From positions 1 to 64,000 of the forward strand of contig JAFEDS010000016.1 in the NCBI GenBank assembly GCA_018241505.1: a stretch of 64,000 nt of DNA. The letters are read 5' to 3'. Shown piece by piece: positions 1-64,000 of this stretch. The stretch comes from Pseudomonadota bacterium (GTDB lineage: Bacteria; Pseudomonadota; Gammaproteobacteria; Steroidobacterales; Steroidobacteraceae). Numbering within the stretch: position 1 is the first letter of the stretch; each line of letters opens with the position of its first letter. The notes under the pieces were generated by a model. That model ran no database searches. It saw only the letters and a program-made list of their open reading frames with translations, and was not told where the DNA came from. Both the position numbers and the translations under genes were made by a program.

Positions 1-1425
1 CTCAAACATCTCCACAAACGTGCGAGGCTCAACTGCCGACTTCTGCCCGGCCCAGTGCCCCAACACGCGCGCGCGGGTCGCGTCATCCAACAGCGGCAGC
101 AACCGAGATGCAATCTGCGGCTGATCGACGGCTGTCTGCAACAGGGTCAGGAAATTCCGCCGATGCCGATCGATCGATCGCTGATCGTAGTGCGCGGCGT
201 GGCCATCCAACTGCAGCACGACATCTGAACCATCACTGCGCGCGTGAAAGGTAATGTATAGGTCTTCGACGCGGCGCGAATGCGTGAAAATGTTCAGCCG
301 GACCGTGTGTCCCGCAAATTCAAACTCCGCATCGTTCGGCACGAAGTTGAGTACGACGCCGTACGCATTGGCCTGACTGGCGGTCAGGCCGAGATCGTTA
401 CGGATCGCCGTGGACCCGTAACGCTGGTGACGATAAGCCTCACGGATGCGCTTGCCAGTGTCTTCGACCAGCTCAGCGAAGCTCTTCGTGAGCTCGACAT
501 CGAGGCGCAGCGGCACCACGTTGGCCACAAATCCCGCCGAACGACGCAACCTGGCGTTGGTACGCCCCGTCACCGGCATACCCAGCACCAGGTCGCGTTT
601 GCCGGTCATTCTGGACATATACAAAGCGACCGAAGCAAACAGGACCGCGGGCAAACTTGCTTTAGCTGCCGCGCCCAACGCTTCCAGACGGGCAACCAGG
701 GCACGCGGCACGCTGCCAACACTACCGACGCTGGCGCCGGGCCACCCCGGCGCTCGTCCGGAGAGTGTTACCGCCTCCGGTAGGTTTTGGAGTTGCTCAC
801 GCCAGTAAACACGGTCGCGCTCGCAACGATTGGACGCGTAGTACTCACGTTCGTCCTCGAGCACTTCAGACCAGGGCGTCAGCTCCGCCGGGGCTGGGGC
901 GCTATTTTCAATGGCTGAGGTGTACAGCCCGGCGGTTCGACTCAAAAACAGCGAGGTACCGAACAGGTCGGTGACGAGGTGATGGAATGCGCAGAACCAC
1001 AGTGTGCGCTGCGGACCGATTTGAAGGAGTGCAAACCGATAGGCCGGCCCCGAGGACAGATCAAACGGCCGCTCCATATCGGCAGACATCCACGCTGTGG
1101 CCGCCGCAAGGGGATCCTCATGGTCGCGCAGATCGACATGAGGAATATCGACACTCGAAACAGAAGTGCGAACCTGTCGCGGGCCGTCGGGGGTGTCGAG
1201 AAAGTTGTGGAGCTGTGAATCGGCTTCGTTCAGGGCACGGAGAATGGCGGCGTGCAAGGCGCTGCGATTGAGGGAGCCGAAGACTTCTACATAACCGCCG
1301 ATATTGTAGAGGCTGTCGCCGGATGACAGTCGCTGGGCACGCCAAACGTCAGTCTGGGCAACGGAAAGATCCAGCGCTGGAGTGCCCGAAGATGTGAACT
1401 GCTGCCGACTCAGCGCTTTTTGCAT
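1..1425 (-). CDS. Non-ribosomal peptide synthetase, N-terminal condensation domain (partial)
   Basis: The reading frame is open to the left edge, so about 475 residues of a larger NRPS are present. Seen: a complete condensation domain beginning near residue 16. The core motif is H148-H149-L-V-T-D153-L-F; the Gly usual after the Asp (HHxxxDG) is Leu here. Later motifs read GMPVTGR and GFVANVVPLRL, typical of the second half of C domains. The last residues (LGHWAG onward) are the linker into an adenylation domain, which lies outside the window. The start is the ATG at 1425; an in-frame ATG at 1431 is an alternative and neither has a strong ribosome site. MbtH ends 51 bp upstream on the same strand, so the two are probably one operon. 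Starting with a C domain suggests it either accepts a lipid or other acyl starter or follows another synthetase. The product cannot be told from this fragment. Confidence 0.9.
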   Translation of the reverse strand, partial: MQKALSRQQFTSSGTPALDLSVAQTDVWRAQRLSSGDSLYNIGGYVEVFGSLNRSALHAAILRALNEADSQLHNFLDTPDGPRQVRTSVSSVDIPHVDLRDHEDPLAAATAWMSADMERPFDLSSGPAYRFALLQIGPQRTLWFCAFHHLVTDLFGTSLFLSRTAGLYTSAIENSAPAPAELTPWSEVLEDEREYYASNRCERDRVYWREQLQNLPEAVTLSGRAPGWPGASVGSVGSVPRALVARLEALGAAAKASLPAVLFASVALYMSRMTGKRDLVLGMPVTGRTNARLRRSAGFVANVVPLRLDVELTKSFAELVEDTGKRIREAYRHQRYGSTAIRNDLGLTASQANAYGVVLNFVPNDAEFEFAGHTVRLNIFTHSRRVEDLYITFHARSDGSDVVLQLDGHAAHYDQRSIDRHRRNFLTLLQTAVDQPQIASRLLPLLDDATRARVLGHWAGQKSAVEPRTFVEMFE

Positions 1426-1476
1426 GACCATTGAAACCGGCGCTAACGGCTGTCGTGAGCCGGTGTGCCCGCCTTG

Positions 1477-1695
1477 TTATGAATTCGACGTGGAGCGGGC
1501 CTCGGAAAGCGACCTGGGTCGCATATCGGCCCAGTGTGTCTCGATCCAGTCCAGGCACGCCTGGCGCGCCCCGGATTGCCCTGTCGCAGTCCAGCCTGGA
1601 GGTACTGAGCGAAAAGCGGGCCACAGGCTGTACTGGCCTTCGCCATTCTGGAGTACGAGAAAGTGTCCTGCCTCGTCCTCGAACGGGTTGTCCAT
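1477..1695 (-). CDS. MbtH family NRPS accessory protein
   Basis: A 72-residue protein that starts [17 protein letters not shown], continues with QYSLWPAF and PPGWTATG, and contains a [13 protein letters not shown] region. These are the signature positions of the MbtH family (NPF..., SLWP, PxGW, WTDxRP). MbtH proteins bind NRPS adenylation domains in the cytoplasm and are often needed for their folding or activity. It lies just upstream of the synthetase, as expected for a cognate pair. A GGGAG stretch lies about 10 nt before the ATG. Length is normal for the family. Confidence 0.93.
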
Positions 1696-2001
1696 ACTTC
1701 TGTTGCTCCCTCGTCGTTATCCACATCGTCAGGTAGGTGCCAGACACGACAAATTTTCGCACAAGGTCCCCAGGGGCACTGCGACACAGTTCCGAATGGA
1801 ACGGCGGCATTCCGGTGCCCGGCTGGCGCTGGAACCGCGGCCTCATTGAAAGCTTGGCAGTGGCTTCGAGTTATCGTGTACCACCATGTCCTACGCTAGC
1901 AGCTTCCAGGGGGATGTACGAGGGCAGCTCACCTGTGGGCCAAAATGTCTCACTACCGACAATACTGCCATCAGCCGCCAGTGGACTTTGTAACGTAGAG
2001 T
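1696..2001. other. Divergent intergenic region upstream of mbtH/NRPS
   Basis: About 306 bp without a convincing gene. Short frames here have no family likeness. It must hold the promoter of the MbtH-NRPS operon (leftward) and of the rightward hypothetical gene. I could not pick out a clear -35/-10 pair, operator or palindrome. Confidence 0.5.
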
Positions 2002-2586
2002 GTGATGCGGTGCCATATGGTTAAACGGGATATGCACTCAACTGAATCTCAACAGCAGCCGGTGAGCCTCAGGGAAGTTTTCGAGGTTTTGAGCGGCGAT
2101 CTCAACATCTGCTTCGCCCCTCTGCAGCAAAGCATGGAAAACCCTGACGAGGACGGTAACTACACCTTTGACCCGACCGCCGCGCGAACCTACGTCAATG
2201 TGGCGTTCGCCTGTATTGCCAGCGTTGCGACCTGCATGCGTCAGTGGGCGACTGCTCACCTACCCCACGATGTCGACGAGCAGCGCTTCAGCAACGCAGA
2301 GGACATGACTCCGCTAGAGAGAGCGATACGCATCGGCTTCGCCTTGTTGGATCACGTGTGCAATGTTGAGATGCAGTGGCATGCCAGCGAGCAGTGGTGG
2401 CTGAGCCTGCGCCGTGCCATTGACATCAAGTACCGTCTCGCCAGTCCCCGCTCACCGGCCGACCTGGAGATATCGGCCGAGGAAATCATGACCGTGGTCG
2501 ATGCCGAGGCCGGCTTCCGCTTGCGGCTGGCCGCCTACCTGGAAGAGCCGGCCCCGGCCTGGCAGTTGCAACTCACCGGCGAATAG
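2002..2586 (+). CDS. Hypothetical protein
   Basis: An unrecognised soluble protein of up to 194 residues, rich in Trp, Glu and Asp, with no signal peptide or membrane helix. The body (VSLREVFEVLSGDLNICFAP, then long helical stretches) reads like a genuine mostly alpha-helical protein with several Cys and a WHASEQWWLSLRRA segment. The start is uncertain: GTG 2002, ATG 2005, ATG 2017 and ATG 2032 are all in frame, and a GGGA just before 2032 is the best ribosome-site hint. Its last 14 bp overlap the end of the convergent downstream gene. Its position next to an NRPS may be fortuitous. Confidence 0.65.
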   Translation: MMRCHMVKRDMHSTESQQQPVSLREVFEVLSGDLNICFAPLQQSMENPDEDGNYTFDPTAARTYVNVAFACIASVATCMRQWATAHLPHDVDEQRFSNAEDMTPLERAIRIGFALLDHVCNVEMQWHASEQWWLSLRRAIDIKYRLASPRSPADLEISAEEIMTVVDAEAGFRLRLAAYLEEPAPAWQLQLTGE

Positions 2587-3400
2587 CCGAAACCAACTTC
2601 GTGAGCTCGCCGTAACCGATGCCGCCCGCTGTGGCAGTGGCGAGATCGCCTGCAGCCAGTTGAGTTGCGGCTTTGTGCAGGTCCCCCATCACCCGGCTGT
2701 ACAGACCTGAGCCCAGGCTGACGCGACTGACGCCTACCTTCTGCAACTCGGCCCAGGGAATGGGGCCGCTCGCGGGACCGATCAGGACATTGACCGGCTT
2801 CGGGGCCACCGCTGCGATGATGGCTTTGATGGCGTCCAACTCGCCCGGATATGGCGCATACAACACGTCGGCACCCACCTCGGCAAACGCAACGAGGCGC
2901 TTGATCGTGTCCTGCAGGTCGGGCCTGCCCTGAATGAAGTTGTCGGAGCGACAGGTGAGCACAATCCGACCCTTAGCCGCTTTCGCCGCATGTCGCACGC
3001 GTTCAACGGCATCGTCGAAATCACGAATCGGGTTCTCGGCATGGCCACTCGTATCTTCGATCCCTATGCCGGCAAGTCCCGCCGCAATGGCGGCCTCAAC
3101 CGTTGCAGCGACATCGCTGGGACTTTTCCCGTAGCCATCCTCGAAATCGCCGTTGATCGGCAGACCGCTCACCCCGCCCAACAATTGAGCATGCGCGATG
3201 TGCTCATCGCGCGATACGGCGTGCCGGCCATCCGGACGCCCGAGTGCAAACGCAACCGCCGCGGAGGACGTGCCGAGGGCCTGAAAACCCGCGCTCTTGA
3301 GTATCAATGCCGAGGCGCCATCCCACGCATTCGGCATGATGAAGCCGCCCTTTTGCGAGTGCAGGGCGCGAAACCGCTCGTAAAGCTCACGTTGATTCAT
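2573..3400 (-). CDS. Isocitrate lyase/phosphoenolpyruvate mutase family protein
   Basis: A 275-residue TIM-barrel enzyme of the PEP mutase/isocitrate lyase superfamily (2-methylisocitrate lyase, oxaloacetate decarboxylase and carboxyPEP mutase relatives). Visible family features: MPNAWDGASALILKSAGF near the N-terminus, the LPINGDFEDGYG metal-binding loop, GIGIEDTSGHAENPI, VLTCRSDNFIQGR, and the tail VSRVSLGSGLYSRVM. The usual KKCGH catalytic loop of true isocitrate lyases is not present, so a C-C bond cleavage or decarboxylation of a 2-oxo acid is likely but the substrate is unknown. The ATG at 3400 is preceded by GGAGG at good spacing, so longer N-terminal frames are rejected. It is divergent from the thiamine-diphosphate enzyme, 68 bp away, and may share its control. 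Confidence 0.85.
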   Translation of the reverse strand: MNQRELYERFRALHSQKGGFIMPNAWDGASALILKSAGFQALGTSSAAVAFALGRPDGRHAVSRDEHIAHAQLLGGVSGLPINGDFEDGYGKSPSDVAATVEAAIAAGLAGIGIEDTSGHAENPIRDFDDAVERVRHAAKAAKGRIVLTCRSDNFIQGRPDLQDTIKRLVAFAEVGADVLYAPYPGELDAIKAIIAAVAPKPVNVLIGPASGPIPWAELQKVGVSRVSLGSGLYSRVMGDLHKAATQLAAGDLATATAGGIGYGELTKLVSAIRR

Positions 3401-3468
3401 GATGTTCCTCCACCATGTGATAACGTCTCTGAAGCTGAAAAAATCTGCCAGCGCCAATCATAAAAAAT

Positions 3469-5088
3469 ATGGGGAACCACGTGGAAGCGATATCGTGCGG
3501 CGAAGCCGTGATGCGGTTACTCGCGGCCTATGAGGTCGATACCGTCTTCGGCATGGCGGGAACGATGACCGTGGAGCTTTATCGCGGCATCTCCCGTGCA
3601 GGCATTCGCCACGTGCAATGTCGGAATGAGCAAGGCGCAAGCCTCATGGCTGACGGCTATGCCCGCTCAACCGGTAAGCCCGGCGTTTGCACAATCATCG
3701 CCGGTCCAGGTGTGACCAACGCAGCGACCGGCATCGCCCAGGCTTACTGCGACTCGCAGCCAATGCTCGTGTTGTCGGGGGGAACCGTTACGCGCTCGCA
3801 CGGTAAGGGATGGGGCGCAATTCATGAGCTCGATGACCAGGCTGCTGTGACGGCCGGGTTTACAGCCTTCAGCTCCATGGTGCGCTATCCGGAAGAGATT
3901 CCGGAGTTGGTCGGACGCGCTTATGCAGTATTTCGCGGCACCCGCCCTCGCCCTGTACATCTGTCCCTGCCACGCGACGTTCTTCCAGAGCGCGTTGAAG
4001 CTAACTGGAAGACCCGCCGCTCTCCATCGTTGCCAATGCCCGATCAGGGGGTCATCGATGAGGCAGCCGATCGCCTTGCGCGGGCAACGAGCCCGCTGAT
4101 CCTCGTTGGCGGTGGCGCGGCCGGGACCCGCGAAGCACTCACTGCGATCGCTGAACACATCGGAGCGCCGGTACTTGCAACCAATGCCGGAAAGGGAATA
4201 CTTCCCGAGTCACATCCCTTGTCCCTGGGTGCCTCAATCGTGCAGGCCGCGAGCCAACAGGCGTTGGGCGACGCGGATGTCGTGTTGATGGTCGGCACGG
4301 AGGTGGCTCCGGGCGATACCTTCCTACATCATCTCGAGATTCGAGGTGACATCATTCGGATTGACATTGATCCGGTGCAATTGGCCTCGAAATACGCGGC
4401 TACAGTGGGAATACAGGCCGACGCTCGCCCTGCCATGCGGGCCCTGGCAACAGCGTTGCGCAACCGGAAACCTGCGTCCATTCGTTCTCGCGGCGAGGCC
4501 CGTGTACGAGAAGTGATCGAAACCAACACCGCGAAACTGACTGATGTCGAAAAGCAGCATGCGCGTGTGTGGAAAATCGTACGCTCAGCGCTTCCAGCAG
4601 ATTCCATCGTGATGGGCGACGCTTCGCAGATCGTTTACACGGGCAGCTTTGCGATGCCGATGGAAGTCGAAAAGTGCTGGTATTACTCGGGGACCTACTG
4701 CGCATTGGGTGTTGCCCTGCCGATGGCGGTCGGGGCTAAGATCGGCGCACCCTCGCGGCCGGTGATCGCCGTGGCGGGCGATGGTGGGTTCATGTTCACG
4801 GTCAACGAGTTGGCCACGGCGGCTGAAGAAGGCCTGGCGCTGCCGGTCATTGTCTGGAACAACGACGCACTGAAGGCCATTGTGGACCAGATGGATCAAC
4901 AGAATGTGCCGCGCATCGGGGTGGAACCCAGGAGCCCGGATTTTGTGCGGCTTGCACAGAGTCTGGGGTGCCACGCCACCCGGCCCGCAAGCGCGGAGGA
5001 CTTGGGACAGGCGCTGCGCGACGCGTTGATAGCCGATCGGCCGACGTTGATTGAGGTGCGGGAGAACAGTCCCTGGCTGATGCGATGA
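3469..5088 (+). CDS. Thiamine-diphosphate-dependent 2-oxoacid decarboxylase/acetolactate synthase-like (AruI type)
   Basis: A 539-residue cytoplasmic enzyme with the standard three domains. The N-terminal pyrimidine-binding domain has the activating Glu54 in CRNEQGASLMADGYAR. The middle domain spans about residues 190-330. The C-terminal pyrophosphate-binding domain carries the GDG...NN motif (AGDGGFMF, then VIVWNND). The start region (VDTVFGMAGTMTVELYRG, ADGYARSTGKPGV) resembles AruI, the 5-guanidino-2-oxopentanoate decarboxylase of arginine transamination, more than biosynthetic IlvB; no small regulatory subunit gene is adjacent. Likely reaction: non-oxidative decarboxylation of a 2-oxo acid. 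The exact substrate is inference from remembered likeness. Convergent with the aldo-keto reductase; 71 bp separate the ends. Confidence 0.85.
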   Translation: MGNHVEAISCGEAVMRLLAAYEVDTVFGMAGTMTVELYRGISRAGIRHVQCRNEQGASLMADGYARSTGKPGVCTIIAGPGVTNAATGIAQAYCDSQPMLVLSGGTVTRSHGKGWGAIHELDDQAAVTAGFTAFSSMVRYPEEIPELVGRAYAVFRGTRPRPVHLSLPRDVLPERVEANWKTRRSPSLPMPDQGVIDEAADRLARATSPLILVGGGAAGTREALTAIAEHIGAPVLATNAGKGILPESHPLSLGASIVQAASQQALGDADVVLMVGTEVAPGDTFLHHLEIRGDIIRIDIDPVQLASKYAATVGIQADARPAMRALATALRNRKPASIRSRGEARVREVIETNTAKLTDVEKQHARVWKIVRSALPADSIVMGDASQIVYTGSFAMPMEVEKCWYYSGTYCALGVALPMAVGAKIGAPSRPVIAVAGDGGFMFTVNELATAAEEGLALPVIVWNNDALKAIVDQMDQQNVPRIGVEPRSPDFVRLAQSLGCHATRPASAEDLGQALRDALIADRPTLIEVRENSPWLMR

Positions 5089-5159
5089 GGTGGCGGCTGG
5101 CGCGATTGCGGGCCGGCGTTGGTGCGCGGCGCGCCCCGGAGTCAGCGCGGCGCCCGGGG

Positions 5160-6158
5160 TCAGCGTGGCGCCAACGCTCGTGGCCGCCGCACAGCCTTCT
5201 GGTCATTGATCTCGTCACGCGGTCGATACGGTTCTTCCAGGTAGCTACGCTCGGCGGAGTCCAGCGTCACTCCTAACGCCTCCACTGCCACATCGATGTG
5301 GGAAATCTTCGCGGCGCCCACAATGGGGACGTTGTCGTTGGGATTACCCGCAACCCACGCCATCGCAATGTGCGCGGCCGTTACGCCGCGACGCTTGGCA
5401 ACTTCACGGACGCGCCGCGCGATCTCGAGGTCGATGTCGTCACCGTAGAAATCCTGGTAAGCATCGTGAGTCGTCCGAGCGGTGGTGGCCGCCTCCCGCG
5501 CCAGGGAGCCGCGAGCGAGCGGACTGAAAGTGGTTACCGCGATTCCCTGATCCTGGCAATAGGGAATCATCTCGCGCTCCTCCTCACGGTACAGCACGTT
5601 GTATTGACATTGCATATTGACGAACTGCGGCCAACCATTCATTGCCGCCACGTGATTCATCTTCGCAAACTGCCAGGCGTACATGGTTGAAGCGCCGAGG
5701 TATCGCACCTTGCCAGCGCGGACGGTGTCATTGAGTGCCTCCATGGTTTCTTCAACGGGTGTGTCAGCATCGAAGGCGTGAATGACATAGAGATCGACAT
5801 AGTCGGTACCCATCCGGGCCAGCGATCGGTCGATCGACGCTAGGATGTGTTTGCGGGACAGGCCACGATCGTTTGGATCGTCGCTCATGGGGTAGAAAAC
5901 TTTCGTCGCGAGCACGAGCTGGTCGCGCGGGCTCATTTTCAGCACGTTACGGGCAACAACCTCTTCGTTGCGGCCGGTGGAATACCAGTCGGCCATGTCG
6001 AAGAAATTGATGCCGAGATCCACGGCGCGCCGCAGGATGGGAATGGAGTCAGCCTCGTCGAGCACCCAGCCCTTCCAGGCCGAGCTGCCCATGGACATGG
6101 TGCCGAGGCAAAGTTGAGACACCTGCAGGCCGGTGCGGCCAAAGCGCACAGAGTTCAT
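5160..6158 (-). CDS. Aldo/keto reductase
   Basis: A 332-residue NADP(H)-type TIM barrel. The catalytic tetrad is visible as Asp54, Tyr59 (FFDMADWYSTG), Lys86 (LATKVFY) and a His in YVDLYVIHAFD. The C-terminal half has the cofactor-binding IVGAAKISHID segment. It is likely to reduce an aldehyde or ketone intermediate. The ATG at 6158 overlaps the stop of the preceding deacetylase-like gene as ATGA, so the genes are translationally coupled. A longer upstream frame through low-complexity repeats is rejected because the conserved N-terminus (MNSVRFGRTGLQVSQLCLGT) begins at this ATG. Last gene of a four-gene leftward operon. Confidence 0.9.
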   Translation of the reverse strand: MNSVRFGRTGLQVSQLCLGTMSMGSSAWKGWVLDEADSIPILRRAVDLGINFFDMADWYSTGRNEEVVARNVLKMSPRDQLVLATKVFYPMSDDPNDRGLSRKHILASIDRSLARMGTDYVDLYVIHAFDADTPVEETMEALNDTVRAGKVRYLGASTMYAWQFAKMNHVAAMNGWPQFVNMQCQYNVLYREEEREMIPYCQDQGIAVTTFSPLARGSLAREAATTARTTHDAYQDFYGDDIDLEIARRVREVAKRRGVTAAHIAMAWVAGNPNDNVPIVGAAKISHIDVAVEALGVTLDSAERSYLEEPYRPRDEINDQKAVRRPRALAPR

Positions 6159-7195
6159 TTGGCCCCCGGGACCGAGGGCGACGCCGCGCCCGCCACTGAC
6201 TGCGACGTCGGGCCCGCCGCGTCGCGTGCCAGGCCCGCCTCGCCCGGTGCTAGGCCCGCCGCGCCGGGTGCCAGGGCCGCCGCGTGCGGTGTTGCAGCCG
6301 CCGGGTGCACCGCCCGCCAATGCCGCGCAATCGACTGCCGGTCACACATCCAAACCGCGTCGTGCCTCTGGATGTGATCGAGCAACCGTTCGAGGGCCCC
6401 GATCCGGCCCGGGCGTCCGATGATCCTGCCGTGCAAGCTGACGCTCATCATCCTCGGGCTCCCCTCGCCGCCCCGCCGGTACAGCCAGTTGAATGCATCC
6501 GCGCAGTAGCGGAAGAAGTCCTCTCCGGTCACGAAATCGCCGCCCCTCTGCAACCGGCTGTCATTGCAATCAAACGAATGGGGAATGATGAGTTGCTGAC
6601 CCGATCCAACAGCCGTCCAGTAAGGCAGGTCGTCGTTGTATGCGTCACTCTCGTACAGAAACCCGCCCTGCTGCATCGCCAATCGCCGGGTGTTGGGACT
6701 CGGGCGGCCCGTGTACCAGCCGACGGGTCGGCGCCCGATGAGGCGCGTGATAACTTCGACATTCCGCGCGATGTCAGCCCGTTCAACCTCCTCAGGGACA
6801 AACTGGTAATCAATCCATCGCTGACCATGACATGCGACTTCGAAGCCGCTGCCGGCCAGCTCGGCGGCCGCCGCCGCATTGCGCTCCAACGCCATGCCAA
6901 CGGCGTACACCGTGGCAGGAACGCGACGATGGCGCAGAATCCGCATGATCTCCCAGAACCCCACACGGCTGCCGTACTCGAAATTCGACTCGACATTGAG
7001 ATTCCGGGCATTCGCAAGCGGCTCACCGCCCACGTCGGTGAGTACATATTCGGAGTGCGGATCGCCGTGGAGAGTGTTGTATTCGCCGCCTTCCTCATAG
7101 TTCAAAACGACGGAGACTGCAATCCGGGCATTGTCGGGCCACCGCGGGTCCGGCGGACGGCCGGCGTAGCCAACCAGGTCGCGAGGGTACGTCAT
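6155..7195 (-). CDS. PuuE-type allantoinase / polysaccharide deacetylase family protein
   Basis: A 346-residue protein of the NodB-fold family, in the branch that includes metal-independent PuuE allantoinase. The NodB metal Asp-Asp motif is replaced by the PuuE-style NYEEGGE, followed by GDPHSE. VACHGQRWIDYQ and GWYTGRPSPNTRRL match the same subgroup. The role is probably hydrolysis of a cyclic amide (allantoin or a hydantoin/lactam-like ring). Core homology ends near residue 298. The last 50 or so residues are Ala/Pro/Gly-rich and come from a tandem 21-bp repeat, unusual for the family. It is ATGA-coupled to the epimerase-like gene upstream and to the aldo-keto reductase downstream. Confidence 0.85.
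   Translation of the reverse strand: MTYPRDLVGYAGRPPDPRWPDNARIAVSVVLNYEEGGEYNTLHGDPHSEYVLTDVGGEPLANARNLNVESNFEYGSRVGFWEIMRILRHRRVPATVYAVGMALERNAAAAAELAGSGFEVACHGQRWIDYQFVPEEVERADIARNVEVITRLIGRRPVGWYTGRPSPNTRRLAMQQGGFLYESDAYNDDLPYWTAVGSGQQLIIPHSFDCNDSRLQRGGDFVTGEDFFRYCADAFNWLYRRGGEGSPRMMSVSLHGRIIGRPGRIGALERLLDHIQRHDAVWMCDRQSIARHWRAVHPAAATPHAAALAPGAAGLAPGEAGLARDAAGPTSQSVAGAASPSVPGAK
6211..6294. repeat. Four tandem 21-bp repeats
   Basis: Units at 6211-6231, 6232-6252, 6253-6273 and 6274-6294 share the plus-strand core ggcccgccgcgncgngtgc; the last is degenerate. The 21-bp period is in frame and encodes a 7-residue repeat (A-G-L-A-P-G-x type) in the C-terminal tail of the PuuE-like protein, ending about 50 bp before the aldo-keto reductase start. 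Confidence 0.85.
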
Positions 7196-8220
7196 AGTTT
7201 GCCCTCCTTCGCAATCCAGTCCATGTAGGCCTGGAATGCTTCCTTGAGCGGCCGGGGTCTCCAGCCCGTCTCAGCGCCGATCCGCGCGATATCGTATGCG
7301 CCCCACATTCCGTCGACACGAGTGGGATCCTGAACAATATCCGCATCTTCGTCGGCAGTGATTTCAGCCCGAAATTCAGGGCATTTTTCGCCTGCCCATG
7401 CAATCAGATCGCCCAGGCGCGTCGTGCGACCGCCAGCGATGTTGTAGGCGCTGTAGCGCACAGTCGCAACGCTCAGCAAAGAGATAATCGCACGCGCAAC
7501 ATCCTCGGCATGTATGTAGTCACCAACTGCGTCGAGCGTGTTGACGCGCACACGCTTCAGGCCTTCAACAGCCATGTGAGCAACTTTGTTGGGGCCGTGT
7601 CTGAAGGTGCGGCTTGCTGTAGGACGGTCCATAGTCCCGTACACAGAGGCGAGTCGCACGGAGGTCGTCGACAAACCGAACAACTCGCCGTAACGCTCGG
7701 TGATCAACTCCGAGGCCAGCTTGGAGACGCCGTAAAGGGTGCGGGGCATGACATACCCATCCTCCGGCAGGGGCTCTCCGGGTCGATCAGGGCCGTGGTG
7801 CTTGTAGACGGCACCGGAGCTCACGTAAATAAAACGCCGCAGACCCGAGATCGAACGTGCCCAGTCGAGCAAGGCAACGGTTCCCATCAGATTGACTTCA
7901 ACGATGCGGCCCGGGTTTTCAGCTTCCGGTTCTTTACGAGCCTCGCGGGCGGTGCCGCGAGAAATCGGGGTGACGGTCGCGCCATGCACAACGTGAGAGA
8001 TGTTGTGACTGGCAAGCGCCGTGCGCCAAGTGTCCGGGCGTGTGACATCCGCCACGATGACTGACAGTCGATCGGCGACCGGGGCGAAGTAGCGCTTGGC
8101 CGGCGCGTCCATTTCGGAAGCATCGAGAACAACCGCGCGAGCGGCGGAATCACTCTCGAGCCATTGACGCGTGAGGACGCTCATGACGAAGCCAGTGCCG
8201 CCGGTGACAAGCAACGTCAT
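7192..8220 (-). CDS. NAD-dependent epimerase/dehydratase family protein
   Basis: A 342-residue extended short-chain dehydrogenase. The N-terminal Rossmann motif is LLVTGGTGFVMS (TGGxGF type; the last Gly is Met). Asp-rich NAD contacts follow, then VSSGAVY with the catalytic Ser, and YGVSKLASE with the catalytic Tyr-x3-Lys. GDYIHAEDVARAI is the family motif near residue 240. It likely oxidises, epimerises or dehydrates a sugar-like or hydroxylated substrate. The start is the ATG at 8220 (MTLLVTGGTG). It shares ATGA with the PuuE-like gene and follows the M20 hydrolase by 52 bp. Confidence 0.87.
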   Translation of the reverse strand: MTLLVTGGTGFVMSVLTRQWLESDSAARAVVLDASEMDAPAKRYFAPVADRLSVIVADVTRPDTWRTALASHNISHVVHGATVTPISRGTAREARKEPEAENPGRIVEVNLMGTVALLDWARSISGLRRFIYVSSGAVYKHHGPDRPGEPLPEDGYVMPRTLYGVSKLASELITERYGELFGLSTTSVRLASVYGTMDRPTASRTFRHGPNKVAHMAVEGLKRVRVNTLDAVGDYIHAEDVARAIISLLSVATVRYSAYNIAGGRTTRLGDLIAWAGEKCPEFRAEITADEDADIVQDPTRVDGMWGAYDIARIGAETGWRPRPLKEAFQAYMDWIAKEGKL

Positions 8221-8272
8221 GGCGCCGACCTCAAATGCCGACGCCGCCGGACACATAGTGCTGCCATCGATG

Positions 8273-9535
8273 TCATAGTGGAAACTGCCGCAGCATGCCG
8301 ATCAGCGCCCGTGTGCCCACCGCGAAGTCGTCGAGCGTCATGGCTTCGTCCGGATTGTGGCTACCATCATCATTCCGCACAAAAATCATTGCCGCAGGAA
8401 TTCCCAACTCGGCAAACACCGCCGCATCGTGCCCGGCTCCGCTCGGCATCTCCAAAGGCCGATCCAGCAGCCCCATCAGGCAGCTTCTCAGCCTGGCATC
8501 CATCATCGCTGGAGGTGAATCGGTGGCGGCGCCCAGATCGAATGCGACTCGGTAGGCACGCCCGATTTCCTCCGCGGCGCGGCGCGCCTCGGAGGCCACG
8601 CAGTCCATCACTTCCATGGACAGGCTGCGCAGGTCAATCACAAAGCGCGTCTCGCCCGCGACTTTGCTCGGCGCATGCGCGGCTTTGTCGGTATAGAGCT
8701 CGCCATGGGTCACCAACAGATCGGCCCCCTCGCTTTCAACACGACTCCAGACACACTCCATGTGGTGCAGAAACGCCACAGTCGCCGCCACCGCATCATG
8801 ACGCAGAGCGCGCGGCAGCGCGCCGGAATGCCCGTATTCTCCCACGCACCGGGCAGTTCGAAAACGCTTGCAGCCCCGAATGCCCGTTACCACTGCCGCC
8901 GGGAGACCTTCCGCCACCAGCCGTGGACCCTGCTCGATGTGCAGCTCCAGGTAGGCGCGAATCTGACGAGGCTCAATGAGGCGGCGGCGTTCCGCGATAG
9001 CGCTGGGATCGAAGCCGCGAGCGGCCAGGGTTTCCCCTAGCGTCCGGCCGTTGTCGGAGCGCCGTACGGCCAGACACGCAGGATCCAACAGACCGAACGC
9101 GCCTTCACTGCCGAGGTAGGAGACATCAAACCATGATGACTCCTCCGCGCGGATCGCCATCACTCCAATGTCATAGTCAGGAACAAAGCCCGAAGAGCGA
9201 AGCGTCGCGAGCGCACAAATCCCGGCGACAACGCCGGCGGCCCCATCAAAGTTACCACCTTGCGGAACACTGTCGAGGTGCGAACCAATGAGAATTCGAG
9301 GTGCATGCCGGTCTTTCCCGGGCAGAGTCATTGTGAGGTTGCCGATTGCATCAATCGCTACCTCGAGGCCGAGCCGTTCGGCAGCACTCCGCACGATGTC
9401 GTGCGCGGCCTGCTCGCCATCCCCATAGCTGTCCCGCACGATCCCACCGCCGCGGCGCGTGGCCCGGTCGAGTTGACCGAACAACGACTCAGCCAGGGTC
9501 AGATCGACATTCCCGGAGCTGTTCTCACGTGTCAT
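8273..9535 (-). CDS. M20 family Zn-dependent hydrolase (N-carbamoyl-L-amino acid hydrolase/allantoate amidohydrolase type)
   Basis: A 420-residue dinuclear zinc amidohydrolase. Metal ligands seen in order: His86 (GSHLDSVPQGG), Asp97 (NFDGAAG), Glu in the RAEESSWF motif, His in LELHIEQGP and His in GSHNPDE near the C-terminus. The ELHIEQG signature separates the carbamoylase/allantoate amidohydrolase group from ordinary M20 peptidases. It should cleave a carbamoyl or ureido amide in the cytoplasm. It is the first gene of the leftward operon; its ATG (9535) is 35 bp from the divergent SDR start. Coupled to a PuuE-like ring-opening enzyme, it suggests ring opening followed by removal of the carbamoyl group. 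Confidence 0.9.
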   Translation of the reverse strand: MTRENSSGNVDLTLAESLFGQLDRATRRGGGIVRDSYGDGEQAAHDIVRSAAERLGLEVAIDAIGNLTMTLPGKDRHAPRILIGSHLDSVPQGGNFDGAAGVVAGICALATLRSSGFVPDYDIGVMAIRAEESSWFDVSYLGSEGAFGLLDPACLAVRRSDNGRTLGETLAARGFDPSAIAERRRLIEPRQIRAYLELHIEQGPRLVAEGLPAAVVTGIRGCKRFRTARCVGEYGHSGALPRALRHDAVAATVAFLHHMECVWSRVESEGADLLVTHGELYTDKAAHAPSKVAGETRFVIDLRSLSMEVMDCVASEARRAAEEIGRAYRVAFDLGAATDSPPAMMDARLRSCLMGLLDRPLEMPSGAGHDAAVFAELGIPAAMIFVRNDDGSHNPDEAMTLDDFAVGTRALIGMLRQFPL

Positions 9536-9570
9536 GATGCGGGCACGCTGAGTTGAAACCGGGGTTCGCA

Positions 9571-10347
9571 ATGTCCAGATTGCTCGAAGGCACTGTCGCG
9601 GTGGTGACGGGAACCAGCTCGGGAATCGGCCGGGCCATCGCCCTGACGTACGCGCAGGAAGGGGCCCGCGTTGCACTGGCGGATGTCACAACTGAACCCC
9701 TCGAAGGCGGCGAACCGACCCTCGATCTGATTCTCGAGGCCGGGGGAGACGCGTTCTTTGAAAAGGTGGACGTGGGCCAGTGGGATCAGGTGGATCGCTT
9801 GATCGGCGCCACCGTCAAGCGCTACGGTCGCCTCGACGTGATGATCAACAACGCCGCCATCTCTTCGGGGACCGGGCTTCTCGACACCACTGATGCGCAA
9901 TGGCAAGAGGTCATGCGCGTCAATCTCACCGGCATGTTTTATGGATGCAAGCGAGCCGTCCAGCAAATGACCGGCCAGGAACCGCGGGATGAAGTGCGCG
10001 GGCGGATCATCAATCTGGGTTCCCAGCAGGGAATCGTGACCTGCCCGGGTGAGACTCCGTATGGTGTCAGCAAGGCCGGGGCGATCTACATCACGCGCCA
10101 GATTGCGTGCGACTACGCCAAGGACCTCATTGTTTGCAACAGTATCTCGCCGGGAAAAATCCAGACCGGCAGGCCCGGTGTTGGGCAAGACCCCGCTTTG
10201 GTCGAAAACGCGCGCCGGCGGACACCGTGGCCGCGGTTGGGTCGGCCACAGGACATAGCCAACGCAGCCGTGTTCCTCGGAAGCAACCGCGCCACCTACA
10301 TCACCGGCGCAAATCTCGTCGTGGACGGCGGATGGCTGGCCCGCTGA
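9571..10347 (+). CDS. Short-chain dehydrogenase/reductase
   Basis: A 258-residue classical SDR. Seen: the cofactor motif TGTSSGIGRA, NNAAIS, catalytic Ser in NLGSQQG, Tyr-x3-Lys in YGVSKAG, and the C-terminal YITGANLVVDGGW. An Asp after the second strand (VALADV) favours NAD(H). The start is placed at ATG 9571; an in-frame TTG at 9553 is less likely. It is divergent from the M20 hydrolase operon and probably serves the same pathway as an alcohol or ketone redox step. Confidence 0.9.
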   Translation: MSRLLEGTVAVVTGTSSGIGRAIALTYAQEGARVALADVTTEPLEGGEPTLDLILEAGGDAFFEKVDVGQWDQVDRLIGATVKRYGRLDVMINNAAISSGTGLLDTTDAQWQEVMRVNLTGMFYGCKRAVQQMTGQEPRDEVRGRIINLGSQQGIVTCPGETPYGVSKAGAIYITRQIACDYAKDLIVCNSISPGKIQTGRPGVGQDPALVENARRRTPWPRLGRPQDIANAAVFLGSNRATYITGANLVVDGGWLAR

Positions 10348-10354
10348 GTGCATG

Positions 10355-11254
10355 TCACTCGAGCTTTACGGCGTAGATTTTGCCGTGATAAGGCGGCTTG
10401 TCGAGTTGATCGACTGCCGCCACATACAGCGTTCGCTCATCGGGACTGAAAGTAAAGTTCGGCACACCGGGTGAGGGAAGCGCGAAGCTGCGCACCAGCT
10501 TGCCACTCGAATCCACCACAAAGATCGTGCCCGCCAGCGGCGCCTTCGGCTCCTTGGGATTCTGTCCCACGTACAGCAGCCCCTGGGAATCGATTTTCAC
10601 GCCATCGGGGTAGATGTGCCCGACGTGATGAGTCAGGTCATCCATATTCAGAAACACCTCGCGGCCGGACAGGTGCCCCGCCCCGTCGACCTTGAAGCGC
10701 AACAAACGGTTCTGATCGGTTTCGATGACGTACAGCGTCCTGCCGTCGAGCGATAGCGCTATACCATTGGCATTGTGCAGATCAGCCGCGGCGCGCGTGA
10801 TTGTCCCATCGGCCGCGATATAGAACACGTTGGAATTGCCGCTCTTGCCCGGCTCACCGGAACAGGTGAAGTAGATTCCACCGTCGTGGTCAACGGCGAA
10901 GTCGTTGGGACCGACAAACTTCTGGCCCTTGTTGTCATGATCCCAGCCCGGCAGCGGCCTACCCTGGGCGCTCAGTCGCCCGATGGTGCCGTTGTCGTAA
11001 CAGGTGGTGAGGAACTCCCCGTGGGAGGTGCGGATGACTGCCGAAGGCCCACAGCCTTTCAGGGTGCCGAAAATGCGATTGCTGCTGCCATCCCAAACTG
11101 TGACCGTGTTGCGATCGTACTCAACGTAGTACAACTTGCCGGCGTACCAGATGGGTCCTTCGGGGAAATGGGCATCTTCATTGAGGATCCTGAAGTCCGC
11201 GGCCATAACCGACGTCGTCAGTAAGGCCGCGGCCAGGCAGAACAGTGTCTTCAC
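10355..11254 (-). CDS. SMP-30/gluconolactonase-like exported protein
   Basis: A 299-residue beta-propeller lactonase with a clear signal peptide (MKTLFCLAAALLTTSVMA). Metal-site motifs of the SMP-30 family are visible: FPEGPIW (Glu), GPNDFAVD (Asn), NANGIALS and YPDGVKID (Asp). It likely hydrolyses a lactone in the periplasm. It is the last gene of a TonB receptor-MFS-SMP-30 operon, sharing ATGA with the MFS gene. A paralogue with the same motifs lies at 15354-16265 on the other side of the receptor. Confidence 0.87.
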   Translation of the reverse strand: MKTLFCLAAALLTTSVMAADFRILNEDAHFPEGPIWYAGKLYYVEYDRNTVTVWDGSSNRIFGTLKGCGPSAVIRTSHGEFLTTCYDNGTIGRLSAQGRPLPGWDHDNKGQKFVGPNDFAVDHDGGIYFTCSGEPGKSGNSNVFYIAADGTITRAAADLHNANGIALSLDGRTLYVIETDQNRLLRFKVDGAGHLSGREVFLNMDDLTHHVGHIYPDGVKIDSQGLLYVGQNPKEPKAPLAGTIFVVDSSGKLVRSFALPSPGVPNFTFSPDERTLYVAAVDQLDKPPYHGKIYAVKLE

Positions 11255-12549
11255 AGGGCTGGCATTCCTACGTAATTACTGGCTTTCGTCTGATCCTGAA
11301 TGATGGTGCGGCTGGCCGCGTACAGATGGTACGCCGCCCAGAAACCCGTGGGAGCCAGCAGTAGCAAAGCGAAACGCAAGGAGGTGGCGTCAGTAGCGCC
11401 ACCCCCGGCGTACGCATCACTCAGCAGCCCCACCAGTTGCGGCGCCACAATCAGATTGAACACGTTCCCACACAACCCGGACCAGGCCGAGAATACCGTG
11501 CGCATGTGGCAGGCAGCCGTGTTTTGCACCAGCGCCATGCACGGCCCGATATAGAAATAGATGGCCGGAATGAACAGCCAGAACATGATGCGTGCGACTT
11601 CGAGCGAGTGAGTCCAATAGGCAATAAAAGAGGGAATCGTGGCCAAGGCGGTACCGCCCGCCAATACCCAGCAGACACGCCGCGCATCCAACATGACCGG
11701 CAAAGAGAAAAGCCAGGCCGTGCCGATGCTCGCCACCACGCCAGCCACGAGATGAATGTTTCCGGTGATGGCGCCAGCCTGTCCCACATCCAGGCCATAG
11801 GTGCGCATCAGAAATGTGGGCGTCCACCAGATCAATCCCCAACCCCACAGGGAACAGACTCCGCTACCCATGATGACGTGAAACGCAGCCCGCTGCCGCC
11901 ACAGGAAGCGCAGCGATTCGGCCATGGAAGCGCGCTGCGGCACGGTCCCCGCATCGAGGCCGCCGCGAACCGGCTCGCGGATGGTGAGCAACACAAGCAA
12001 ACCGATCACCAGACCTGGAACACCCAGTGCCAGAAACGACGCGCGCCAACCGTAGGCGTTGGCGACTGCACCAGCCACATCCGCACCCAACCACGCACCC
12101 AGCGGGGCCCCGAGCGCAAACACCGTAAATGCCATCGGGCGGCGCTCAGGCGCAAAATAGTCAGCCAGCAAAGAGTTGGAAGTGGGCGTCCCCCCTGCTT
12201 CTCCCGTCCCGACACCGATGCGGGCCAGGAGGAACTGCAGGTAGGTTTGCGTACGCCCGCACAAGGCCGTGAATCCCGACCAGAGGATCACACAGATACC
12301 GAGAATGTTGCGCCGGTTCGAGCGGTCGGCGAGCCACGAGATCGGCAAGCCCAGGGTGACGTAGAACAGTCCGAGCGGCACGCCGGTCAGGAACCCAACA
12401 CCCCGATCGCTCAGGCGCAGCTCCGTGCGAATGGGTTCGAGCACGGTCGATACAACATAGCGGTCGGCTATGTTGATTGTGTAGATGAGACAGGTCACGG
12501 CCAGCACGTACCAGCGCACGAGCGGGGAAGCCATTCCCGGGTTGCTCAT
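11251..12549 (-). CDS. MFS transporter
   Basis: A 432-residue inner-membrane protein with about 12 hydrophobic helices. The loop 2-3 signature appears as WLADRSNRRNIL, with ARIGVGTGEAGGTPTSNSL in helices 4-5 as in the sugar-phosphate/organic anion and spinster-like MFS groups. Its N-terminus (TINIADRYVVSTVLEPIRTELRLSD) also matches those. It should import the compound delivered by the TonB receptor encoded one base upstream (the receptor stop is at 12551-12553, the MFS ATG at 12549). The substrate is unknown; sugar acid or another organic acid is plausible. Confidence 0.9.
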   Translation of the reverse strand: MSNPGMASPLVRWYVLAVTCLIYTINIADRYVVSTVLEPIRTELRLSDRGVGFLTGVPLGLFYVTLGLPISWLADRSNRRNILGICVILWSGFTALCGRTQTYLQFLLARIGVGTGEAGGTPTSNSLLADYFAPERRPMAFTVFALGAPLGAWLGADVAGAVANAYGWRASFLALGVPGLVIGLLVLLTIREPVRGGLDAGTVPQRASMAESLRFLWRQRAAFHVIMGSGVCSLWGWGLIWWTPTFLMRTYGLDVGQAGAITGNIHLVAGVVASIGTAWLFSLPVMLDARRVCWVLAGGTALATIPSFIAYWTHSLEVARIMFWLFIPAIYFYIGPCMALVQNTAACHMRTVFSAWSGLCGNVFNLIVAPQLVGLLSDAYAGGGATDATSLRFALLLLAPTGFWAAYHLYAASRTIIQDQTKASNYVGMPAL

Positions 12550-12550
12550 A

Positions 12551-15166
12551 CTAGAACTTGTAGCCGATCTTCACCCCGAGCACTCTGGGACGCGTGATGG
12601 TTTCGGCCAGGACGAACTGGTTTGTCGAGGTGAACGTACTCTTGACCACGTTGGTCAGGTTCTCGGCGAAGAATTCGGCCGACCAGGCATCCTTGGCAAT
12701 GCCCGCCGACGCATCGTACTGCGTGATCGGCGGATTTTCGAAGCGCAGCAGCGTGGTGCTCACATTTTCGGCACCCGAGAACGACGGGTTCGAGCTCGAC
12801 TGTGTGAAGGAGTGCGAAGTGTGCGTGGCGCCCGCCTGCACAAATGCGTTGTAATCCTGAATCGCCCAGGCGTAACGCACGCGCAGGTTGAACTGAATCG
12901 GTGGCGAGTTCGCAGCCGGACCGCCCACCGGTCCGTACGGATTGTTCACGCTCAGGATGGGTTTGCCGAACTCCCCCGCACTGGCGGGATTCCCCAGCAG
13001 CGCCGGATTGTTCGCGATCAGGTACGGCGAGTTGGTCTGCTCGCTGTGATTCCACGAGGCAGAGCCTTGTACCGTGAGACCCGGCAGCACTGCCGCAATG
13101 AGCGAGGTTTCGAGGCCGCGGACCCGGTAGTTCGGGCCGTTCGCACCGAAGCCGACGTTGCCCAGCACGCCCGGGTCGAAGAAGGCAATTTGCACATTGT
13201 CCCAGTTTTCCTGGTAGATCGCGCCGTTCCATTGCAGGCGGTGGTCGAAAAATTCCGTTTTCCAACCGAGCTCGTTGTTGGTCAGGTTGTCGGAGACGAA
13301 GGCGAGCGGCGAGCAGTACTGCGCAATGCCCTGGGCGTCCGGGATGTAACAGCCGGAGCTGCGATTGAAAGCGCCCGGCCGGAAGCCCTGCGACCAGGTG
13401 TAGTAGACGAGCGCATCCGGGAAGATGTGCCAGGTTACGTTCGCCCGGCTCTTGAAGCCCTTCTGGGTATTGGCCAGGTGCTCGTCATCGATGTTGGTCG
13501 CGGAGGCGAGGCACGGCGCCGGGCCCGCCTCATAGCAGCCGAAGCTGCCGACCACCGAGCCCTTTTCGAAGTTGTCGAACTTGTAGTAGCGCGTGCCGCC
13601 CGTAACTGTCAGCACCTTGGGAATGATGTCGAAATCGACCGACGTGAAAAACGCGAGCTGATTGTAGCCACGGGTGACGTCATTGAAGAACGCCACGTTG
13701 TCGTTGCGGATGTTGGGATCGGTCACGGTCGATCCCGGGGCGACACCGACCTGCGTCATACAGCCGGCCGTCACGGTATCGGTACACGGCGGCAGGGTCT
13801 TGTACAGCCAGTTGAGCCGGTCCTCAATCTTGACCTTCTCATAGAAAGCACCGACGATGCCGCGCAGCCGCCAGTCATCGGGCGTGCTCAAGCGGAATTC
13901 ATGGCTCTGGTGGGTGTTGTACTCGTTCTCGTTCCAGACCGTCGCCGGTGAGAAGCACGTCGACTGCAGGCCGTTGGCCGGCTCGGCGCCATGGCACTGG
14001 TAATAGTCGGCGTAGAAGCCGCGCGCATAGTTGGTGTAGTCCTGGATTGCCTCGATCTTGCGAACCAGGTAGGCACCGGTATAGACGGCATGCAGCGGCC
14101 CGAGCTTGCCGTTGAGGGTCCACGCGGTGTTGGAAAACTTGTCCTTGCTGTAGGAGTCGTTGAACAGCGTGACCGACTGTGGCGGCAGCGGTTCGCCATC
14201 CGAGGCCTTCGGCATGGAATAAAACACACCCTGGGCATCCATGTCCTGGTAGCTCTGGGTGATCAGGGCGCTCCAGTCATCATTGATCTGCCACAGGCCG
14301 GACACGCGCGCGCCCTTGTAGGTGACCGGATTGATCGCGCGGCGCGCAATATTGGCATTGCTGATTGAGGGTGCATTGGGTGGCACCTCGCACGGCACCC
14401 CGTTGGTGGCGCAGTCCTGATAATTGGCGTAGTGAATGCCGAAATCGCTCGCCTTGCGGGTGAAGGTCCCCGGCACGTTGTTGATATAACCGCCGCGCTG
14501 ATCGTTGTAGATAACCGCGCGCACCGCCAGGGTGTCCGCAATCAACGGCAGGTTGATGACCGCCTGTACATCCGAATTCTGGTCGCCACCCGCAGTGGTC
14601 CCGTAGCTGCCGGAGAAGCCGGCCTCGGTCTTGTTGAGACGGGGTTTGTTGGTGATGTAGCGGATCACACCCGCCTGGGCGCCCGCGCCGAACAAGGTGC
14701 CCTGGGGGCCCTCGAGGACCTCCACTCGCTCAAGGTCGGCCGCATAGACATCGAGGTTGCGTCCGGGCAACTGTCCCGACTGGTCGTCGAGGTAAACGGC
14801 GACGTTCGGAAAGCCGTTGATGGAGCCGCCGGACTGAATGCCCTGGTTGCCGGTGCTCAGGCCGCGCATGTAGACATTGGATTGACCGGGACCGGACGAG
14901 GACGAGGAAACGTTGGGCAGGTACTTGATGAAGTCGTCGAAGTTCGCGACGTTCAGTTGTTGCAGGGTATCGCCCGTGAAGGCCTGAATCGCAATCGGCA
15001 CGTCTTGAACATTTTCGCTACGTCTTTGTGCCGTTACGACAACTTCAGTGAGCCCGGTGGCGGCCGCGGGCGCTTCATCGGCCGGCGCCGCCGCAAAGAC
15101 CACCCCACCGCCATGAGCCGCCAGTATGGCGGCAACAGCACGCGCACAGTTCTTATTGAAGCTCAT
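12551..15166 (-). CDS. TonB-dependent receptor
   Basis: An 871-residue outer-membrane receptor. It has an N-terminal signal region, then a TonB-box-like TEVVVTAQRRSENVQDVPIA and a plug domain (RVEVLEGPQGTLFGAGAQAG). A long beta barrel follows, ending in an aromatic residue (KIGYKF), the expected outer-membrane C-terminal signal. The VTAQRR...VQDVPIA opening is typical of carbohydrate or xenobiotic receptors in sphingomonads and related gammaproteobacteria, not of siderophore receptors. First gene of the operon with MFS and SMP-30; the substrate is not identifiable. Confidence 0.92.
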   Translation of the reverse strand: MSFNKNCARAVAAILAAHGGGVVFAAAPADEAPAAATGLTEVVVTAQRRSENVQDVPIAIQAFTGDTLQQLNVANFDDFIKYLPNVSSSSSGPGQSNVYMRGLSTGNQGIQSGGSINGFPNVAVYLDDQSGQLPGRNLDVYAADLERVEVLEGPQGTLFGAGAQAGVIRYITNKPRLNKTEAGFSGSYGTTAGGDQNSDVQAVINLPLIADTLAVRAVIYNDQRGGYINNVPGTFTRKASDFGIHYANYQDCATNGVPCEVPPNAPSISNANIARRAINPVTYKGARVSGLWQINDDWSALITQSYQDMDAQGVFYSMPKASDGEPLPPQSVTLFNDSYSKDKFSNTAWTLNGKLGPLHAVYTGAYLVRKIEAIQDYTNYARGFYADYYQCHGAEPANGLQSTCFSPATVWNENEYNTHQSHEFRLSTPDDWRLRGIVGAFYEKVKIEDRLNWLYKTLPPCTDTVTAGCMTQVGVAPGSTVTDPNIRNDNVAFFNDVTRGYNQLAFFTSVDFDIIPKVLTVTGGTRYYKFDNFEKGSVVGSFGCYEAGPAPCLASATNIDDEHLANTQKGFKSRANVTWHIFPDALVYYTWSQGFRPGAFNRSSGCYIPDAQGIAQYCSPLAFVSDNLTNNELGWKTEFFDHRLQWNGAIYQENWDNVQIAFFDPGVLGNVGFGANGPNYRVRGLETSLIAAVLPGLTVQGSASWNHSEQTNSPYLIANNPALLGNPASAGEFGKPILSVNNPYGPVGGPAANSPPIQFNLRVRYAWAIQDYNAFVQAGATHTSHSFTQSSSNPSFSGAENVSTTLLRFENPPITQYDASAGIAKDAWSAEFFAENLTNVVKSTFTSTNQFVLAETITRPRVLGVKIGYKF

Positions 15167-15353
15167 TCTGCGGGCACCCCCCTGTAGTCATTGTTGAATG
15201 CCCTGGCGATCCCATGCCGGCGCGTGTCAGTCGATTCGCGAGCCCCCATTGTTGCAGCGTGATGAAACACGCTGCATACTTTTCGCAACTAAAGCATATG
15301 CATCGCGAGCGGTCAACGCATCCGGAACGCAGCGCTGTTCCTGCGCTTCTGCT

Positions 15354-16265
15354 GTGCACACGAATCAACTTTTGCTCCAACAGCCAACAATTTTTCTAAC
15401 GCTGCTCGCGCTGGCTGCAACTCCCGCGCTGGCGCAGGTCACAGCCATCGACCCGGGCGCGCACTATCCGGAAGGGCCGCTGTGGCATGGCGGAAAGCTG
15501 CTGTACGTCGAATACTCCGACGGCAACATCAAGAGCTGGGACGGCAAGGCCGGCGGGGTCATCTGGCATCAGGACGGATGCGGGCCGAGCGGCCTGATTG
15601 AACGCGGCCAGGACCTGCTCATCGCCTGCTATGACGGCAACTACCTCGTCGCGATCGATTCATCCGGCAAGGAACTGCGGCAATGGCGCAGCGATGGCAA
15701 GGACCGGCCCTTTTTCGGTCCCAACGATTTTGCCGCGGATGATCGAGGTGGAATCTACTTTTCCGCGTCGGGCGCGTACGACATCAAAGCGCCGGCGACC
15801 GGCGCCCTGCTCTATTTGCAGCCGGACGGCAAGCGCATCACGAGGCTTGCCACCGGGCTGCGCTATCCCAATGGGCTTGCGGTAATGAAGGACCGGCGGC
15901 ACCTGCTCGTGGCCGAGATGCTGGAGGGACGTTTAGTCTCATTCCAGATCGGCGCCGACGGCTCGCTCAGCGATCGCAAGGTCTGGGCGCGATTGCAGGA
16001 CCTCGCCCCTCCGACACCCAACGCCGATGCCTATAACGGCCCCGACGGCCTGAAGCTCGGCCCGGACGGAAACTACTACATTGCCCAGAATGGCTCGGGG
16101 CGTGTGCTCGTGGTCGGCGACGACAAGAAACTCGTTCGGGCAATCAGCGTGCCAACTCCTTACGTAACGAACGTGGCCTTCGCGGGAAAATCCGTGTTCA
16201 TTACCGGCGGCTTCGAGCAATGGAAGGCGCCGTTTCCCGGTGCGGTGTATCGCTGGTCGTACTAG
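15354..16265 (+). CDS. SMP-30/gluconolactonase-like exported protein (paralogue)
   Basis: About 303 residues, similar in plan to the 10355-11254 protein: YPEGPLWHGGKLLYVEYSDG, GPNDFAADDRGG, YPNGLAVMKD, GPDGLKLGPDG. A signal-peptide-like segment (LLLQQPTIFLTLLALAATPA then LAQ) precedes it. There is no ATG close to this segment; GTG 15354 is the best start, and the frame is open back to 15198. Divergent from the TonB receptor, it probably acts on the same imported lactone. Its TAG stop shares a CTAG palindrome with the convergent soxG stop. Confidence 0.82.
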   Translation: MHTNQLLLQQPTIFLTLLALAATPALAQVTAIDPGAHYPEGPLWHGGKLLYVEYSDGNIKSWDGKAGGVIWHQDGCGPSGLIERGQDLLIACYDGNYLVAIDSSGKELRQWRSDGKDRPFFGPNDFAADDRGGIYFSASGAYDIKAPATGALLYLQPDGKRITRLATGLRYPNGLAVMKDRRHLLVAEMLEGRLVSFQIGADGSLSDRKVWARLQDLAPPTPNADAYNGPDGLKLGPDGNYYIAQNGSGRVLVVGDDKKLVRAISVPTPYVTNVAFAGKSVFITGGFEQWKAPFPGAVYRWSY

Positions 16266-16789
16266 GCAGAGGCGTCCTCCAGCCACTCCCACACGGTGAG
16301 AGCGTAGGTACGCAATGCATATAGATCGAAGCGCTGAGCACCGCTGCGGTGAATGAGTACGGGTGTGTGGTGTACCCCGGTCAGCGCGAATTGATCGACC
16401 CGAAAACTCTCAGGGTGAAAGTCCAAAGGCACGCCCTTGGAGAGAATGGCGCCCGCACCCTCGCCCTCAACGAACATGCACGTGCGGCTGTGTGAGAGCG
16501 AGGTAACAGCGCCCATCTGTGCCGGAATCGCCGGCGCGAAGTCGCCATCCGCCGCGCGGGTGATGATCCAATATTGTTCGGCACCTGTTTTGAGCAACTG
16601 TCGTTCGCCGACACGAACAACTGTGCCGACACTCGTTGGCAGCTCAGCGCCCAGTATCGCGCGCATGTCCTCCCGGAACTGCGCATGAGTACTGGCGAAA
16701 GCGGCGGCTTGCACTAAGCCCCAACCGCGCGACTCACCGATGCGTGCGGTTCCGGACACGCCGGCCAAAGCGGAACGTCGTTCAAACAC
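16262..16789 (-). CDS. soxG: Sarcosine oxidase subunit gamma
   Basis: A 175-residue protein in the place and order of the gamma subunit of heterotetrameric sarcosine oxidase. The C-terminal half (VDQFALTGVHHTPVLIHRSG, then FDLYALRTYALTVWEWLEDA) matches the SoxG pattern (the WEWL end is characteristic). It has a GcvT-like fold without catalytic residues and stabilises the complex. It overlaps the end of soxA by 8 bp, so it is translationally coupled. Last gene of soxBDAG. Confidence 0.85.
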   Translation of the reverse strand: MFERRSALAGVSGTARIGESRGWGLVQAAAFASTHAQFREDMRAILGAELPTSVGTVVRVGERQLLKTGAEQYWIITRAADGDFAPAIPAQMGAVTSLSHSRTCMFVEGEGAGAILSKGVPLDFHPESFRVDQFALTGVHHTPVLIHRSGAQRFDLYALRTYALTVWEWLEDASA

Positions 16790-19619
16790 GCAGGCGCTCT
16801 CCGTTCGGGTCTATAAACATGGGCGACACGATCCGTGCCCTCACCTGTTCGTCTTTCAGGGGAAACGCGCAGATGATTTCTTCGCCCGTATGTTTGAGGC
16901 CGCCCTGGTACAAACCAAGTGCAATGAACTTGTCCAACTCAGTCGACCAGGTCACGGACGTAATATAGCCACGCCCGTGGCCTTCGATTTTGTCCGTAGT
17001 GGCAAACAGAATGGAGCCGCCACGCAGCTTCTTTCCGGCCTCCAGACACTCGATACCCACGAGGCTCCAGCGCTCGGGCGCTTGCAACAAGGGCCGCTGA
17101 CGCAGCTCACGACCGATGAAGGGCTTGTCTTTGCTGGCCATCTTGCCGAGGCCGAGGTCGTCCAGCGTGTTGCGGTGGTCGAGCTCGCCACCGGCGACGT
17201 GACCCTTCTCAATACGAAGCGAGGCCAGGGCCTCGAGACCATAGGGTTTGATCCCCAGTGGGGCAGCGCTCGCCAGCAAGTGCTCCCACAAAGCGACGCC
17301 GTAGTCGGCGGGAGTGTATATCTCGTAGGCCAGCTCGCCAGAGAAGCTCAAACGGATCAAACGCAGCGGCACGCCATCGAAGTTGAATTCCAGGCAACCC
17401 ATGTACGGAAGATTTGCATCGGATACGTCGTTACCCGGGAATGCAAGCTCCAGCGCCGCACGGGCCTTGGGGCCGGCGACAACCATCCCCGCCCACTCGT
17501 CCGTTACAGACGTGACCTGTACTTTCAGGTCGGTCCAAGCGGTCTGGAGCAGGAGCTCCAACCAGGACATCACCTCACCGGCCTGCGCGGTCGTCGTCGT
17601 CATGAAGTAGCGCGTGTCGGACAAGCGAGTCGTGGTACCGTCATCCAACACCACGCCATCATCGGTGAGCATGACACCGTACCGAGCCCTGCCTACGGGC
17701 AGCTTCGCGAAGCCGTTGACATACACACGATTGAGGAACTCAGCCGCGTCCGGTCCCTGGACGTCGATTTTGCCCAGTGTGGAGACATCAGACAGGCCTA
17801 CTGCCCGGCGCACGAGGCGCATTTCCTCGATGTAGGCTGACTCAACATTCGACCCGGCCCAACGATACCACCAGGCCCGCAGCCACGGCCCGGCTTCGAT
17901 CATTTGACCGCCGTGAGCCAGGTGCCAGTCATGAAGCGGTGAGCGACGCGTAGCGCGGAAATGCTTGCCAATCGACCGGCCGGCGAGCGCCCCGATAGCG
18001 ACAGGTGTGAACGGCGGACGGAAGGTGGTTGTACCGGCCGCGGAAACATCCACGCCTCGCAGGTCCGCCATGATCGTCAGTGCGTTGACGTTGCTGGTCT
18101 TCCCCTGGTCCGTACCCATTCCGAGAGTGGTATAGCGCTTCAGGTGCTCGACTGACTGGTAGCCTTCCTGGTGTGCAATTTCCAGGTCTTTGACGCCAAC
18201 GTCGTTCTGGAAGTCAACGAACGCCTTTTTGAGCGGCCCCTTGGGTGGCTGCCAAATCGGCTGGATGCCGTAACCCCGCGGGGCAGTGTCCCGGAGGGAA
18301 GCGGAAGCAGTCCCACCGGCCGCCCGCGCACCCTCATCGATTGCATCCTGCCAGGTGCTGGTACCCGTCAACGCGCCAGCTCCCGAATGACCCGGGGCAT
18401 AGCCACCGGGCACCAACGCGTGTATTTCCTCGAGGTATTTTGGCTTGATACCGCAGTGGGAAGTCAGATGGACCGCCGGTGACCAACCGCCCGACATGCA
18501 TATGAGATCACATTCGACTGTAGTGTTGTCTACAACGACACCCGTGACAGACTTGCGGCCGAGCGCTGCCACAGACGACACACCCTTACGGAGGTCAATC
18601 ACCGTCACTTCAGCACCCGCGCGCTGCAGGTCTGAAACAGTTGCGTCGCTGCTGTCGTTATTGGTCACAACGACAACCCTTCTCCCGCACAACACAGCAA
18701 AGCGATTCAAATACACCCGCACCGCCGAAGCGAGCATGACGCCGGGAAGGTCGTTGTTGCGGAAAACCAAGGGCCTCTCAGTGGCGCCCGTCGCGAACAC
18801 AATCGACCGCGCACGCAAGGTGATGACAACTTGCCGCACGGGGCCGGCCGCCGCATCACGCCGCTCCACCAGGGCTACGGTGTTACCGTCATACAGACCA
18901 AACGCCGTTGTGCGAGTCAGGATCTCCACATTCGGAAGCGTCTCGAGCTCGCGCAGCATCTGTTGCCGCCAGGAATCGGCTTCACTGGCGACGCTTTCCA
19001 ACAACAGGCTGCCACCCAACAGAAAATCCTGCTCCGCCAACACGACGCGTGCGCCTGCCCGCCCGGCGGTGACAGCGGCACTGAGCCCGGCGGGCCCACC
19101 ACCAATGACCAATACGTCGGCAAACGCGTGCCGAGTCTCATACCGGTCGGGATCGCGCTCGTGCACTCCTTGCCCCAGGCCCGCGGCCTTGCGGATGAAG
19201 GGCTCGTAGAGCATCCAGGAGCCGCGAGCGGGTCCCATGAACGTCTTGTAGTAGAAACCGGCTGACAGGAGCGGTGACGCAAGCGAGTTCACTGCCATGA
19301 GATCGAATTGCACCGATGGCCACGCATTCTGGCAGCGCGCTTCCAGGCCCTCGAACAACTCCGTGACCGTGCCCGCGACATTCGGATCGGTACGCCCGCC
19401 ACGGCCTAGCGTAAACAAACCGTTGGGCTCCTCCACTCCCGCCGACAAAAATCCCCGCGGCCGGTGATACTTGAAGCTGCGGCCGACGAGCCTGACACCA
19501 TTGGCCAGGAGCGCCGAGGCCAGTGTGTCGCCTTGGCAGCCGCGAAAAATGCGGCCATCCAGCGAGAACGTCAAGGGTTGGTCGCGGTCGACGCGGCCCC
19601 CGGAGGGCAATCGCGTCAT
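16782..19619 (-). CDS. soxA: Sarcosine oxidase subunit alpha
   Basis: About 945 residues. Domain order: an N-terminal ferredoxin-like segment (DGRIFRGCQGDTLASALLANG, SFKYHRPRGFLSAG); a Rossmann domain (DVLVIGGGPAGLSAAVTAG) that binds NAD; then a C-terminal GcvT/tetrahydrofolate domain from about residue 570. With SoxB, D and G it oxidises sarcosine to glycine, passing the methyl carbon to tetrahydrofolate as 5,10-methylene-THF and making hydrogen peroxide. The ATG at 19619 gives the conserved N-terminus; upstream frame is rejected because it overlaps soxD. It shares ATGA with soxD. Confidence 0.93.
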   Translation of the reverse strand: MTRLPSGGRVDRDQPLTFSLDGRIFRGCQGDTLASALLANGVRLVGRSFKYHRPRGFLSAGVEEPNGLFTLGRGGRTDPNVAGTVTELFEGLEARCQNAWPSVQFDLMAVNSLASPLLSAGFYYKTFMGPARGSWMLYEPFIRKAAGLGQGVHERDPDRYETRHAFADVLVIGGGPAGLSAAVTAGRAGARVVLAEQDFLLGGSLLLESVASEADSWRQQMLRELETLPNVEILTRTTAFGLYDGNTVALVERRDAAAGPVRQVVITLRARSIVFATGATERPLVFRNNDLPGVMLASAVRVYLNRFAVLCGRRVVVVTNNDSSDATVSDLQRAGAEVTVIDLRKGVSSVAALGRKSVTGVVVDNTTVECDLICMSGGWSPAVHLTSHCGIKPKYLEEIHALVPGGYAPGHSGAGALTGTSTWQDAIDEGARAAGGTASASLRDTAPRGYGIQPIWQPPKGPLKKAFVDFQNDVGVKDLEIAHQEGYQSVEHLKRYTTLGMGTDQGKTSNVNALTIMADLRGVDVSAAGTTTFRPPFTPVAIGALAGRSIGKHFRATRRSPLHDWHLAHGGQMIEAGPWLRAWWYRWAGSNVESAYIEEMRLVRRAVGLSDVSTLGKIDVQGPDAAEFLNRVYVNGFAKLPVGRARYGVMLTDDGVVLDDGTTTRLSDTRYFMTTTTAQAGEVMSWLELLLQTAWTDLKVQVTSVTDEWAGMVVAGPKARAALELAFPGNDVSDANLPYMGCLEFNFDGVPLRLIRLSFSGELAYEIYTPADYGVALWEHLLASAAPLGIKPYGLEALASLRIEKGHVAGGELDHRNTLDDLGLGKMASKDKPFIGRELRQRPLLQAPERWSLVGIECLEAGKKLRGGSILFATTDKIEGHGRGYITSVTWSTELDKFIALGLYQGGLKHTGEEIICAFPLKDEQVRARIVSPMFIDPNGERLRV

Positions 19620-19885
19620 TTGGACGCCACCTCGCGCGGCAGGCGCGACTCGCCTACCGCATTGGTTGCCGTATTGCGATCCAACACCAGCCATCGCCGG
19701 CAACCGAGCACGTGCTGCCAGTACTCGCGATGCGAGCCTTTGGGATTGTCGAACAGAAAGACGTAGCTATTCCACGCGGCGCTGTCGGAAGTACCGTGCG
19801 CAGGCCGTGGCTTGCTGGCGTCGCCACCGTACCGAAACTCGGTGTAGTCACGCTCACCGCACAAGGGACAGGTGATTCTCAACAT
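19616..19885 (-). CDS. soxD: Sarcosine oxidase subunit delta
   Basis: An 89-residue zinc-binding subunit. It starts MLRITCPLCGERDYTEF and has the second half-site HVLGCRRW, with REYWQHV before it, as in SoxD families (zinc held by Cys and His). It is 3 bp after soxB and shares ATGA with soxA. Length is normal. Confidence 0.92.
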   Translation of the reverse strand: MLRITCPLCGERDYTEFRYGGDASKPRPAHGTSDSAAWNSYVFLFDNPKGSHREYWQHVLGCRRWLVLDRNTATNAVGESRLPREVASK

Positions 19886-19888
19886 AGG

Positions 19889-21145
19889 TTATTGCTTGTA
19901 GGTCCAATTCCCGATGCCGTATTCATCCAGCTCGCCACCGCGTTCAAATCGATCGAGGCTGAAACAGCGATTCAAGGTGTGTTCGTCGTCGTGAGCGATG
20001 GTGTGAGCGAGACACCAACCCGCGGCGGGCGTTGCCTTGAATCCCTGGTAACACCAACCGCCATCCAGGTAGAGATTGCGCAAAGGCAGGCGGCAGATGT
20101 ACGGGCTCCCGTCCGGAGTCATGTCCTGGATACCGGCCCAGTGACGCAGCAGCCGCAACCGAGAAATCGAAGGAATCAACGCAACCGCGCATTCAGCCAC
20201 GGTCTGGACCTTGGGGAACTGGCCCCGCTGGGTGTAGTTGTTGAAGCCGTCAATGTGGCCGCCGAACACCAGTCCGCCCTTGTCGGATTGCGAGAGGTAG
20301 AACAGCTCGGCCCCGAAGGAAATCACGTGATCCACAAAAGGCTTGATGGGTTCCGACACAAAGGCCTGCAACAGATGGCTCTCAATCGGCAATCGCAGGC
20401 CTGCCATCGCCGCCAGGTGCGAGGAATGACCCGCCACGGCAATGGCGGTACGGCCCGCCAGGATTCGACCGCGGTTGGTTTCAACTCCCGTCACCTGTCC
20501 CTGTGAAATGACAAAGCCCGTCACCTCACAGCCTTCGATGATGTCAACACCCAGCGAAGCCGCCGCACGCGCATAGCCCCACGCGACTGCGTCATGGCGC
20601 ACCGTTCCCGCGCGCCGTTGCAACAGGCCGCCGTGGATCGGGAAACGCGCTTCGGCCGAGTAATCCAGATACGGCAGCAATTGCATCACAGCGCCGCGAT
20701 CGAGCAACTCCGCGTCGATTCCGTTCAAGCGCATGATGTTGCCCTTGCGCGCGAGGCCATCGAGTTGCCCAGGTCCATGCGCCAGGACGATCTGACCCCG
20801 TTGTGACAGCATCACATTGAAGTTGAGCTCGTGAGACAGCCCTTCCCAGAGCTTCAGGGAGAATTCAAAGAACTGGGTGTTGCCGTCGATGATGTAGTTG
20901 GAGCGTACCAACGTGGTGTTGCGGCCTACATTGCCGGAGCCGATATAGGCGCGCTCGAGAACGGCGATATTCCTGATGCCGTGGTTTTTCGCCAGATAGT
21001 AGGCAGTCGCCAACCCGTGGCCACCGCCTCCAATGATCACAACGTCATAGTTGGACTTCGGCTGTGGAGTACCCCATGCGCGTGGCCAGGGCTCATCAGA
21101 CAGCGCGTGGCGCGCAAGCGAAAGCGCCGAATATCGGCTGGACAA
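19889..21145 (-). CDS. soxB: Sarcosine oxidase subunit beta
   Basis: A 418-residue flavin subunit. The N-terminus RYSALSLARHALSDEPWPR and the FAD motif VVIIGGGGHGLATAYYLAKN match SoxB. The His in TVRHDAVAWGYARAA is at the position where SoxB carries covalent FMN. No ATG is available near the conserved N-terminus; TTG at 21145 is the most likely start, an uncommon choice. It heads the soxBDAG operon. No glyA, folD or purU follows, so the methylene-THF produced must be used by enzymes encoded elsewhere. Confidence 0.92.
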   Translation of the reverse strand: MSSRYSALSLARHALSDEPWPRAWGTPQPKSNYDVVIIGGGGHGLATAYYLAKNHGIRNIAVLERAYIGSGNVGRNTTLVRSNYIIDGNTQFFEFSLKLWEGLSHELNFNVMLSQRGQIVLAHGPGQLDGLARKGNIMRLNGIDAELLDRGAVMQLLPYLDYSAEARFPIHGGLLQRRAGTVRHDAVAWGYARAAASLGVDIIEGCEVTGFVISQGQVTGVETNRGRILAGRTAIAVAGHSSHLAAMAGLRLPIESHLLQAFVSEPIKPFVDHVISFGAELFYLSQSDKGGLVFGGHIDGFNNYTQRGQFPKVQTVAECAVALIPSISRLRLLRHWAGIQDMTPDGSPYICRLPLRNLYLDGGWCYQGFKATPAAGWCLAHTIAHDDEHTLNRCFSLDRFERGGELDEYGIGNWTYKQ

Positions 21146-21238
21146 GATACGAGTCTCGTTGGGACGGTAACAGCAGCGTAGCCCAACGACTGCTGCGAAA
21201 AAAGCGTATATTTTCTTAGGAGCCCGTTAGTTTTTGAG

Positions 21239-21484
21239 ATGGTCGGCGTGGTGACTTTGAATTGGGTTTTGAATATCGGCATTGCCGCCACCGGCACTCT
21301 GGTGCTGGTCGGGTGGCTGCGCCACCGTGGGCGCGAGGACTACCGGAATATCAACCAGTCGGAGATCTCAGACGACTTCCGGGCCGCACAGGAGTTGCTC
21401 GAGGATGCGCTCAGCGAGCGCAACCGCTCCAGAACGGAATGGCCTGAATCGCATCCGGCCACGCCTCGCGACCCCCCAGGCTGA
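21239..21484 (+). CDS. Small membrane protein, unknown
   Basis: An 81-residue frame with one hydrophobic helix near the N-terminus (about residues 8-27, LNWVLNIGIAATGTLVLVGW). A charged helical tail with SDDFRAAQELLEDALSERN follows. Third codon positions are strongly G/C, as in real genes here, supporting coding. The layout suggests an inner-membrane anchor with a cytoplasmic coiled tail. It is divergent from soxB (93 bp) and its last 74 bp overlap the 3' end of the SUKH gene on the other strand. I recognise no family. Confidence 0.55.
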   Translation: MVGVVTLNWVLNIGIAATGTLVLVGWLRHRGREDYRNINQSEISDDFRAAQELLEDALSERNRSRTEWPESHPATPRDPPG

Positions 21485-22001
21485 ACTCGCGCCGCAGGTA
21501 GTCCGCGAGGTCGAATCCATAGCAGATGATATCCGTCTGATGGATTGAGAAGACGGGATTGCCCGCCCTGTACGGCTCGACGGGCATCATCCGGTGACCA
21601 AAAACCGGAATCAACCGCGGTGCCGCCTGGATCCCCTCGGACGCCACGCTCAGCGCAGCTTCAGTCATGCACGGGCGCGCCGCCCAATCGGGATGCCAGT
21701 AATCGTTGTGCTCAACGTCGAACAGGATTCCCCGGCGCGGACCGTCGAGCCAATCGCGCAGACGTGCGACATCACCTGAACGCCAGTCGGGAAAGTGTGC
21801 ACCCTTGGGGAGCGCGGTCTGCAGGAAGGCCCGCAGATCCGGCGGGAAGCGGAATTGGTGCTGTCGCTCGGTCCGTTCGACCTCGGCATCCGTGAGACCG
21901 GCGTCGAATTCAACCCGGTAGGTTGCGGAGCCCGGCTCCACCACACCGAAGTGATACGGCGTGCCGCGCAGTTGCTCGATCAGCGCGCGCCAGTCCGTCA
22001 C
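21411..22001 (-). CDS. SMI1/KNR4 (SUKH) domain protein
   Basis: A 196-residue protein with the SUKH pattern: a start helix, then GLTDAEVERTERQHQFRFPP followed by DLRAFLQTALP, FPDWR, and a later GILFDVEHNDYW. SUKH proteins are often immunity proteins against polymorphic toxins, but many are orphan regulators or binders. No toxin gene is adjacent. It shares ATGA with the upstream REC-GGDEF gene, so the two are co-expressed; a sensing or protection role in cyclic-di-GMP signalling is only a guess. Confidence 0.82.
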   Translation of the reverse strand: MTDWRALIEQLRGTPYHFGVVEPGSATYRVEFDAGLTDAEVERTERQHQFRFPPDLRAFLQTALPKGAHFPDWRSGDVARLRDWLDGPRRGILFDVEHNDYWHPDWAARPCMTEAALSVASEGIQAAPRLIPVFGHRMMPVEPYRAGNPVFSIHQTDIICYGFDLADYLRREFSLGGREAWPDAIQAIPFWSGCAR

Positions 22002-23428
22002 CCGACCGCGCGTCCTTCGGTCACACGGTTACGTCCTGAGCGCTTGCTGTCATACAAGGCAGCATCCGCCGCCAGCAACAGACTATCCTTCAGGCCCGGT
22101 GTGTTGGTCACCGACCGTTTCAAGGAACAGAAACCAAAGCTCGCGGTCACTGACAGCGGCTGAGTGGCGCTCGTGAAGGGCGACTGGCTGACACGCTCGC
22201 GCAGTCGTTCCGCGATGGCGAGCGCCTGGAACCGCCCGGTCTCGGGCAGTACCACAGCAAACTCTTCACCCCCGATGCGCGCAACCCAATCCTCACCCAA
22301 ACGCAGGCCCTGTGTGAGGCGTTCGCCGAATTCAGTCAGCACGGCATCGCCCGCGGCGTGCCCATACTGATCGTTGATGGCCTTGAAGTGATCGATATCG
22401 CAAATCACCAGCGACAGTGGCCGCTGGCTGCGCACGGCGCGCGTCACTTCACGAGCCCATTGATGGTCAAAGTAGCGCCGGTTCCCCACGCGCGTCAGCT
22501 CGTCGATGGTGGACAACAACTGGTTGTCGGTGACCGCCGACCGCAGGCTGTCCGCGAAGCTGACAATGCGCCGGGCAACAGTGAGCTGAGCCCAGAACTG
22601 CTCGCCGCGAGCCTCTCCCGACATCACATCGTTCGCACCGGCCCGCAGCGCTTCGGAACGCGCGTCGGAGTCAGGGCTGGCAACGAACACCACGTGAGTA
22701 GCAGAACCCGCCTGCAACTGGCGCGCACCTGAAATCAAGTCGAGCCGGTCGGTAAACAGCAGGGCGTGAATTTTTTCGGTGAGACGCAGCAGCGCATCGG
22801 GCGTATCGGCGGCGATTTCCGTGGCCACGTCCGCCATTTTCAGCACTTTCAGATAGCGCTCGCGAGTCGCCGCCGACTCAATCATCAGCAGCGCCGTCGG
22901 GCTGGGCGGCGTACGGCGCAGCAGTCCCGATAAACCCGCCGCGGCCGGGCTTTCATCCACCTGCTGGAGTACCTCCTGACGTTGCAGCAGGTATTGGGCG
23001 GACTTTTCAACAATCGAGCCCTCATCGGGCGACTCTTCGGCGGCCGGCTCCTCTTTCGGAATACCGTCGCGCCCATCAAACACGGTGCGAACGATCCGGG
23101 GTAGGCGCGGCAGCTCGGATTTGGAAATGCAGTCCGTCGCGCCACTCGCACGTGCGCGCCGCATCGCCGAGTCGCTCATGTGCCCGGAAACAAAAATGAA
23201 CGGAATCGCCGGATGCTCCGCTTTCGCAATGGTGAGCGCCGCCATGCCGTCGAAGCCCGGCACATTGGAATCCGAAAGAATCAGGTCGGGCGTTTTAGCG
23301 AGGGCGGAGCGGAACTCCCCTTCGGTGCCGACGCGCTCGAAAGCGCACGGCAATCCTGCTGCCGAGAGGCTCCTCAGCGTCAGCTCTGCCTCTGACTCGT
23401 CATCCTCAATGATTAATAAACGGAGCAT
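21998..23428 (-). CDS. Response regulator with GGDEF diguanylate cyclase domain
   Basis: A 476-residue soluble protein. An N-terminal receiver domain has IIEDDE, phospho-acceptor Asp53 in LSDSNVPG, and Lys near 107. A linker follows, then a second receiver-like but degenerate region at about residues 180-290 (no clear Asp pocket), then a C-terminal GGDEF domain. The active loop is ARIGGEEFAVVLP, which predicts an active cyclase making cyclic-di-GMP. The inhibitory RxxD site expected just before it reads LGED, so product feedback may be lost. ATG 23428 is preferred over the GTG at 23449. No histidine kinase gene is next to it. Confidence 0.9.
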   Translation of the reverse strand: MLRLLIIEDDESEAELTLRSLSAAGLPCAFERVGTEGEFRSALAKTPDLILSDSNVPGFDGMAALTIAKAEHPAIPFIFVSGHMSDSAMRRARASGATDCISKSELPRLPRIVRTVFDGRDGIPKEEPAAEESPDEGSIVEKSAQYLLQRQEVLQQVDESPAAAGLSGLLRRTPPSPTALLMIESAATRERYLKVLKMADVATEIAADTPDALLRLTEKIHALLFTDRLDLISGARQLQAGSATHVVFVASPDSDARSEALRAGANDVMSGEARGEQFWAQLTVARRIVSFADSLRSAVTDNQLLSTIDELTRVGNRRYFDHQWAREVTRAVRSQRPLSLVICDIDHFKAINDQYGHAAGDAVLTEFGERLTQGLRLGEDWVARIGGEEFAVVLPETGRFQALAIAERLRERVSQSPFTSATQPLSVTASFGFCSLKRSVTNTPGLKDSLLLAADAALYDSKRSGRNRVTEGRAVG

Positions 23429-23593
23429 GGGCACTCGTCTGCCTTTCACGTGGGGAGCAGCGTAAGGAATACGGACATTTGAAACTGCGCATGCCGGCTT
23501 ACTATGCAGATACGACCTGTGAGATGCCGCACAAATCCCGCACGCTGCAAGTTTTTTTGCGAAGCAGCACCTTGACGCCGCTGAAATCGATGC

Positions 23594-24472
23594 CTAAACC
23601 GCAGCCCTGGCCATTCCCTCCAGCTTGTCCTGAGTCCGTGCCTGAAAGTCCGCAGCATCATGTCGCTCGTGCAACTGTTCGGACGGCGGCCCGCTGGTTC
23701 GGTTGACGATCCGACCGCGTTTGACGGCCGCACGCGCGCCCACTGCATCGGCCCAACGCTGCACGTGCCGATAATCCTGAACCGACAGGAATTCCGCAGC
23801 CCCATACTGCTGCCCCTTCACGAGGCCGCCGTACCACGGCCAGATGGCGATGTCGGCGATCGTATACTGACTGCCCGTAACAAACTCGTTCCCGGCGAGC
23901 TGTCGATCGAGGACATCGAGTTGCCGCTTGACCTCCATCGCATACCGATCGATGGCGTACTCGATTTTCAGCGGTGCGTAGGCATAGAAGTGCCCGAAGC
24001 CGCCGCCCAGGTAGGGCGCACTGCCCATCTGCCAGAACAACCATGACAGACATTCAGCCCGCGCCGCAGGCTCGTTCGGTACCAAGGCCGCGAACTTCTC
24101 GGCCAGATATAACAGGATCGCGCCCGACTCGAACACGCGGATCGGCTTCGGGCCGCTTCGATCGAGCAGGGCCGGAATCTTCGAGTTGGGATTCACGGCC
24201 ACAAAGCCGCTGCCGAACTGGTCACCGTCATTGATTCTGATCAGCCAGGCATCGTACTCGGCGCCGCGGTGCCCCAGCGCGAGCAACTCCTCCAACAGGA
24301 TGGTGACCTTCTGGCCATTGGGTGTCCCCAGCGAATACAACTGCAGCGGGTGTCGCCCGACGGGCAACTCCTTTTCGTGCGTCGCACCGGCCACCGGCCG
24401 GTTGATGCGCGCGAACTGGCCGCCATTTTCTTTATCCCAAGTCCACACCTTGGGCGGTACGTAGTCAGTCAT
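23594..24472 (-). CDS. yghU: Glutathione-dependent disulfide-bond oxidoreductase (YghU family)
   Basis: A 292-residue GST-fold protein of the YghU/Ure2p-like group. The N-terminus (MTDYVPPKVWTWDKENGGQFA with INRPVAGATHEKELPVGRHP) is the YghU signature. The thioredoxin-like half has LYSLGTPNGQKVTILLEEL and the NPNSKIPAL cis-Pro loop. The all-helical half has YTIADIAIWPWYG. Family members bind two glutathiones and reduce organic disulfides or peroxides. It stands apart from its neighbours and is probably a stress enzyme. Confidence 0.92.
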   Translation of the reverse strand: MTDYVPPKVWTWDKENGGQFARINRPVAGATHEKELPVGRHPLQLYSLGTPNGQKVTILLEELLALGHRGAEYDAWLIRINDGDQFGSGFVAVNPNSKIPALLDRSGPKPIRVFESGAILLYLAEKFAALVPNEPAARAECLSWLFWQMGSAPYLGGGFGHFYAYAPLKIEYAIDRYAMEVKRQLDVLDRQLAGNEFVTGSQYTIADIAIWPWYGGLVKGQQYGAAEFLSVQDYRHVQRWADAVGARAAVKRGRIVNRTSGPPSEQLHERHDAADFQARTQDKLEGMARAAV

Positions 24473-24495
24473 CGGTCACACTCCTGCGCAAAAGC

Positions 24496-25794
24496 TCACC
24501 ACAAAGGCCCGGTCGAGCTCGCTTCCACATCATCCGGCAAAATCGGGGGCGCGCCATTGCCCCACGAACCTCGAATATAAGTCAGCACACTGGCCATCTG
24601 TTCCGAGCTCAGGGTCGGATAAAACGGCGGCATGCCGAACGGCCGCGGATTCAATTGCGTACCGGGTGCATAACCGCCGTACAGAACGATCCGGACCGCA
24701 TCGAGCGACGGGCTCATGTTGACAACACGGCTTCCCGCCAGCGCCGGAGCGACCACTGCACGCCCTTCGCCCTGATCACCGTGACAGCGAGCGCAATGGT
24801 CCGCATAGATCCTCTGCCCGTTGCTCATCACGAGCGGCAGGTTTGCAAGCACGACCCCGGAGCGAATGTCCTTGCTGGCGGCGGGAACTTCAGGCAAGGA
24901 CTTCAGGTAGACCGCAATGGCCTTCAGGTCAGCCGGGTCAGCATGTTGCAGGCTGTCGTACACGACCTCGGCCATCGGTCCGAACGTAAATCCCTGGTGT
25001 CCGCCCTCACCGCCAACAATCACTCCCGCGCGCAACAAGGTCACGATGTCGGTCTCGCTCCAGGTCTGGACGCCGGCTTCCTTTGAGTTTGTCAGTGACG
25101 GCGCATACCAGCTCAACACGAGGCCGCCCGACGGATTGTCTTTTGATCTGACTGCTCCCAGTGCATTGCGCGACTCGTGACAGGCGCTACAGTGCGCAAC
25201 ACCCTGCACCAGATAGGCGCCGCGGTTCCATTCGGCATCGTGCCGTGTGTCCGGCTCGTACACACCCGGCGTGAAAAACAAGCCACGCCACACGGCCAGC
25301 AGCCAGCGTTGGTTGAACGGGAATTTGAGTCGATGCTCACGGTTGGGAGCCGCCACCGCGGCAACCGTCCTCAGGTACGCAAACATCGCATCCGCGTCGG
25401 CGCGACTGAGCTTCGTGAAGTTGGTATAGGGAAAGGTCGGATAGAGCAGCTTCCTGCCGGGCGCATACCCGTTGTGCAGGGCGCTCCAGAAATCATCGGC
25501 GCTCCAACTGCCGATGCCGAACCTGGCATCCTGGGTGATGTTGGGTGAAAAGAAATTGCCGAACGGCGTGGGGATGCTGCGGCCGCCGGCAAACGGCCGG
25601 CCACCCCGGACCGTGTGGCAGCCTTCGCAATTGCCCAGCGTAACCAGGGCGCGGCCCCGGGACACTGGGTCCAATTGAACGGTGCTCAGCGATGCGGGCG
25701 CTTCCCCGCTCTGGCGATCACGAGGCCAGAACAACACAGCGAGCGCAACCACAGCGCACGCCAGGATGGCGAGCCACGCAATCCTGAGCTTCAT
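24496..25794 (-). CDS. Three-haem cytochrome c
   Basis: A 432-residue exported protein. It has an N-terminal membrane anchor or signal (LRIAWLAILACAVVALAVLF) and three haem-binding motifs: CEGCH, CSACH and CARCH. The layout, including PFGNFFSPNITQD and GYAPGRKLLYPTFPYTNF, matches the cytochrome subunit of membrane-bound gluconate/alcohol dehydrogenase-type complexes, which pass electrons to quinone. No dehydrogenase subunit gene lies next to it. The ATG at 25794 shares ATGA with the upstream cytochrome gene. Confidence 0.9.
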   Translation of the reverse strand: MKLRIAWLAILACAVVALAVLFWPRDRQSGEAPASLSTVQLDPVSRGRALVTLGNCEGCHTVRGGRPFAGGRSIPTPFGNFFSPNITQDARFGIGSWSADDFWSALHNGYAPGRKLLYPTFPYTNFTKLSRADADAMFAYLRTVAAVAAPNREHRLKFPFNQRWLLAVWRGLFFTPGVYEPDTRHDAEWNRGAYLVQGVAHCSACHESRNALGAVRSKDNPSGGLVLSWYAPSLTNSKEAGVQTWSETDIVTLLRAGVIVGGEGGHQGFTFGPMAEVVYDSLQHADPADLKAIAVYLKSLPEVPAASKDIRSGVVLANLPLVMSNGQRIYADHCARCHGDQGEGRAVVAPALAGSRVVNMSPSLDAVRIVLYGGYAPGTQLNPRPFGMPPFYPTLSSEQMASVLTYIRGSWGNGAPPILPDDVEASSTGPLW

Positions 25795-26474
25795 GAAATG
25801 CTTCCGCACTCCATCGGCTGTGGCGACGGCACCGACGCTTGTGGACCCGCGTCTTGCGGCACCTGCTGGGTTGCGAGCCAGGCGGTCACTGCTTCGATGT
25901 CAGCAGGTGTCATGCGCTTGGCGATGATCGCCATGCAATCGGGTGCCTTGGCGCGGCGAAGCTCGGTTCTCCAGGCGGCAAGCTGGGCATCGAGATACGA
26001 ACGGGACACACCCAACAGACCCGGAACCGCGGGAAGCGCGCCCAACAGGTTATCGCCGTGGCACGCGCTGCAGGCAGGGAGGTCCGTCGCCCGGTCACCT
26101 TCCTTCGCGAGCGTCCTGCCGCGAGCCAGCACCGACTCGGGCATGTTCGCGGCCGAAACGAAATCATAGGGAAGCTGTTGAGATGAAAAATACTCTGCCA
26201 GCTCGGCGAGATAGGCGTCCGGCTGGCGCTCCGTCAGGTAGTTCATCGTGGGAAAGAAACGCCGGCCGTCGCGGAAGTTGACGAGCTGATTCAGCAGGTA
26301 CTTCGCGGGCTTTCCGGCGATTCGCGGGTAATAGCCATCGGGACCGGCGCGGCCTTCCTTGCCATGGCACGGCAGGCACGGCTGCGCCCTCTGTTCAACG
26401 GTGTCCAGATCAGCGGCATGGAGGCTGAGGCTTTGCGCAAGCAAGAGCGCCGGCACGCCCAGGACTTTTCTCAT
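25791..26474 (-). CDS. Two-haem cytochrome c (c4-like)
   Basis: A 227-residue exported dihaem protein. Signal peptide MRKVLGVPALLLAQSLSLHA, then two CxxCH motifs, CLPCH and CSACH, each followed by the GxxGxA-type loop and helices of c-type cytochrome domains (PRIAGKPAKYLLNQL and VPGLLGVSRSYLDAQL). This is the cytochrome c4 plan; it carries electrons in the periplasm, probably between the three-haem protein and a terminal oxidase. Start chosen at 26474 because the signal peptide begins there. First gene of a two-gene operon, divergent from a LysR gene. Confidence 0.88.
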   Translation of the reverse strand: MRKVLGVPALLLAQSLSLHAADLDTVEQRAQPCLPCHGKEGRAGPDGYYPRIAGKPAKYLLNQLVNFRDGRRFFPTMNYLTERQPDAYLAELAEYFSSQQLPYDFVSAANMPESVLARGRTLAKEGDRATDLPACSACHGDNLLGALPAVPGLLGVSRSYLDAQLAAWRTELRRAKAPDCMAIIAKRMTPADIEAVTAWLATQQVPQDAGPQASVPSPQPMECGSIS

Positions 26475-26612
26475 ACGATGATGGTGCTCCCTTATCCCCG
26501 GCCCGCCTATTAGTCTCAAGAGAGCGTATACGCCAGAAATTATAACGGTAGATTGCGGAATTGGCCCGCGCGGTGTAGAAAAGCTTAATTGCTGTGCTCC
26601 AGGTGCCGCGCC

Positions 26613-27512
26613 GTGTCCCGTAAGCTGCCGCCGCTCAATGCCCTGAAAGCCTTCGAGGCCAGCGCCCGGCTGGGCAGCTTTGTGCTGGCGGCCGCCGAGC
26701 TGAATGTGTCACCGAGCGCGATCTCCCAGCACATCAAGAAGCTCGAGGACTTCTACGGGCGGCAGCTTTTCATTCGACACAACAATCAACTGTTGCTGAC
26801 TGACATCGCCCGGCAGGTGTATGCGGCCAGCTCGCAGATGATGAATGGCCTCGCCGAAATGACCGAGCAGTTGCTGGGCGGCCCGGTGCGCTCCAACCTG
26901 ATTGTGAGTGTGTTGCCCTCGTTCGGAGTTCGCTGGCTCAACCGGCGCCTGGCCGAGTTTCTGGAGGCGCATCCGGATGTGCGCGTGGATCTGCGGCTGG
27001 AAGAGGATCCGGTCGATTTCTTCCGCAGCCGGATCGATGTGCGTATCTGTTATGGCGAGCACTTGTACCCCGAGTTTGTCACCGTGCCCTTCAGGCGCGA
27101 CCGGGTGACCGCCATGTGTCAGCCCAAGCTCGTTGCGCGTGAGCGTCTCGACCCGGCATCACCCCAGTCGCTGGCGGATGATGTGTTGATTCACGTGGCC
27201 TGGCGTGCGGGTTTTTCCTCGTATCCGGAATGGTCGGCCTGGTTCGCGAGCCAGGGAATCACGGCTCACCCGCGTATCGAGTTGGGACATACGACCGACA
27301 CGTCGAGTGTTGCTATCGACCTGGCGTGCAGCGGGCACGGAGTTGTTCTGGGACAGGAGATGCTCGCGGAAACCGAGCTCGAGGCGGGAAAACTGGTTGC
27401 CCCGTTCTCACACTGGATGCCGCTGCAATATGACTACTGTGTCGTGCATGGCGAATCCAACAAGCGCAACAAGACCGTGGGGGCATTTGTGGAGTGGCTG
27501 ACTAGCCACTGA
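26613..27512 (+). CDS. LysR family transcriptional regulator (GcvA-like)
   Basis: About 299 residues. N-terminal winged helix: LPPLNALKAFEASARLGSFV with ELNVSPSAISQHIKKLEDF, a motif set shared with GcvA-type regulators. The C-terminal ligand domain includes VRWLNRRLAEFLEAHPDVRV and the GHGVVLGQEMLAE tail. GTG 26613 gives the usual N-terminus; an in-frame TTG at 26589 is the alternative. It is divergent from the two cytochrome c genes (139 bp between starts) and is the likely regulator of them. Confidence 0.9.
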   Translation: MSRKLPPLNALKAFEASARLGSFVLAAAELNVSPSAISQHIKKLEDFYGRQLFIRHNNQLLLTDIARQVYAASSQMMNGLAEMTEQLLGGPVRSNLIVSVLPSFGVRWLNRRLAEFLEAHPDVRVDLRLEEDPVDFFRSRIDVRICYGEHLYPEFVTVPFRRDRVTAMCQPKLVARERLDPASPQSLADDVLIHVAWRAGFSSYPEWSAWFASQGITAHPRIELGHTTDTSSVAIDLACSGHGVVLGQEMLAETELEAGKLVAPFSHWMPLQYDYCVVHGESNKRNKTVGAFVEWLTSH

Positions 27513-27993
27513 CCCGTTCCCAGACCTTCGTTTGAGTCTTGCCATTCTGTGCGCGCGAGAACGTCATGCGTCGACCGACGACGACTACCCTTTGCGGGTA
27601 AATCGCCGCGTCCTCGCTCGGATACAGTGCACCCTTGGCGTGGTGTGTAACCGTTGATGTAGCGGGGTCGAACGACCAAGTGCCGAAATAAGCGTAATAG
27701 GTGTGGAGTACTTTTGAATCTGACCCGGTCACAGTGGGTCGCAATTCTGGAACTTTTAATGGAGGTCGATTGGCGCCTTCTATCTGAACGCTGAACCAGC
27801 CGGAAGCATCGTAGATGAGCAGGCCGCGGCTACCGTTGCCGTAGAAAGGGTCGGGTTCGCGGCCGTTGGGACCTTGGACGTCGATGGCGACCAGACGCCA
27901 CGCGCCTATCAGGTCCTGTTGTGTGGTTCGCTTGTCGTCAGCCGAACAAAGCGCGGTAACGACCAGCCCGATAACAGCCAGCAAGTATTTCAA
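27502..27993 (-). CDS. Lipocalin-like exported protein
   Basis: A 163-residue protein with a signal peptide (MKYLLAVIGLVVTALCSA). A lipocalin-like domain follows (LIGAWRLVAIDVQGPNGREP, GLLIYDASGWFSVQI, YYAYFGTWSFD). Such proteins are often annotated only as lipocalin-like; the ligand is unknown. Its start shares ATGA with the TPR gene upstream, and its end overlaps the convergent LysR by 11 bp. Confidence 0.85.
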   Translation of the reverse strand: MKYLLAVIGLVVTALCSADDKRTTQQDLIGAWRLVAIDVQGPNGREPDPFYGNGSRGLLIYDASGWFSVQIEGANRPPLKVPELRPTVTGSDSKVLHTYYAYFGTWSFDPATSTVTHHAKGALYPSEDAAIYPQRVVVVGRRMTFSRAQNGKTQTKVWERVSG

Positions 27994-29513
27994 TGAGCAG
28001 CCCTCGTGGCAGCGAGCCCCTCCAGCGAAAGACGACGCTTCGGGTAGGTAGCCAGCACCCGTTGGAATGCTGCCGCCGCCTCGACCTGTTGTCCATCCGC
28101 TAGCAGCAGTTCCCCGAGCAACTCATCGAAAGGCTTAGCGGACCACGGTGGGCCGTATTCGAACTCCATGAGCGCCGTGGCGGAGATTGCTTCTTGTACT
28201 CGCGCAATGCCGGACGCATGGTTACCTCCGGCGAATTCGATGGCTCCCTCAAGAGCGGTCGCAAGCGAGCGCGCTTGCGCGAGATCGCTCTCACTCAGCG
28301 AATTGAACCAATTCTCTCCTGACGGAACAACGTGGGCCGAATCGATCCGGGCATGCAACTGCTCCAGTGCAGCTCGTGCAGCCGCAACATCCCCGTGAGC
28401 GATTGAAGCAAGTCCTCGCGCAAAATCGTGGACGGCAAAATACCCAATAGAAGTAATGCCGCTACTGTCGACTATCTGCATCGCATCAGGGTCAGGCGCG
28501 CCGCGTGTCTCGACCAGCCACGTGGCGCGCGCAAAAGCAGCTCGTAGACGGTTCTCCAGGGTGGGGCCGCTGGCAACATCATGGGTGAGCGATTGCACCA
28601 GTGCTTCGGCGGCCGCGCGCTTGTCTTCCTGCAGATAGGCGTATTCGAGCCAGAGCAGCGAGTGATACGCGTGCTCCCCCTGCTCCGCCGCGACGCGAAC
28701 TGACGCCTCGTTCGCGGCGATGGCGTCGTCCCAGAGTCCCAATGCGAAGAAGATATGCGACGTCATATGCTGCGCATGCGACGCCCCCGGCGCAACTTTG
28801 GCATACAGGCGCGCGGCCCTGAGGCCCAGCGGAGCATGCACCGGATCGTCGTAAGCGTGGATCATGTAATGAAGGGCGCCCGGATGAAATTTGTCGATCT
28901 CGTACACGCCCTCGACCTCCGCCGCCGCACGCATGTACGTTCGGATGTCGCGCTTCGGCGAGAGTCCGAGAAGGGAAAGCGCGTACAACGACCGTGCGTC
29001 CAGATCCTTTGGGTAGCGCCGTGCCAGATCGCAGAGCGCCGCACTGTAGGCTGCATCGCGCTCGGCTTTCTCTCCCGGACCGTAGAGGTTCTCGACAGAT
29101 CTTAAGTATTCGCGCTCCCGTGCGGTCTTCCCACGTGCAACGCGCTCATCCGGCGTCGCACCCAACTTGGCCAACGCAGCCCGCGCCGCGGCGGTGTCCT
29201 GCTCGTTCCAGAGCGTATGGTTATAGGTAAGGGCCTCTCCCCACACCGCCATGGCAAAGGAAGGGTCGAGCGACTCGGCTTTGAGGAATTCCCGTCTGGC
29301 CGCCGGGTACTCAAAGCTGTGAAGCAGCAGCAGCCCGCGAATGAACGCCGGCTGGGCACGGGGCGAGCCGGAATTCTCGAAATGGATGACCCCGAGGGCG
29401 CCCTGCACAGTCGGGGACTGTTGCCCCAGAGGATGCTGGTGAACCGGGTCGGCCAGGGCTCCTGCCGGAACGGCGGACAGGAGCAAAAGAGCGGCAAGAA
29501 GGCTGCGTTTCAC
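27990..29513 (-). CDS. Exported TPR-like repeat protein
   Basis: About 507 residues, signal peptide VKRSLLAALLLLSAVPAGALA, then helical repeats. The N-terminal part has FENSGSPRAQPAFIRGLLLL and FEYPAARREFLKAESLDPSF; further pairs contain HYMIHAYDDPVHAPLGLRAA, ASHAQHMTSHIFFALGLWDD and ANEASV. The pattern fits a tetratricopeptide-type superhelix with conserved His clusters. The start is uncertain: GTG 29513 gives the signal peptide directly, GTG 29549 lies in frame upstream. It is coupled to the lipocalin-like gene and divergent from the dimethylglycine-dehydrogenase-like gene. Function unknown. Confidence 0.82.
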   Translation of the reverse strand: MKRSLLAALLLLSAVPAGALADPVHQHPLGQQSPTVQGALGVIHFENSGSPRAQPAFIRGLLLLHSFEYPAARREFLKAESLDPSFAMAVWGEALTYNHTLWNEQDTAAARAALAKLGATPDERVARGKTAREREYLRSVENLYGPGEKAERDAAYSAALCDLARRYPKDLDARSLYALSLLGLSPKRDIRTYMRAAAEVEGVYEIDKFHPGALHYMIHAYDDPVHAPLGLRAARLYAKVAPGASHAQHMTSHIFFALGLWDDAIAANEASVRVAAEQGEHAYHSLLWLEYAYLQEDKRAAAEALVQSLTHDVASGPTLENRLRAAFARATWLVETRGAPDPDAMQIVDSSGITSIGYFAVHDFARGLASIAHGDVAAARAALEQLHARIDSAHVVPSGENWFNSLSESDLAQARSLATALEGAIEFAGGNHASGIARVQEAISATALMEFEYGPPWSAKPFDELLGELLLADGQQVEAAAAFQRVLATYPKRRLSLEGLAATRAAH

Positions 29514-29619
29514 GCTCCCTATTACGCCAAATGGCACTCCGGCCGTCACCGAAGATTTTCTTCACAGGCACGTAGTTTTTTGCAACGTGCGGGTAAGACG
29601 GCGCCGTTACGATCCCAAA

Positions 29620-32055
29620 ATGAAAACACATACGCGAGTTGCGGTCATTGGCGGTGGCGTTGTTGGTTGCAGCGTGTTGTATCACCTGACCAAGGCCGGT
29701 TGGACCGACGTCGTCCTCATTGAGCGCGACCAGCTAACGTCGGGATCGACCTGGCACGCAGCCGGTGGATTCCACACTCTGAACGGCGACCCGAATGTCG
29801 CGAAGTTGCAGGGATACACCATCGGTCTCTACGACGAGCTCGAACGGATTACGGGACAGTCCTGCGGGCTGCATCGCTCAGGCGGCCTACTGCTGGCGGA
29901 CACACCGGAACGCATGCAGTGGCTCAAAATGGCGCACGCCCGCGCACGTTACCTCGGACTCGAAACATCGCTGCTGACGCCGAGCGAGGCCAAGCAGTTG
30001 CTGCCTCTGATTGAGGAGAAGTACTTTGTCGGCGCCATGCTGGATGCGGCGGACGGCAACCTCGATCCCTATGGCACCACCCACGCGTATGCGAAGGCTG
30101 CGCGGATGGCAGGCGCAGAGATCTACCTGAAGAATCCCGTAACGGCGCTTTCGCGTCGATCAAACGGCACTTGGGATGTCGTCACCAATGAAGGGACAAT
30201 CAACGCTGAGCATGTAGTCAACTGCGGCGGACTCTGGGCACGCGAAGTTGGGCGCATGGTTGGCATCGAGCTTCCCGTCCTCGCGATGGAGCACATGTAT
30301 CTCGTCACGGACGACATGCCGGAGGTTATCGAGTTCAATCGCGAGCGCGGCCACGAGCTGCCGCATGCGATCGACTTCAAGGCCGAGATCTACATGCGCC
30401 AGGAGCGCAAGGGGATGGTCCTCGGTACTTACGAGAAGGCCTGCGTGCCTTGGAGCCCCAAGAACACACCGTGGGACTTCGGTGCGCAATTGCTCGAGCC
30501 GGATCTCGAACGCATCGCTCCGTCCCTCGAGATTGGATATCAACACTTCCCCGCGATGGCCAACGCGGGTATCCGGCGTGTGGTTAACGGCCCCTTCACC
30601 TTCTCACCGGACGGTAATCCGCTCGTGGGGCCAGTTCAGGGTTTGCCTGGATTCTGGTGCGCTTGTGCCGTCATGGCAGGATTCAGTCAGGGCGGCGGCG
30701 TCGGGCTCGCGCTGTCGCAATGGATGGTCAACGGCGACCCAGGCTTCGACGTGTGGGCGATGGATATCGCGCGCTATGGCGGCTGGGCGACTCGAAGTTA
30801 TACCAACGAAAAGGTCCGCGAGAATTACTCACGGCGATTCTCGATCCGGTTCCCGAACGAGGAACTTCCCGCAGCCCGCCCTCAGCAAACAACGGCACTT
30901 TATGACGTGATGCTCGCTGCAGGCGCCGTCATGGGCGATAGCTGGGGTCTGGAGACGCCGCTGTGGTTCGCGCCGCCGGGTGTTGAACCGAAAGATGTTG
31001 TTTCGTTCCTGCGCTCAAACGACTTCCCGCACGTGAAGGCCGAATGTATTGGCGTTCGCAATGGTGTCGGGGTGACTGAAATCGCCAACTTTGCCAAATA
31101 CGAGATTTCAGGGCCGGGTGCCGAGGCATTTTTGACTCGGCTCATGACCAATCGCATGCCGAAGATTGGGCGGCTCGTGTTGACGCCTATGCTCAACCCC
31201 GCAGGCAAGTTGATTGGCGACTTCACTATCGCCCGCACTGCGCTCGACCGCTTCCTCATGTGGGGCTCGTCACAGGCGCAGGTTTATCACATGCGTTGGT
31301 TTGAGACGCACAAACCAGCCGATGGTACCGTACACTTGCACCGCTTCGACATGGGACTCGTAGGTCTCTCAATCGCAGGCCCCCGCTCCCGCGAGTTGCT
31401 GGCGCGCCTGACCGACGAAGATGTATCCAACGCGGCGTTCAAGTTCATGGACCATCGCTCAATGGATGTCGCGAACTGTCCCGCAATGGTGAATCGCGTG
31501 ACGTACACAGGCGACCTGGGGTATGAGATCTGGGTTGCGCCTGAGTATCAACGGCGGCTGTATGAGGGAATCTGGGCGGCCGGCAAGGACCTCGGACTCA
31601 TCCACTTCGGCATGCGTGCGCTGCTGTCGCTGCGCCTGGAGAAGAACTTCCCCACGTGGTACCGGGAGTTGCGGCCGATCTACGGGCCCGTCGAGGCGGG
31701 AGTCGAGCGCTTTGTCGACTTCAACAAACCCGACTTCATTGGGCGGGACGCGGCCCTGGCTGAGAAGGCCAGCGGTGGGAAGTTGCGCCGAGTCAGCTTC
31801 ACCGTGGACGCCGTCGATGCGGACGTACTGGGCGATGAGCCAATCTGGCACGATGGCAGGGTAGTTGGCTGGGTGACCTCCGGCGGGTACGGACACTTCG
31901 TCGATGAGTCGCTTGCGCAGGGGTACATCCCCGCCGAGCTGGCGGGGGAGTTGGGGGATGGTGCCTTTGAGATTGAGATCATCGGGGAGCGGCGGCGGGC
32001 GTCGATTATCAGTGAGCCGCTGTTTGATCGCGCGGGCGAGCGGATGAGGATGTAG
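29620..32055 (+). CDS. FAD-dependent dimethylglycine/sarcosine dehydrogenase-like protein
   Basis: An 811-residue two-part enzyme. The N-terminal FAD domain (VAVIGGGVVGCSVLYHLTKAG) has the GSTWHAAGGFH motif, whose His is the covalent FAD site in dimethylglycine and sarcosine dehydrogenases. A GcvT/tetrahydrofolate domain from about residue 430 ends with the GYIPAELA tail. The expected reaction is demethylation of an N-methylated glycine-type amine, with the methyl carbon passed to tetrahydrofolate. It is a single polypeptide, unlike the soxBDAG enzyme, so the strain has two routes for N-methyl groups. Start at ATG 29620. Confidence 0.9.
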   Translation: MKTHTRVAVIGGGVVGCSVLYHLTKAGWTDVVLIERDQLTSGSTWHAAGGFHTLNGDPNVAKLQGYTIGLYDELERITGQSCGLHRSGGLLLADTPERMQWLKMAHARARYLGLETSLLTPSEAKQLLPLIEEKYFVGAMLDAADGNLDPYGTTHAYAKAARMAGAEIYLKNPVTALSRRSNGTWDVVTNEGTINAEHVVNCGGLWAREVGRMVGIELPVLAMEHMYLVTDDMPEVIEFNRERGHELPHAIDFKAEIYMRQERKGMVLGTYEKACVPWSPKNTPWDFGAQLLEPDLERIAPSLEIGYQHFPAMANAGIRRVVNGPFTFSPDGNPLVGPVQGLPGFWCACAVMAGFSQGGGVGLALSQWMVNGDPGFDVWAMDIARYGGWATRSYTNEKVRENYSRRFSIRFPNEELPAARPQQTTALYDVMLAAGAVMGDSWGLETPLWFAPPGVEPKDVVSFLRSNDFPHVKAECIGVRNGVGVTEIANFAKYEISGPGAEAFLTRLMTNRMPKIGRLVLTPMLNPAGKLIGDFTIARTALDRFLMWGSSQAQVYHMRWFETHKPADGTVHLHRFDMGLVGLSIAGPRSRELLARLTDEDVSNAAFKFMDHRSMDVANCPAMVNRVTYTGDLGYEIWVAPEYQRRLYEGIWAAGKDLGLIHFGMRALLSLRLEKNFPTWYRELRPIYGPVEAGVERFVDFNKPDFIGRDAALAEKASGGKLRRVSFTVDAVDADVLGDEPIWHDGRVVGWVTSGGYGHFVDESLAQGYIPAELAGELGDGAFEIEIIGERRRASIISEPLFDRAGERMRM

Positions 32056-32065
32056 GCGGCGAATC

Positions 32066-34222
32066 TCACGCCAGCTCGAAGCATTCACGCAGGTTTTCGA
32101 AGGCCACTGCAGCGGGCGATACCGCGATCGCGATCCATCGCCATGCGCGACTGCGGCGAGCCAGCGTGACGCAAAGGGCAGGCAGCCCTAGTATGCGCCC
32201 GTTATCGATGGCCACGCTCAGGCGTCGCAACCCCCGGTTTTGATGGAAATGCGCGGTCGAGCCTGCGATCCGCCGAAACAGGGCGCTGCTGACTGTCGCA
32301 GCAGGCCCTTCAAGAACCAACGCGCTGTCGGCCGCGCACAATTGCGCGACCCGTCTCCAACTCGTGCGCGGGGTCTTTACCCCCGAAAGTGCAGTCCGCA
32401 ATCGCGGCAGAGACGCCGCCCCGGCATCGTCAACGGCATGCAACTCGGCACGCTCAGGTAGCGCCGCAGGCAACACGAGGTCCCACACCAACCCACACTT
32501 GCGAAACACCATTAGCAGCCACCAACCCGGATCCCACTCCCCGGCAAATAATCCGAGCCGCGCGGAACCCGGGAATGCGTGATGATTGTTGTGCCACGAC
32601 TCGCCCATGGTCAGAAGCGATGTGAACCGGATGTTCCGTCCCTGCACAGCGGCAGCGGCGATTTCGAAGTGACGCCCGCCGTTGTTATGCGCGAAATGAC
32701 CTATCAACCAATGGCCGACGACACCGGAAGTGATCCGGGCGCAGACACCCCAAAAAACAAAGCCCCACCCTCCCAGCAAGTACAGACCTACCGCCGGGAC
32801 CGCCTGTTGCAAACGCCACGTGCGCTCGAGGAAAGCGTAGAAGCGATCGTCCGCTATGCGTGGCTCCAGCATCAGAGTGGGCGGATTGTCGAGTTGCAAC
32901 CTGCAGTGCAATTGCCACCAGGCGTCGCGCCAGAAGGAGCTGCCATGCCGCAGGTAAGGATGACACTCCTTCTGCCGCTGCGCGAAATCGCGCAGCTCGT
33001 GTTGGCGGAGTAAACCCAGCGGACCGGCGAGCCCGACCTGAACGCCACAGTAAACCAGGAAGTACTCGAGCCAGCGGGGGCATTGATAGCTGTTGTGAAT
33101 CAGCTTCCTGTGGCTTCCCAGGGAGTGCCCGAGCAGCAGCACGGTCACCGTGCTACTGACGTAGATGGCTGCTGCCGACCAAGTAAATGTGAGGGCGCCG
33201 CCGATGACGGCGGCGGAGGCCATACTGATGAGCCACAACGAGTTCGCGGGGGAGTAGATGACTCGGCCTCGAGCCACGTCCTCGACTGCGTTTACGCGAA
33301 CGCGATGGCCGTTCAAATGCAGCTCAGTGGCCTGTTGCGAGGTGAGGTCTTCTCGCTGGCTGTTCCGCCTGGCCACACCGATTCTGCTGACAAGTCTGCA
33401 GCGCGCCAGAAGCAATAGTACCCGATAACCCGGATCGAGCTGTCCAGGCTCGAGTCCCATATTGGCCGACTCGGGAAAAGCATGGTGATTGTTGTGCCAA
33501 CACTCACCATGCGTCAGCAAGCTCCATCCTGGGAGATCCGATGCCTGTACCCCGGCGCCTTTGACCCGCCAGCGTCCGGGACCCGGGTTGTGAACGACGT
33601 AGGTCACGATCCAATGGCTCGTCACACTGACGGCTACCCGAACCGCGATGCCCCACACAACCCAACTTACCCCACCCATCCAAAAGAAGACAACGGCCAA
33701 CAGCACCTGGTGCAGCGGCCAGGTATATTCCATCAACCGATACCAGGGATCGCGCGCGAATTCAGGTTCGATACGGAATCGGGGCGGCCGGGTGAATTCA
33801 AAACGGCAATGGAGTTGCCACAACGCATCGACCCACAAGCTGCGGCGGTGCGCAAAGAAGTCGTGACAGGACTGTTCGCGCTGCGCCCAGTCGCGCAAAT
33901 CGTGAATCTTGATGATTCCATACGGCCCCGACATACCGACCAGCACGCCGAGCCAGACCAGGAAGCGTTCGAAGGGCTTGCAGCATTCGAATGACCGATG
34001 AATCAATCGTCGATGCATGCCAAGCGAATGCCCCAGCAGCAACGTCACATAACTCGACACGAGAAACAGCGTGAACGCACTCCAACTGAAGAACACTGGC
34101 CCGAGACCAAGGGCGATCACGTACATCAGCGAATACCACAGTGACTTGAAGGGCGACCAAACGACCCTCCCCTCCACAGCATTGGCATCCGTGCCATCAA
34201 TTCGCCAGACGCTTTTTCTCAT
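32066..34222 (-). CDS. Tandem-fused fatty acid desaturase (two complete desaturase domains)
   Basis: A 718-residue membrane protein made of two copies of an acyl desaturase domain in one frame. In each copy the three His boxes occur in order: HRRLIH at 70-75 and HRKLIH at 371-376; H107-D-L-R-D and H408-E-L-R-D with further His at 120/125 and 421/426; WHNNHH at 242-247 and 543-548. All boxes repeat at a constant offset of 301 residues. Box 2 lacks the usual HxxHH of Delta-9 desaturases. The last 120 residues are an extra tail that I do not recognise. Predicted to insert double bonds in acyl chains at the inner membrane using di-iron sites. GGGGAG precedes ATG 34222. It lies 19 bp after an ArsR-type regulator. 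Confidence 0.87.
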   Translation of the reverse strand: MRKSVWRIDGTDANAVEGRVVWSPFKSLWYSLMYVIALGLGPVFFSWSAFTLFLVSSYVTLLLGHSLGMHRRLIHRSFECCKPFERFLVWLGVLVGMSGPYGIIKIHDLRDWAQREQSCHDFFAHRRSLWVDALWQLHCRFEFTRPPRFRIEPEFARDPWYRLMEYTWPLHQVLLAVVFFWMGGVSWVVWGIAVRVAVSVTSHWIVTYVVHNPGPGRWRVKGAGVQASDLPGWSLLTHGECWHNNHHAFPESANMGLEPGQLDPGYRVLLLLARCRLVSRIGVARRNSQREDLTSQQATELHLNGHRVRVNAVEDVARGRVIYSPANSLWLISMASAAVIGGALTFTWSAAAIYVSSTVTVLLLGHSLGSHRKLIHNSYQCPRWLEYFLVYCGVQVGLAGPLGLLRQHELRDFAQRQKECHPYLRHGSSFWRDAWWQLHCRLQLDNPPTLMLEPRIADDRFYAFLERTWRLQQAVPAVGLYLLGGWGFVFWGVCARITSGVVGHWLIGHFAHNNGGRHFEIAAAAVQGRNIRFTSLLTMGESWHNNHHAFPGSARLGLFAGEWDPGWWLLMVFRKCGLVWDLVLPAALPERAELHAVDDAGAASLPRLRTALSGVKTPRTSWRRVAQLCAADSALVLEGPAATVSSALFRRIAGSTAHFHQNRGLRRLSVAIDNGRILGLPALCVTLARRSRAWRWIAIAVSPAAVAFENLRECFELA

Positions 34223-34241
34223 GGAGCGCTCCCCTTTGTTG

Positions 34242-34565
34242 CTAACTTGCAGGCTTGCGACGCCGGGCAATTTCCCGCGATTCTTTCTTCAACGGACGCG
34301 CCACCGGACACAGCTCGAACACAAAGCCCGTCAGGTTGTTTGCCAGGTGGTCGCGATTCAGGCGGTACATCACGAACTGACCCTGCCGTACGCTGGTCAC
34401 CAAACCCGCGTTCTCCAGAACCGATAGGTGTCGGGAAATGGACGGGGCGGTCATTCCGAAGCGCTCGGCGAGCTGGGATGTGGTGAGCTCGGCTTCCGCC
34501 AGGTATGCCAGAATCTGGCGACGCGGCGCGGAGGCGAGCGCTTCGAAAATCTTGTCAATGGACAT
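34242..34565 (-). CDS. ArsR family transcriptional regulator
   Basis: A 107-residue winged-helix repressor: IFEALASAPRRQILAYLAEA, ELTTSQLAERFGMTAPSISR then HLSVLENAGLV. The recognition helix is SAPSISRHL-like; the C-terminal helix contains FELCPVARPLKKES. It has only one Cys and no CxC metal motif, so metal sensing is doubtful; it may belong to the non-metal ArsR group. It leads the operon with the tandem desaturase. A perfect inverted repeat sits between its start and the divergent DUF885 gene, so autoregulation is likely. Confidence 0.9.
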   Translation of the reverse strand: MSIDKIFEALASAPRRQILAYLAEAELTTSQLAERFGMTAPSISRHLSVLENAGLVTSVRQGQFVMYRLNRDHLANNLTGFVFELCPVARPLKKESREIARRRKPAS

Positions 34566-34577
34566 AATAAAGTAGAC

Positions 34578-34606
34578 AATTAGCTAATGTGCTAATTCTT
34601 TATAAT
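34578..34606. promoter_or_regulatory. Probable ArsR operator and -10 box between divergent genes
   Basis: Perfect inverted repeat aattagc-N6-gctaatt at 34578-34597, 13 bp from the ArsR start codon and 29 bp before the DUF885 ATG. A consensus -10 TATAAT follows at 34601-34606 for rightward transcription. Binding at the palindrome would cover the promoter region on both sides. Sequence directly seen; the binding protein is inferred from position. Confidence 0.65.
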
Positions 34607-34626
34607 CTTCAGGGGCGTCCACGTCA

Positions 34627-36327
34627 ATGAAATTCATCCTGCTGGTCATGGCGGCTTTCGCCGCCTGCACGCCTGTCAGCGCCGCTGAGGGAACGTTTCC
34701 GGCATTTGTCGACAAATACCTCGACCGCTTTGGGCACTTCCATCCGTCGATTGCCGCGGGCAATGGATTGCATGCTCACGACGGGGAGCTGGAAGACTTT
34801 TCGGCGCCATCCATTACGAAGGAAGTCGAGTGGTTGCACGGCGCCCGGCGGAACCTCGATGCTTTCGCGGACCAGGATCTGACCGCCGACGAGCGAGTCG
34901 ACCGGAAGATCCTCCAGGGCATTGTGGATGGTTGGTTGCTGGATCTGGACACAGTGCGAACCTGGTCCCGCAATCCCATGATCTATGTCGCCGCCATCTC
35001 TGACGGACTCCACGATCTCATTTCCATGGAGTCCGCGCCGGCGCCAGTGCGGATGGATCGCGTCAGAAGCAAGCTGCGGGCGATTCCGGGGTTGATTGCC
35101 GCCGAGAAGGCCAACGTGAAAGCGCCACCGCGGGTTTTCGTGGAACGCGCGATTGCCATGTTGGATGGCGTCGAAGAGCTGCTATCCCACGATCTGCCCC
35201 TGGCATTTCCAAACTCCACACTGACAGAAGCCGACGCCGCGCGGGCGCAGATTGCCGGCTTCCGCAAGTACTTGCAGGCGACCGTATTGCCGTCGGCAAA
35301 TGGCAGCTACGTTGTTGGCACCGCAAACGTGGAAGCACGGTATCGCGCCGAGGAATTGATCGATCTGCCGGCGAGCCAGCTCCTGGCCATCGGCCAGCGC
35401 GAGCTCGCCAGTGCTCAGAAGGAATTTACCCTCACGGCCGCCAAAGTGGACTCAGCGCGGCCGGCACTCGATGTGTGGCGCGCGGTGCAGGACAATCATC
35501 CGGCACGCGGCCAGGTGGTTCCGGCGGCACGCGCCGTCGTTGGCGAGCTGTTTGCGTTCATTGAACAACACCAGTTGATGCGACTGCCGGCAGACCACGA
35601 AATTGTGGTTGCGCCCGCCCCCGCCTACGACTTGGGGCTCGCGTCCATGCACTCATCGCCACCGCTCGAACCCAACCCAGTCCGAAGCTACTATTACATC
35701 ACCGACGCGGATGCTACCTGGCCGCTCGACAAACAGAACGAATGGTTGCGGACTTTCAACTACGCCACGCTCGCCGACATCAGCGCGCACGAAGTTGCTC
35801 CCGGGCATTTCGTGCACAGCCTTTACATGCGTAAGACTCCGGGCAAAGTCCGCCGCATCTGGGTGGGTCTGAATCCCTTCCCGCAGCCCTCTTCCGGCCA
35901 GGATGGTTGGGCTCACTACGCCGAACAGATGGTCAGCGAGCAGGGCTTTCACGCGAACGAACCGCGTTACCGACTGGCCATGCTGGCCGAATCACTGAAC
36001 CGGCTCTGCCGGCTCATTGCGGGTATCAACCTGCACAGCGGCAAGTGGACAGTTGACGAGGCGACGGCGTTCTTTCAACGCGAGGCGCATCTGCCAGCGG
36101 TTGCAGCGAACCGTGAAGCCGTGCGTGGCACGTATGACCCGACTTACGGCGGCTACGCGTTAGGCAAGTTAGCTGCGTACAAACTTCGTCGCGACTATCA
36201 GAAGGCCAAAGGCGCATCCTTCAACTTGAGGGAGTTTCACGAGCGCGTGATGACGGATGGGATTGCGCCCTGGTGGGCACACCGGCAATTGTTGTTGCCG
36301 GGGGACACAGGGGCGGTGCTGGAATAA
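34627..36327 (+). CDS. DUF885 family exported metallohydrolase-like protein
   Basis: A 566-residue protein with a signal peptide (MKFILLVMAAFAACTPVSA). The C-terminal half has HEVAPGHFVH, an HExxxGH motif typical of DUF885 proteins and thought to bind zinc, followed by QDGWAHYAEQMVSEQGF, where the Glu may be the third ligand. Family members are probable peptidases, but substrates are mostly unknown. It is divergent from the ArsR-desaturase operon and reads from the TATAAT at 34601. It ends 1 bp before the stop of the convergent PepSY gene. Confidence 0.87.
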   Translation: MKFILLVMAAFAACTPVSAAEGTFPAFVDKYLDRFGHFHPSIAAGNGLHAHDGELEDFSAPSITKEVEWLHGARRNLDAFADQDLTADERVDRKILQGIVDGWLLDLDTVRTWSRNPMIYVAAISDGLHDLISMESAPAPVRMDRVRSKLRAIPGLIAAEKANVKAPPRVFVERAIAMLDGVEELLSHDLPLAFPNSTLTEADAARAQIAGFRKYLQATVLPSANGSYVVGTANVEARYRAEELIDLPASQLLAIGQRELASAQKEFTLTAAKVDSARPALDVWRAVQDNHPARGQVVPAARAVVGELFAFIEQHQLMRLPADHEIVVAPAPAYDLGLASMHSSPPLEPNPVRSYYYITDADATWPLDKQNEWLRTFNYATLADISAHEVAPGHFVHSLYMRKTPGKVRRIWVGLNPFPQPSSGQDGWAHYAEQMVSEQGFHANEPRYRLAMLAESLNRLCRLIAGINLHSGKWTVDEATAFFQREAHLPAVAANREAVRGTYDPTYGGYALGKLAAYKLRRDYQKAKGASFNLREFHERVMTDGIAPWWAHRQLLLPGDTGAVLE

Positions 36328-36328
36328 C

Positions 36329-37672
36329 CTACCCGTGGGCGTGCAAGCGGGGAATCGACTCTGCCAGCAAGATCAGAAGCACCGACGCACCGAATAGCGG
36401 CATCAGGACACATGCAGCAACCAGGATAGCCTGCACGGTGACGGGGATACCTGTGGTCACTTTGGGCGGAGCTCCCAGCTTGCCCGCTGGTCGCCTATTC
36501 CACCAGGAAAGGATCCCGGTCACCGTAAGCCAGATCAGGGATGCCGCAAATGCGGTATTGAGCCAAACATTGACGGGTCCGAAATCGGCCTGGTGAACGT
36601 GGACACCCAGGGCGACGAGACGCGGAATCACCGGAATCTGTGCATTCGTAAAGTCACCACGGATGGATCCCACATCAGGATCGGCAACGACTGTTCGATC
36701 CTGGGACGGTAAAACCCCGATGTTGGTCATGAACACTGGCGCACCGGGCCAAGGAGCGAGCCGGATGTCCAACGTCCCGTGCACGCCCGTCCGCCTTGCT
36801 GCGGCGACTGCCTGTTCAATCGGCAGTGATGCATTGGAAAATTGCGCGACGGAAGCGCCCCCTGGCGAGAAACCGGCGGGGCTCGACTGGCCCGTGTTGG
36901 TTTCGATAGCTTGCAACAGCGTATTGCCCCAGAAGGCGGTCCACGGCAACGCGCTGATCAGAAAGAACAGAAAGACAGCAGAGAACCAGACGGCTACGCA
37001 GGAATGCAAGTCCCGGAGCAGGACGCGGGCGCCGGCGCCTGTGCGCGGCCACAAGGCCGCGATGCCGCGGCCTCGTGGCCACCAAAGATACAACCCTGTC
37101 GCCAACATGAGGATTGCCCAGCCGTCGCCGAGCTCGAGTAGCCAACTACCTGGTTGGCCCAGCGGCCAACCGCCGTGCAAGGCGCGGGACATGCCTGGGA
37201 GCCAGGCGGTGCCTGAGAGTTGTCCCAGCACGACGCCGGTGTTGGGGTTGACGAAGACGGGAAATGGGAGGCTGTTGCCGTGTTGGAAGAGCACGGTGGT
37301 GCTGCGGGTGGGGTCGTCAGGGAGAAGGACGCGCTGCACGGCTAGGCCGGCTGAGCTAGCGCCACCGTGGTGGGCGTGGCCACGCGGCGCATCGGCGACA
37401 CCGGCATGGCCAGCGGCAGTCAGCGCGGCGTCCGCAGCGGCGCCACTCGCTTGGCCGCCGGCAACCGCCCCAAGCGCCGCCTGGATCTGCTCACTCAGCG
37501 GCAACGGCGCCCTGGCCGGCTCAACAAACCGTAGTTGCGGATGAGCCCGGTCCATCCACCACTCCGACCATAGATACAACGTCCCCGTTACGCTCTGCCA
37601 GAGCACGAAGGGAACGACGAGAAGCGCTGCGAAAAAATGCCAGCGCCACAGCCGTCCGTAGAGGTTTCTCAT
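36329..37672 (-). CDS. PepSY-associated transmembrane protein
   Basis: A 447-residue inner-membrane protein of the PepSY-TM family: N-terminal helix WRWHFFAALLVVPFVLWQSVT, then SRALHGGWPLG, ILMLATGLYLWWPRG, RDLHSCVAVWFSAVFLFFL, VHVHQADFGPVN and two C-terminal helices. The conserved His in the helices fit haem-b or metal-reductase roles proposed for the family. The periplasmic loop contains a His-rich patch (RGHAHHGG) in an Ala/Gly-rich insert. It shares ATGA with the TonB receptor upstream. Such pairs typically reduce or handle iron-siderophore or copper after outer-membrane uptake. Confidence 0.88.
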   Translation of the reverse strand: MRNLYGRLWRWHFFAALLVVPFVLWQSVTGTLYLWSEWWMDRAHPQLRFVEPARAPLPLSEQIQAALGAVAGGQASGAAADAALTAAGHAGVADAPRGHAHHGGASSAGLAVQRVLLPDDPTRSTTVLFQHGNSLPFPVFVNPNTGVVLGQLSGTAWLPGMSRALHGGWPLGQPGSWLLELGDGWAILMLATGLYLWWPRGRGIAALWPRTGAGARVLLRDLHSCVAVWFSAVFLFFLISALPWTAFWGNTLLQAIETNTGQSSPAGFSPGGASVAQFSNASLPIEQAVAAARRTGVHGTLDIRLAPWPGAPVFMTNIGVLPSQDRTVVADPDVGSIRGDFTNAQIPVIPRLVALGVHVHQADFGPVNVWLNTAFAASLIWLTVTGILSWWNRRPAGKLGAPPKVTTGIPVTVQAILVAACVLMPLFGASVLLILLAESIPRLHAHG

Positions 37673-39744
37673 AGCCGCACCTTCGCACCGGCAATTGCAG
37701 TGAACGGCGTGCCACGCAGCGGCGGGTTGAAGCCCGAGTTGTTGGCGATATACCGCTCATTGAAGAGGTTCTCAAAGTGCAGAAATACTTCCGCGTTCTT
37801 GCTGATTGAATATGCCGCGCTGAGGTCAACGATGTGCTGCGCATCGACCGCCAGCGTGTGATCGTTGTCGCCGTAGGAGGACTGCAGCCATCTGAACTGG
37901 GGCGTTAGACGCAAGCCCCACGGGCTCTGATACGTCACGCTGACACTGGCGCGGTTCTGCGGCACATCGGCAATCTGCTTATCAACACTGGCGGGATCGA
38001 GGGCATTTGCGGTGATGCGGGAGTCGGCGAAGTTGTAAGCGACAGAGGCAGTCCACCCCGTCGCCACATCGACTTGTGTCTCCAGCTCGAGACCGCGGCT
38101 GCGGGCCTTGCCCGCATTTATATTGCGAGTCCCGAAAAAGAACCCCGGCGGCAGCTCGTTGAATTGCAGCGTCCGGGACGTGATCAGGTTGTCGATGGAA
38201 TTGGTGTAGGCCGTGACCTGTGTTCGCAGGCGTGCCGTGTGAATATCAAAGCCCACCTCCCCGCCCTTCAGGCTCTCCCGTACCAGCTCCGGGTTGGCGT
38301 AGAAAATTCCGAACGGAACCGAGAATGCACGATAGAGGTTATCGAGCGTGGGTGCGCGAAAAGCGCTGTAGTACGCCGCTCTGAGCGCGAACACACTGGT
38401 CAGCGAATACCGCACGGACACGCGCGGATCAACACTCGACTCGGACGAGTCCGGAGCGTTTCCCAACCCACCCGGCGTCCCATCAAACGCAGCAAAGTTG
38501 TGGAACGACTGGAAGCGCACGCTGGCGAGAATCTCCAGCGCATCGAGCGGCTTGATGCTGGTTTGGGCGAAACCGCCCCAGAACCGCTGCTTCCCGCGTC
38601 CGATGTCCGTGCGCACCCGTGTCCCAGTCTCATCGAAAATGTCGGAGACATCCTCTCCCGCAATCCGATGGTAGTCGGTGCCGAAGGAGTACGAGCGCAA
38701 CCATCCCCAATTGAGAGGATGTGACCAGGCCAGAGAAATGCCGACATCCTTTACCGGCGTCCGATGCACATTCTCCAGGAACTCGGCCTGGTTCTCCGGA
38801 ATGCCAGCGAATCCGCCCGTATTGTCCGTTGTGAACGTGGAATCGGATCCAAAGGCGGTCAGTGTCAGGTCGGCGCTCTGGAGAAATTGCTGCTGCAGTG
38901 AGCCGGCATAGTTCCAGGTGTGCTGCGCGTTGTGGCTGAGACGGGTCTGCAGGGTCTGGTCATTGTCAAAGTAGTCGACCCGGGCGGTGGCCTTCAGGCT
39001 CGACGTCAGATCAGTGCTTGCGCGGAAAGCCGCATTGTTCGAAGTAAAGGCCGTCGGAACATCGACCGGCCCGCGTACGTCGGGGCCGATCTGCATGAAG
39101 CCGTCGGTATGATTTCGGCCTGCCGAAACGGCGACCCGCGCCGAGTCCGACAACAGATACGACCCGAACGCGTTGGCCCGATAGGTTCCAAAGCTGCCGC
39201 CGCTGAATTCGGCGGCCAGCTCATCCGTCTCAGGATCGCGCGTTCGAATATTGATCACACCGCCCATGGCGTAGTTTCCCCACAAGGTGGCACCACCGCC
39301 GCGGACGATCTCCACCTGCTTGACCAGCTCCAGTGGAACCCTGCTCCACTGCAAGTAACCGAAGAACGGATCGTTCATCGGTACGCCATCGAGCAGCACC
39401 AGGGCACGAATCCCTCCCAGGCCCCGCATCGAGATGTTGTTGGCGGTCGGATGAAGCTGATACGAGGTTGCGTTAGGCAGGTCCACGGAAGCCGAGCGCC
39501 TCAGGATGTCATCGAGCGCCTGCCCTGGAGTATCGGCAATTGCCTGGGCACCGACCACACTGACACTCTCCGGAACCTCATTGATGGCTCGCGCCGAGCG
39601 CGTCGCGGTCACGACCACTGACTCGGCCGGGTCCGCATCGAAATCGGGCGCGGTCTCAGCCGCGCGAATGCCGCGACTGCCTAAAAACGTAAAAAGCAGC
39701 GCACACGACCCCAGGGCCGCGCGGTTGCGCGTTGGAATGAACAT
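37669..39744 (-). CDS. TonB-dependent receptor (metal/siderophore type)
   Basis: A 691-residue outer-membrane receptor. Signal-like N-terminus from ATG 39744, then ESVVVTATRSARAINEVPES (TonB box and start of plug), DDILRRSASVDLPN, ISMRGLGGIRALVLLDGVPM and VEIVRGGGATLWGNYAMGG, then a barrel ending in Leu after KVRL. The plug style resembles BtuB/copper and siderophore receptors. It lies between a His-rich DUF2946 gene and a PepSY gene on the same strand, which favours a metal as cargo. Confidence 0.9.
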   Translation of the reverse strand: MFIPTRNRAALGSCALLFTFLGSRGIRAAETAPDFDADPAESVVVTATRSARAINEVPESVSVVGAQAIADTPGQALDDILRRSASVDLPNATSYQLHPTANNISMRGLGGIRALVLLDGVPMNDPFFGYLQWSRVPLELVKQVEIVRGGGATLWGNYAMGGVINIRTRDPETDELAAEFSGGSFGTYRANAFGSYLLSDSARVAVSAGRNHTDGFMQIGPDVRGPVDVPTAFTSNNAAFRASTDLTSSLKATARVDYFDNDQTLQTRLSHNAQHTWNYAGSLQQQFLQSADLTLTAFGSDSTFTTDNTGGFAGIPENQAEFLENVHRTPVKDVGISLAWSHPLNWGWLRSYSFGTDYHRIAGEDVSDIFDETGTRVRTDIGRGKQRFWGGFAQTSIKPLDALEILASVRFQSFHNFAAFDGTPGGLGNAPDSSESSVDPRVSVRYSLTSVFALRAAYYSAFRAPTLDNLYRAFSVPFGIFYANPELVRESLKGGEVGFDIHTARLRTQVTAYTNSIDNLITSRTLQFNELPPGFFFGTRNINAGKARSRGLELETQVDVATGWTASVAYNFADSRITANALDPASVDKQIADVPQNRASVSVTYQSPWGLRLTPQFRWLQSSYGDNDHTLAVDAQHIVDLSAAYSISKNAEVFLHFENLFNERYIANNSGFNPPLRGTPFTAIAGAKVRL

Positions 39745-39815
39745 CTGAGCCTCGTCAGGACAATAGACCACGGTGCACGACCAGCGTCATGCATCGAAAC
39801 GGACGTTTGTGTTGG

Positions 39816-40226
39816 TCAGACGAGGTGTGTAGGCGGAGCGCGCGGTTGCGCAACGAGAAAACGAAAGTCGAGTACCGCCGCAACAATCGCGCAATCAGGC
39901 ACCGCGACCGCCGGCTTCAAATCAACAGTGACGAGCAGCGAGTTGCATACAGCAGGCGCCGCAGCGGCCGCTCCAAACGGACAGTGCCCCTGCATCCAGG
40001 ACTTGTGGTCGTGTCCCGGCGCCTGCGTGGAACCGCCGTTGTCGTGATGATGGCCCGAGTGATGCAGCAACGCCGCCGGAAAGCCCTCCGGACAAATCTG
40101 CAACGCGAGCTGGCCATTCCCGCCGGGCATGAACCCAACCGGAATGAGCGCACGCAGCGCCAACGCCACCACCACCAGGCTGGCGAGCCACCGGTGCCGA
40201 CGTAGATTTGCGAGACGCATGGACAT
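39816..40226 (-). CDS. DUF2946-like His-rich membrane protein
   Basis: About 136 residues: an N-terminal helix (RWLASLVVVALALRALIPVG with GFMPGG after it), a His-rich loop (LLHHSGHHHDNGG, APGHDHKSWMQGHCPFGAA) and a second hydrophobic stretch. The FMPGGNGQLALQICPEG region is typical of DUF2946 proteins, which usually neighbour TonB receptors and copper genes. The His clusters suggest Cu or Zn binding. Start chosen at ATG 40226; a GTG at 40259 extends the frame. First gene of the DUF2946-receptor-PepSY operon. Confidence 0.8.
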   Translation of the reverse strand: MSMRLANLRRHRWLASLVVVALALRALIPVGFMPGGNGQLALQICPEGFPAALLHHSGHHHDNGGSTQAPGHDHKSWMQGHCPFGAAAAAPAVCNSLLVTVDLKPAVAVPDCAIVAAVLDFRFLVAQPRAPPTHLV

Positions 40227-40359
40227 TTGGATCAGGACGTTTGGAACAGACTCGGGCACCGGCTACTTTACGCCGGAACCGGTCATTGGGGTAGACCAGC
40301 GGTCGGTGACTGGCCATGCCGCCCCGGAGGCGCCTAACATCCGGCTTCGGGAGGGTTGA

Positions 40360-41307
40360 ATGTCAATGGATCGTTTTCAAGCGTTGCGGGTCTTTGTTGC
40401 CGTACTGGATGAACGCAGCCTGTCGGCGGCGGCGGAAAAGCTGGGTATTTCGTTACCCACCGTCAGCCGCATCCTGTCGGGCCTGGAGCGCGAACTGGGT
40501 GTGAAACTCATCGCCCGCAGCGCGCGGGGCATCGCCGAGACCGACGGCGGCTCCCTGTACTACCGTCGGGCTCAGAAGATCCTGGCCGAGGTTGCGGAAG
40601 CCGATTCCGCGGTGCAGTCGCACTCCCAGGTACCGGTCGGCGAGTTGCGAGTGACCGCACCGGTCACCTTCGGCCGATATCACGTTGCACCCTCCGTAGC
40701 GGAGTTCCTGGAGCGCTATCCACGCCTCTCGTTCTACCTTTCGCTGACCGATCGCTGTGAGCCGCTGCCCGAGCAGCGCCTGGATGTGGCTATCCGGATT
40801 GCAATCGTGCGGATTCAGGCAGTGACGGTCAGGCGCCTGGGTTATATCCAACGTGTTGTGGTGGGATCGCGGGACTACTTCGAGCGGCACCCGACACCCG
40901 CGCACCCCCAGGATCTGAGTGGGCACAATTGCCTACACTTCACATATTATCAACGTGCGGATGAATGGAATTTCCGTGACCACGGGCGGCCGGTCAGTGT
41001 GCGGGTTCGTGGACGACTACGCGCCGACAACCAGGAGGCACTGTTGGATGCGGTACTCGCGGGCGCGGGATTGGCAGTGCTGCCTACCTGGTTGATCAAG
41101 GATCACCTGGCTGACGGCCGGCTGCTCCGGGTGCTGACCCAGTTTGAAGCGGCGCGCACGCCGGTCTATGCGGTATTTCCCAGGCGCGGACCGCCACCGC
41201 ACAAGGTCAGGGCGTTCATCAACTTTCTGGCCGATCGGTATCAGGCGGAAAAGATTCTCGCCAGCGAGGATCTCATTGAGCCAATGCAAACGCCGCAGAC
41301 TTCGTAG
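40360..41307 (+). CDS. LysR family transcriptional regulator
   Basis: A 315-residue regulator: MDRFQALRVFVAVLDERSLS, AAAEKLGISLPTVSRILSGL then ERELGVKLIARS, GELRVTAPVTFGRYHVAPSV. The LRVTAPVTFGR pattern is that of the large LysR subgroup related to DmlR/AaeR. It is divergent from the DUF2946 operon with 133 bp between ATGs, making that operon a candidate target. The end overlaps the convergent Cys-repeat gene by 35 bp. Confidence 0.9.
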   Translation: MSMDRFQALRVFVAVLDERSLSAAAEKLGISLPTVSRILSGLERELGVKLIARSARGIAETDGGSLYYRRAQKILAEVAEADSAVQSHSQVPVGELRVTAPVTFGRYHVAPSVAEFLERYPRLSFYLSLTDRCEPLPEQRLDVAIRIAIVRIQAVTVRRLGYIQRVVVGSRDYFERHPTPAHPQDLSGHNCLHFTYYQRADEWNFRDHGRPVSVRVRGRLRADNQEALLDAVLAGAGLAVLPTWLIKDHLADGRLLRVLTQFEAARTPVYAVFPRRGPPPHKVRAFINFLADRYQAEKILASEDLIEPMQTPQTS

Positions 41308-42679
41308 CCGCGCACCGCTCATCCTGCTTCTCAAAGCCTGGATTGCAGAACCATTCATTACCGCGCGCATCCAGGTGCGCGTTCTTCGGCACCGCGACGG
41401 GCGAACATGTCTGACCAACAGGGTGAAAGCCACGATCACAGCTCCAGCCATCACCCGTGTCATCAAGATAGGCGTGAGCCGGTATCGCGATCGCCACACA
41501 TGAGTTGTCTCCGCGCGTATATCCCCTTTCGCAATGCCACGACTGCAGCTCTCCAACCCCTGTCGCGAATGCATGCGCGGGTAACTTTACGGCCGCACAA
41601 CGATTCTCGACACGTTTGAAGCCGTGGTTGCATTCCCAATCGTGACCGGTCTCATCCAAATGCCCTTCCAGCGGCACAGGCACCCGTGCGCACTCGCTTT
41701 GGTTAGCCGTCACGTAGCCCCGCTCACACCGCCATTCATGGCCGGCAGCGGCCAGAAAGCCGTGCTCCGGTACTCGAACCGGTGTGCACTGACCCCCGGA
41801 CCGCATATAGCCGCGCTCGCAGTCCCATCCAACCGTGAAAGTGTCATTGACCACATAGGAGTGGGGCGGGATCTGAATTTTCTCGCATTGCTGCCGGATT
41901 TGCTGGAAACCCCGATCGCATTCCCAACCAAACGTTGTCAGGTGAGCACCTGGTGGAACCACTGTCGGGTTGCAGCGGTCGTCCTTGCGGGTGAAGCCCC
42001 GCTCGCAATCCCAATTGTCCCCTATTGCGTTGAGGAAGGCGTGAGGCGGAATTGCCATGTGAACACAACGGTCATTGACATCGTGAGAGCCGTAGGTGCA
42101 GTCCTCGACCCGACTCGCCGATGCCGGAGTCGCAACCGCGGCTTCCGCCATGGGCACCAGAACTTTTGCAGTGATGTCGAAAGCAGGCTTGCCGGCCGCC
42201 GCGGGAGCCTTGCATTGCAACTGGGAGCTCACAATGTGTGAGCCGAGAAACTTCAGCAGGCTGCCTTCAACCTGATACAACAACTGGCAGTCCCGGTTGT
42301 CCAGGATTTCAGGCGAGCCTGGTGCGATCTTGACTGTACGCGATACGGCATTCAGCTCCGACCAGTGCGCATCGGGTCCGGTCACGAGCCGCGGCGTCGC
42401 GAACTTCAGTTGTACCGAAGGTGAATTGCCCTCGCAGCGATACGGGAGAATCTCCATGTCCTGCCGTGCACCCAGGACGAACAGAATGCCCTTGAACTTG
42501 TACCAGAGATCGTTGCAGGTGTAGTGCCTCGGCAGATTGTGCAGGTCGACAATCAGCTCGTGCGGCGCCCACACAGCGGGCTCGCCGCTGCCGGGGCCTT
42601 TAGCCGGAGCCGCATGGGCGAGGGTCGCGGCACAGGCGGCCAGCATGAGGCCCAGGAACCAGGAATGTCGCGATTTCAT
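41273..42679 (-). CDS. Exported protein with eight Cys-paired tandem repeats
   Basis: A 468-residue protein with a signal peptide (FLGLMLAACAATLAHA). Residues 40-160 form a Cys-containing N-terminal domain (NLPRHYTCNDLWYKFKGIL). Residues 205-458 are eight tandem repeats of 27-34 residues with the plan (I/V)P-x-(H/N)-A-x-L...G...W-x-C-(E/D)-R-G-(F/Y)...C. Each repeat contributes two Cys, so up to eight disulfides. I recognise no named family; the repeats recall EGF-like or sushi modules in spacing only. It is 75 bp after a TonB receptor on the same strand and may be a surface or periplasmic partner. ATG 42679 starts the signal peptide. Confidence 0.83.
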   Translation of the reverse strand: MKSRHSWFLGLMLAACAATLAHAAPAKGPGSGEPAVWAPHELIVDLHNLPRHYTCNDLWYKFKGILFVLGARQDMEILPYRCEGNSPSVQLKFATPRLVTGPDAHWSELNAVSRTVKIAPGSPEILDNRDCQLLYQVEGSLLKFLGSHIVSSQLQCKAPAAAGKPAFDITAKVLVPMAEAAVATPASASRVEDCTYGSHDVNDRCVHMAIPPHAFLNAIGDNWDCERGFTRKDDRCNPTVVPPGAHLTTFGWECDRGFQQIRQQCEKIQIPPHSYVVNDTFTVGWDCERGYMRSGGQCTPVRVPEHGFLAAAGHEWRCERGYVTANQSECARVPVPLEGHLDETGHDWECNHGFKRVENRCAAVKLPAHAFATGVGELQSWHCERGYTRGDNSCVAIAIPAHAYLDDTGDGWSCDRGFHPVGQTCSPVAVPKNAHLDARGNEWFCNPGFEKQDERCAATKSAAFALAQ

Positions 42680-42754
42680 GCCTATAAGGACGGCGCAAAC
42701 GACCACTCGGTTCCACTTTGCAACTCATACTTTCATTTCGTGAAAGCATGCATT

Positions 42755-44863
42755 TTATCCGCCCAGAAGATACTGAAAGTAGGCCCGGACTGTCAGGGGC
42801 ACACCGGGATGCACTACGAAGTCGGGGCGAGCCGCGGGTTCGTTTTGCAAGCGGGAGGCATAGTAGTACTCGATGTCATTCCACTTCCGGTTAAAGAGGT
42901 TGAAGACATCCACCGCCAGGAGCCACTTGCCGGGCTGCTGATACCCGGCCTGCAAATCGAACGTGGTGTAGGCTGGTGAGCGCGCGCTGTTGTCTTCGAC
43001 CAGCGACGACTCGCCGAAGTGTCGAGCGCGGATGGAGCCAAACCAGCCTGACGGGTGCTGCGCTGTCAGCCCCGCATCGACTACATTTGTCGGGCTATTG
43101 GGGATGTAACGGCCCACTATTCCTGGAGTGACCACACAGCCAAAACCGGCCGCCGCATCCGCGCATCCGGTGTCGTCTGGGTCAACATTGCGATCGAAGC
43201 GCGCCCGGGATACCGCGGCGTTCAGATCAGCGTGCAACCAATCATTGACGCGAAAGGTGTTGCCCCACTCGATACCGGTGCGCGTCGTTGAGCCGCTCGG
43301 TTCCGTCGTACCGGCATCTCCAGCGAAAACCAGCTCACTTTTGAGCTTTAAAATAAACACATCCAAGCTCGTGTGCCAGCTCGGAACGGCGCGCGCAGCA
43401 ACACCGACTTCGGCACTCCTGGCTCGGGTCAACGGCGTTGCCGTCCGAGTGATCCCACGGGCGTCGTTGCTGTGATATCCATCCGCCACATTGATGTAGA
43501 GCTCGCCGCGCTTCCAGGGACCGAGTGTGATGCCGAGTTTCGGACTGAAGATCTTGGCGCGTTTGCTTCCCGTGTTGCAGCCGAGCGGATCCGCACAGAC
43601 GCCGTCGGCGGCGAGCATTTTGTCCGTGACATCGAAGTCGAAAACATCTTCGCGCAGGCCCAGCACGGTTCGGAACTTGTCCAGCCACTGCGTCGTATTC
43701 TCAACATAGGCCGCGCCATTTGACTCACGGACGCGCGCATCCTGATCGGTTTCCAGCACGCGGCGATCGCGGGTATGGAACAAGCCGACATCCTGGATGT
43801 CATCAAACCGCGCCTGTACACCGATCACGTTGGAAGTACTGAATCCCAGAAATCGGGTGTGCCAGGTCTTCGATCCTTTGAATCCATACACCGTGCGGTC
43901 GTCATGCTGCAGCATCTGATCGCCGTTCTCGGGATCGACCAGGAAGTAGGTAAATGTAGAGTACAAATTCAACTGGTATTTGATGACGTAAGCCGATAGC
44001 TGTACCTGGTCGGCTTCGGATTTGCGCACTCGATTGAACGACAGGCTGTAGCGGCCCGTGTCGCCTCCATCGGTGGGTGCCAAGGTACCGAACCTCGGGA
44101 TCAGCCCTCCGGTGATCGCGTGTTCTGGAACCTGGTCGGTTGAGCTCCACTTTCCGTGATAGCCCATGGCAGTGACCGTCCAGAAATTCGAATCGCTGCC
44201 GCGGTGATAACGCAACACGCCATTCACTCGATTGTAGTCATCGGGGTTTGCGAACGGGCCATCGTTGTGATAGAGATCACCGGCACCCAGCAGAGTGCCA
44301 CCGGCCAGCCCGGTGGAACCCAGCAACAGCCCGCGACGATAGCCATCCTGCCCGAAACCCAGTGTGGCGGAATTGGGCACTGCATTCATGAAGTCCATGC
44401 GCACCGCGCCCGCGGTCGCGAAGTCCCCTTCGTCCGCGTAGTACGGTCCCTTCTTGTAGTGCAGGTCGGAAATCAACTCAGGGATGAGGAAATTGAGGTC
44501 GGTGTAGCCTTGCCCGTGCGCATGCGTCGGCATGTTGATGGGCATGTCGTCGACCTCGGTGGCGAGATCGGTGCCGTGATCCAGGTTGAACGCCCGCAGG
44601 AAGTATTGATTGGCCTTACCCTCGCCGGAGTGTTGGGTCACGATCAGGCCCGGCACATTCTCGAGGACGGCACCGGGCCGCAACAGGGGCTGGCTGGCGA
44701 TCTCATCGTGCCCGACGTCACCGGCGGATGCGGCGTCCATGTTGCTGACGCCCGACCCGACTACGGTCACTGTCGGGACGCCATCCTCCGCCTCGGCCGC
44801 AAACGCATGCACTGCCAACAGAAATGCAGCACACAATCCCCCCAGCACCTTGAAAAGCTGCAT
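42755..44863 (-). CDS. TonB-dependent receptor
   Basis: A 702-residue outer-membrane receptor with signal peptide (LCAAFLLAVHAFA). The plug contains LLRPGAVLENVPGLIVTQHS, DHGTDLATEVDDMPINMPTH and GQGYTDLNFLIPELISDLHY with KKGPYYADEGDFATAG. The barrel ends with a hydrophobic tail (AYFQYLLGG). The His-rich motif in the plug (MPTHAHGQGY) marks a distinct receptor subgroup of unknown cargo. The gene is read leftward from a divergent region shared with the cobalamin riboswitch of btuB, and precedes the Cys-repeat gene. A weak ctttca/tgaaag hairpin lies between them at 42730-42746. Confidence 0.9.
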   Translation of the reverse strand: MQLFKVLGGLCAAFLLAVHAFAAEAEDGVPTVTVVGSGVSNMDAASAGDVGHDEIASQPLLRPGAVLENVPGLIVTQHSGEGKANQYFLRAFNLDHGTDLATEVDDMPINMPTHAHGQGYTDLNFLIPELISDLHYKKGPYYADEGDFATAGAVRMDFMNAVPNSATLGFGQDGYRRGLLLGSTGLAGGTLLGAGDLYHNDGPFANPDDYNRVNGVLRYHRGSDSNFWTVTAMGYHGKWSSTDQVPEHAITGGLIPRFGTLAPTDGGDTGRYSLSFNRVRKSEADQVQLSAYVIKYQLNLYSTFTYFLVDPENGDQMLQHDDRTVYGFKGSKTWHTRFLGFSTSNVIGVQARFDDIQDVGLFHTRDRRVLETDQDARVRESNGAAYVENTTQWLDKFRTVLGLREDVFDFDVTDKMLAADGVCADPLGCNTGSKRAKIFSPKLGITLGPWKRGELYINVADGYHSNDARGITRTATPLTRARSAEVGVAARAVPSWHTSLDVFILKLKSELVFAGDAGTTEPSGSTTRTGIEWGNTFRVNDWLHADLNAAVSRARFDRNVDPDDTGCADAAAGFGCVVTPGIVGRYIPNSPTNVVDAGLTAQHPSGWFGSIRARHFGESSLVEDNSARSPAYTTFDLQAGYQQPGKWLLAVDVFNLFNRKWNDIEYYYASRLQNEPAARPDFVVHPGVPLTVRAYFQYLLGG

Positions 44864-44879
44864 TTTTCGGTCAAACGAC

Positions 44880-44908
44880 GATATGACGATTCTTCAATTC
44901 ATCATATC
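44880..44908. promoter_or_regulatory. Inverted repeat upstream of TonB receptor
   Basis: gatatga at 44880-44886 and its exact complement tcatatc at 44902-44908 with a 15-nt spacer, 17 bp upstream of the receptor ATG. Its place suggests an operator, but spacing is wide and no regulator gene is next to it. Confidence 0.4.
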
Positions 44909-44975
44909 AGCGCGCTCCTGCGACACTGTCATGAAATTTAGCGAACGACTCATAACCATACGGACGGCGGCGCAA

Positions 44976-45003
44976 TTGGATGCGCGCGCTGCTGTGCTAT
45001 AAT
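44976..45003 (+). promoter_or_regulatory. Predicted sigma-70 promoter of btuB
   Basis: TTGGAT at 44976-44981, 16-bp spacer, and a consensus TATAAT at 44998-45003. The transcript would start about 10 nt later, just before the cobalamin riboswitch. Confidence 0.65.
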
Positions 45004-45014
45004 CCGTCCCGTTT

Positions 45015-45200
45015 TTGGTGCGCGAGGTTTCCCCGAGGTACCGCCACGGTACGGTCGGGGATGAAAAGGGAACGCGATTGGATTTCGCGGCTGCCCCCGC
45101 AACTGTAACCGGCGAGCGTTCATCCGATACGCCACTGAGGCTCTGCCTCGGGAAGGCGGATGAAGGCGGTGACCCGGGAGCCAGGAGACCTGCCTCGTGC
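45015..45200 (+). promoter_or_regulatory. Cobalamin (B12) riboswitch
   Basis: Conserved elements of the AdoCbl aptamer occur in order: gatgaaaagggaac at 45060-45073, gctgcccccgcaactgtaa near 45090-45108, gccactg with gggaaggc at about 45131-45156, and the B12 box agccaggagacctgcc at 45179-45194. It precedes a BtuB-type receptor, its classic target. It should reduce btuB expression when cobalamin is abundant. Confidence 0.93.
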
Positions 45201-45310
45201 CGTCGTCCAGTTTCCAGCCGGGGTGTGCGGGGAGCTACGGTCCAACCGTTGCGGCGACACGATCGAGTTGTCGTCGCACCCGGCTTCAGTCGATGCTGTC
45301 TGCGCGGCAA

Positions 45311-45332
45311 CTCCTTGAATAACAATCAGGAG
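45311..45332 (+). promoter_or_regulatory. Ribosome-site hairpin of btuB
   Basis: ctcct at 45311-45315 can pair with aggag at 45328-45332, the ribosome-binding site of btuB (ATG at 45338). With no run of T after the aptamer, this supports a translation-level riboswitch output. Confidence 0.55.
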
Positions 45333-45337
45333 CTTAC

Positions 45338-47221
45338 ATGCGCACGCCGCGTTTTATTTTGACTGCATTGGGGTTGTCCCTGGTGGCTAGCCACGCCTCC
45401 GCGGAAGACGCCGCACCCGAGCCCATCCTGGTATCGGCCACCCGGATTCCAACTCCGGAATCACAGATTGCCAGCAGCGTAACGTTGATCACCGCAGAGC
45501 AGATCGAGGCCCGGCAACAGCGCCTGCTGCCTGAGATCCTGAAGGAAGTTCCGGGAGTAAATATTGTCCAGACCGGCGGACCGGGTGGCGTAACCTCGAT
45601 TTTCATGCGCGGCACCAACAACAGCCACACCAAGGTGTTCATTGACGGAATCGACGTGGGCGACCCGAGCAGCTCCAATGCGAGCTTCGATTTCGGGCAG
45701 ATGCAGGCGATGGACATCGAGAGAATCGAGGTCCTGCGCGGCCCGCAAAGCGGCCTGTATGGATCGGACGCCGTCGGCGGTGTCATCGACATCACCACGC
45801 GCTCCGGCAATGGCCCCCTGCGGGCGCAGGCATATCTCGAAGGCGGATCTTTCGATACCTTCAACCAGGCGGCAAACCTCAACGGCGCGGTGGATCAACT
45901 CCATTACAGCGCCAACATCGGACACTTTCACTCGGGCGAGACGCCGGTCACGCCGCTCGAACTGCTGCTCCCGGGTGAGAAGCGGAACGACGATTACTAC
46001 GACAACATCACAGCTTCGACCAAGTTTGGATACGACGTCACGAGCAACCTGGATTTCGGACTCGTGGCGCGCTACACGGACTCGCACCTGCGCCTGACCG
46101 GCGATGATTTCAGCACCTTCCCCAGCTTTCCGGCCGCACAGCAAAGCGCTTCGAATACCAACGAGTATTACGGCCGTGCGTTCGCGCACCTGCGCGCTTT
46201 CGACGGCCTGCTCGATCAAACTCTCGGTATCGCCTACACGCGCAAACGTTCTGCCAACTACGACCCGCAAGGACCGCTCACACTGAACACCGGCGAGCGC
46301 AGCAAAATCGACTGGCGCGGCACCGTGAAGCTCGCGGAATCGCAATCCCTGGTGCTCGGCGCGGAGCACCAGCGCGACGATATCAGCCAGCCGCTGTCGG
46401 CGGACATCCGTGTCAATGCCGGTTACGCTGAGTTGAATTCGCAACTCGGCGCGAGCTTCTTCTCTGCGCTGAATGTCCGCTATGACAACAACAGCCGCTT
46501 CGGCGGCAAAGTGACGTACCGCTTTGCACCCACATACCGGATCGCCGCCACGGGGACCCGGCTCGAAGCGAGCGTCGGCACGGCCTTCAAGGCGCCGACC
46601 CTGAGTGAGCTGTTTCAGTCCTTTCCGGCCTTTTTCTTCTTTGCCAATCCCAACCTGAAGCCGGAAACCAGTGTCGGCTATGACCTCGGCTTGGAGCAAA
46701 CGGTGGTCGACGGGGTTGTCACCGCCGGAGTTACCTATTTTCACAATCGCCTGCGGGACCTGATCGACGTCGCACCGACCGGCGACACGTACGCCAACTT
46801 CGGGCGCGCCAGCACGCAGGGTGTCGAGAGCTTCGTCGAAGTCCATCCGATCAATACTGTTACGGTCCGAGCTGACTACACTTACACCGAGGCAACTGAC
46901 GAGATTCTGCACCAGGAATTGTTGCGCAGACCAAAGCACAAGATTACCGTCGACACCCACTGGCAGGCGTTGGACGCCCTGTCTTTCGATGTATCGGTGC
47001 TGACAGTCACTTCCTGGGTCGATGGCAACAGGGACTTCTCGACCCCCAGGTTCGACGCCCCCGGCTATACAACCGCCAATCTATCGGGCAATTACGCCAT
47101 CACGCCCAAGCTGAGCGTCTTTGCGCGCGTCAACAATATGTTTGACCGGCGCTATCAAAACCCGACTGGCTATCTACAGCCGGGCGTTGGAGCGTTCGCC
47201 GGCATCAAGGCCAACTTGTGA
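45338..47221 (+). CDS. btuB: Vitamin B12 TonB-dependent receptor BtuB
   Basis: A 627-residue outer-membrane cobalamin receptor. Signal peptide FILTALGLSLVASHASA; TonB box ILVSATRIPTP; plug with QQRLLPEILKEVPGVNIVQT, SIFMRGTNNSHTKVFIDGID, FGQMQAMDIERIEVLRGPQS and GLYGSDAVGGVIDI, which closely follow BtuB. The barrel ends FAGIKANL. The cobalamin riboswitch directly upstream confirms the assignment. No btuCDF or cob gene follows within the window. Confidence 0.95.
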   Translation: MRTPRFILTALGLSLVASHASAEDAAPEPILVSATRIPTPESQIASSVTLITAEQIEARQQRLLPEILKEVPGVNIVQTGGPGGVTSIFMRGTNNSHTKVFIDGIDVGDPSSSNASFDFGQMQAMDIERIEVLRGPQSGLYGSDAVGGVIDITTRSGNGPLRAQAYLEGGSFDTFNQAANLNGAVDQLHYSANIGHFHSGETPVTPLELLLPGEKRNDDYYDNITASTKFGYDVTSNLDFGLVARYTDSHLRLTGDDFSTFPSFPAAQQSASNTNEYYGRAFAHLRAFDGLLDQTLGIAYTRKRSANYDPQGPLTLNTGERSKIDWRGTVKLAESQSLVLGAEHQRDDISQPLSADIRVNAGYAELNSQLGASFFSALNVRYDNNSRFGGKVTYRFAPTYRIAATGTRLEASVGTAFKAPTLSELFQSFPAFFFFANPNLKPETSVGYDLGLEQTVVDGVVTAGVTYFHNRLRDLIDVAPTGDTYANFGRASTQGVESFVEVHPINTVTVRADYTYTEATDEILHQELLRRPKHKITVDTHWQALDALSFDVSVLTVTSWVDGNRDFSTPRFDAPGYTTANLSGNYAITPKLSVFARVNNMFDRRYQNPTGYLQPGVGAFAGIKANL

Positions 47222-47229
47222 GGACAGCA

Positions 47230-47841
47230 TCAGCGCACCGCCCGCTGCCGCCTGCGGTGCGCTGATACCTTCGCACGATTTCCGCAGAGACTCATGCTGC
47301 ACCAGCGGCGCCCGTGCGCCCGCGTATGATCCGCAAATATCAGTGTGCAGGCGTGGCCCTCACACGTCTTGATGTGTGTGAAGTCTTCTTCGCTGATCAT
47401 CCGGGCGATGGCTTCCGCGATTGGAACCAGCAGCATTTGCGCCGAGGTCCAGCGGCGCTGCGCATCGAGTTGGATTCCCTCCTTGCCGATGACGAGCTGA
47501 GAAAAGCTCTGATCCTGACGCAACAGCGCATTGACCGGTTCCAACTCCTGCGTGTTGCGAACCGTGAGCGGATGTCCGTTGTACTTCAGCACGAAGCGCC
47601 GCAACCACTCGCGTAGCTCGCGTGCCTGAGCCGCGACGGCATCGAGCGCCTGCGGCGTTGCCTCACTTGCCACTCGATCCAAGCTATCCGCTGGGACCAA
47701 TTGGGACTGGCGCAGCCAGGCAATGAGCCCCGTACCGTCCACGATCCAGTCGACCGGTGTGTCGATGGGGGTGGCAATGGAATTCAGGAAATCGAGCCCG
47801 GAGGAATCGGCCAGAAACAGGGCCGGCGCGGCAGTATTCAT
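47230..47841 (-). CDS. ABATE/CGNR zinc finger transcription regulator
   Basis: A 203-residue protein with the ABATE domain (ADSSGLDFLNSIATPIDTPV with DWIVDGTGLIAWL) followed by a C-terminal CGNR zinc finger: TCEGHACTLIFADHT, then GRRWCSMSLCGNRAKVSAHR. CGNR fingers bind DNA; family members sense stress or small ligands. Start at ATG 47841. It is divergent from an alpha/beta hydrolase, with a dense set of GTTAC/GTAAC half-sites and a promoter between them, so it most likely regulates itself and the hydrolase. Confidence 0.9.
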   Translation of the reverse strand: MNTAAPALFLADSSGLDFLNSIATPIDTPVDWIVDGTGLIAWLRQSQLVPADSLDRVASEATPQALDAVAAQARELREWLRRFVLKYNGHPLTVRNTQELEPVNALLRQDQSFSQLVIGKEGIQLDAQRRWTSAQMLLVPIAEAIARMISEEDFTHIKTCEGHACTLIFADHTRAHGRRWCSMSLCGNRAKVSAHRRRQRAVR

Positions 47842-47850
47842 GAATCCACT

Positions 47851-47923
47851 GTAACCACTCAATCGCCGCTTGACAAGTTACGCGGCACGCGCGTAACCTG
47901 TTTACGTAATTTAAAGAGGTTAC
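47851..47923. promoter_or_regulatory. Hydrolase promoter with GTTAC half-site array
   Basis: GTAAC/GTTAC motifs at 47851-47855, 47877-47881, 47893-47897 and 47919-47923, plus palindrome ttacgtaa at 47902-47909. The middle two form a perfect 8-bp inverted repeat (gttacgcg-N5-cgcgtaac, 47877-47897). A consensus -35 TTGACA lies at 47870-47875, with taacct at 47894-47899 as a possible -10. Bound protein is predicted to be the CGNR regulator. Confidence 0.65.
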
Positions 47924-47940
47924 ACATTTCGGAGAACATC

Positions 47941-48792
47941 ATGACAATTCAATACCGTATCCAGGATGTCGACGGCCTGAAGGTGTTCTACCGGGAAGCC
48001 GGTGCCCGCGGGGCGCCGAAACTGCTACTGCTGCACGGGTTTCCCAGCTCCAGTCACATGTTTCGAGATCTCATTCCGCTGCTGGCGGACCGCTTCCACA
48101 TTGTAGCTCCCGACCTGCCCGGCTTCGGGCAGTCCGACATGCCGCCGCGGCAGCAGTTCAACTACACGTTTGACAACATTGCGGCGGTCATTGGGCGCTT
48201 CACGGAAGCGATCGGCTTCGATAAATTCGCGGTGTACGTGTTTGATTACGGTGCGCCGACGGGATTTCGGCTCGCGGTGGCCCACCCCGAACGCATCACT
48301 GCTCTCATTTCCCAGAACGGGAATGCCTACGAAGAGGGTTTGAGCGACGGCTGGGACCCGATCCGTGCTTACTGGAAGAACCCCTCCAACGAGAACCGCG
48401 CAGCACTGCGCGGATTGCTGGCGCCGCAAGCGACGCAGTGGCAGTACACACATGGTGTTACTGATGCCACGCGAGTTTCCCCGGACGGTTACTCACTGGA
48501 CAACTTCTATCTCGCCCGCCCGGGCGCGGATGAAATCCAGCTCGACCTGTTTCGCGACTATCAGAGCAATGTCGCGCTCTATCCGCGGTTCCAACAGTAC
48601 TTCAAGACACATCAGCCCCGTTTCCTGGCGGTGTGGGGCAAGCATGATCCGTTCTTTCTGCCCGCGGGTGCCGAAGCGTACCAGCGGGATATTCCGCATG
48701 CGCTGGTGCGGTTGCTCGACACCGGCCACTTCGCGCTGGAGACCCATGCGGAGGAAATCGCCGCCGCCATTCGCGAATTCCTCGCAGTTTGA
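47941..48792 (+). CDS. Alpha/beta hydrolase (haloalkane dehalogenase/epoxide hydrolase-like)
   Basis: A 283-residue hydrolase: LLLHGFPSSSHMFRDLIPLL, VAPDLPGFGQSDMP, nucleophile elbow FDYGAPTG, and C-terminal LLDTGHFALETHAEE with the catalytic His. The nucleophile position is Asp, as in haloalkane dehalogenases and epoxide hydrolases, not Ser. Cap helices lie between residues 130 and 210. It should act on small hydrophobic electrophiles in the cytoplasm. cggagaa gives the ribosome site before ATG 47941; longer upstream frame is rejected. Its TGA abuts the stop of the convergent TIR gene as tgatca. Confidence 0.87.
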   Translation: MTIQYRIQDVDGLKVFYREAGARGAPKLLLLHGFPSSSHMFRDLIPLLADRFHIVAPDLPGFGQSDMPPRQQFNYTFDNIAAVIGRFTEAIGFDKFAVYVFDYGAPTGFRLAVAHPERITALISQNGNAYEEGLSDGWDPIRAYWKNPSNENRAALRGLLAPQATQWQYTHGVTDATRVSPDGYSLDNFYLARPGADEIQLDLFRDYQSNVALYPRFQQYFKTHQPRFLAVWGKHDPFFLPAGAEAYQRDIPHALVRLLDTGHFALETHAEEIAAAIREFLAV

Positions 48793-50067
48793 TCAATCGG
48801 CGTCCGGCGGCGGTACCTTGGATTGAACCTCGGCGGCAATGGTCGCGGCATCAGCTCCCTGCACGGGATATGACTTCGACCATATCACCGAGCCGTCTTC
48901 GGACTCGATCACCTTCACATCCAGAGTCTGATTGTTGATCGCGCCGTAAACTACGTAGCTGGCATGGTTGGCGCGGCCACGTTCGGCGGCGGCTGCGGGA
49001 TCCACGGGCACGACCCGGGAGGGCTCCAGGCGAACTTTGCCGTGTTGCGCGATGGCAAGCTGACCATACACTTGGGCAAACACGCCGTCGGCCAGCTTCT
49101 TCGCCTGAAGATCGCCCGCGGGTGCACGGAATGGAATGGCCAACAACGCAGTCCCGGCGCCCGGGGGTGGGGACGCGTGCTCAGGAAACTGACGCGCAAT
49201 CTGCTCAGCCAGTCCGGCAAGGTCGGCTTTGTCCGAGCCGCGCAGATACTGCTCGGAAATGTCCTTGATTTTCCTGGCATCGGAGCGGGTCACATGCGGC
49301 GGAGCCGCTACGTGGGGTGGCTTGTCTTCATCAGATGAGGACGAGGACTGGCAACGCTGGATGAGCAGCACAAACAACCATATGTACGCCAGGACTCGCA
49401 CCCATCGCGGTAGCCGATTGAAAGCCACCCACGCCGACTGCACGGTCCACACAGCCGTCTGGCCGTAAAACCGGGCCGACTGCCCCGGCTCCTGGCGCGG
49501 AAACTCGGGATATTGAGCGGGAGCCGACGTTGCTTTCTTGTCTGCCTTCGGTGGCGTGAAATCAGCCTTCTTGGGAGGTGGGACTTCCGTCGCCTGACCC
49601 GATGCCAATCGCCGGCACATCGCCTCAAACGCGGGGGTCGGTCTCCCGTCCGGCAGCCGAAGCCACTGCACCGTCAAAAACTTCTCAGGTACCCGCGCCG
49701 TCTCCCCCACCGTTTCGTCGATGACGACGGGCACGAGGAAGACGTGGTCGTCCGCCATGTCGAGCGTCCGCTCTACTGCAAATCGCCATTCCCGGCGGAA
49801 GTAGCCTTCGTGCCGGGCCTCGGTCCGGGCCGAAATGATGGGCATGAAGAAATCGCAATCGCGGATCTGCCGGCGAATCTTCTGATCCCACGCCTCACCG
49901 CCGCCTAACGCGCTCTCGTCGTACCACACGTCGAGCCCGAGGCTCGGTAACGCGTCGCGAATGGCCTGTACCGACTGGCGGTCCTCGGACGCGTAGCTGA
50001 GAAATACGGAAGGCGATCGTCGGGGTGCATCAGGGGGCTGGCCGGCGGCCATGAGAGCCTCAGACAT
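48793..50067 (-). CDS. TIR domain protein with transmembrane segment and TolB-like C-terminal domain
   Basis: A 424-residue protein. Residues 19-145 form a TIR domain: SVFLSYASEDRQSVQAIRDA, VWYDESALGGGEAW, and ISARTEARHEGYFRREWRF, where Glu93 is at the position of the catalytic Glu of TIR NADases. A Pro/Lys-rich linker follows, one membrane helix at about 222-238 (WVRVLAYIWLFVLLIQRC), and a C-terminal domain (LLAIPFRAPAGDLQAKKLAD, SYVVYGAINNQTLDVKVIES, SVIWSKSYPV). That C-terminal domain resembles the TolB-like/FlgO-type module of adenylate-cyclase-linked proteins. The TIR part is on the N side, probably cytoplasmic. Divergent from a nuclease-like gene. Confidence 0.85.
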   Translation of the reverse strand: MSEALMAAGQPPDAPRRSPSVFLSYASEDRQSVQAIRDALPSLGLDVWYDESALGGGEAWDQKIRRQIRDCDFFMPIISARTEARHEGYFRREWRFAVERTLDMADDHVFLVPVVIDETVGETARVPEKFLTVQWLRLPDGRPTPAFEAMCRRLASGQATEVPPPKKADFTPPKADKKATSAPAQYPEFPRQEPGQSARFYGQTAVWTVQSAWVAFNRLPRWVRVLAYIWLFVLLIQRCQSSSSSDEDKPPHVAAPPHVTRSDARKIKDISEQYLRGSDKADLAGLAEQIARQFPEHASPPPGAGTALLAIPFRAPAGDLQAKKLADGVFAQVYGQLAIAQHGKVRLEPSRVVPVDPAAAAERGRANHASYVVYGAINNQTLDVKVIESEDGSVIWSKSYPVQGADAATIAAEVQSKVPPPDAD

Positions 50068-50237
50068 CTTGGGAGCAATTCCGGTAGTCTGACTCAGCCG
50101 CCGGCCTTTTTCAGCAGGCTGACCAGCTTTGGCTCAACGGGTGCCGAGCTTGCCGCGCGCCGGCGCTCGAGACCATCGTCACGGAATCTTCGACCCACAT
50201 CAGGTGAACTCGCCCCCTATCCGATGAGGCCGACCCG

Positions 50238-51077
50238 TTGTCACTGCAGACCTACGAAAAAACACTCAAGGCACATCTCGATGAGTACCGGCGCGGGCGC
50301 CTGGGCGGAGTCGAGAGCGGCGTGCTCCTGGCCAACGGCGTGGAACGGCCGTACGGCCACATCCTTCCGACCAAACTGCAATGGCTGAATATCCTCGAGC
50401 CATTCAGGGCTGAAGTGATGCAGTACCAGACGGCGAACTCTTTGCGGCTGCACCGGTACTTCCATCACCTGAACTCCACCCAGGCGTTTGCGTTCAATCT
50501 GTTCATTCCGCTGTTCCAACACGCTGCGCCGAAGCTGGCGTCCGTGCTGAGCACGCCAGCCGTTCTCGCGCTGCAGCTCGAGCAATGCGCGGATACCGAA
50601 GAGCGGATCCTGGTGGACGTGCAGTGGATGACGGACGAATCGACCTACGTCTACTGCGAGGTCAAGTTGGCGGAGACCGACTTCGAGATGACCGATGGAA
50701 TCGGGCGACACCCGCGCAAGTTGGAAGAAACGTACCGACCGGTGCTCGAACGTTACGTGTCGGCTTCGCTTTGGGACGAGAAAGGCGCCCGCTTCTACCA
50801 GTTCTACCACGTGTACCGGAATCTGTGGCTGGCGGCCCGCAACGGCCGCGAGCATGACGAAGTCCGGTTCCTTCTACCGCGAGCCAATGAAACGCTCGTT
50901 GAGAAATTCAACGAGGCAATGAGTCTCGTGGGGCCTGCTTTGCGCGCGCGGACACGCACGATCTACGTTGAGGATGTCCTGCGGCAGTTGGGCGGCAGCC
51001 CCGAGACGGGGTGGTATGGACGGCTCCTGGAGGAAAAGTATGTACCTGATTCGCAGGCGGGATCGGGACCCTTCTAG
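50238..51077 (+). CDS. Putative restriction-endonuclease-like protein (PGN_0703 type)
   Basis: A 279-residue protein with a probable PD-(D/E)xK core: Asp127 in ILVDVQWM and Glu141-x-Lys143 in YVYCEVKLAETDFE, plus an STQAFAFNLFIPLF stretch upstream. These resemble the PGN_0703 group of putative restriction nucleases; this is from memory of the pattern and is moderate. The only workable start is TTG 50238, with GAGG about 9 nt upstream and a stop codon in frame at 50205. Divergent from the TIR gene by 170 bp. The stop shares CTAG with the convergent cytochrome gene. Confidence 0.65.
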   Translation: MSLQTYEKTLKAHLDEYRRGRLGGVESGVLLANGVERPYGHILPTKLQWLNILEPFRAEVMQYQTANSLRLHRYFHHLNSTQAFAFNLFIPLFQHAAPKLASVLSTPAVLALQLEQCADTEERILVDVQWMTDESTYVYCEVKLAETDFEMTDGIGRHPRKLEETYRPVLERYVSASLWDEKGARFYQFYHVYRNLWLAARNGREHDEVRFLLPRANETLVEKFNEAMSLVGPALRARTRTIYVEDVLRQLGGSPETGWYGRLLEEKYVPDSQAGSGPF

Positions 51078-51838
51078 CCGGTCGCCTTCTTCAGCTTGTC
51101 CAGTGTGAACACGAAGCTGTTGGCTTCCTGCGGCTTGTGACACGCCAGGCACGGAGCCTGGTTGAGCTGGTCACGCCGCTTGCCATCCGGCCCGAACACG
51201 GCGTAATCCCAATCGCCATTGCGCAGCAGTACTGGAATTCCGTTGCCCCATCCCGCGCGGGACTCCATGGATGAATAGGACTGCACGGCACCGGCTACTT
51301 CCTTGCCGGACGCATCCTTCCCGGCTTGGTAGGAAACCTGGAACAGGACTGAGCCGCTCGGCAATGGCTGACCCGCCTTGGCGGCCTTCCAGGCAACGGT
51401 GTTGGCGTAACGCCGGGTGATCGCGCCGTCCTCACTCTCTGTTTGATAAACCGTGAAGCCTTTCGGGAAGTCGGCGGGCATGGTCATCCGTGACGGGATA
51501 GCCGGACCGGCGGGTGCGGCAGCCGCGGACTGCGGCGCCGGAGTCGCCGGCAGGCTCGACCAGAATTGCGCAAACTTGTGGATGTCATCGTCGCTCAATT
51601 GGGCGGCAATGGCGTTCATGAAATCGTTCTTGCGGTCCTTGGCCTTGAAGGCTTTCAACTGGACCTCGAGGTACTCCGCCTTCTGTCCCGCGAGGTTGGG
51701 AAAGGTCGGGTTGCGGCTGATTCCCTGCGTTCCGTGACAGGCCTTGCAGGCCTCCACGGTCGACGGCACTGTTGATTGCGCGTGCAAAGGTGACACGCTC
51801 AGGCCCAACAAAGAAGCCAACAGAGTGCGGTAGTACAT
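51074..51838 (-). CDS. Cytochrome c-cytochrome P460 fusion protein
   Basis: A 254-residue exported protein. Signal peptide MYYRTLLASLLGLSVSPLHA; an N-terminal class I cytochrome c (C31-K-A-C-H35, then LAGQKAEYLEVQLKAFK); an Ala/Pro linker; and a C-terminal P460-type domain (FTVYQTESEDGAITRRYANT, PSGSVLFQVSYQA, then CLACHKPQEANSFVFT). P460 proteins oxidise hydroxylamine or other small nitrogen compounds in the periplasm. The fused cytochrome would accept the electrons. The cross-linking Lys of true P460 is not certain. Start chosen at ATG 51838. Confidence 0.85.
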   Translation of the reverse strand: MYYRTLLASLLGLSVSPLHAQSTVPSTVEACKACHGTQGISRNPTFPNLAGQKAEYLEVQLKAFKAKDRKNDFMNAIAAQLSDDDIHKFAQFWSSLPATPAPQSAAAAPAGPAIPSRMTMPADFPKGFTVYQTESEDGAITRRYANTVAWKAAKAGQPLPSGSVLFQVSYQAGKDASGKEVAGAVQSYSSMESRAGWGNGIPVLLRNGDWDYAVFGPDGKRRDQLNQAPCLACHKPQEANSFVFTLDKLKKATG

Positions 51839-52164
51839 GCGCAGCGTGCTCGGCGGAAACAACAGCCCGCATACTGCAACGGCTGCGCCTGGCACGCAAT
51901 GTCACACTTTTGCAGACGTATAACCGAGCCTAAGCCCCCGCGACAGGTCGCCGCCGCTTGGATTGACCCCATCGAAGTCATTCGGGAACGCGCTGGCGCC
52001 GGACCCCCGGAATCAGTGACCGCGCGCGCGACGACGCCGGTGATGGGCGGCTAGAATCAAGTCTTCGGTGCGCTTGCGCCGCTTCTCAGCAAGCTCAGAG
52101 TCCGTGTCGGTGGAGAACGCTGTCGCACTAGCTGCACACGAGCCCGTTGCGGCGGCAGCCGAGC
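51839..52164. other. Intergenic stretch without recognised gene
   Basis: About 326 bp. It contains the presumed leftward promoter of the cytochrome-P460 gene near 51890-51940 and the 3' flank of the gene ending at 52165. A 46-codon leftward frame (TTG 52168 to 52031 region), basic and helical, overlaps the stop of the upstream gene; I do not count it as a gene. No clear terminator or repeat was seen. Confidence 0.4.
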
Positions 52165-53643
52165 TCAATGTTGCAGGCGCAGTGCCAGCGTCTCACGCCG
52201 CCATCTGACATCCTGCCAACGACCAAAGTCTCGCAGCAACTCCGGCGTACTGGCCTGGCGGACCAGGACCAGGTCTTCCAGCCGGACCTCTTCGAACCAG
52301 CGGCGGCAGCGAGTACGCTCTTTAACTTCACGGACCAGCAGAATGCGCGAAGTCGCGGGCGCAAAGCCGGCGAAGTCAACGTAACCCGCGTCAGGTTCGT
52401 CGAGTCCCGGCGAGAGCACATCGACGAGCCATTTGCCGCCAATCTGGTGAAACACCCACAGCTCCCGCCAGCTTTCCAGCGGTTGGACGGACATCACAAC
52501 GGCCGGGGCTGCCTCAATCAACTGTGCCGAAGCGGGCCAGACGATTCCGTAGGTGCAGCGACGCGCCAGAGTTGCTTTTCGGCGCGTGTCTTCGAGGGTG
52601 ACACACGTTTGGCCCGGGTCAGCGGGTGTTGTAGTGAGGGCGAACGCGCCGCCAAGCTGCGCGACGGCAGGCGCCACCGCCGCCCAACGGACCGCGCTCA
52701 CCCGCAATACCGCATCCACGTACTCCGCCAGACGCACCTCCCCCATGTCAGCAGGCCGCACCGCAGTCAACTCCGCAAGCGCTCGCTGAGCAGCAGCCGC
52801 CGCGCCGGGCGGCTGCGCCAGAGCGCCAGGCGGCTGCGCCACAGCGCCTGACGGATGTGCCACCGCGCCGGCCTGAGCCCGCCTGGCTCGCTCATACGCA
52901 ACAGCAGCCCAAACCGCCGCACGCCGCGCATGCAGACGGCTCTTCGTGATTGGTGTCAGCTCAGTATCTGCAACCCGATCGAGCACCTCACTGCGCTCAT
53001 CGTCCAGGGCGGCACGGGCGGTGGGACCGAGGTCAGGTTCGATGCATTCGGGGCGCGTGAGCCCCAGCACCGCATGCGCTCGCTGTTCCGCTGTTGCGTT
53101 GGGTTGAGTCAATACGTTGCGGTACAGCTCGCCGTCATAACACACCTGCATGCGGCCGTTCCGCTCGAAGCTTCGCATTCGGACACCAAGCTGCCCGACC
53201 ACCTCCAGGCGCGCAGCCACGCTGGCGACTTGCGACCCAGTGCCCGAAGCGGTGTCCGCCAGCCGTTCGGCCATCTGACCGATCGCATCAAACGGCTCCG
53301 CGGTCAGCGACCTTGGCGGCACTGCCTTCAGATAGGCAGCGGCGTAGCTGATTCCAAGCGCCTCCGAGCCAGGCATATCGCGCAGGAACCGTAACACTGC
53401 CAGGAGCTGGGGCGCCTCCGACTCCGTGAAGGCAACCTGCCGGACTGCTTGGGTCCGCAGATACCCGCCGCGCTCGCGCCGATAGCTGTAGACCCTGAGG
53501 TATTCCGCCTGTTCGCCACGGATTTCGACCACATCGCCCTGCCACACAGTCGTCAACTCGGTGGCTGTTGAGCGCGGCATGGAGCGAACCGAGGCGCGAT
53601 CGGTCACAACAATCGCGAGCGAGCCGAGGAGTGCCAGCAACAT
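52165..53643 (-). CDS. Exported protein with SH3-like N-terminus, unknown function
   Basis: A 492-residue protein with an N-terminal membrane segment (LLALLGSLAIVVT), then an SH3b-like part (TELTTVWQGDVVEIRGEQAE), helical repeats, and an Ala/Pro-rich stretch with three near-copies of a GAVAQPP-type unit near residue 265. The C-terminal domain has GIVWPASAQLIEAAPAVVMS and ELWVFHQIGGKWLVDVLSPG. It overlaps the SPFH gene as TAATG, so it is translationally coupled and probably works with that protein on the periplasmic side. No named family is recognised. Confidence 0.8.
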   Translation of the reverse strand: MLLALLGSLAIVVTDRASVRSMPRSTATELTTVWQGDVVEIRGEQAEYLRVYSYRRERGGYLRTQAVRQVAFTESEAPQLLAVLRFLRDMPGSEALGISYAAAYLKAVPPRSLTAEPFDAIGQMAERLADTASGTGSQVASVAARLEVVGQLGVRMRSFERNGRMQVCYDGELYRNVLTQPNATAEQRAHAVLGLTRPECIEPDLGPTARAALDDERSEVLDRVADTELTPITKSRLHARRAAVWAAVAYERARRAQAGAVAHPSGAVAQPPGALAQPPGAAAAAQRALAELTAVRPADMGEVRLAEYVDAVLRVSAVRWAAVAPAVAQLGGAFALTTTPADPGQTCVTLEDTRRKATLARRCTYGIVWPASAQLIEAAPAVVMSVQPLESWRELWVFHQIGGKWLVDVLSPGLDEPDAGYVDFAGFAPATSRILLVREVKERTRCRRWFEEVRLEDLVLVRQASTPELLRDFGRWQDVRWRRETLALRLQH

Positions 53644-54791
53644 TACCGCTCCCCCTCGGTAGTTTGAGCGGAAGATTGAGCCAGTTTCTCGCCACCGATG
53701 AGATTGGAGCCAATGATCTGGCCCGCGGCCGGTGTCGGCGCAATAATCACCTGGATCTTGTCGGACAGCTTGTCTGCCAGCGTCTTTTGAATCAGCAGCG
53801 GATAGCGGGTGATCAATCCTCCCTCACGCTCCATCTGCCCGGCGTTGGCTTTGCCGACGAGCTCCAGGCGATAGGCCTCGGCGTCTGCCAGTTTCTGGCG
53901 CGAGTCAGCCTCCCCTTTTGCTTCAATCCGACGTGCCTCGGCGGCTCCCTCGGCACTGCGGATGCGCGCCACTTTCTCGGCCTCGGCTTCGAGCTGCCGC
54001 TGCTCGATCTGCTTTTGCTTGAACGGCAGTATGTGCTTCATGGTCTCTTCCTGGGCTCGGGCGGCAATGACCTGCTCCTGTGCGGCCGCCTCGGCCGCCT
54101 CCTCGCGCTTCACCTTCTCAGCCTGCGCCTCGAGCTGGCTTTGTTTGACCGCCCCTTCCTTGAGCTGCAGGGTGTAGCGAATCTTTTCGGTCTCGAGCTC
54201 TTCGGCCAGAAGCTTCTCCATACCGGCACGAAAGTCAGGCGGCAGGTCGACCTTGCCCATTTCGACACCGCGCAACACCAACCCGATGGCGGCGAATTTC
54301 GGCCGCAGCTCGGCTTCGATTTCCTTCTGAATCTGCAGGCGCTGTTGGGAGAAGATGTCGCGCACCGTGTATCGGGCAAAGAGCGGATACGTCACGCCTT
54401 CAACTGCGGGGCGAACCAGATCCGCATTGATGTCGTCCGGGTATTCCCTGGACATCCGGGCAAGCCGGCCGCGGTCGATGGCCCAGCGCACCGTGAGCTC
54501 AACCCCGATCGACAGGCCCTCATTCGACTGAAAAGCGGCCGGGCCCGTGGCGCTCGCGCTCGCCGTCGGCCGAAATACCTGGTCACGGATGTCGAAGCGC
54601 CGCGTCTGGTGAATACCGGGCAACGCCAGGACCGTGCCGGCGGAATAGGCGGCCACGGACCCGTCGATCTCGTTCGTCCGGACGAGCAGCTCGCCCCGCT
54701 GCGCAACCGCAAAGGGAGGACGAGAGTACAGGTAGTAACCAAGTGCGACCAGAATCACCGCTGTCGCCACGGCGCGTGTGCGAGTCGACAT
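53643..54791 (-). CDS. SPFH/band 7 (prohibitin-like) membrane protein
   Basis: A 382-residue protein with one N-terminal helix (ATAVILVALGYYLYS) and an SPFH domain at about residues 30-200 (GELLVRTNEIDGSVAAYSAG, FQSNEGLSIGVELTVRWAID). A long charged coiled coil (residues 210-330, rich in KxEAEAEKVAR) follows, with an end segment TLADKLSDKIQVIIAP. Such proteins assemble into large membrane rings or microdomains and act as scaffolds. GGGAG precedes the ATG. It forms an operon with the SH3-like gene downstream. Confidence 0.9.
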   Translation of the reverse strand: MSTRTRAVATAVILVALGYYLYSRPPFAVAQRGELLVRTNEIDGSVAAYSAGTVLALPGIHQTRRFDIRDQVFRPTASASATGPAAFQSNEGLSIGVELTVRWAIDRGRLARMSREYPDDINADLVRPAVEGVTYPLFARYTVRDIFSQQRLQIQKEIEAELRPKFAAIGLVLRGVEMGKVDLPPDFRAGMEKLLAEELETEKIRYTLQLKEGAVKQSQLEAQAEKVKREEAAEAAAQEQVIAARAQEETMKHILPFKQKQIEQRQLEAEAEKVARIRSAEGAAEARRIEAKGEADSRQKLADAEAYRLELVGKANAGQMEREGGLITRYPLLIQKTLADKLSDKIQVIIAPTPAAGQIIGSNLIGGEKLAQSSAQTTEGER

Positions 54792-54926
54792 GTCTTCGCT
54801 CCCGGGGAATTGTTGTTTCCCTGCTTCAGCTCAAAGACTTGGCCCGGTTTGTGGCAAAGCTGTGGAGGCAATCGGGCGTCGTATAACTCGTTGATTTGTC
54901 TATAGATTGGAGTTAAGCTGGATGAT

Positions 54927-55496
54927 ATGAGCGCCACTGCCCTGGAAAAGAACGGCCCACTACAACATGACACCGCGCGCTATTCGTCCGTCGCGGTCGT
55001 GTTGCATTGGCTCATTGCGTTGTGCCTGTTCGGACAGATTGCCTTCGGTTGGTTTCTGGAAACCATTCCCAAGGGCACGCCGCTGCGCGGTCCCTACGTG
55101 AACGTTCACAAGTCGACCGGCATCCTGCTGGGCGTGTTGATTCTGGTACGCATGCTGTGGCGCCTGGCCCATCGGCCGCCTGAGTACCCTGCGTTCCTGG
55201 CCCTGTGGGAACGGGTCGCATCCAGGTGGACCCAGTTCCTGCTCTACACGTGCATGCTCGTCATGCCGCTGTCAGGCTACATCGCCTCCAATTACAGCAA
55301 GTACGGAGTGAAGTTCTTCAACACCATTGCGTTACCGCCCTGGGGTAGCAACAGTCCGCAGATCTACGCAGTGTTCAATACAACCCACGTGGTGACGTCA
55401 TATCTGCTCGTGGCGCTGATTGTGTTTCATCTGCTCGGCGCGCTGCGGCACGCGTTGCGTCGCGACGGTGTCGTAGCACGCATGTGGTTCAAGTAA
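54927..55496 (+). CDS. Cytochrome b561
   Basis: A 189-residue inner-membrane protein with four helices: SVAVVLHWLIALCLFGQIAF, VHKSTGILLGVLILVRMLWR, FLLYTCMLVMPLSGYIAS and VVTSYLLVALIVFHLLGALR. The paired His (LHW, VHKS, TTHV, FHLL) are the haem b ligands of bacterial b561 proteins. It transfers electrons between quinone and a periplasmic acceptor or superoxide. Its TAA stop abuts the stop of the convergent M28 gene. Confidence 0.92.
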   Translation: MSATALEKNGPLQHDTARYSSVAVVLHWLIALCLFGQIAFGWFLETIPKGTPLRGPYVNVHKSTGILLGVLILVRMLWRLAHRPPEYPAFLALWERVASRWTQFLLYTCMLVMPLSGYIASNYSKYGVKFFNTIALPPWGSNSPQIYAVFNTTHVVTSYLLVALIVFHLLGALRHALRRDGVVARMWFK

Positions 55497-57038
55497 CTAC
55501 TTGGCTGCGAACTGACTGGCGGGCAGGATTTCAGGCCGGAGTTGGACCGCGGACACAGCGGCCACCAGCTTGTAGAAGAATTGATTGAACTTGGCCGCCG
55601 CAGTGAAGTCGATGGGCTGCGTGACGTCATCCTGCGGACGGTGATAACGCACCTTGTACCATTCACGGTAACGTTGTTCCGAATCCGTGCCCGGATCAAA
55701 GCCGAAGACAAAGCTGATCGCTGGCACACCCTGCAATAGAAATGGCAATTGATCCGCGCGCCGTAGCAGGTGCCGTTCCGGCTCGACATCCGGGCGAAGT
55801 TGAATGTACATGGATGCCGCAACCTTGCGTGCGATATCACCCAGGGTTGTGTCATCGAGCGCCTCGGTCGTCAGGATATCGAGCGGAAACAGCGGTCGTA
55901 GCTGGTCGAGATTGATGTTCGCGGCGAGCTGCGGGATGGGGACCGTCGGATGCTGCACAAACCACTTCGAGCCGAGCAGGCCTTTCTCCTCGCCCGTAAA
56001 TGCCGCAAATACAATGCCTCGCCGCGGCGGCGGCAATCGCTGCGCCCGCATGTCATCAGCCATCTGAATCAACAGCGCCACGTAGGCCGCATCATCCAGA
56101 GTGCCGTTGTACAACTTGTCGCCAGCCACCGGCGTACCGTAACCGTAGCCATCGAGGTGAGCGGACACCACGACATATTCATTCGATGCGCCCGGCAACA
56201 CTGCAAGGACGTTCGGCGAGCTGATGTCACGCTCGGTCTGCCGCGTGTGAAGTTGGAGCCGGGCGGGCAGATCGAAACTCGGCAGCGGCTTTTTCGCCCC
56301 TCCTGCAGCCAGCAGCTCGTCAGCATCACGTTGCGTTCCTTTGAGCAGTTCAGCGAAGGCTGCCGCACTCAGGCGCATGGCACAGAACGGAGTCGCGGCG
56401 TCCCGGGAATCACCGCGAAGCCTGACTGACCGGGCGTAAGCGTAAGGCCACCGGGGTGGCTCGATCGCAAAGTACGGGTCATCGACGCTGACGATGGCAC
56501 TCGCATGCCCCGCCCTTGCATTGGCAATTCTCGTTGCGTCGTCAGGCAAACCCGCGCGCTTGGTTGCGAAGCAGACGACCACTTTCCCGGCAACATTCTG
56601 CAGCTCGCCCTGGCCGCAATAGCCGCGGAAAGTCAGTGCTCCCTCGAGCTGCGCAGGCACATTCCTTTCCGGCTCATAAGTGATGTCTTCCAGGAATCTG
56701 AGCGGAGTCTTCCTACCATCCGGCCGCAGCAGGGTGAAGTCCGTGCCCGCGCGCGAAGCGGCGATTTCGTGCATGAGCACCGGCTGAAAATAACTTCCAG
56801 CCTCGCCGGCCGGTTTCAGGCCTGCGGCTTTGAACCGCTTCGCAACGTAATCCGCCGCGCGTTGATACGCGGGGGAGCCGGTATCGCGGCCCTCCATGTC
56901 ATCACCTGACAACGCCTCCGTCGTATGCCACCACGCCAATGTGTCCGGATCGTGGATTTCCGACTCCCGCGCTGCATAGCTCACGGACGTGGTCAGAAGC
57001 GACAGCAAAACGAGAACGATGACCTGGGGCATTGACAT
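55497..57038 (-). CDS. M28 family exported aminopeptidase
   Basis: About 513 residues with signal peptide (MPQVIVLVLLSLLTTSVSYA). A protease-associated (PA) domain is inserted (VVCFATKRAGLPDDATRIAN), then the zinc peptidase core with ligands His (VVSAHLDGYGYG), Asp (TLDDAAYVALL), Glu pair (AFTGEEKGLLG), Asp (NINLDQ) and His (VRYHRPQDD). It should cleave N-terminal residues or dipeptides in the periplasm. ATG 57038 follows GGA at short distance; a TTG at 57047 is less likely. Confidence 0.9.
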   Translation of the reverse strand: MSMPQVIVLVLLSLLTTSVSYAARESEIHDPDTLAWWHTTEALSGDDMEGRDTGSPAYQRAADYVAKRFKAAGLKPAGEAGSYFQPVLMHEIAASRAGTDFTLLRPDGRKTPLRFLEDITYEPERNVPAQLEGALTFRGYCGQGELQNVAGKVVVCFATKRAGLPDDATRIANARAGHASAIVSVDDPYFAIEPPRWPYAYARSVRLRGDSRDAATPFCAMRLSAAAFAELLKGTQRDADELLAAGGAKKPLPSFDLPARLQLHTRQTERDISSPNVLAVLPGASNEYVVVSAHLDGYGYGTPVAGDKLYNGTLDDAAYVALLIQMADDMRAQRLPPPRRGIVFAAFTGEEKGLLGSKWFVQHPTVPIPQLAANINLDQLRPLFPLDILTTEALDDTTLGDIARKVAASMYIQLRPDVEPERHLLRRADQLPFLLQGVPAISFVFGFDPGTDSEQRYREWYKVRYHRPQDDVTQPIDFTAAAKFNQFFYKLVAAVSAVQLRPEILPASQFAAK

Positions 57039-57091
57039 AGTTTCCAAATTTGTTAAATATTATCTCATTCAGTAATCATTAGGAGCGCACC

Positions 57092-57556
57092 GTGGCCTCT
57101 CCGACATTCCCCCGTCCCGCCTTCATTCCTGCCCTGGTCTACAAGGATAACCGCGCCGCTCTCAAATGGTTGCAGGCTGCCTTCGGCTTCGAGCCGAACG
57201 AGGTACTCACCGACTCTGAAGGAAACATTGCGCACGCGGAAATGATGCACGACGACGGTGTCGTCATGATCGGCAATGAATGGGCTGACTGGACTCGCAG
57301 CCCCGTCTCGGTGGGTGGAAAGAACACTCAACGTGTCCACGTACGCATCCAGCGCGGCATCGATGAGCATTGTGAACGCGCACGCCAGGCAGGTGCGACC
57401 ATTGTCATGGAGCCCGCCGACCAGTTCTACGGCGACCGCACCTACATGGCGGCCGATCTGGAAGGTCATCACTGGACCTTCGCGCAAACGGTGCGGAACG
57501 TTTCCCTGCGCGAGATGGAGGAAGCCACCGGATTCAAATTCAACCCACTGAAGTGA
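57092..57556 (+). CDS. VOC family (glyoxalase-like) protein
   Basis: A 154-residue vicinal-oxygen-chelate protein: ALVYKDNRAALKWLQAAFGF, GNIAHAEMMHDDGVVMIG, DRTYMAADLEGHHWTFAQ. The last motif is the usual YGDRTYxxxDxEGHxW of this group, where His and Glu bind a metal. GTG 57092 follows AGGAG with good spacing. It leads a three-gene operon with ArsR and SRPBCC genes, a common trio of unknown exact role. Substrate unknown. Confidence 0.88.
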   Translation: MASPTFPRPAFIPALVYKDNRAALKWLQAAFGFEPNEVLTDSEGNIAHAEMMHDDGVVMIGNEWADWTRSPVSVGGKNTQRVHVRIQRGIDEHCERARQAGATIVMEPADQFYGDRTYMAADLEGHHWTFAQTVRNVSLREMEEATGFKFNPLK

Positions 57557-57885
57557 GTGCATCGCCACTCGATCGGACACTCGCGGCGCTCGCCGACCCC
57601 TATCGCAGGCGCGTGATCGATCTCCTGCGTGAGCGTCCGCATCGCGCGGGAGAGTTGGCGGAAGTATTGGAAATGTCCTTCCCGGCGATGAGCCGTCACC
57701 TGCGCACGCTGCGCGGCAGCGGTCTCGTCGATGAAGCTCGCGACGAGTTTGATTCGCGAGTCCGCATCTACAGCCTCAGGCCTGGGGCCATGACTTCTCT
57801 CAAGGCCTGGCTGGCCGAAACGGACGCCCTATGGGCACGACAACTGTCGGCATTCAAGGCGCACTTGCAGAAGGGTCAAAAATGA
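57553..57885 (+). CDS. ArsR family transcriptional regulator
   Basis: A 110-residue winged helix: LDRTLAALADPYRRRVIDLL, RAGELAEVLEMSFPAMSRHL, RTLRGSGLVDEARD. No Cys metal site. This SdpR-like type usually pairs with an SRPBCC protein. GTG 57553 overlaps the stop of the glyoxalase-like gene and its own stop overlaps the next start as ATGA, so all three are coupled. Confidence 0.9.
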   Translation: MSASPLDRTLAALADPYRRRVIDLLRERPHRAGELAEVLEMSFPAMSRHLRTLRGSGLVDEARDEFDSRVRIYSLRPGAMTSLKAWLAETDALWARQLSAFKAHLQKGQK

Positions 57886-58346
57886 CCTCAAAGGTCTTTC
57901 TGTCACTGCGGGTGCCTGCCGCACCGGAGCGTGCCTTCGACGTGTTCACACAGGAGATCGGCGCGTGGTGGCAGCCGGATCCCCTGTTTCAACTGACGGG
58001 CCAAGGGGACGGCCAGCTCGCATTCGAGCCTGGCTGCGGCGGTCGCCTCATCACCCGCCTGCCGAACGGCGACGTCTATGAGATTGGACGGATTTCGGTC
58101 TGGGAACGCGGCAAACGACTCGTGTTCGCGTGGCGGCACTCAACATTCACACCCGCACAGGCTACGGAAGTTGAAGTTACTTTTGAGCCGGTGGGCAATG
58201 AAACCCGAGTCTCCATCGAGCACCGCGGTTGGGACTCGATTCCCCAACGGCATGCCGCGCGGCATGGTTTTCCCGAGCACGCCACCTTGCAACGGGTGGC
58301 GGACTGGTGGCGCCGGTCGCTTCGCAATCTGCGTCCGGCGCCTTAG
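57882..58346 (+). CDS. SRPBCC (AHSA1-like) domain protein
   Basis: A 154-residue protein with the START/AHSA1 plan: FLSLRVPAAPERAFDVFTQE, WWQPDPLF, FEPGCGGRLITRLPNGDVYE, WERGKRLVFAWRH, VEVTFEPVGNETRVSIEHRG. It binds a hydrophobic ligand in its cavity; the function of the ArsR-SRPBCC pair is unknown. Start at ATG 57882, coupled to ArsR. Confidence 0.88.
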   Translation: MTSKVFLSLRVPAAPERAFDVFTQEIGAWWQPDPLFQLTGQGDGQLAFEPGCGGRLITRLPNGDVYEIGRISVWERGKRLVFAWRHSTFTPAQATEVEVTFEPVGNETRVSIEHRGWDSIPQRHAARHGFPEHATLQRVADWWRRSLRNLRPAP

Positions 58347-58356
58347 GCGGGGCGCG

Positions 58357-58956
58357 TTACTTCTTCGCCAGCTTCTGGACAATCGCGAGCGACTTCTCCA
58401 CATGGTCCTGCGGCTTGATGCCGTCGTCGGCCGAAGAGAAAGTGGCCACAATCTTATGATCGCTCGAGATTACAAAAGTAGTGCGCTCTGAAAACGCATG
58501 ATCAATCTCGATACCCCGGGTATCTTTCATACCCGCGGCCGAATCGCGCGCCTTGAGGTCGTACGCTTTCGTTACCTTGCCATCCGAATCGGAGGCCACC
58601 GTGAACTGCCCGGCGCAATATTCAGGGTCCTTCGAAAAATCATTGAGGCGTTTGATGCTGTCCTGGGATACGCCAATGATGGTGGCGCCCGCGGCATCGA
58701 ACTTGCCTTTGTTCACCGCGAAGGTATGCGCCTCGATATTGCAGCCCTGGGTGTAGGCGGCTGGATAGAAATAGACCACGACGGGGCCCTTCTTGAGCGC
58801 ATCGTTCAGGGAAAACGTGGACTCAGCGCCGGCGTGCGATGCCTTCAGCGTGAAGTCCGGCGCCGCCGAACCCGTTTTGAGCGCAGCCAGCGCCGGCAAA
58901 GCGAACGGCACACCGATGGCGGCCGAAATAACTACAGCTCGCAACGCAGTACTCAT
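58357..58956 (-). CDS. Exported peroxiredoxin (AhpC/TSA, Bcp-like)
   Basis: A 199-residue thioredoxin-fold peroxidase with signal peptide (LRAVVISAAIGVPFALPALA). Peroxidatic Cys72 is in VYFYPAAYTQGCNIEAH, the Bcp-type motif with Thr preceding it; a second Cys at about 114 (EYCAGQF) may resolve. It reduces peroxides in the periplasm. GGGAGAG precedes ATG 58956; the longer frame upstream is rejected. Confidence 0.9.
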   Translation of the reverse strand: MSTALRAVVISAAIGVPFALPALAALKTGSAAPDFTLKASHAGAESTFSLNDALKKGPVVVYFYPAAYTQGCNIEAHTFAVNKGKFDAAGATIIGVSQDSIKRLNDFSKDPEYCAGQFTVASDSDGKVTKAYDLKARDSAAGMKDTRGIEIDHAFSERTTFVISSDHKIVATFSSADDGIKPQDHVEKSLAIVQKLAKK

Positions 58957-59002
58957 GAATCTCTCCCGCTGTAACGCATGTGGCGCAACAGTATAAACCC
59001 CG

Positions 59003-61171
59003 CTACGGATTCCGGCCGATTTCCTGCGCAATTTCCCCGGCAATTTGCCGCGCATCGCCCGTGGGAACGCTCGGATAGACGCGCGTGTCCCTGTTCCAAC
59101 GTTCCCCAAAGGCAAACCAGTCGATGGGCGCAGCCGCAGCTCCCGTGCGCAGTTGCTGCTTCAGGGACTCGAAATAGGCCTGCCAGCGGGCCTTGTAGTA
59201 ATCCGCGGTGAGCCCGGACCAGTCCTTGTTGCCGTAGTCATGCAGGTCCGCCGCTTCGCTCGCGTGCCGATCGCCCCAGGTGGTGAGCAGGGAACGCGCA
59301 TCCAACTGCAGGCGTACCAACTCCTCGGGTGTTGAAGCCCACTGAGGTACAAAGTTGAGCCAGTTTCCCAGCATGAACTGCGGATGACCGCGCAACAGCT
59401 CGTCCTGAAGATCCATCAGATGCAACCAGCGATCGGTCAGTTGCTCGAAGCGCTGCGCATCCTTGCGCTCAAAGGCGCCCCGGATTTGCGGCAGCAGCAG
59501 CCGGCTCTCATTCGCAAGCGTCTGGCGCGCAACATCGACCAGGTCGTAGGTGAAGTTTTTCGCGGTCGGGGCGGCGGCCAGGAGCTGCGGCAGCGCCGTT
59601 TTGAACAACTGCGCATCGTAGCGCAACGCCTCCGGTGACCAGTGTGAAGCGCGGTTCGTGGTGAGACTGGGTTGTGCATTGAACAGCGATTCCTGCGCGG
59701 CATCGCGCTCACTGTTGAAAGTGACCAGGTCGATGTGGATGTTGTACGCGGTCCGGATCAGGACCTGCCAGGCGGCCAGCGCGTGGCGGTCCGCATCGCC
59801 GTATCGTCTGCGGACGTAGTCCGCCGTCCACGCCGCAACATCGACCGGCTCGCGACGCCAGGCCATTTCCGTGAACAGGTCATAGGCAAACGGGTTGGTA
59901 TCCATTCCTTCCGTGAATATTGCCGTACCCACCATGTTTGAGTTGGTGCGGCCCAGCCGCTGGAGACGTGCCGTGATGTTGTCGACGTTCGCGCCCAGCG
60001 TGGTACGTCCGCCGAACTCCCAGATTCCACCGAACAGGAACGGCGCGCCCTGAAAATCCGCCTGCCGGTGATCGCGCGGCGCGCGGTCATGATCGATGTC
60101 AACTATCAACAGGCGGCTGCGATCGACGCCCGCGAGCAGGTCCTGGCGGGGATTGCCCTGCCACGCCATCATCATCCACAGCGCACCCGGGTTTGCCTTG
60201 TCCAATGCGGTTTGCAGCGCTTTTGCCGCCGTGGCAACCGGCACTGCGCCGGCGTCGCCGCCCTCCTGAAACACTTCCATGTCGTACACGGCCGAGCGCC
60301 CGAACAACTCGCGCTGGTGGGCATAAAACCGCGCGGCCATTTTTGTGAACAGCGGATCGCGCGGATCGAGCCAGTCGGGGCGCTCGAAACCCGCCCATTC
60401 GCCCTGCGGCACAATGTGGGCACGGGGAAAGCGGGTTTTCAGGCTCCCGGGCACGATTCCGAAAAAGCCCGGCAACACCGGTGTGATGCCCAACTCGCGC
60501 AAACGCCCGATGATCTGCTTTGCCGAAGCAGCGCGTCGCTGTAACAGCGCCTGGCTGATGGGACCGTTGTAGCAACAGAGGTTGCCCATGAGCTGCCAGT
60601 TCTGGTGCGCCGGCAATGCGATCCAGTTGCGCAACTCCGTGTCGCTGTAACCGAAATCGCGGAAGGTGCGGTACAACACGGTGTCCGTGCCGCGTTCAAT
60701 CAGGATTGCATTGATTCCCGACAAGGCGAGTACGTCGATCTCACGCTGCCAGCGGGGCCAGTCCCAATACGCAGTCGTGTAACCATCGACATTTTCATTG
60801 AGGGCGTAACGGTATCGATACGGCGTCCGCCCTTCGATGACCCGATCCGGAAGTGGCAGGTTACCGGATGGCAACTGATCGCCATTGGGGGAAATCTGCG
60901 CCTGGGCGACGTATTTCAGGTACCAGTTGACACCGAACAGCAGCGAGCTGACGGTACTGCCTTCAACGCGTACGTGGCCGTTGGCCGCTGAGATGCGGAA
61001 GTAATCACTGCTACCGGCCGGGGGCACAGACCCCAGCTCAATCTGCGCTGCCTGTTGCGGCAGGAGCCTTTTGAGAACGCCCTGCGCCGGGGCAATGTCG
61101 AAGCTCGGCGCGGCTTGGACCGGTCCGAGCACGAAGCAGGCAACGAGCAGAACCAGCAGCCGGCAGACCAT
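59003..61171 (-). CDS. Alpha-N-acetylglucosaminidase (GH89, NAGLU-like)
   Basis: A 722-residue exported glycosidase with signal peptide (LLVLLVACFVLGPVQA). It has an N-terminal NAGLU domain, the TIM barrel from about residue 115 (TPYRYRYALNENVDGYTTAY, YWDWPRWQREIDVLALSGIN) and a C-terminal helical domain. Catalytic Glu303 (VFQEGG) and Glu421 (FTEGMDTNP) align with the two Glu of human NAGLU. It removes terminal alpha-GlcNAc. It stands alone, without carbohydrate transport genes next to it. Confidence 0.92.
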   Translation of the reverse strand: MVCRLLVLLVACFVLGPVQAAPSFDIAPAQGVLKRLLPQQAAQIELGSVPPAGSSDYFRISAANGHVRVEGSTVSSLLFGVNWYLKYVAQAQISPNGDQLPSGNLPLPDRVIEGRTPYRYRYALNENVDGYTTAYWDWPRWQREIDVLALSGINAILIERGTDTVLYRTFRDFGYSDTELRNWIALPAHQNWQLMGNLCCYNGPISQALLQRRAASAKQIIGRLRELGITPVLPGFFGIVPGSLKTRFPRAHIVPQGEWAGFERPDWLDPRDPLFTKMAARFYAHQRELFGRSAVYDMEVFQEGGDAGAVPVATAAKALQTALDKANPGALWMMMAWQGNPRQDLLAGVDRSRLLIVDIDHDRAPRDHRQADFQGAPFLFGGIWEFGGRTTLGANVDNITARLQRLGRTNSNMVGTAIFTEGMDTNPFAYDLFTEMAWRREPVDVAAWTADYVRRRYGDADRHALAAWQVLIRTAYNIHIDLVTFNSERDAAQESLFNAQPSLTTNRASHWSPEALRYDAQLFKTALPQLLAAAPTAKNFTYDLVDVARQTLANESRLLLPQIRGAFERKDAQRFEQLTDRWLHLMDLQDELLRGHPQFMLGNWLNFVPQWASTPEELVRLQLDARSLLTTWGDRHASEAADLHDYGNKDWSGLTADYYKARWQAYFESLKQQLRTGAAAAPIDWFAFGERWNRDTRVYPSVPTGDARQIAGEIAQEIGRNP

Positions 61172-61287
61172 GCCGGCATCTTAGCACTGGCAAAAAAATC
61201 TCTGGCCCTGTGTCGAACCCGGCAAAACGGTGACGTCTTAATCAGGAGAAGCGCACGCGCGCACGGACCCACCAGGAGACAGTGACG

Positions 61288-61776
61288 ATGGCCAAGAATG
61301 TAATTTGCCTTTGGTACAACGGTACAGCGGAAGAAGCCGCCCGCTTCTATGCCAAGACCTTTCCGAACAGCGCCGTTACCGGGGTTCACTATGCCCCTGG
61401 CGACTACCCGGACGGCAAGCAGGGCCAGGTTCTGACAGTCGAATTTACAGTGCTGGGAGTTCCGTGCCTGGGTCTGAACGGCGGCCCCATGTTCAAGCAC
61501 AGCGAAGCTTTCTCGTTCCAGGTGCTCACCGATGACCAGGCTGAGACCGATCGCTACTGGAATGCGATCGTCGGCAACGGCGGCGCCGAAAGCATGTGCG
61601 GGTGGTGCAAGGACCGTTGGGGCCTGTCCTGGCAGATCACCCCGCGCGCCCTGATGGAAGCGACCACGGACCCCGATCGAGCGGCCGCCAAGCGGGCGTT
61701 CGATGCGATGATGACCATGAGGAAGATCGACATCGCTGCCATCAACGCGGCACGGCGAGGCCCCGGCCGCTCCTAA
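61288..61776 (+). CDS. VOC family protein (PhnB/3-demethylubiquinone-methyltransferase-like)
   Basis: A 162-residue protein: VICLWYNGTAEEAARFYAKT, SAVTGVHYAPGDYPDGKQGQ, CLGLNGGPMFKHSEAFSFQV, CGWCKDRWGLSWQITPRAL. This is the PhnB-like glyoxalase fold often misnamed 3-demethylubiquinone methyltransferase. ATG 61288 lies 9 nt after GGAG; GTG 61282 is in frame. The stop overlaps the convergent YchJ-like stop by 4 bp. Confidence 0.88.
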   Translation: MAKNVICLWYNGTAEEAARFYAKTFPNSAVTGVHYAPGDYPDGKQGQVLTVEFTVLGVPCLGLNGGPMFKHSEAFSFQVLTDDQAETDRYWNAIVGNGGAESMCGWCKDRWGLSWQITPRALMEATTDPDRAAAKRAFDAMMTMRKIDIAAINAARRGPGRS

Positions 61777-62153
61777 CGCGGAATGATCTCGCCATCAACA
61801 TAAAGCCAGCGGCCGCCCTCACGAACGAATCGACTGCGCTCGTGATGGCGAACCGCGGGTGCATTGCTCACACGAGAGCGGGCAATGAACTCCACTTCCG
61901 CGCAATGATCTCCGGTCACACGGGCATCCACGACACTCAGGCCCAGCCACTTCTGCTTTGCGTTGAATGAGATGGCAGGCGGCCGGGTGCGCGTATGCCA
62001 GGTGATCAGCAGGTAGGGTTCGTTGCACAAGACGAAGGCGCAGTAGCGCGACCGCATGAGCGACTGTGCATCGGGCGCGGGCGCGCCGGCGTGCCAGGGA
62101 CCGCAACACTGCGAATAAGGGCGGGTCGAACCGCAGGGACAAGGGGTGCTCAT
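61773..62153 (-). CDS. YchJ family SEC-C metal-binding protein
   Basis: A 126-residue protein with an N-terminal SEC-C zinc motif (CPCGSTRPYSQCCGPWH), followed by LMRSRYCAFV, YLLITWHTRTRP, VEFIARSRV and HERSRFVREGGRWLYVDG, all as in YchJ/UPF0225. It probably has an NTF2-like body. Role unknown. Start at ATG 62153. Confidence 0.88.
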   Translation of the reverse strand: MSTPCPCGSTRPYSQCCGPWHAGAPAPDAQSLMRSRYCAFVLCNEPYLLITWHTRTRPPAISFNAKQKWLGLSVVDARVTGDHCAEVEFIARSRVSNAPAVRHHERSRFVREGGRWLYVDGEIIPR

Positions 62154-62238
62154 GTCAGCCAGTGTAGTCGGGTTGGCTCTGGACGCTTTCAAAAAAGTGG
62201 CCCTTTGGAGCGCCGGTCGGGTCTGAAAACATCAGGCC

Positions 62239-62778
62239 ATGAAAATAACAGCCTCCCTGATGATCCTGGCGGCGCTCGCCACGGCCGGTAGCGCCGGCGC
62301 CACCGGCCGTGACGGTCAGCACGACTTCGATTTCCACATTGGCAAATGGAAGACTCATGTCTCGCGACTGCAGCATCCGCTGTCAGGATCGACTACCTGG
62401 CTCGAATACGACGGCACCACGGTCGTGAGCAAAGTGTGGAATGGCAAAGCCAACCTGGTGGAGTTGGAAGTTGACGGCCAGGCCGGACATCTCGAGCTGC
62501 TGTCGTTGCGGCTCTACAATCCCGAAACCCACCAGTGGGGCCTGAATGTGGCCAGCAGTGGTGGCGGCGAGCTGGGCGTGCCCACCGTGGGCGAGTTCAA
62601 AAATGGGCGCGGCGAGTTTTTCGATCACGAAACCTTCAACGGCCGCGCCGTCCTGGTGCGCTTCAGGATCTTCGACATCCAGCCGAGGTCTATCCAATTC
62701 GAGCAGGCGTTCTCGGCGGATGAGGGAAAAACCTGGGAAGTGAACTGGCGCGCAACCGACACGCGCACAGCGGAGTAA
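62239..62778 (+). CDS. DUF1579-like exported protein
   Basis: A 179-residue protein with signal peptide (ITASLMILAALATAGSAGA). A small beta-barrel-like domain follows (GQHDFDFHIGKWKTHVSRL, LVELEVDGQAGHLELLSLRL, RGEFFDHETFNGRAVLVRFR, IFDIQPRSIQFEQAFS). The FDFHIGxWxTH start is typical of DUF1579-type proteins. Role unknown. Confidence 0.83.
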   Translation: MKITASLMILAALATAGSAGATGRDGQHDFDFHIGKWKTHVSRLQHPLSGSTTWLEYDGTTVVSKVWNGKANLVELEVDGQAGHLELLSLRLYNPETHQWGLNVASSGGGELGVPTVGEFKNGRGEFFDHETFNGRAVLVRFRIFDIQPRSIQFEQAFSADEGKTWEVNWRATDTRTAE

Positions 62779-62859
62779 ACCTTCCGCCGGTCAGGATTTG
62801 TGGACGACTACCGCAGCGTGGTGTGATGATGATCGCACTCACCCGCGGGAACCCTCCAC

Positions 62860-63168
62860 ATGCAACAGATCGTAGTGCTGTTCAACCTCAGGCCCGGTAT
62901 CAGCGCATCCGACTACGAGGCCTGGGCGAAGCGCGTTGACATACCGACGGTCGGTGGCCTCAAAAGCATCGCGTCATTCAGCGTCCTCAAATCAACATCG
63001 CTGCTGGGATCCTCTGCCCCGCCTCCGTTTCAGTACATTGAAATCATAGGCATACACGACATGACTGCCTTCGGCGCGGATATTGCCACCGCGCAGATGC
63101 AGCGGGTTGCAGCGCAGTTCGGCAGCTTCGCCGACGCGATATTCATCAACACCGCGCCCCTGGCCTGA
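62860..63168 (+). CDS. HapK/REDY-like protein
   Basis: A 102-residue protein: VVLFNLRPGISASDYEAWAK, RVDIPTVGGLKSIASFSVLK, LLGSSAPPPFQYIEIIGIHD, FADAIFINTAPLA. The YEAWAKRVDIPTV and PPFQYIEII stretches match the small alpha/beta dimeric family named after HapK (prodigiosin cluster). Its exact role is unknown. It lies 11 bp before the partial SDR gene, so they are probably co-transcribed. Confidence 0.82.
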   Translation: MQQIVVLFNLRPGISASDYEAWAKRVDIPTVGGLKSIASFSVLKSTSLLGSSAPPPFQYIEIIGIHDMTAFGADIATAQMQRVAAQFGSFADAIFINTAPLA

Positions 63169-63179
63169 GGGCAGCCGCC

Positions 63180-64000
63180 ATGAACGAAGCTGCAAACAGC
63201 CGGGTGGCCGTGGTCACCGGCGCGGGTCGCCGCGGCGGACTGGGCGCGGCCATTGCGCGCAGGCTCGCCAACGAAGGTTGTCATGTCGTGTTGTCTGATA
63301 TCGGCGCGTCGGCGGATGCCACGACTCCGGAATCGATGATCGCAGCCCGCGAAGAGATGCAGGCACTGGCCGCCGACCTGGCGGATGAGTCGGGAATGGG
63401 GGTGGTGCCGTTTGAATGCGATGTGCGCAACGCGACCCGCATGAACGAGCTGGCCCAATTCGCCCGGCGCGAGCTGGGCTCGCTCGACATCTGGGTCAAC
63501 AATGCCGGCATTGGTTATCTCATGAAGCCGCTGCTCGACATGCGGGATGAGGAGTGGCGCGCGGTCATTGATGTCAACCTCACAGGGTGTTTCAACGGCA
63601 TCCAGGCCGCCGCACGCGTCATGATTCCGCAGGGCACCGGCGGTCGCATCATCAACGTCGCGAGCCAGGCCGCCAAGTCCGGCTTCCCGTTCGCGGCAGC
63701 CTACTGCGCTTCCAAACACGGCCTCGTCGGCCTGGTGCGCTCGGCCGCTATCGAGCTGGGCCAACATCGCATTACCGTCAACAATGTCTGTCCCAATCAC
63801 GTCACCACCGGGCTCGGCGCCTGGCAGAACGAGTACTTCTCCAAGAAGCTGGGCCTGACGCTCGAGCAGTACCTCGAGCAGATGACCCGGCGGATTCCCA
63901 TGCAACGCCGCGGCCTGCCCGAGGACACGGCCAATGCCGTGGCCTTTCTGTGCTCGGCGCAGGCCGGCTATATCACCGCGGAATCCATGAATGTATCCGG
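63180..64000 (+). CDS. Short-chain dehydrogenase/reductase (partial, cut by right edge)
   Basis: 273 residues are present and the frame is open at the end. Classical SDR motifs: TGAGRRGGLGAAIARRLA, D after the second strand (VLSDIG), NNAGIGY, catalytic Ser in NVASQAAKS, Tyr-x3-Lys in YCASKHG, and the YITAESMNVSG tail typical of the last strand. Only a few residues are missing. Follows the HapK-like gene by 11 bp. Confidence 0.9.
   Translation, partial: MNEAANSRVAVVTGAGRRGGLGAAIARRLANEGCHVVLSDIGASADATTPESMIAAREEMQALAADLADESGMGVVPFECDVRNATRMNELAQFARRELGSLDIWVNNAGIGYLMKPLLDMRDEEWRAVIDVNLTGCFNGIQAAARVMIPQGTGGRIINVASQAAKSGFPFAAAYCASKHGLVGLVRSAAIELGQHRITVNNVCPNHVTTGLGAWQNEYFSKKLGLTLEQYLEQMTRRIPMQRRGLPEDTANAVAFLCSAQAGYITAESMNVS

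Follow-up and report, generated by a model that had tools for sequence, protein, structure and literature searches.

A single-chain pair of desaturase-like domains, probably a fusion of two old paralogues from a clade with an HxxRD second histidine box

The 64,000-nucleotide stretch of DNA analysed here, called the window, encodes a protein of 718 aa in which two membrane desaturase-like domains follow each other. The gene is a single uninterrupted frame on the minus strand, with its ATG at 34222 and its stop at 32066, and it appears to have arisen by fusion of two old paralogues from different subfamilies, here called A and B, of one clade with an unusual second histidine box. The parts of the gene are as follows.

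34229..34235, minus strand: ribosome-binding-like AGGGGAG, six bases upstream of the half A ATG (by eye)
32066..34222, minus strand: two-domain fused desaturase-like protein, 718 aa
33323..34222, minus strand: half A, residues 1-300, HDLRD box 2, own ATG start (8-row clade, support 100/100)
33998..34015, minus strand: half A box 1, H70-x4-H75
33890..33904, minus strand: half A box 2, HDLRD (107-111)
33482..33496, minus strand: half A box 3, HNNHH (243-247)
32423..33322, minus strand: half B, residues 301-600, HELRD box 2 (16-row clade, support 100/99)
33095..33112, minus strand: half B box 1, H371-x4-H376
32987..33001, minus strand: half B box 2, HELRD (408-412)
32579..32593, minus strand: half B box 3, HNNHH (544-548)
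32066..32422, minus strand: C-terminal tail, residues 601-718 (homologous tails in loci L026 and L148)

The original prediction had described two complete domains in one frame, with all three histidine boxes repeated at a constant 301-residue offset, and this description holds. PF00487 is found twice by Pfam search within the uninterrupted frame, and each half alone passes the curated cut-off of 29.7 (39.9 and 36.6 bits). The offset from A to B is exactly 301 residues at box 1 (H70/H371), box 2 (H107/H408) and box 3 (H243/H544). Aligned with each other, as had been proposed, the two copies share 45% identity and 63% positives over 269 columns, with a score of 261 bits; when half A was compared with 200 shuffles of half B, the top score was 27.3 bits. 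The odd second boxes are also read as predicted, and the paired downstream histidines are seen in C119-H120/H125 of half A and C420-H421/H426 of half B. In contrast to PF00487, the NCBIfam DesA family (NF049918), with its threshold of 400, is reached neither by the whole protein (63.8 bits) nor by the halves (32.4 and 39.7). In a hydropathy scan, both halves share three hydrophobic regions and A alone has another before box 3; four helices are resolved in neither half.

A signature alignment combined three canonical controls with 99 clade rows, of which 97 are distinct and two are the halves themselves. The pairs L039/L132 and L041/L150 are identical, representing either duplicates of one contig or very close kin. 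Rows scoring below 250 bits are canonical desaturases and were left out of the clade. The two downstream histidine positions (H120 and H125) are His in 88 and 95 of the 99 rows, respectively. Over the 97 other rows, 48 columns show at least 95% conservation; all 48 are kept by half B and 46 by half A, whose two misses, 276 and 284, lie at the domain end, away from the boxes. Both halves carry nearly all clade-conserved residues.

Relatives were obtained as 80 loci from a scan of 84,980 species (the best 80 of 593 matches, confirmed) and from whole-genome searches. A first comparison covered 86 of the 99 listed relatives and the two halves; for a 102-row tree, 8 near-duplicate or partial rows of these 86 were removed, and 21 relatives and 3 controls were added. 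In the latter, half A lies inside the 8-row clade with genome G044, the second gene of a pair in genome G146, Alteromonas, Erythrobacter and others, and half B inside the 16-row clade with Pelomonas, Aquabacterium, Janthinobacterium, Massilia and members of the window's own family. Forcing A and B together costs 117.6 log-likelihood units, with p-AU = 5.8e-10 (AU test on 99 rows, the 102 tree rows minus 3). Since the halves fall into separate, well-supported clades and the AU test rejects their union, the gene is best read as a fusion of two old paralogues. The nearest relatives of half B are single-domain proteins of Pelomonas, Aquabacterium and similar bacteria, with up to 70% identity. The best identities of half A are 57% to an intact gene and 69.8% over 212 residues to a broken remnant, and its terminal branch measures 0.66, vs. 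0.24 for half B. Moreover, the A and B clades are separated by 13 near-fixed differences, among them positions 103 and 207 (Trp153 and Asn265 in human stearoyl-CoA desaturase 1, SCD1), which would fit different specificities of the two clades.

For half B, no in-frame ATG is present between residues 256 and 333. In-frame GTG or TTG codons near the junction stand at 270, 283, 303, 316 and 329, and inspection by eye found no obvious ribosome-binding site at them. The fused chain is therefore the expected product, with a weak internal start for B being possible. The tail of about 120 residues had been called unassigned. This stands as far as Pfam is concerned, in which its 118 aa have no match, but not with respect to homology: the tail of Pelomonas sp. 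Root405 (L026) is matched by phmmer with E 7e-12 (38.6% over 132), and in genome G805 (L148), one tblastn-type match spans query residues 282 to 703. With blastp of the tails alone, L026 was the only match listed. The tail as an orphan is ruled out by these homologous tails, and because both carriers are B-type single-domain relatives, it seems to have come along with half B. The GC content over the locus is 0.57-0.63 in three 1-kb steps; the step 34000-34999, with 0.571, is the lowest of 24 (maximum 0.646), a weak signal. Promoter-like sites are at shuffle level (1 vs. 0.6), and terminator-like sites number 5 vs. 2.9 in shuffles (sd 1.9).

Subfamilies A and B are both found elsewhere as single-domain genes, and the HxxRD box is present in single-domain clade proteins, as the original prediction had stated. 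It had added that a fused pair was not known to it, and the searches, including the one it proposed for other two-copy desaturases, agree: among the genomes searched, the fusion occurs in one only. No second gene with both halves in one frame was met in about 1,190 genomes (overlapping sets: 60 relatives, 396 genomes from the order, 217 from the family, 369 from the class and 398 from the phylum, plus 20 individually chosen), and beyond the window, no two-domain frame occurs among the best 80 of the 593 matches of the 84,980-species scan. A survey of 150 genomes gave no frame with two PF00487 places among the matches listed. On plasmids, no fusion is seen among the best 20 of 32 matching records, in which the sole query coverage above 80% belongs to a single 966-base gene matching both halves. 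Phages gave no match to the fused protein, and E. coli gave none by megablast. No earlier description of fused two-desaturase proteins was found in the open full-text literature, subscription journals and preprints being mostly beyond reach. The window's genome itself has three further PF00487 places, each with one match per frame. Box 2 is the canonical GHRVHH in L003 and HLRHH in L002, which shows that the odd box is not general in this genome.

In three genomes, two clade members are adjacent as separate genes. Those of G146 (L112 1525-2463 and 2457-3410; L121) overlap by 7 bases; the second belongs to subfamily A and the first to another subfamily, outside the B clade. In G971 and G995 (L146, L147), two members stand head to tail adjoining a divergent ArsR-type gene; these pairs are not A plus B and are placed in another group of the tree. 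In L121, L146 and L147, the two members of each pair take different tree positions. An A-type gene or remnant occurs in nine genomes, four of which (G1184, G1185, G1186 and G1166) are without a second family member at E <= 1e-25; the idea of A as an obligate companion of B does not hold up. Two apparently intact members are present in the window's genome (G000, fused), G146 and G442, and as separate adjacent genes only in G146. In G044, the second copy is a 149-aa open frame, and in Pelomonas Root405 (G1188), A is a broken remnant and B is intact. The G044 frame (L128 4626-5072) is of clade type, truncated or frameshifted, and comes after AraC-type and SRPBCC-like genes. The Root405 remnant (L156 1553-2188) has a stop and a lost box-3 His, lies on a contig other than that of B, and adjoins a transposase-like frame (by eye).

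The clade to which both halves belong is marked by an H-x2-R-D box 2, C119, D132, H203 and an HxNHH box 3, all present in both halves. According to record titles, many of them of metagenome bins, it extends over Pseudomonadota, Planctomycetota, Verrucomicrobiota, Cyanobacteriota, Chloroflexota and Actinomycetota. The product name in the three clade records whose annotation was read is acyl-CoA desaturase, given by similarity. Box 2 is HxxRD rather than HxxHH in 99 of 99 rows. Seven ligand positions of SCD1 are His in every row (70, 75, 107, 211, 243, 246 and 247 in the window protein), the conservation of box 3 being partly selected because some rows were collected by box-3 patterns, while box 2 was never a pattern. 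The positions of human SCD1 His160 and His161 are Arg and Asp in all rows. The nine-histidine di-iron set of the SCD1 type is thus incomplete, two of the nine positions being non-His in both halves and in 99/99 rows. The downstream canonical His is replaced by Asp132 throughout, and Cys119 is equally invariant. At the position of Asn265, Gly is found in 84 rows, Thr in 8 (all of the A clade), Ser in 4, Val in 2 and Cys in 1. New histidines appear at positions 65 and 203, each in 98 of the 99 rows.

Residues of the substrate tunnel are changed as well. According to PMC8533217, from which the human ligand numbering is also taken, the trio Gln147/Trp153/Thr261 bends the SCD1 tunnel at C9-C10. All three residues are replaced in 99/99 rows: position 97 (Gln147) is M, L, V, I or F, position 103 (Trp153) is M, L, I, T or V, and position 203 (Thr261) is His in 98 rows and Tyr in 1, whereas the three canonical controls keep Q, W and T. 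The entry 'HIS127' of the human ligand list is taken by us to mean His157. Mammalian SCD1 (4ymk, 4zyo and 6wf2) provides the only convincing solved relatives by sequence, with profile E values of 5.2e-10 and 7e-9. It shares with the clade the seven histidines and a spacing of 37 residues from box 1 to box 2, which is the same in the window protein, the controls and SCD1; it differs in the two ligands turned into Arg and Asp, in Asn265 and in the kink triad, and it is not a fusion. The HMMER clade profile opens a nine-column gap against SCD1 before box 2 and leaves the two boxes unpaired; the gap-free register is taken as right, supported by the cyanobacterial controls. These desaturases, of Nostoc sp. 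HK-01 (L136) and Gloeothece citriformis (L137), have about 33% identity (tblastn) and the same layout, but a canonical GHRLHH box 2 and Q, W, T and N at the substrate and metal positions.

PMC10359943 reports nine His ligands in SCD1 and finds that the mouse enzyme deprived of His265 is inactive and retains about one iron. The counterpart of mouse His265 is kept in both halves (His211 and His512), presuming the mouse-to-human numbering behind this match. Lacking two of the nine histidines and the bend-shaping residues, the clade would differ from ordinary desaturases either in the working of its metal site or in its chemistry. With these ligand and tunnel changes in all its rows, desaturation as its chemistry is open to doubt.

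The surroundings of the fused gene contain the following features.

34242..34565, minus strand: ArsR/SmtB-type regulator, 107 aa, 19 bases upstream of the fused gene
29587-32055, plus strand: 822-aa protein with DAO, FAO_M, GCV_T and GCV_T_C domains (sarcosine/dimethylglycine-dehydrogenase-like), convergent with the fused gene
34627-36327, plus strand: DUF885 protein, divergent from the ArsR-type gene
36329-39771, minus strand: PepSY_TM protein and a 700-aa TonB-dependent-receptor-like frame (by eye)

The regulator scores 87.1 bits against NF033788 (cut-off 55) and 78.4 against the SdpR model, under the cut-off of 100. Counting the window, and leaving out 12 short duplicate loci and 6 own-genome loci, 31 of 99 loci have a homologue; in 28 of these 31, one is found no more than about 615 bases upstream, on either strand. 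Among 18 other B-type loci, L124 being counted by similarity, the regulator is just upstream on the same strand in six (L026, L032, L035, L036, L125 and L126) and divergent in one, and eleven are without a homologue. With only six of 18 loci so arranged, insertion of A between regulator and B is put forward as a suggestion. An AraC-type or MarR-like gene is found near other clade loci. On a Phaeobacter inhibens plasmid, an ArsR-type gene and a clade gene are divergent (L135 5599-6909); since the plasmid was typed as conjugative, the module is able to move.

In 20 of 99 loci, the clade gene has a membrane protein nearby whose C-terminal part is presumed to bind lipid; the same holds for L128, L149 and L155, out of 14 loci that were additional or re-fetched. 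In Novosphingobium sp. P6W, NCBI names an 'SRPBCC family protein' directly after ArsR and desaturase; Pfam, run on three such membrane proteins, gave PF10604 below threshold in one, and the SRPBCC identity of the remaining neighbours is our own reading. Examples are found at L032 7050-8207, L078 4988-5980 and L138 6931-8262, one of them SRPBCC per NCBI. The recurrent protein is a possible lipid-handling partner. One query with it, run without a positive control, gave no match in the window's genome, and none of the window neighbours (DAO/GCV_T dehydrogenase, DUF885, PepSY_TM) is a lipid pathway gene. The PepSY_TM and TonB-dependent-receptor-like pair possibly serves iron uptake.

The explanation that we favour, with moderate confidence, is a fusion of paralogues within the HxxRD clade of integral-membrane, SCD1-like PF00487 proteins, giving a single-chain heterodimer of oxidases that would act on one lipid. 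A subfamily-A gene would have been placed in front of a subfamily-B gene, in the same orientation and reading frame; the B gene would already have had its tail and probably stood behind an ArsR-type regulator. Each half would fold as a membrane domain of its own, resembling SCD1 and with a cytosol-facing active site, and both would bind metal and activate oxygen. The chain would be a built-in heterodimer for two related oxidations of a single membrane lipid or acyl chain; in the simplest case, each would be a desaturation at a position of its own. A built-in dimer or two double bonds in one pass had been suggested by the original prediction as well. The gain would be a fixed 1:1 ratio and close placement. 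The ArsR-type protein may repress the operon until a signal appears. In favour of this explanation are, besides the two domains above the PF00487 cut-off, their separate clades, the conserved columns kept by both halves, the 13 near-fixed differences between the clades and the missing ATG for B near the junction, the tailed B-type genes that have no A part (L026, L148), the adjacent separate pairs of G146, G971 and G995, and the same-strand upstream regulator in six of 18 other B-type loci, as in the window. Several observations go against it: the fusion is known from a single genome, the nine-histidine site is incomplete, four of nine A-type genomes lack a second member at E <= 1e-25, so that A does not need B, the GTG/TTG codons may be starts of a separate B product, eleven of the 18 loci are without a regulator homologue and one has it divergent, and the one SRPBCC-like query was unmatched in the window's genome.

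The original prediction had seen in the gene an in-frame duplication that stayed fused, that is, a tandem copy of one gene made in place. The similar length of the halves, the exact offset and the 45% identity speak for it. However, the equal offsets are explained by domains of near-equal length, and each half is closer to foreign single-domain proteins (57% and 70%) than to its twin (40-45%). The separate clades and the AU test (p = 5.8e-10) overturn this claim, and in-place duplication is so improbable that we regard it as ruled out. An assembly or sequencing error, by which neighbouring or overlapping genes were seemingly fused through a lost stop or an indel, is quite unlikely. Overlapping separate pairs of clade genes do exist, and the only assembly with the fusion has an estimated contamination of 5.67%; on the other hand, there is no in-frame ATG around the native start of B, the A-type gene is second in G146 but first in the window, and the neighbouring frames are long and intact (822, 700 and 566 aa).

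Fusion of paralogues being preferred, the function of the halves can still be read differently. One half may be a non-catalytic partner, a scaffold or regulator of the other; the longer branch of half A (0.66 vs. 0.24) and its two missed columns of 48 would agree with this, but the other 46 are kept, among them every clade-conserved His, Arg and Asp of the boxes, and this reading is unlikely. It is more conceivable, though still not what we expect, that clade members are other oxidases (hydroxylases, epoxygenases or the like) and that the protein is two such enzymes fused. The invariant HxxRD, the change of the downstream canonical His to Asp, the wholly replaced kink triad, the near-invariant His65 and His203 and the SRPBCC-like membrane neighbour in 20 of 99 loci argue for this; the fold family, the seven retained ligand positions out of nine and the similarity-based name acyl-CoA desaturase in three annotated records argue against it. 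A bolder combination, which we hold as tentative and rather doubtful, would make the HxxRD clade a separate metalloenzyme class with a mixed histidine-carboxylate site and an altered tunnel, and the window protein a heterodimer whose two active sites would handle one membrane lipid in turn, for two coupled oxidations. As part of that same doubtful combination, Asp111/Asp132 and the new His65/His203 would replace the lost histidines as ligands.

Among the known systems that come close are single-domain proteins. The 'acyl-CoA desaturase' of a Novosphingobium sp. P6W plasmid (L138) belongs to the HxxRD clade and has an ArsR-type gene upstream, and the unannotated Pelomonas sp. Root405 protein (L026) shares the clade-conserved residues, the upstream ArsR-type gene and the tail, but both have only one domain. 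Another such system is an AlkB-desaturase fusion of Pseudomonas putida EM2-4, a single chain of 754 aa; as PMC12903215 describes it, two domains of the desaturase/AlkB kind are likewise joined, but these are a desaturase-like part and an alkane monooxygenase, not members of one desaturase clade. In cytochrome b5-desaturase fusions, the membrane desaturase has an electron donor as partner, unlike the second desaturase-like half of the window protein (PMC5037126). The survey in PMC5037126 kept only proteins of 350-550 aa, and a protein of 718 aa would be missed.

The fusion is a rare variant inside a known superfamily, and the more interesting object is the clade of both its halves. A natural fusion of two diverged family members hints that their products act together, and it offers biochemists a fixed heterodimer to study. 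The clade is widespread and little studied; it is without two of the nine iron-binding histidines and the bend-shaping residues, yet the label in the three annotated records is 'acyl-CoA desaturase'.
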